From positions 1 through 7,808 of the forward strand of contig JAFGKV010000113.1 in assembly GCA_016928395.1 (NCBI GenBank): a stretch of DNA of 7,808 bases, in the 5' to 3' direction. The notes under the pieces were generated by a model. It searched no databases. It was not told the origin of the DNA and was given only the letters and a program-made list of their open reading frames with translations. The translations under genes and the position numbers were made by a program. Positions 1 to 7,808 of this stretch are shown in pieces. Source of the DNA: Candidatus Fermentibacterota bacterium (GTDB lineage: Bacteria > JAFGKV01). Position 1 is the first letter of the stretch; every line of letters begins with the position of its first letter.

Positions 1-39
1 TCGTCCATTCGTCCATTCGTCCATTCGTCCATTCGTCCA
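1..39. repeat. 8-bp tandem repeat (tcgtccat), five copies, cut by the window edge
   Basis: Four exact copies of tcgtccat are followed by a fifth that departs only at its last base (tcgtccac). The array starts at base 1, so its true length is unknown. It ends 18 bases before the start codon of the aminotransferase gene. Because 8 is not a multiple of 3, each strand reads the same octapeptide cycle in all its frames (SSIRPFVH on +, MDEWTNGR on -), and no stop codon occurs in any frame. It may be intergenic, or it may be the tail of an upstream gene: one frame that crosses it ends in a TGA at 59-61, overlapping the ATG at 58. Confidence 0.95.
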
Positions 40-57
40 CAGAGCCGGGGTCCTCCC

Positions 58-1113
58 ATGATTCACATGAACTATGCGTCGCAGGCGCTCTTGCCGGAGG
101 TTTCGGCTCGGGCCGCCGCGACCGTGTATGCGCAGTACGCCGCGGCCGGGTCGTTGCCCTTCGACGTGTGGCGCGGCATCGCGGATACCGCTCGTCGCCG
201 GGCCGCGGATCTGGCCAAGGTGCCGCCGTCGGACATCGCCTTTGTCGCCAGCACGACCCATGGCCTGCACTGTGCCATGCACCTGGTTCCCTGGGAGCCG
301 GGAGACCGGGTCGTGGTGTCCGGTGCATTTCCGACCATACTCGCGCCATGGATGTATGGAGAACTGCCTGGCGTCAGGCCGGAGTTCCTGCCCTGGACAG
401 ACCCCGATGCCGTGTTGGCAGGGATCGCCGCGGCCGCTGCCCGAGGGCCGGTCAGGGCCGTGTTCGTTGACTGGGTTCACTACATCACCGGCAGAGCACT
501 CCCCCTGGAGAAGGTCCGCCTTCTCATCGGCCCCGACGGGTATCTCGTCGCGGACGTGATGCAGGGTCTCGGGCTTCTGCCGTCACCCGCCCGGCATGTC
601 GATATCATGGTGGCCGGCGGCACCAAGTGGCTCATGGGCCCGGAGGGTACCGGCATCCTGTACCTCAACCCCGCTCGTCGATGGAACAGCGGGCCCGTCG
701 GGTGGCTCTCGGCTGAGTATGAGGGCTTCACCCACTGCATGCCGCCCCGCCCGCCGGATCCGGGTGCCCGACGGCTGGAAGCGGGCACGAGGAACACGCC
801 AGGCATCGCCGCGCTCTCCCAGAGCATCAACCTCATTCTCGAGGCAGGTGACCCCTGGCGCGTGGTCCAACCCATGGTGCAGGCCCTCATCTCGGGCGGG
901 CGCGAACTCGGGCTTCAGCCCTCGGCAGATAGACCGGAGAGCGGCATCGTGGGTTTGGCCTTTCCCGATCCGGTGAGTGTCGCCGCCGTTCTCCTGGATC
1001 GCGGCGTTCGAGTATCGGCCCGCGACACGTGGCTGCGGATCTCGCCCCACTTCGTCAACACCATGGACGAGGTGCAGGCGTTGCTGTCGATCCTGGCCTT
1101 GCTCGCCGGGTGA
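58..1113 (+). CDS. Class V aminotransferase-fold PLP-dependent enzyme
   Basis: A 351-residue cytosolic protein of the class V aminotransferase/cysteine desulfurase superfamily. The N-terminus (HMNYASQALLP) matches the family's usual opening strand. STTHG at 65-69 lies where the PLP phosphate is bound. VADVMQGLG supplies Asp166 for the pyridine nitrogen and Gln169. GGTKWLMGPEGTG carries the Schiff-base Lys190. LEAGTRNTPGI (240-250) and the C-terminal RISPHFVNTMDEV, with candidate carboxylate-binding Arg327, complete the fold. The residue before the lysine is Thr, where desulfurases normally have His, and no catalytic Cys loop is evident. Cysteine desulfurase activity is therefore not supported. 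An epimerase, lyase or transaminase of the isopenicillin-epimerase/kynureninase-like branch is more plausible, but the substrate cannot be read. The length is slightly below the usual 370-400. The start at 58 keeps the full first motif; ATG 67 would trim it. The ribosome site is weak (GGGG at 47-50). Confidence 0.92.
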   Translation: MIHMNYASQALLPEVSARAAATVYAQYAAAGSLPFDVWRGIADTARRRAADLAKVPPSDIAFVASTTHGLHCAMHLVPWEPGDRVVVSGAFPTILAPWMYGELPGVRPEFLPWTDPDAVLAGIAAAAARGPVRAVFVDWVHYITGRALPLEKVRLLIGPDGYLVADVMQGLGLLPSPARHVDIMVAGGTKWLMGPEGTGILYLNPARRWNSGPVGWLSAEYEGFTHCMPPRPPDPGARRLEAGTRNTPGIAALSQSINLILEAGDPWRVVQPMVQALISGGRELGLQPSADRPESGIVGLAFPDPVSVAAVLLDRGVRVSARDTWLRISPHFVNTMDEVQALLSILALLAG

Positions 1114-1220
1114 GCGACGCACGTTCCTTGCGTTCGACGCCGTGCGAAGCCTGGCGCAATTGGCTACCGCCACGAAGGGAGTAGGGGGGCGTGAAACGGC
1201 TCGCGCCCATGTGACACCGC

Positions 1221-1280
1221 ACGCCGCCTCGGGACGGCGTTTCTCCGTCCGGATTCGGACAGGCGTGTCCGCTCACGCCT
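1221..1280 (+). other. Cluster of adjacent and mutually exclusive hairpins
   Basis: ACGCCG (1221-1226) pairs with CGGCGT (1235-1240), followed by TTCTCC. GTCCG (1247-1251) pairs with CGGAC (1256-1260) over a 4-base loop. AGGCGTG (1261-1267) pairs perfectly with CACGCCT (1274-1280) over a 6-base loop. A competing hairpin, CGGACA (1256-1261) with TGTCCG (1266-1271), would exclude the last two. The first stem with its short T-rich tail could be a weak terminator for the aminotransferase gene. The set could also be an attenuator-like switch or simply GC-rich palindromes. Confidence 0.45.
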
Positions 1281-1395
1281 CGCGTATCGGCGTGCGGCCG
1301 GCTGAGGGCCCCGGGGCGCGACTACCCTCGACGAAGGGCAAGGCCCCCGTGCGACAAGGTTAAGTGACCACCCAGCCGTTCGCGGACGTGGCGGT

Positions 1396-1509
1396 ACACG
1401 CTCGCGGCACGCCTCATGCAGAAGGAAGGCCACGCCGGTGTCCGAGCCGGCCAGCGACCACCAGCGGCAGGTCCCGGTGCACGACGATATCCGCCAGATG
1501 GGCGGAAGG
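1396..1509 (+). repeat. Repeated intergenic block, copy A
   Basis: This block matches 5295-5406 in the same orientation. The left part, 1396-1422, is identical at 20 of 27 positions to 5295-5321, and six of the seven differences are transitions. The middle (1423-1462, 40 bases) is variable but of nearly equal length (39 bases in copy B). The core, 1463-1494, matches 28 of 32 columns with one single-base gap. The tail 1495-1509 adds 10 of 15. The core begins 251 bases before the ATG of the barrel gene. It can fold as a hairpin: GCGG(C)AGGTC at 1464-1473 with GATATCCGC at 1486-1494, leaving a bulged C and a 12-base loop. Confidence 0.75.
1405..1420 (+). promoter_or_regulatory. Possible sigma-54 (-24/-12) promoter in block A
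   Basis: CGGCACGCCTCATGCA has the GG and GC doublets exactly 10 bases apart. It agrees with TGGCACG-N4-TTGCA except at the first base of each half. It aligns with the better match at 5304-5319 in copy B. The predicted start would lie near 1431, giving a leader of about 280 bases to the barrel gene. No sigma-54 activator gene or obvious upstream enhancer repeats are visible in the window, so a chance match remains quite possible. Confidence 0.25.
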
Positions 1510-1701
1510 CAAAATGGTCGCAACGGCTCGGCCACCGGCATCATTGTTTCCGAACCCCAAAGCCCCTTCGTCCGTCACACAACAGTGCAGCCTCCGCAAC
1601 GCGCAGGGAGTCCCGCCGCAGACAACCCAAGAACCTCTTGCGGTGCTGAGACTTCGAACACAAGCTTTCTCGCGAAGTCAGTGGAACCTCATGCATTGAA
1701 G

Positions 1702-1707
1702 GGAGGG
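1702..1707 (+). promoter_or_regulatory. Ribosome binding site fixing the barrel gene start
   Basis: GGAGGG, within the longer purine run GAAGGGAGGG, ends six bases before ATG 1714. That start begins a classic signal peptide, so it is preferred over the open frame further upstream. Confidence 0.85.
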
Positions 1708-1713
1708 CAGATC

Positions 1714-3894
1714 ATGCGAACATGCGTAGCCATTGCGCTTGTGGGACTGTCGCCCCTCTGTGGAGCCGTTGCCGGGGGAGAGACCTGGCGGATGGTTCGT
1801 ACGACGGAGCCGCCCGTGCTGGACGGACGATTGGATGACCCGTGCTGGGCCTCATCACTAGCTCGCGCGGGGTTCATTCAACGGGATCCTCGCCCTGGCG
1901 AGCCCTCCACGGAGGAGACTACTCTCTACGCAGTCTACACCGACCGCGCGCTGTACATCGCGTTTTTCTGCGGGGACAGTCAGCCCGACCGCATCGTGTC
2001 GAGGCTTCGCAGCCGGGACAGCAGCGTGTGGCCCGATGACAATATTGACCTGTGGATCGACCCGACCGGGAACGGGCTGCAGCTCTACTACTTCTCCACC
2101 AATCCATCAGGTGTGAAGTATGATGCGCTCTACACCAGCCGCGGCCAAGACTCCAATCCCCTCTGGAATGCCCATTGGGATGTGGCCGCCGCGGTGGGGG
2201 AGGACGGCTGGAACGCCGAGTTCGAAATCCCGTTCTCCAACCTCAAGTTTGACTCTGATTCAAAGAAGCCTTGGCTCTTCAACGCAGGCCGGCTCATCCG
2301 GCGCACCGGCGAGGAGAGCTACACGACAGCAGTGCCTTACGAGCACAACATGTTCTACGTCGAGGATGCAGTGCGTCTCGTGGGGCTTGAGGGGATTGAC
2401 CCGGGCGTCGGCGTCAAGGTAACCCCCTACGCCAAGGGCGACCACCGATGGTTCCCCCCGCTGCCCACAGAAGACAACACCGACTTTCAGGGCAATGCGG
2501 GCATTGACATCGATGTCGACATCGGCAGCAATCTGACGCTGGCGGCGGCAGTCTATCCCGACTTCGCCGAAATCGATCTGAATCCTGACCAGTACCAGAT
2601 CGGGTTTGACCAGATCTTCGTGCCTGAGACGCGCCCCTTCTTTCTCCGCGACTCCAACTACTTCAATACCATCAACTTCCAGCCCTTCTACTCCCGGCGA
2701 ATCGGCACACGCCTGTTCGACGAGAATGGCGTCTACCACGATGCGGACATCGTGGTCGGTGCACGGCTGACGGGCAAGGTGGGGAAAGTGGGTATGGGTG
2801 CGTTCTATGCCCACACGGATGAGGCATTGAGCGAGCCCGCCTCCGACTGGGTAATCGGACGCACTGCGTATGAGCTGGGACCCCGCTCGTTTGTCGGCCT
2901 GGTAGGAACCATGCGGAGCGCAACCGCGGTGAATTACGATGGGACGGCCTATTCCGCGTACGACTTCGGCAGTTTCGGCCTCGACTACGAGTACTACTTC
3001 AAGGACAACTGGAACACGTGGGGCATGCTCATAGGCACCCACGACACCAGGTTTCCAAGGAACGAGCTCAGCGCGCAGTATGGCCACAGCGGAGGCATGG
3101 CCTGGCGGCGGGGAGGCTTCGAAGCCTGGGGCAACTATGTCGATTCCGCCGAGCGCTTCTCCACAGACGAAACGGGTTTCGTTCCCCGTACCGACGTTCG
3201 GACGGTCGAGGGGGGAGTCTCCCAGCAGTGGGGATTCGGCGATGCCCTCTTCAGGAACCTACGCGCCCATCTTCACGGGATCCAGCACCGCGATCGTGAC
3301 TGGGACCGGGCCTTCGACCAGTATGAGCTCGAGCTTTCGACCCTCACCCGGTTCAGCTGGCGGTTGAACCTGAACCTGATCGCTGGGGTTGATCAGAGGT
3401 TCTACCGCGAAGGCGAGAAGCACGACTTCTACGGGTTGGCCACCGAGTTCAACACGAATCCCGCAGCAGTCGTCAGCCTGTTCGGAGAGACCATCTACGG
3501 GTCTCTGGCCGATTACACCACGAGCTCATGGGGCCGTTTGTCTCACAACAGCCTTGGCGTCTCCATCTCTCCTTTGACCCAACTTCAACTGGGCGGCCAT
3601 CTCCAGTACAACCGCTGGTGGATGGACAAGGGGCAGCCTTCGTCCGACTATGATGTGGCCATCTGGCAGACCACGGCCGAGTATTTGTTCACCCGGGAGC
3701 TCTTCTTCAGGCTCTTTGGCCAGGGATCGACCCAGAACGACCAAAACGTGTTCCGGGCCCTGCTGGGCTGGGAGTACACGCCAGATTCGAACCTCTACCT
3801 GGCCTATGAGCAGTGGCGTGACGACTCGGATGGCGCCTTCGAGCTGGTCAACCACGGCATCTTCCTGAAGCTCGACCACTTCGTGCAGTTCTGA
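1714..3894 (+). CDS. Secreted CBM9-like / DUF5916 outer-membrane barrel protein
   Basis: A 726-residue protein. Residues 1-20 form a Sec signal peptide (short positive end, hydrophobic core, AVA before likely cleavage); Cys15 is not in a lipobox. Residues about 32-225 look like the carbohydrate-binding family 9-like domain: PPVLDGRLDDPCW, the LYIAFFCGDSQPDRI strand, and DDNIDLWIDPTGNG. Residues about 235-726 are the DUF5916 region, marked by YPDFAEIDLNPDQ (281-293), the VPETRPFFLRD motif (303-313) and FYSRRIG (325-331). The rest has alternating aromatic strands typical of an outer-membrane beta-barrel, ending in a C-terminal Phe (DHFVQF) like a BAM recognition signal. The length is normal for the family. 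The ligand and exact role of these proteins are not established; binding or uptake of glycans or other organic matter is only suggested by the CBM9-like part. The gene stands alone, with a 600-bp leader region holding repeated block A. Confidence 0.92.
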   Translation: MRTCVAIALVGLSPLCGAVAGGETWRMVRTTEPPVLDGRLDDPCWASSLARAGFIQRDPRPGEPSTEETTLYAVYTDRALYIAFFCGDSQPDRIVSRLRSRDSSVWPDDNIDLWIDPTGNGLQLYYFSTNPSGVKYDALYTSRGQDSNPLWNAHWDVAAAVGEDGWNAEFEIPFSNLKFDSDSKKPWLFNAGRLIRRTGEESYTTAVPYEHNMFYVEDAVRLVGLEGIDPGVGVKVTPYAKGDHRWFPPLPTEDNTDFQGNAGIDIDVDIGSNLTLAAAVYPDFAEIDLNPDQYQIGFDQIFVPETRPFFLRDSNYFNTINFQPFYSRRIGTRLFDENGVYHDADIVVGARLTGKVGKVGMGAFYAHTDEALSEPASDWVIGRTAYELGPRSFVGLVGTMRSATAVNYDGTAYSAYDFGSFGLDYEYYFKDNWNTWGMLIGTHDTRFPRNELSAQYGHSGGMAWRRGGFEAWGNYVDSAERFSTDETGFVPRTDVRTVEGGVSQQWGFGDALFRNLRAHLHGIQHRDRDWDRAFDQYELELSTLTRFSWRLNLNLIAGVDQRFYREGEKHDFYGLATEFNTNPAAVVSLFGETIYGSLADYTTSSWGRLSHNSLGVSISPLTQLQLGGHLQYNRWWMDKGQPSSDYDVAIWQTTAEYLFTRELFFRLFGQGSTQNDQNVFRALLGWEYTPDSNLYLAYEQWRDDSDGAFELVNHGIFLKLDHFVQF

Positions 3895-4344
3895 GGGAGT
3901 TGCGCAGGAACGTCACAAGGACGGCATGAACTCTGAGGGAACTAGGTCAGCCCGGTATTTCCCTTCTATGCACGGCGGCTCGATTGGCCTTGCAGAACGT
4001 ATCCTTCCGTCAGAAGTCCGTCAGAAGTGGATTCAAAGTGCCCGGAGTACGGCGAGGCCTCTCCGCGGCGTGAGACAAGGATTCCCAGAGGGGCCTTGAA
4101 CCCTCGCCTCTTTCGCGTGTTCACACCTCGTCCACAGACGGCATATCCTCGATAGGGCAGATCTCGTCTCGGAAAAGACCCTCCGCCACTGTCGGCCCGT
4201 GCCGAAGGGGTCCTCGTCTTTCTGGCAGCGCACGGGGTTCGGGTTCCGGTCTCAGCCCGAACTGCGGGTTCCCGACTCGTTCGGAGCTCGTCCCCGGATC
4301 CCTTTACCGCGTCCCCTTCTTCAGTTTCGAGTTTTGGATGTCCT
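3895..4344. other. 450-bp convergent intergenic region
   Basis: This lies between the stops of the barrel gene and the DUF3159 gene, which point at each other. Two weak stems are visible: AGGGAA (3936-3941) with TTCCCT (3959-3964) over a 17-base loop, and GTTCGGG (4237-4243) with CCCGAAC (4256-4262) over a 12-base loop. Neither has a proper T-tract, so no intrinsic terminator is called. An 11-bp direct duplication is at 4006-4027. No convincing gene or RNA gene was recognised. Confidence 0.65.
4006..4027. repeat. Perfect 11-bp tandem duplication (tccgtcagaag x2)
   Basis: Two exact adjacent copies, 4006-4016 and 4017-4027, in the convergent intergenic DNA. It is a short duplication with no visible function; replication slippage is the simplest origin. 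Confidence 0.9.
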
Positions 4345-5025
4345 CTAGAACCCTCTGCGCTGCCCACGCCAGGGAGGCGGCGCGGCGGCGTTGAACTCCT
4401 CGACGCTGGGCCCGCCCAGGATGCGCAATCGGCGCACGCCATACAGGTAAGAGACGACCAGCAACACCACGGTGGCTGGCCATCCGCCGATAAGGCCCAC
4501 TGCAGCCAGGGCGGCTGCGGATCCACGCCGGAACAAGGCGATCTGAAGGCCAAGCCTGAGGCCGAAGAACAGCGCCCATGCAACGGTAACCTCGGCGTAT
4601 GCGGGGCATACTCTGGGATGCCAGTACCAGCGAAGGGGCCATCGCCGGGCCACGTGGCTGGTCAATGCAACCATGGGCCTTCGTACGACAACGCTGACGA
4701 GACAGAGCACGATGGTGAACGCATTGCTCACGATGCCAGGAAGGAAATAGGCCTCGGCGCGGCCCATCCCCCACGAGAGCCCGGCTGCAACGGCGACACC
4801 CGCCATCCCCGCTGCGGCGTAGACGATGCGATGTCCCCGAGTGAGGCGCAGGATCCCTATCAGCACGGCCGCTCCGACGGCCGCAACGGCAGCCTGAAGG
4901 AGAGTGGCAAACCTTAGCGCGATCACGAAAACCACTGGCGGGAGTACCGAATCGATGGGGCCGCCGCGGCCTCCCAGTACCGTGCGTAGTTCCTCCCACA
5001 CTTCGCGAATGATGCTCTTTGACAT
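4345..5025 (-). CDS. DUF3159 family integral membrane protein
   Basis: A 226-residue protein with about six hydrophobic helices (roughly 28-45, 47-60, 67-85, 92-114, 143-165, 171-197). The family signature is good: a short amphipathic N-terminus leading to LGGRGGPIDSVLPPVVFV (17-34), YFLPGIVSNAF (93-103), VRRPMVAL (114-121), then VAWALFFGLRLGLQ (148-161) and GLIGGWPATV (177-186). I recall the family as conserved in Actinobacteria with no assigned biochemical function, so none is given here. The frame is open to 5205 without a start-like context. ATG 5025 is chosen because it begins the family's own N-terminus, with a weak AGGA about ten bases upstream. The gene is divergent from the phosphatase gene and convergent with the barrel gene, so it is transcribed alone. 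Its leader contains two small hairpins and a possible 22-codon upstream frame (5037-5105). Confidence 0.85.
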   Translation of the reverse strand: MSKSIIREVWEELRTVLGGRGGPIDSVLPPVVFVIALRFATLLQAAVAAVGAAVLIGILRLTRGHRIVYAAAGMAGVAVAAGLSWGMGRAEAYFLPGIVSNAFTIVLCLVSVVVRRPMVALTSHVARRWPLRWYWHPRVCPAYAEVTVAWALFFGLRLGLQIALFRRGSAAALAAVGLIGGWPATVVLLVVSYLYGVRRLRILGGPSVEEFNAAAPPPWRGQRRGF

Positions 5026-5036
5026 GGGTCGGGTTC

Positions 5037-5105
5037 CTAAGCTCTCTTCGGGTCGTGTTCCGTCGGCGATGACAGGGATCTGTCGGGGCTCCTGAAGAAC
5101 CCCAT
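5037..5105 (-). other. Possible 22-codon leader ORF before DUF3159
   Basis: On the minus strand an ATG at 5105 opens a 22-codon frame that stops with TAG at 5037-5039, eleven bases before the DUF3159 start. AAGGTGG, close to a Shine-Dalgarno sequence, precedes it by about ten bases. The stop codon overlaps the weak AGGA of the next gene. The peptide (MGFFRSPDRSLSSPTEHDPK...) is hydrophilic and resembles nothing I know. It could couple translation to the downstream gene or be chance. Confidence 0.25.
5071..5103 (-). other. Two adjacent small hairpins in the DUF3159 leader
   Basis: GACAG (5071-5075) pairs with CTGTC (5080-5084) over GGAT. Directly beside it, GGGG (5085-5088) can pair with CCCC (5100-5103), with two further inner pairs. 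They lie 46-78 bases upstream of the DUF3159 start codon and could affect its translation. They are short, so confidence is low. Confidence 0.3.
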
Positions 5106-5294
5106 GAGGCCATACCACCTTACATCGCCTCACAATGAATGCACTCGCGCCCAGGGATGGGCAGTCCTGTCCGGTTGTGGACAGCACGAGACAGGGCTTT
5201 CCCATGCAACCTGCATTCCGCTTCTCACCACGGCAACTTCCTGTGGCACTGCTTTCAATGCTTCCGCGTCAGCTAGCCAGGGTGCCGCACACCC

Positions 5295-5406
5295 ACGTGC
5301 TCGTGGTACGCTCCTTGCAGACTGGATCACCAAGGCCGTCGCGGAAACCCCGGTGGTAGCAGCGGCATGTCCCGTGCACGACGACGTCCGCGTGGTGGGC
5401 GAATGG
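5295..5406 (+). repeat. Repeated intergenic block, copy B
   Basis: Partner of 1396-1509. The core, 5361-5391, forms a nine-pair bulged hairpin: GCGG(C)ATGTC at 5362-5371 with GACGTCCGC at 5383-5391, and an 11-base loop CCGTGCACGAC. The bulged C and the loop are kept in copy A, apart from one extra loop base there. Copy B's core begins 285 bases before the phosphatase start, in the same orientation as that gene. On the minus strand both copies can be read as similar short peptides (AD(I/V)VVH...D(L/M)PL) only if a one-base frameshift is allowed in copy B. This leaves a decayed coding relic as an alternative. Confidence 0.75.
5304..5319 (+). promoter_or_regulatory. Possible sigma-54 (-24/-12) promoter in block B
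   Basis: TGGTACGCTCCTTGCA differs from TGGCACG-N4-TTGCA at one defined position only, and has the required 10-base gap between the GG and GC doublets. The predicted start is near 5330, about 315 bases before the phosphatase gene, so the transcript leader would contain the conserved hairpin at 5362-5391. No bEBP gene or enhancer site is seen in the window. Confidence 0.35.
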
Positions 5407-5594
5407 GACACACCATCGGGGTTCCCCGGCGTCTTTCTCTTTCGATCCGTGACTGCCAGACCCTATCACCTGTTCATGCGCTCCTCTGGTGCGGGGTTTT
5501 GCCGCTCAGTGTCCGGTGATGGAACGACACTCACGCGGCGTCGTTGCACTCCATCGAAGGGTATGTTTCTTCCTCCTCGTCTCCGGTCCCCCAT

Positions 5595-5608
5595 GGGGCG
5601 CACGCCCC
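5595..5608 (+). other. Near-perfect palindrome GGGGCG-CA-CGCCCC upstream of phosphatase gene
   Basis: A 6-bp inverted repeat separated by two bases, 37 bases upstream of the GTG. An extra CCCC at 5588-5591 can compete for the same GGGG. It could be an operator or an mRNA hairpin near the ribosome site. A two-base loop favours a protein-binding palindrome over an RNA hairpin, but nothing identifies a regulator. Confidence 0.4.
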
Positions 5609-5633
5609 GCGGATATGCACTCACTTGTCTCGC

Positions 5634-5639
5634 GAGGAG
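5634..5639 (+). promoter_or_regulatory. Ribosome binding site fixing a GTG start
   Basis: GAGGAG lies six bases before GTG 5646. That start places a short KLRTQ segment directly before the first membrane helix. An in-frame ATG at 5544 exists but would add 34 low-complexity residues and has no comparable site. Confidence 0.8.
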
Positions 5640-5645
5640 AGCTTC

Positions 5646-7721
5646 GTGAAGCTTCGAACCCAACTCATGCTTGCATTCTCAGTGCTGGCAGTTGTTCCCC
5701 TGGGGGCGCTGACACTGTACTCCTACTCGTCTTCGATTCGCGCCTATCGTCAGGCGGTTCAAGATGAGGCGACGCTGCGGGCCGAGGAAATGCAGGGCCG
5801 AATGGCCATGGTGCGGGAGGACCTCGATCGCCGCATGGAGCATGCTCGAGCATTGCCGCTCTTCCAACTGGGGGGATTCGGCATCACCATCGACTCGGCA
5901 CGGGCAGACCAGGCCTATGGAGAGCTCATTGATGCCGTGGGCGATTTTGCCCCATTCCTGGATCGCCTTGCGATTCGCACTGGACTGCCTGACGGATCTC
6001 TGCCGGCGGGTCGCCCATCTGTCGCGTCGTCCGGCACTGACTCCGTGCTCATCTACCTCCCCGGGATGGCAAGCCTCCCCGGGATGGAGACGTTGAGACC
6101 TCTGACTCATGCCGAGAATGTCGAGAGCGCCGCTGCTGATATTCACAAGTTCGTCATGGTCGGCCGACATATTCTGCCCCACGTCACCCTACGGGCGGGC
6201 AGTCTTGGAGACTTCCAGACAGACGAGATCGAGAGAATCGTCGGGGTTATGGCCGAGGCGGGGGAGGCCGTCGACGTGAGGCGTATCATGGAGCTTTCGG
6301 CCCGCATGGGGAACGAGATTCTGCAATGGCGCCATGTGATCGGGGCGGCGACACCCGCGCCCCCGGCTCCCGGCGCGGTGAGGCAAACCCCGCCGCCCGC
6401 CCCACCCACGGTGATAGCTCGCGACTACCCCATGGCTGATGAGGGCCGATTGATCGGTACCGTGCGCGCGGATCTTAATGTCGGCGCCGTGATGAACCGT
6501 GTGCTGCCGCCCAGCCGCCGCAGAGAAGGTGAGACGCCTTTCGCCATTGACGGCCAAGGCCACCTCTACGCCTCAAGTGATTCCGAACGGACGGTCCTCG
6601 ATCAACTTGGCCTGACCCCTGGGCAGTACTCAGGCGCGGCGGCAAGGGATAGGGAATGGGTCGTCGTGTCGGCCGATGACACCGCATCTGGGCTCACCTT
6701 CGGCATCGCCCGGCCCGTGGGCGAAGGACTGGCGGAAATCCGGCGCACCGCGGCGAGGAACCTCGCTCTGGGTCTGGGCATGATCGCCGTCGCCATGGTC
6801 GGGATCGTGCAGCTTTCGAAGCGAATGACGGCGAACCTCGCGGTCCTGACCACTGGGGCCCAGCATCTGGCAACGGGACACCTGGAGCATCGGGTCCCGA
6901 TCACGTCGAAAGACGAGTTCGGTGCGTTGGCTCAGACCTTCAACATGATGGCGGGGCAACTCGGTGAGCACCAGCATCGTCTGGTCGAACAGGAGCGACT
7001 CGAACGAGAGCTGGAGCTGTGCAGACAGATTCAGGCCCAGATGCTGCCCAAAGCGCCGCTGTGTCTTCCATTCGCGGAGATCCGGGGTGTTTCCGTTCCC
7101 GCGCGACAGGTCGGTGGCGATTTCTTCAACTTCTTTCCCCTGCCCGACGGCAGAGTCGCGGTACTGGTCGGCGATGTCTCGGGCAAGGGTGTGGCTGCGG
7201 CCCTGCTCATGGCCAACATGCAGGCCTCGCTCAGTGCACGGCTTCCCTTGGCGGGAAGCCTCGCTGAACTCGCAGAGCAGTTCGACGCGGAGATCTTCCA
7301 CTCAACGCCTGAGGGCACGTTCCTGACCCTGTTCATCGGCCTTATCGACCACGATGCCATGACGCTCCGGTGGCTGAACGCCGGCCATGATGCGCCCTAT
7401 CTGATTCGGACAGCCGGTGATCTGGTGCCGTTGGCCTCAACGGGCAGGCCTTTGGGCATCCTGCCCGGAGGAGATTTCGGGGAAGGTGCCGTCAGCATCC
7501 TGCCAGGAGACTCCCTTTTCCTCTACACCGACGGGCTTGTTGAGGCGTTCAGCCACGGCGGCGAGGAGTTCGGCACGATACGGCTCGAAGAGATCCTGAG
7601 CCGAGCCGGGGGGGCGCCCCTGGAGCTCATCCTCTCAGAGGTAGACGCTGCCGCCAGGGCGCACCGGGGTGACGTAGAGGCCCAGGACGACACCACCATG
7701 GTGGCGGTGAGGATGGTGTAG
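5646..7721 (+). CDS. Membrane sensor with HAMP and SpoIIE/RsbU-type PP2C serine phosphatase
   Basis: A 691-residue protein. Helix 1 (about 6-28) and helix 2 (about 372-392) bracket a large extracytoplasmic region. Its second half (about 255-360) looks like a Cache-type sensor (ARDYPMADEGRLIGTV, FAIDGQGHLYASS), preceded by a proline-rich linker (237-254). HAMP (about 390-443) and a short coiled coil (440-466, ending in ELCRQIQAQMLP) lead to the PP2C domain, 470-691. Likely metal-binding aspartates are D492 (GGDFFNFF), D510 (GDVSGKG), D629 (YTDG) and D681/D682 (QDDTT), so it should be active. The common GGDFYD motif has Asn495 for its last Asp; SpoIIE itself lacks that Asp, so this need not disable it. 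Related enzymes dephosphorylate STAS anti-sigma-factor antagonists, releasing a sigma factor. No STAS, RsbW-type kinase or sigma gene is in the window, so the target is unknown. Confidence 0.94.
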   Translation: MKLRTQLMLAFSVLAVVPLGALTLYSYSSSIRAYRQAVQDEATLRAEEMQGRMAMVREDLDRRMEHARALPLFQLGGFGITIDSARADQAYGELIDAVGDFAPFLDRLAIRTGLPDGSLPAGRPSVASSGTDSVLIYLPGMASLPGMETLRPLTHAENVESAAADIHKFVMVGRHILPHVTLRAGSLGDFQTDEIERIVGVMAEAGEAVDVRRIMELSARMGNEILQWRHVIGAATPAPPAPGAVRQTPPPAPPTVIARDYPMADEGRLIGTVRADLNVGAVMNRVLPPSRRREGETPFAIDGQGHLYASSDSERTVLDQLGLTPGQYSGAAARDREWVVVSADDTASGLTFGIARPVGEGLAEIRRTAARNLALGLGMIAVAMVGIVQLSKRMTANLAVLTTGAQHLATGHLEHRVPITSKDEFGALAQTFNMMAGQLGEHQHRLVEQERLERELELCRQIQAQMLPKAPLCLPFAEIRGVSVPARQVGGDFFNFFPLPDGRVAVLVGDVSGKGVAAALLMANMQASLSARLPLAGSLAELAEQFDAEIFHSTPEGTFLTLFIGLIDHDAMTLRWLNAGHDAPYLIRTAGDLVPLASTGRPLGILPGGDFGEGAVSILPGDSLFLYTDGLVEAFSHGGEEFGTIRLEEILSRAGGAPLELILSEVDAAARAHRGDVEAQDDTTMVAVRMV
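6056..6091 (+). repeat. In-frame 18-bp duplication inside the sensor domain
   Basis: Two adjacent 18-base units (6056-6073 and 6074-6091) agree at 15 positions, including the first 14. They encode the tandem hexapeptides LPGMAS and LPGMET (residues 138-149). This is a small expansion in the less conserved part of the sensor region. Confidence 0.85.
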
Positions 7722-7808
7722 GTGACTCATACTAAATTGACATCATACATAGAGTTTTGAGCCAACCGAACTGGGTAGTGGAACTCACCATGTCGGGGTG
7801 ATTCATCA
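7722..7808. other. AT-rich segment after the phosphatase gene, no gene visible
   Basis: Directly after the TAG the composition falls to roughly one third GC for about 35 bases, against a GC-rich background. TCATAC occurs at 7727-7732 and 7743-7748. GGTGA(C/T)TCAT occurs at 7721-7730 and again at 7797-7806, close to the window end. TCACC/GGTGA (7785-7789, 7797-7801) could form a small hairpin. It may be a promoter or operator zone for the next gene, or the edge of a mobile element. No terminator or coding frame can be supported. Confidence 0.45.

Follow-up and report, generated by a model that had tools for sequence, protein, structure and literature searches.

Two hairpin elements with sigma-54 promoter motifs in a Candidatus Eisenbacteria genus: a probable small-RNA gene in two copies

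The locus and its two matching elements

The window analyzed here, 7,808 nucleotides long, is an entire contig (G000:C147) of a 4.79-Mb genome; two of its intergenic regions hold related elements, copy A upstream from a gene for a DUF5916/CBM9-like protein and copy B upstream from a gene for a HAMP-SpoIIE (PP2C) protein. Each copy consists of three parts in a fixed order: an upstream palindrome, a sigma-54 promoter motif, and a hairpin. The features are as follows.

1247–1270, plus strand: copy A upstream site GTCCGGATTCGGACAGGCGTGTCC, enhancer-like (UAS), the sole exact GTCCN6GGACAN4TGTCC in the host genome
1405–1420, plus strand: copy A predicted sigma-54 promoter CGGCACGCCTCATGCA, GG-N10-GC, from the sequence
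1431–1542, plus strand: copy A predicted hairpin RNA, from folding, inverted repeat, covariation, and orthologue identity
1714–3894, plus strand: gene downstream of A, DUF5916/CBM9-like protein, from Pfam
5159–5183, plus strand: copy B upstream site, enhancer-like (UAS), from a pattern match, with TGTCCGGTTGTGGACA at 5168–5183
5304–5319, plus strand: copy B predicted sigma-54 promoter TGGTACGCTCCTTGCA, GG-N10-GC, from the sequence
5331–5436, plus strand: copy B predicted hairpin RNA, from folding, inverted repeat, covariation, and orthologue identity
5646–7721, plus strand: gene downstream of B, HAMP-SpoIIE (PP2C) protein, from Pfam

The contig opens with a short tandem repeat (tcgtccat; positions 1 to 40), probably an assembly break point, and closes with an A+T-richer tail past the PP2C gene (7722–7808).

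The original prediction described two similar blocks in the same orientation, at 1396–1509 and 5295–5406, and both were found in the sequence where it had placed them. Their similarity is above chance, as it had claimed: the two intergenic regions align locally with a score of 49, against a maximum of 35 in 500 dinucleotide shuffles, and each copy, compared by blastn with the whole genome, returned the other as its top non-self match (E, 5e-5 to 6e-5; 84% identity across ~43 nt). The next-best match had an E of 0.06; this possible third copy (G000:C50) has neither a matching hairpin nor a matching promoter and is coding-like. The limits of the blocks had been set too short, since the sequence past the segment first called a tail supplies the other side of a hairpin stem, and the element runs on to ~1542 in A and ~5436 in B. 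The internal divisions also take on a different meaning: the left part is indeed shared but is now read as a sigma-54 promoter, the variable middle (40 and 39 bases) forms the 5' side of a long stem, whose conserved apical domain is the core.

Promoter motif, upstream palindrome, and orthologues

A GG and a GC spaced exactly 10 bp apart are the hallmark of a sigma-54 promoter. This arrangement is present in all four copies of the element that we identified, namely, A, B, and one orthologue of each in the nearest named relative, the MAG of the sister species Ca. Eisenbacteria Prado127 (G001, same genus), where all three parts of the element are present. In the window, GGNACGN5TGCA occurs in A and B and nowhere else. 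Promoter A, two positions off the sigma-54 consensus, is 69% identical to its orthologue (TGGTACGGCCCTTGCA), with the GG and GC kept; for promoter B the figure is 88%. Placing the start of transcription 12 nt past the GC gives predicted starts at ~1431 and ~5330.

The palindrome GTCC-N6-GGAC lies at 1247–1260 in A and 5169–5182 in B, its sole two occurrences in the window, which alone is modest evidence (11 of 200 shuffles gave two or more). It is found in all four copies at −134 to −166, the orthologues occupying the two ends of that range, and the copy A site lies at −158 relative to the −24 element. Across three related genomes (~12.8 Mb), the exact GTCCN6GGACAN4TGTCC has three matches, which are A and the two orthologues; the copy B site has three half-sites in reverse orientation, with one mismatch to the full site. 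Other one-mismatch sequences in these genomes had no sigma-54 site in reach at the loci checked; this check covered one strand, and the known copies L123 and L128 were therefore missed in it. In the host genome, the combined pattern of upstream site and promoter picks out A and B only (a reversed control matches once); its one match elsewhere lies within a gene. Other TGGNACGN4TTGCA sites in the three genomes come without GTCC-N6-GGAC and without a comparable hairpin. The host genome encodes RpoN (PF04552; E, 5e-59) and has ~13 strong matches to Sigma54_activat (PF00158); a search of the 82%-complete sister genome gave no RpoN.

The orthologue of A (locus L053) stands ahead of a DUF5916 gene, and that of B (L049) beside DUF3159. 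Conservation follows the parts of the element: hairpin A is 87% identical to L053:983-1094 and hairpin B 82% identical to L049:5463-5570 (minus strand), and identities are 69 to 88% in the promoters, 38 to 54% in the spacers, and 33 to 41% in the upstream flanks and distal downstream sequence. The distribution is narrow. A core-pattern scan of 84,980 species genomes gave 8 loci, with promoter and hairpin at just the two Prado127 loci. Searches with a covariance model, proposed in the original prediction as a check on the host and its relatives, did detect the element beyond the window, with just two copies in each of two genomes of this genus; the same-family genome and the rest of 290 genomes returned no copies in a search whose first filter scores part of the candidates, such that strongly diverged copies could escape. 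In IMG/VR, the core pattern hit 58 contigs, the best with a model score of E 0.16.

These data bear directly on the idea that the blocks are a palindromic or mobile repeat scattered in the genome (of the MITE or REP type) or a hairpin that serves recombination at the DNA level. Long inverted repeats and the presence of two copies 3.9 kb apart would suit such an element, but there are two copies only per genome, the stem arms of A and B differ from each other as terminal repeats would not, each copy keeps its position and neighbors in the sister species, and the promoter and upstream site accompany the hairpin in constant order. The search of plasmids and phages gave weak Streptomyces matches within a gene, otherwise nothing, and none of them was credible. 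We consider a mobile repeat very unlikely.

The hairpin and what it may encode

In each of the four copies, a hairpin of ~105 to 112 nt begins 0 to 6 nt past the predicted transcription start. Hairpin A has stem arms at 1434–1460 and 1515–1539 around a conserved apical domain (~1462–1510) and a predicted start at ~1431; in hairpin B, the arms lie at ~5337–5357 and 5412–5432, the apical domain at ~5360–5408, and the predicted start at ~5330. The apical domain reads AGCGGCA[G/U]GUCCC(G)GUGCACGACGA...UCCGC...GGGCG. A and B differ along the stem by compensatory changes: of 34 pairs in the four-sequence alignment, 11 have both bases altered. The covariation score of 0.407 compares with 0.205 in shuffles, was attained by 0 of 500 shuffles, and fell to 0.108 or less when partners were slid by 1 to 3 columns. 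These values come from four sequences in two species and reflect mostly one paralogue-level contrast of A against B. Paired cells make up 88% of the alignment, a share favored by the structure having been drawn with the four sequences in view. The structural claim rests on this comparison because folding energies alone are less striking: z values are modest (−2.9 and −0.8, and −1.3 to −2.6 for a longer stretch), and 24 to 39 of 300 shuffled sequences have at least the number of long-range nested pairs of the real sequence. Counts of G-U and C-A pairs are too close to indicate the transcribed strand, which is assigned from the orientation of the promoter. The contrast between a stem kept for its shape and an apical domain kept for its sequence suggests that the molecule probably works through its apical domain, which would bind a protein or pair with a target mRNA.

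The original prediction had also entertained a decayed gene fragment, and an overlapping coding sequence would be a related possibility: one frame of A and of its orthologue would give the peptide VPVHDD[I/V]R, and in A the frame is open into DUF5916 (1438–3894). Substitutions in the longest plausible frame are nevertheless spread flat over codon positions relative to the orthologues (5/4/6 and 7/5/5), the frame is broken in the core of B by a 1-nt deletion and in L053 ends soon past the hairpin, and the changes in the stem are accounted for by compensatory pairing. There is no Pfam match on either strand, the minus strand included, in agreement with the earlier statement that no coding feature explains the blocks. 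A coding origin is the least probable of the readings considered here, and we consider it very unlikely.

The remaining option, a new cis-regulatory or leader RNA, came nearest: the evidence points to a promoter followed by a structured RNA, although a leader appears less likely than a free-standing small RNA (sRNA). Under the leader hypothesis, a sigma-54 promoter and structured 5' leader would control the DUF5916 and PP2C genes in cis as a riboswitch, protein-binding leader, or attenuator. Each copy does point at a gene 170 to 210 nt downstream, and copy A is followed by DUF5916 in both species, an arrangement that a leader would account for as well; the orthologue in L053 shares 83% protein identity and is frameshifted (near residue 373, at L053 ~2414–2420), which is either real or an assembly error. 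The 38 nt 3' of hairpin A are fairly conserved (68% identity to the orthologue), against 33% for B, and a small terminator-like hairpin in the 3' arm of B (5416–5429) would be compatible with attenuation. That site stands little above shuffled sequence (1 found versus 0.4 expected) and is missing from the other copies, and downstream of A, L053, and L049 we saw no clear terminator. The sequence from hairpin to start codon is mostly unconserved (34 to 41%), and the DUF5916 and PP2C genes are unrelated. A further counterargument comes from L049, in which all that is left of the PP2C gene is a C-terminal part interrupted by stop codons and frameshifts, with a convergent pair of ECF-sigma and zf-HC2 (sigma/anti-sigma) genes beyond it; the B-type promoter, upstream site, and hairpin all persist there with no intact gene on their strand. 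Because element B outlives an intact downstream gene, a free-standing RNA is favored, and we regard a leader as unlikely, though less so than a repeat or a coding remnant. At 5416–5441, a small separate hairpin, CGGGGTTCCCCG followed by CTTTCTCTTT, can form from the 3' arm of B; it was not seen in the other copies.

A probable sRNA pair and its relation to known systems

Taken together, A and B are best explained as paralogous sigma-54- and enhancer-dependent genes for a structured sRNA of ~105 to 115 nt, sharing one scheme of activator and partner, an explanation that we favor with reasonable confidence. They look like two copies of a small-RNA gene not described before, and a new pair of regulatory RNAs is a more probable reading than a repeat that landed there by chance. 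From the sequence, we infer that both would be transcribed, with ends close to those of the hairpin, under an enhancer-binding activator, and would act in trans. An NtrC-type enhancer-binding protein would bind GTCC-N6-GGACA ~135 to 160 bp upstream and, once bound, activate transcription from the GG-N10-GC promoter by sigma-54 RNA polymerase; the transcript would begin at the base of a ~20-bp stem carrying the conserved apical domain. A single signal acting through the enhancer-binding protein would most likely turn on both RNAs together, and their apical domains may then bind the same protein or mRNA. The common control elements and apical sequence suggest that A and B probably share one partner, with additive or regulator/decoy roles. 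It is possible, if somewhat short of an even chance in our estimation, that they represent a new hairpin sRNA family of Eisenbacteria under enhancer and sigma-54 control, whose two paralogues, with a near-identical apical surface on freely rewritten stems, have a partner in common, one perhaps regulating it and the other serving as a decoy.

Several known sRNAs are controlled in a similar way. In Enterobacteriaceae, glmY is activated by QseF/GlrR and sigma-54, with the QseF consensus TGTN12ACA (PMC6075780). GlmY and GlmZ resemble A and B as paralogous structured sRNAs with an NtrC-type activator, a sigma-54 promoter, and TGT...ACA sites; however, the half-sites in A and B are spaced as TGT-N10-ACA, their fold is one long hairpin, they belong to another phylum, and no qseEGF neighbors were seen. 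Pxr of Myxococcus and relatives, at ~108 nt, has a sigma-54 promoter, paralogues in some species, and variable stems (PMC5568312), all of which recall A and B, but it forms two or three stem-loops and lies next to nla19, whereas A and B form one long hairpin, have no such neighbor, and match Pxr in neither sequence nor model. The Qrr sRNAs of Vibrio are likewise multicopy and driven by an enhancer-binding protein and sigma-54 (PMC10162802 and PMC8043402), but they belong to a different family and host group. Among families with an Rfam 15 model, there was no covariance-model match to GlmY/GlmZ, Pxr, Qrr, or others; at a permissive threshold, Rfam 15 gave no credible match in the window and the four element loci, the weak matches being to eukaryotic snoRNA families at chance level. 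Control of A and B would work like that of GlmY, Pxr, and Qrr; membership in any of these families is not supported.

If this interpretation is right, it provides an uncultured lineage with a regulatory RNA whose control elements are defined, and a further case, beside GlmY, Qrr, and Pxr, of sigma-54 and an enhancer-binding protein driving paralogous sRNAs, which would suggest that the sigma-54 switch has been recruited repeatedly for RNAs kept silent until a signal arrives. A search of the literature on Eisenbacteria with sRNA or sigma-54 brought up no such report among its top results and says little about priority. Metatranscriptomes would allow a direct test of the claim by means of the covariance model, promoter, and enhancer motif.

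Sigma-54-like sequences of other kinds were also encountered. A relaxed pattern of promoter plus AGCGGCA gave two outside matches in 386 genomes, both unrelated when inspected. The host genome holds two further strong sigma-54 promoters of the form TGGCACG-N4-TTGCA, at G000:C172:7387 (L157) and G000:C227:10643 (L160); these promoters (position 1501 of each locus) are followed by a Shine-Dalgarno-like stretch and an ATG, with neither upstream site nor hairpin. In an unrelated genome (G260:C232; L198, ~900–975), a sigma-54-like promoter lies within a near-perfect palindrome (TGGCACGCTTCTTGC...GCAAGAAGCGTGCCA).
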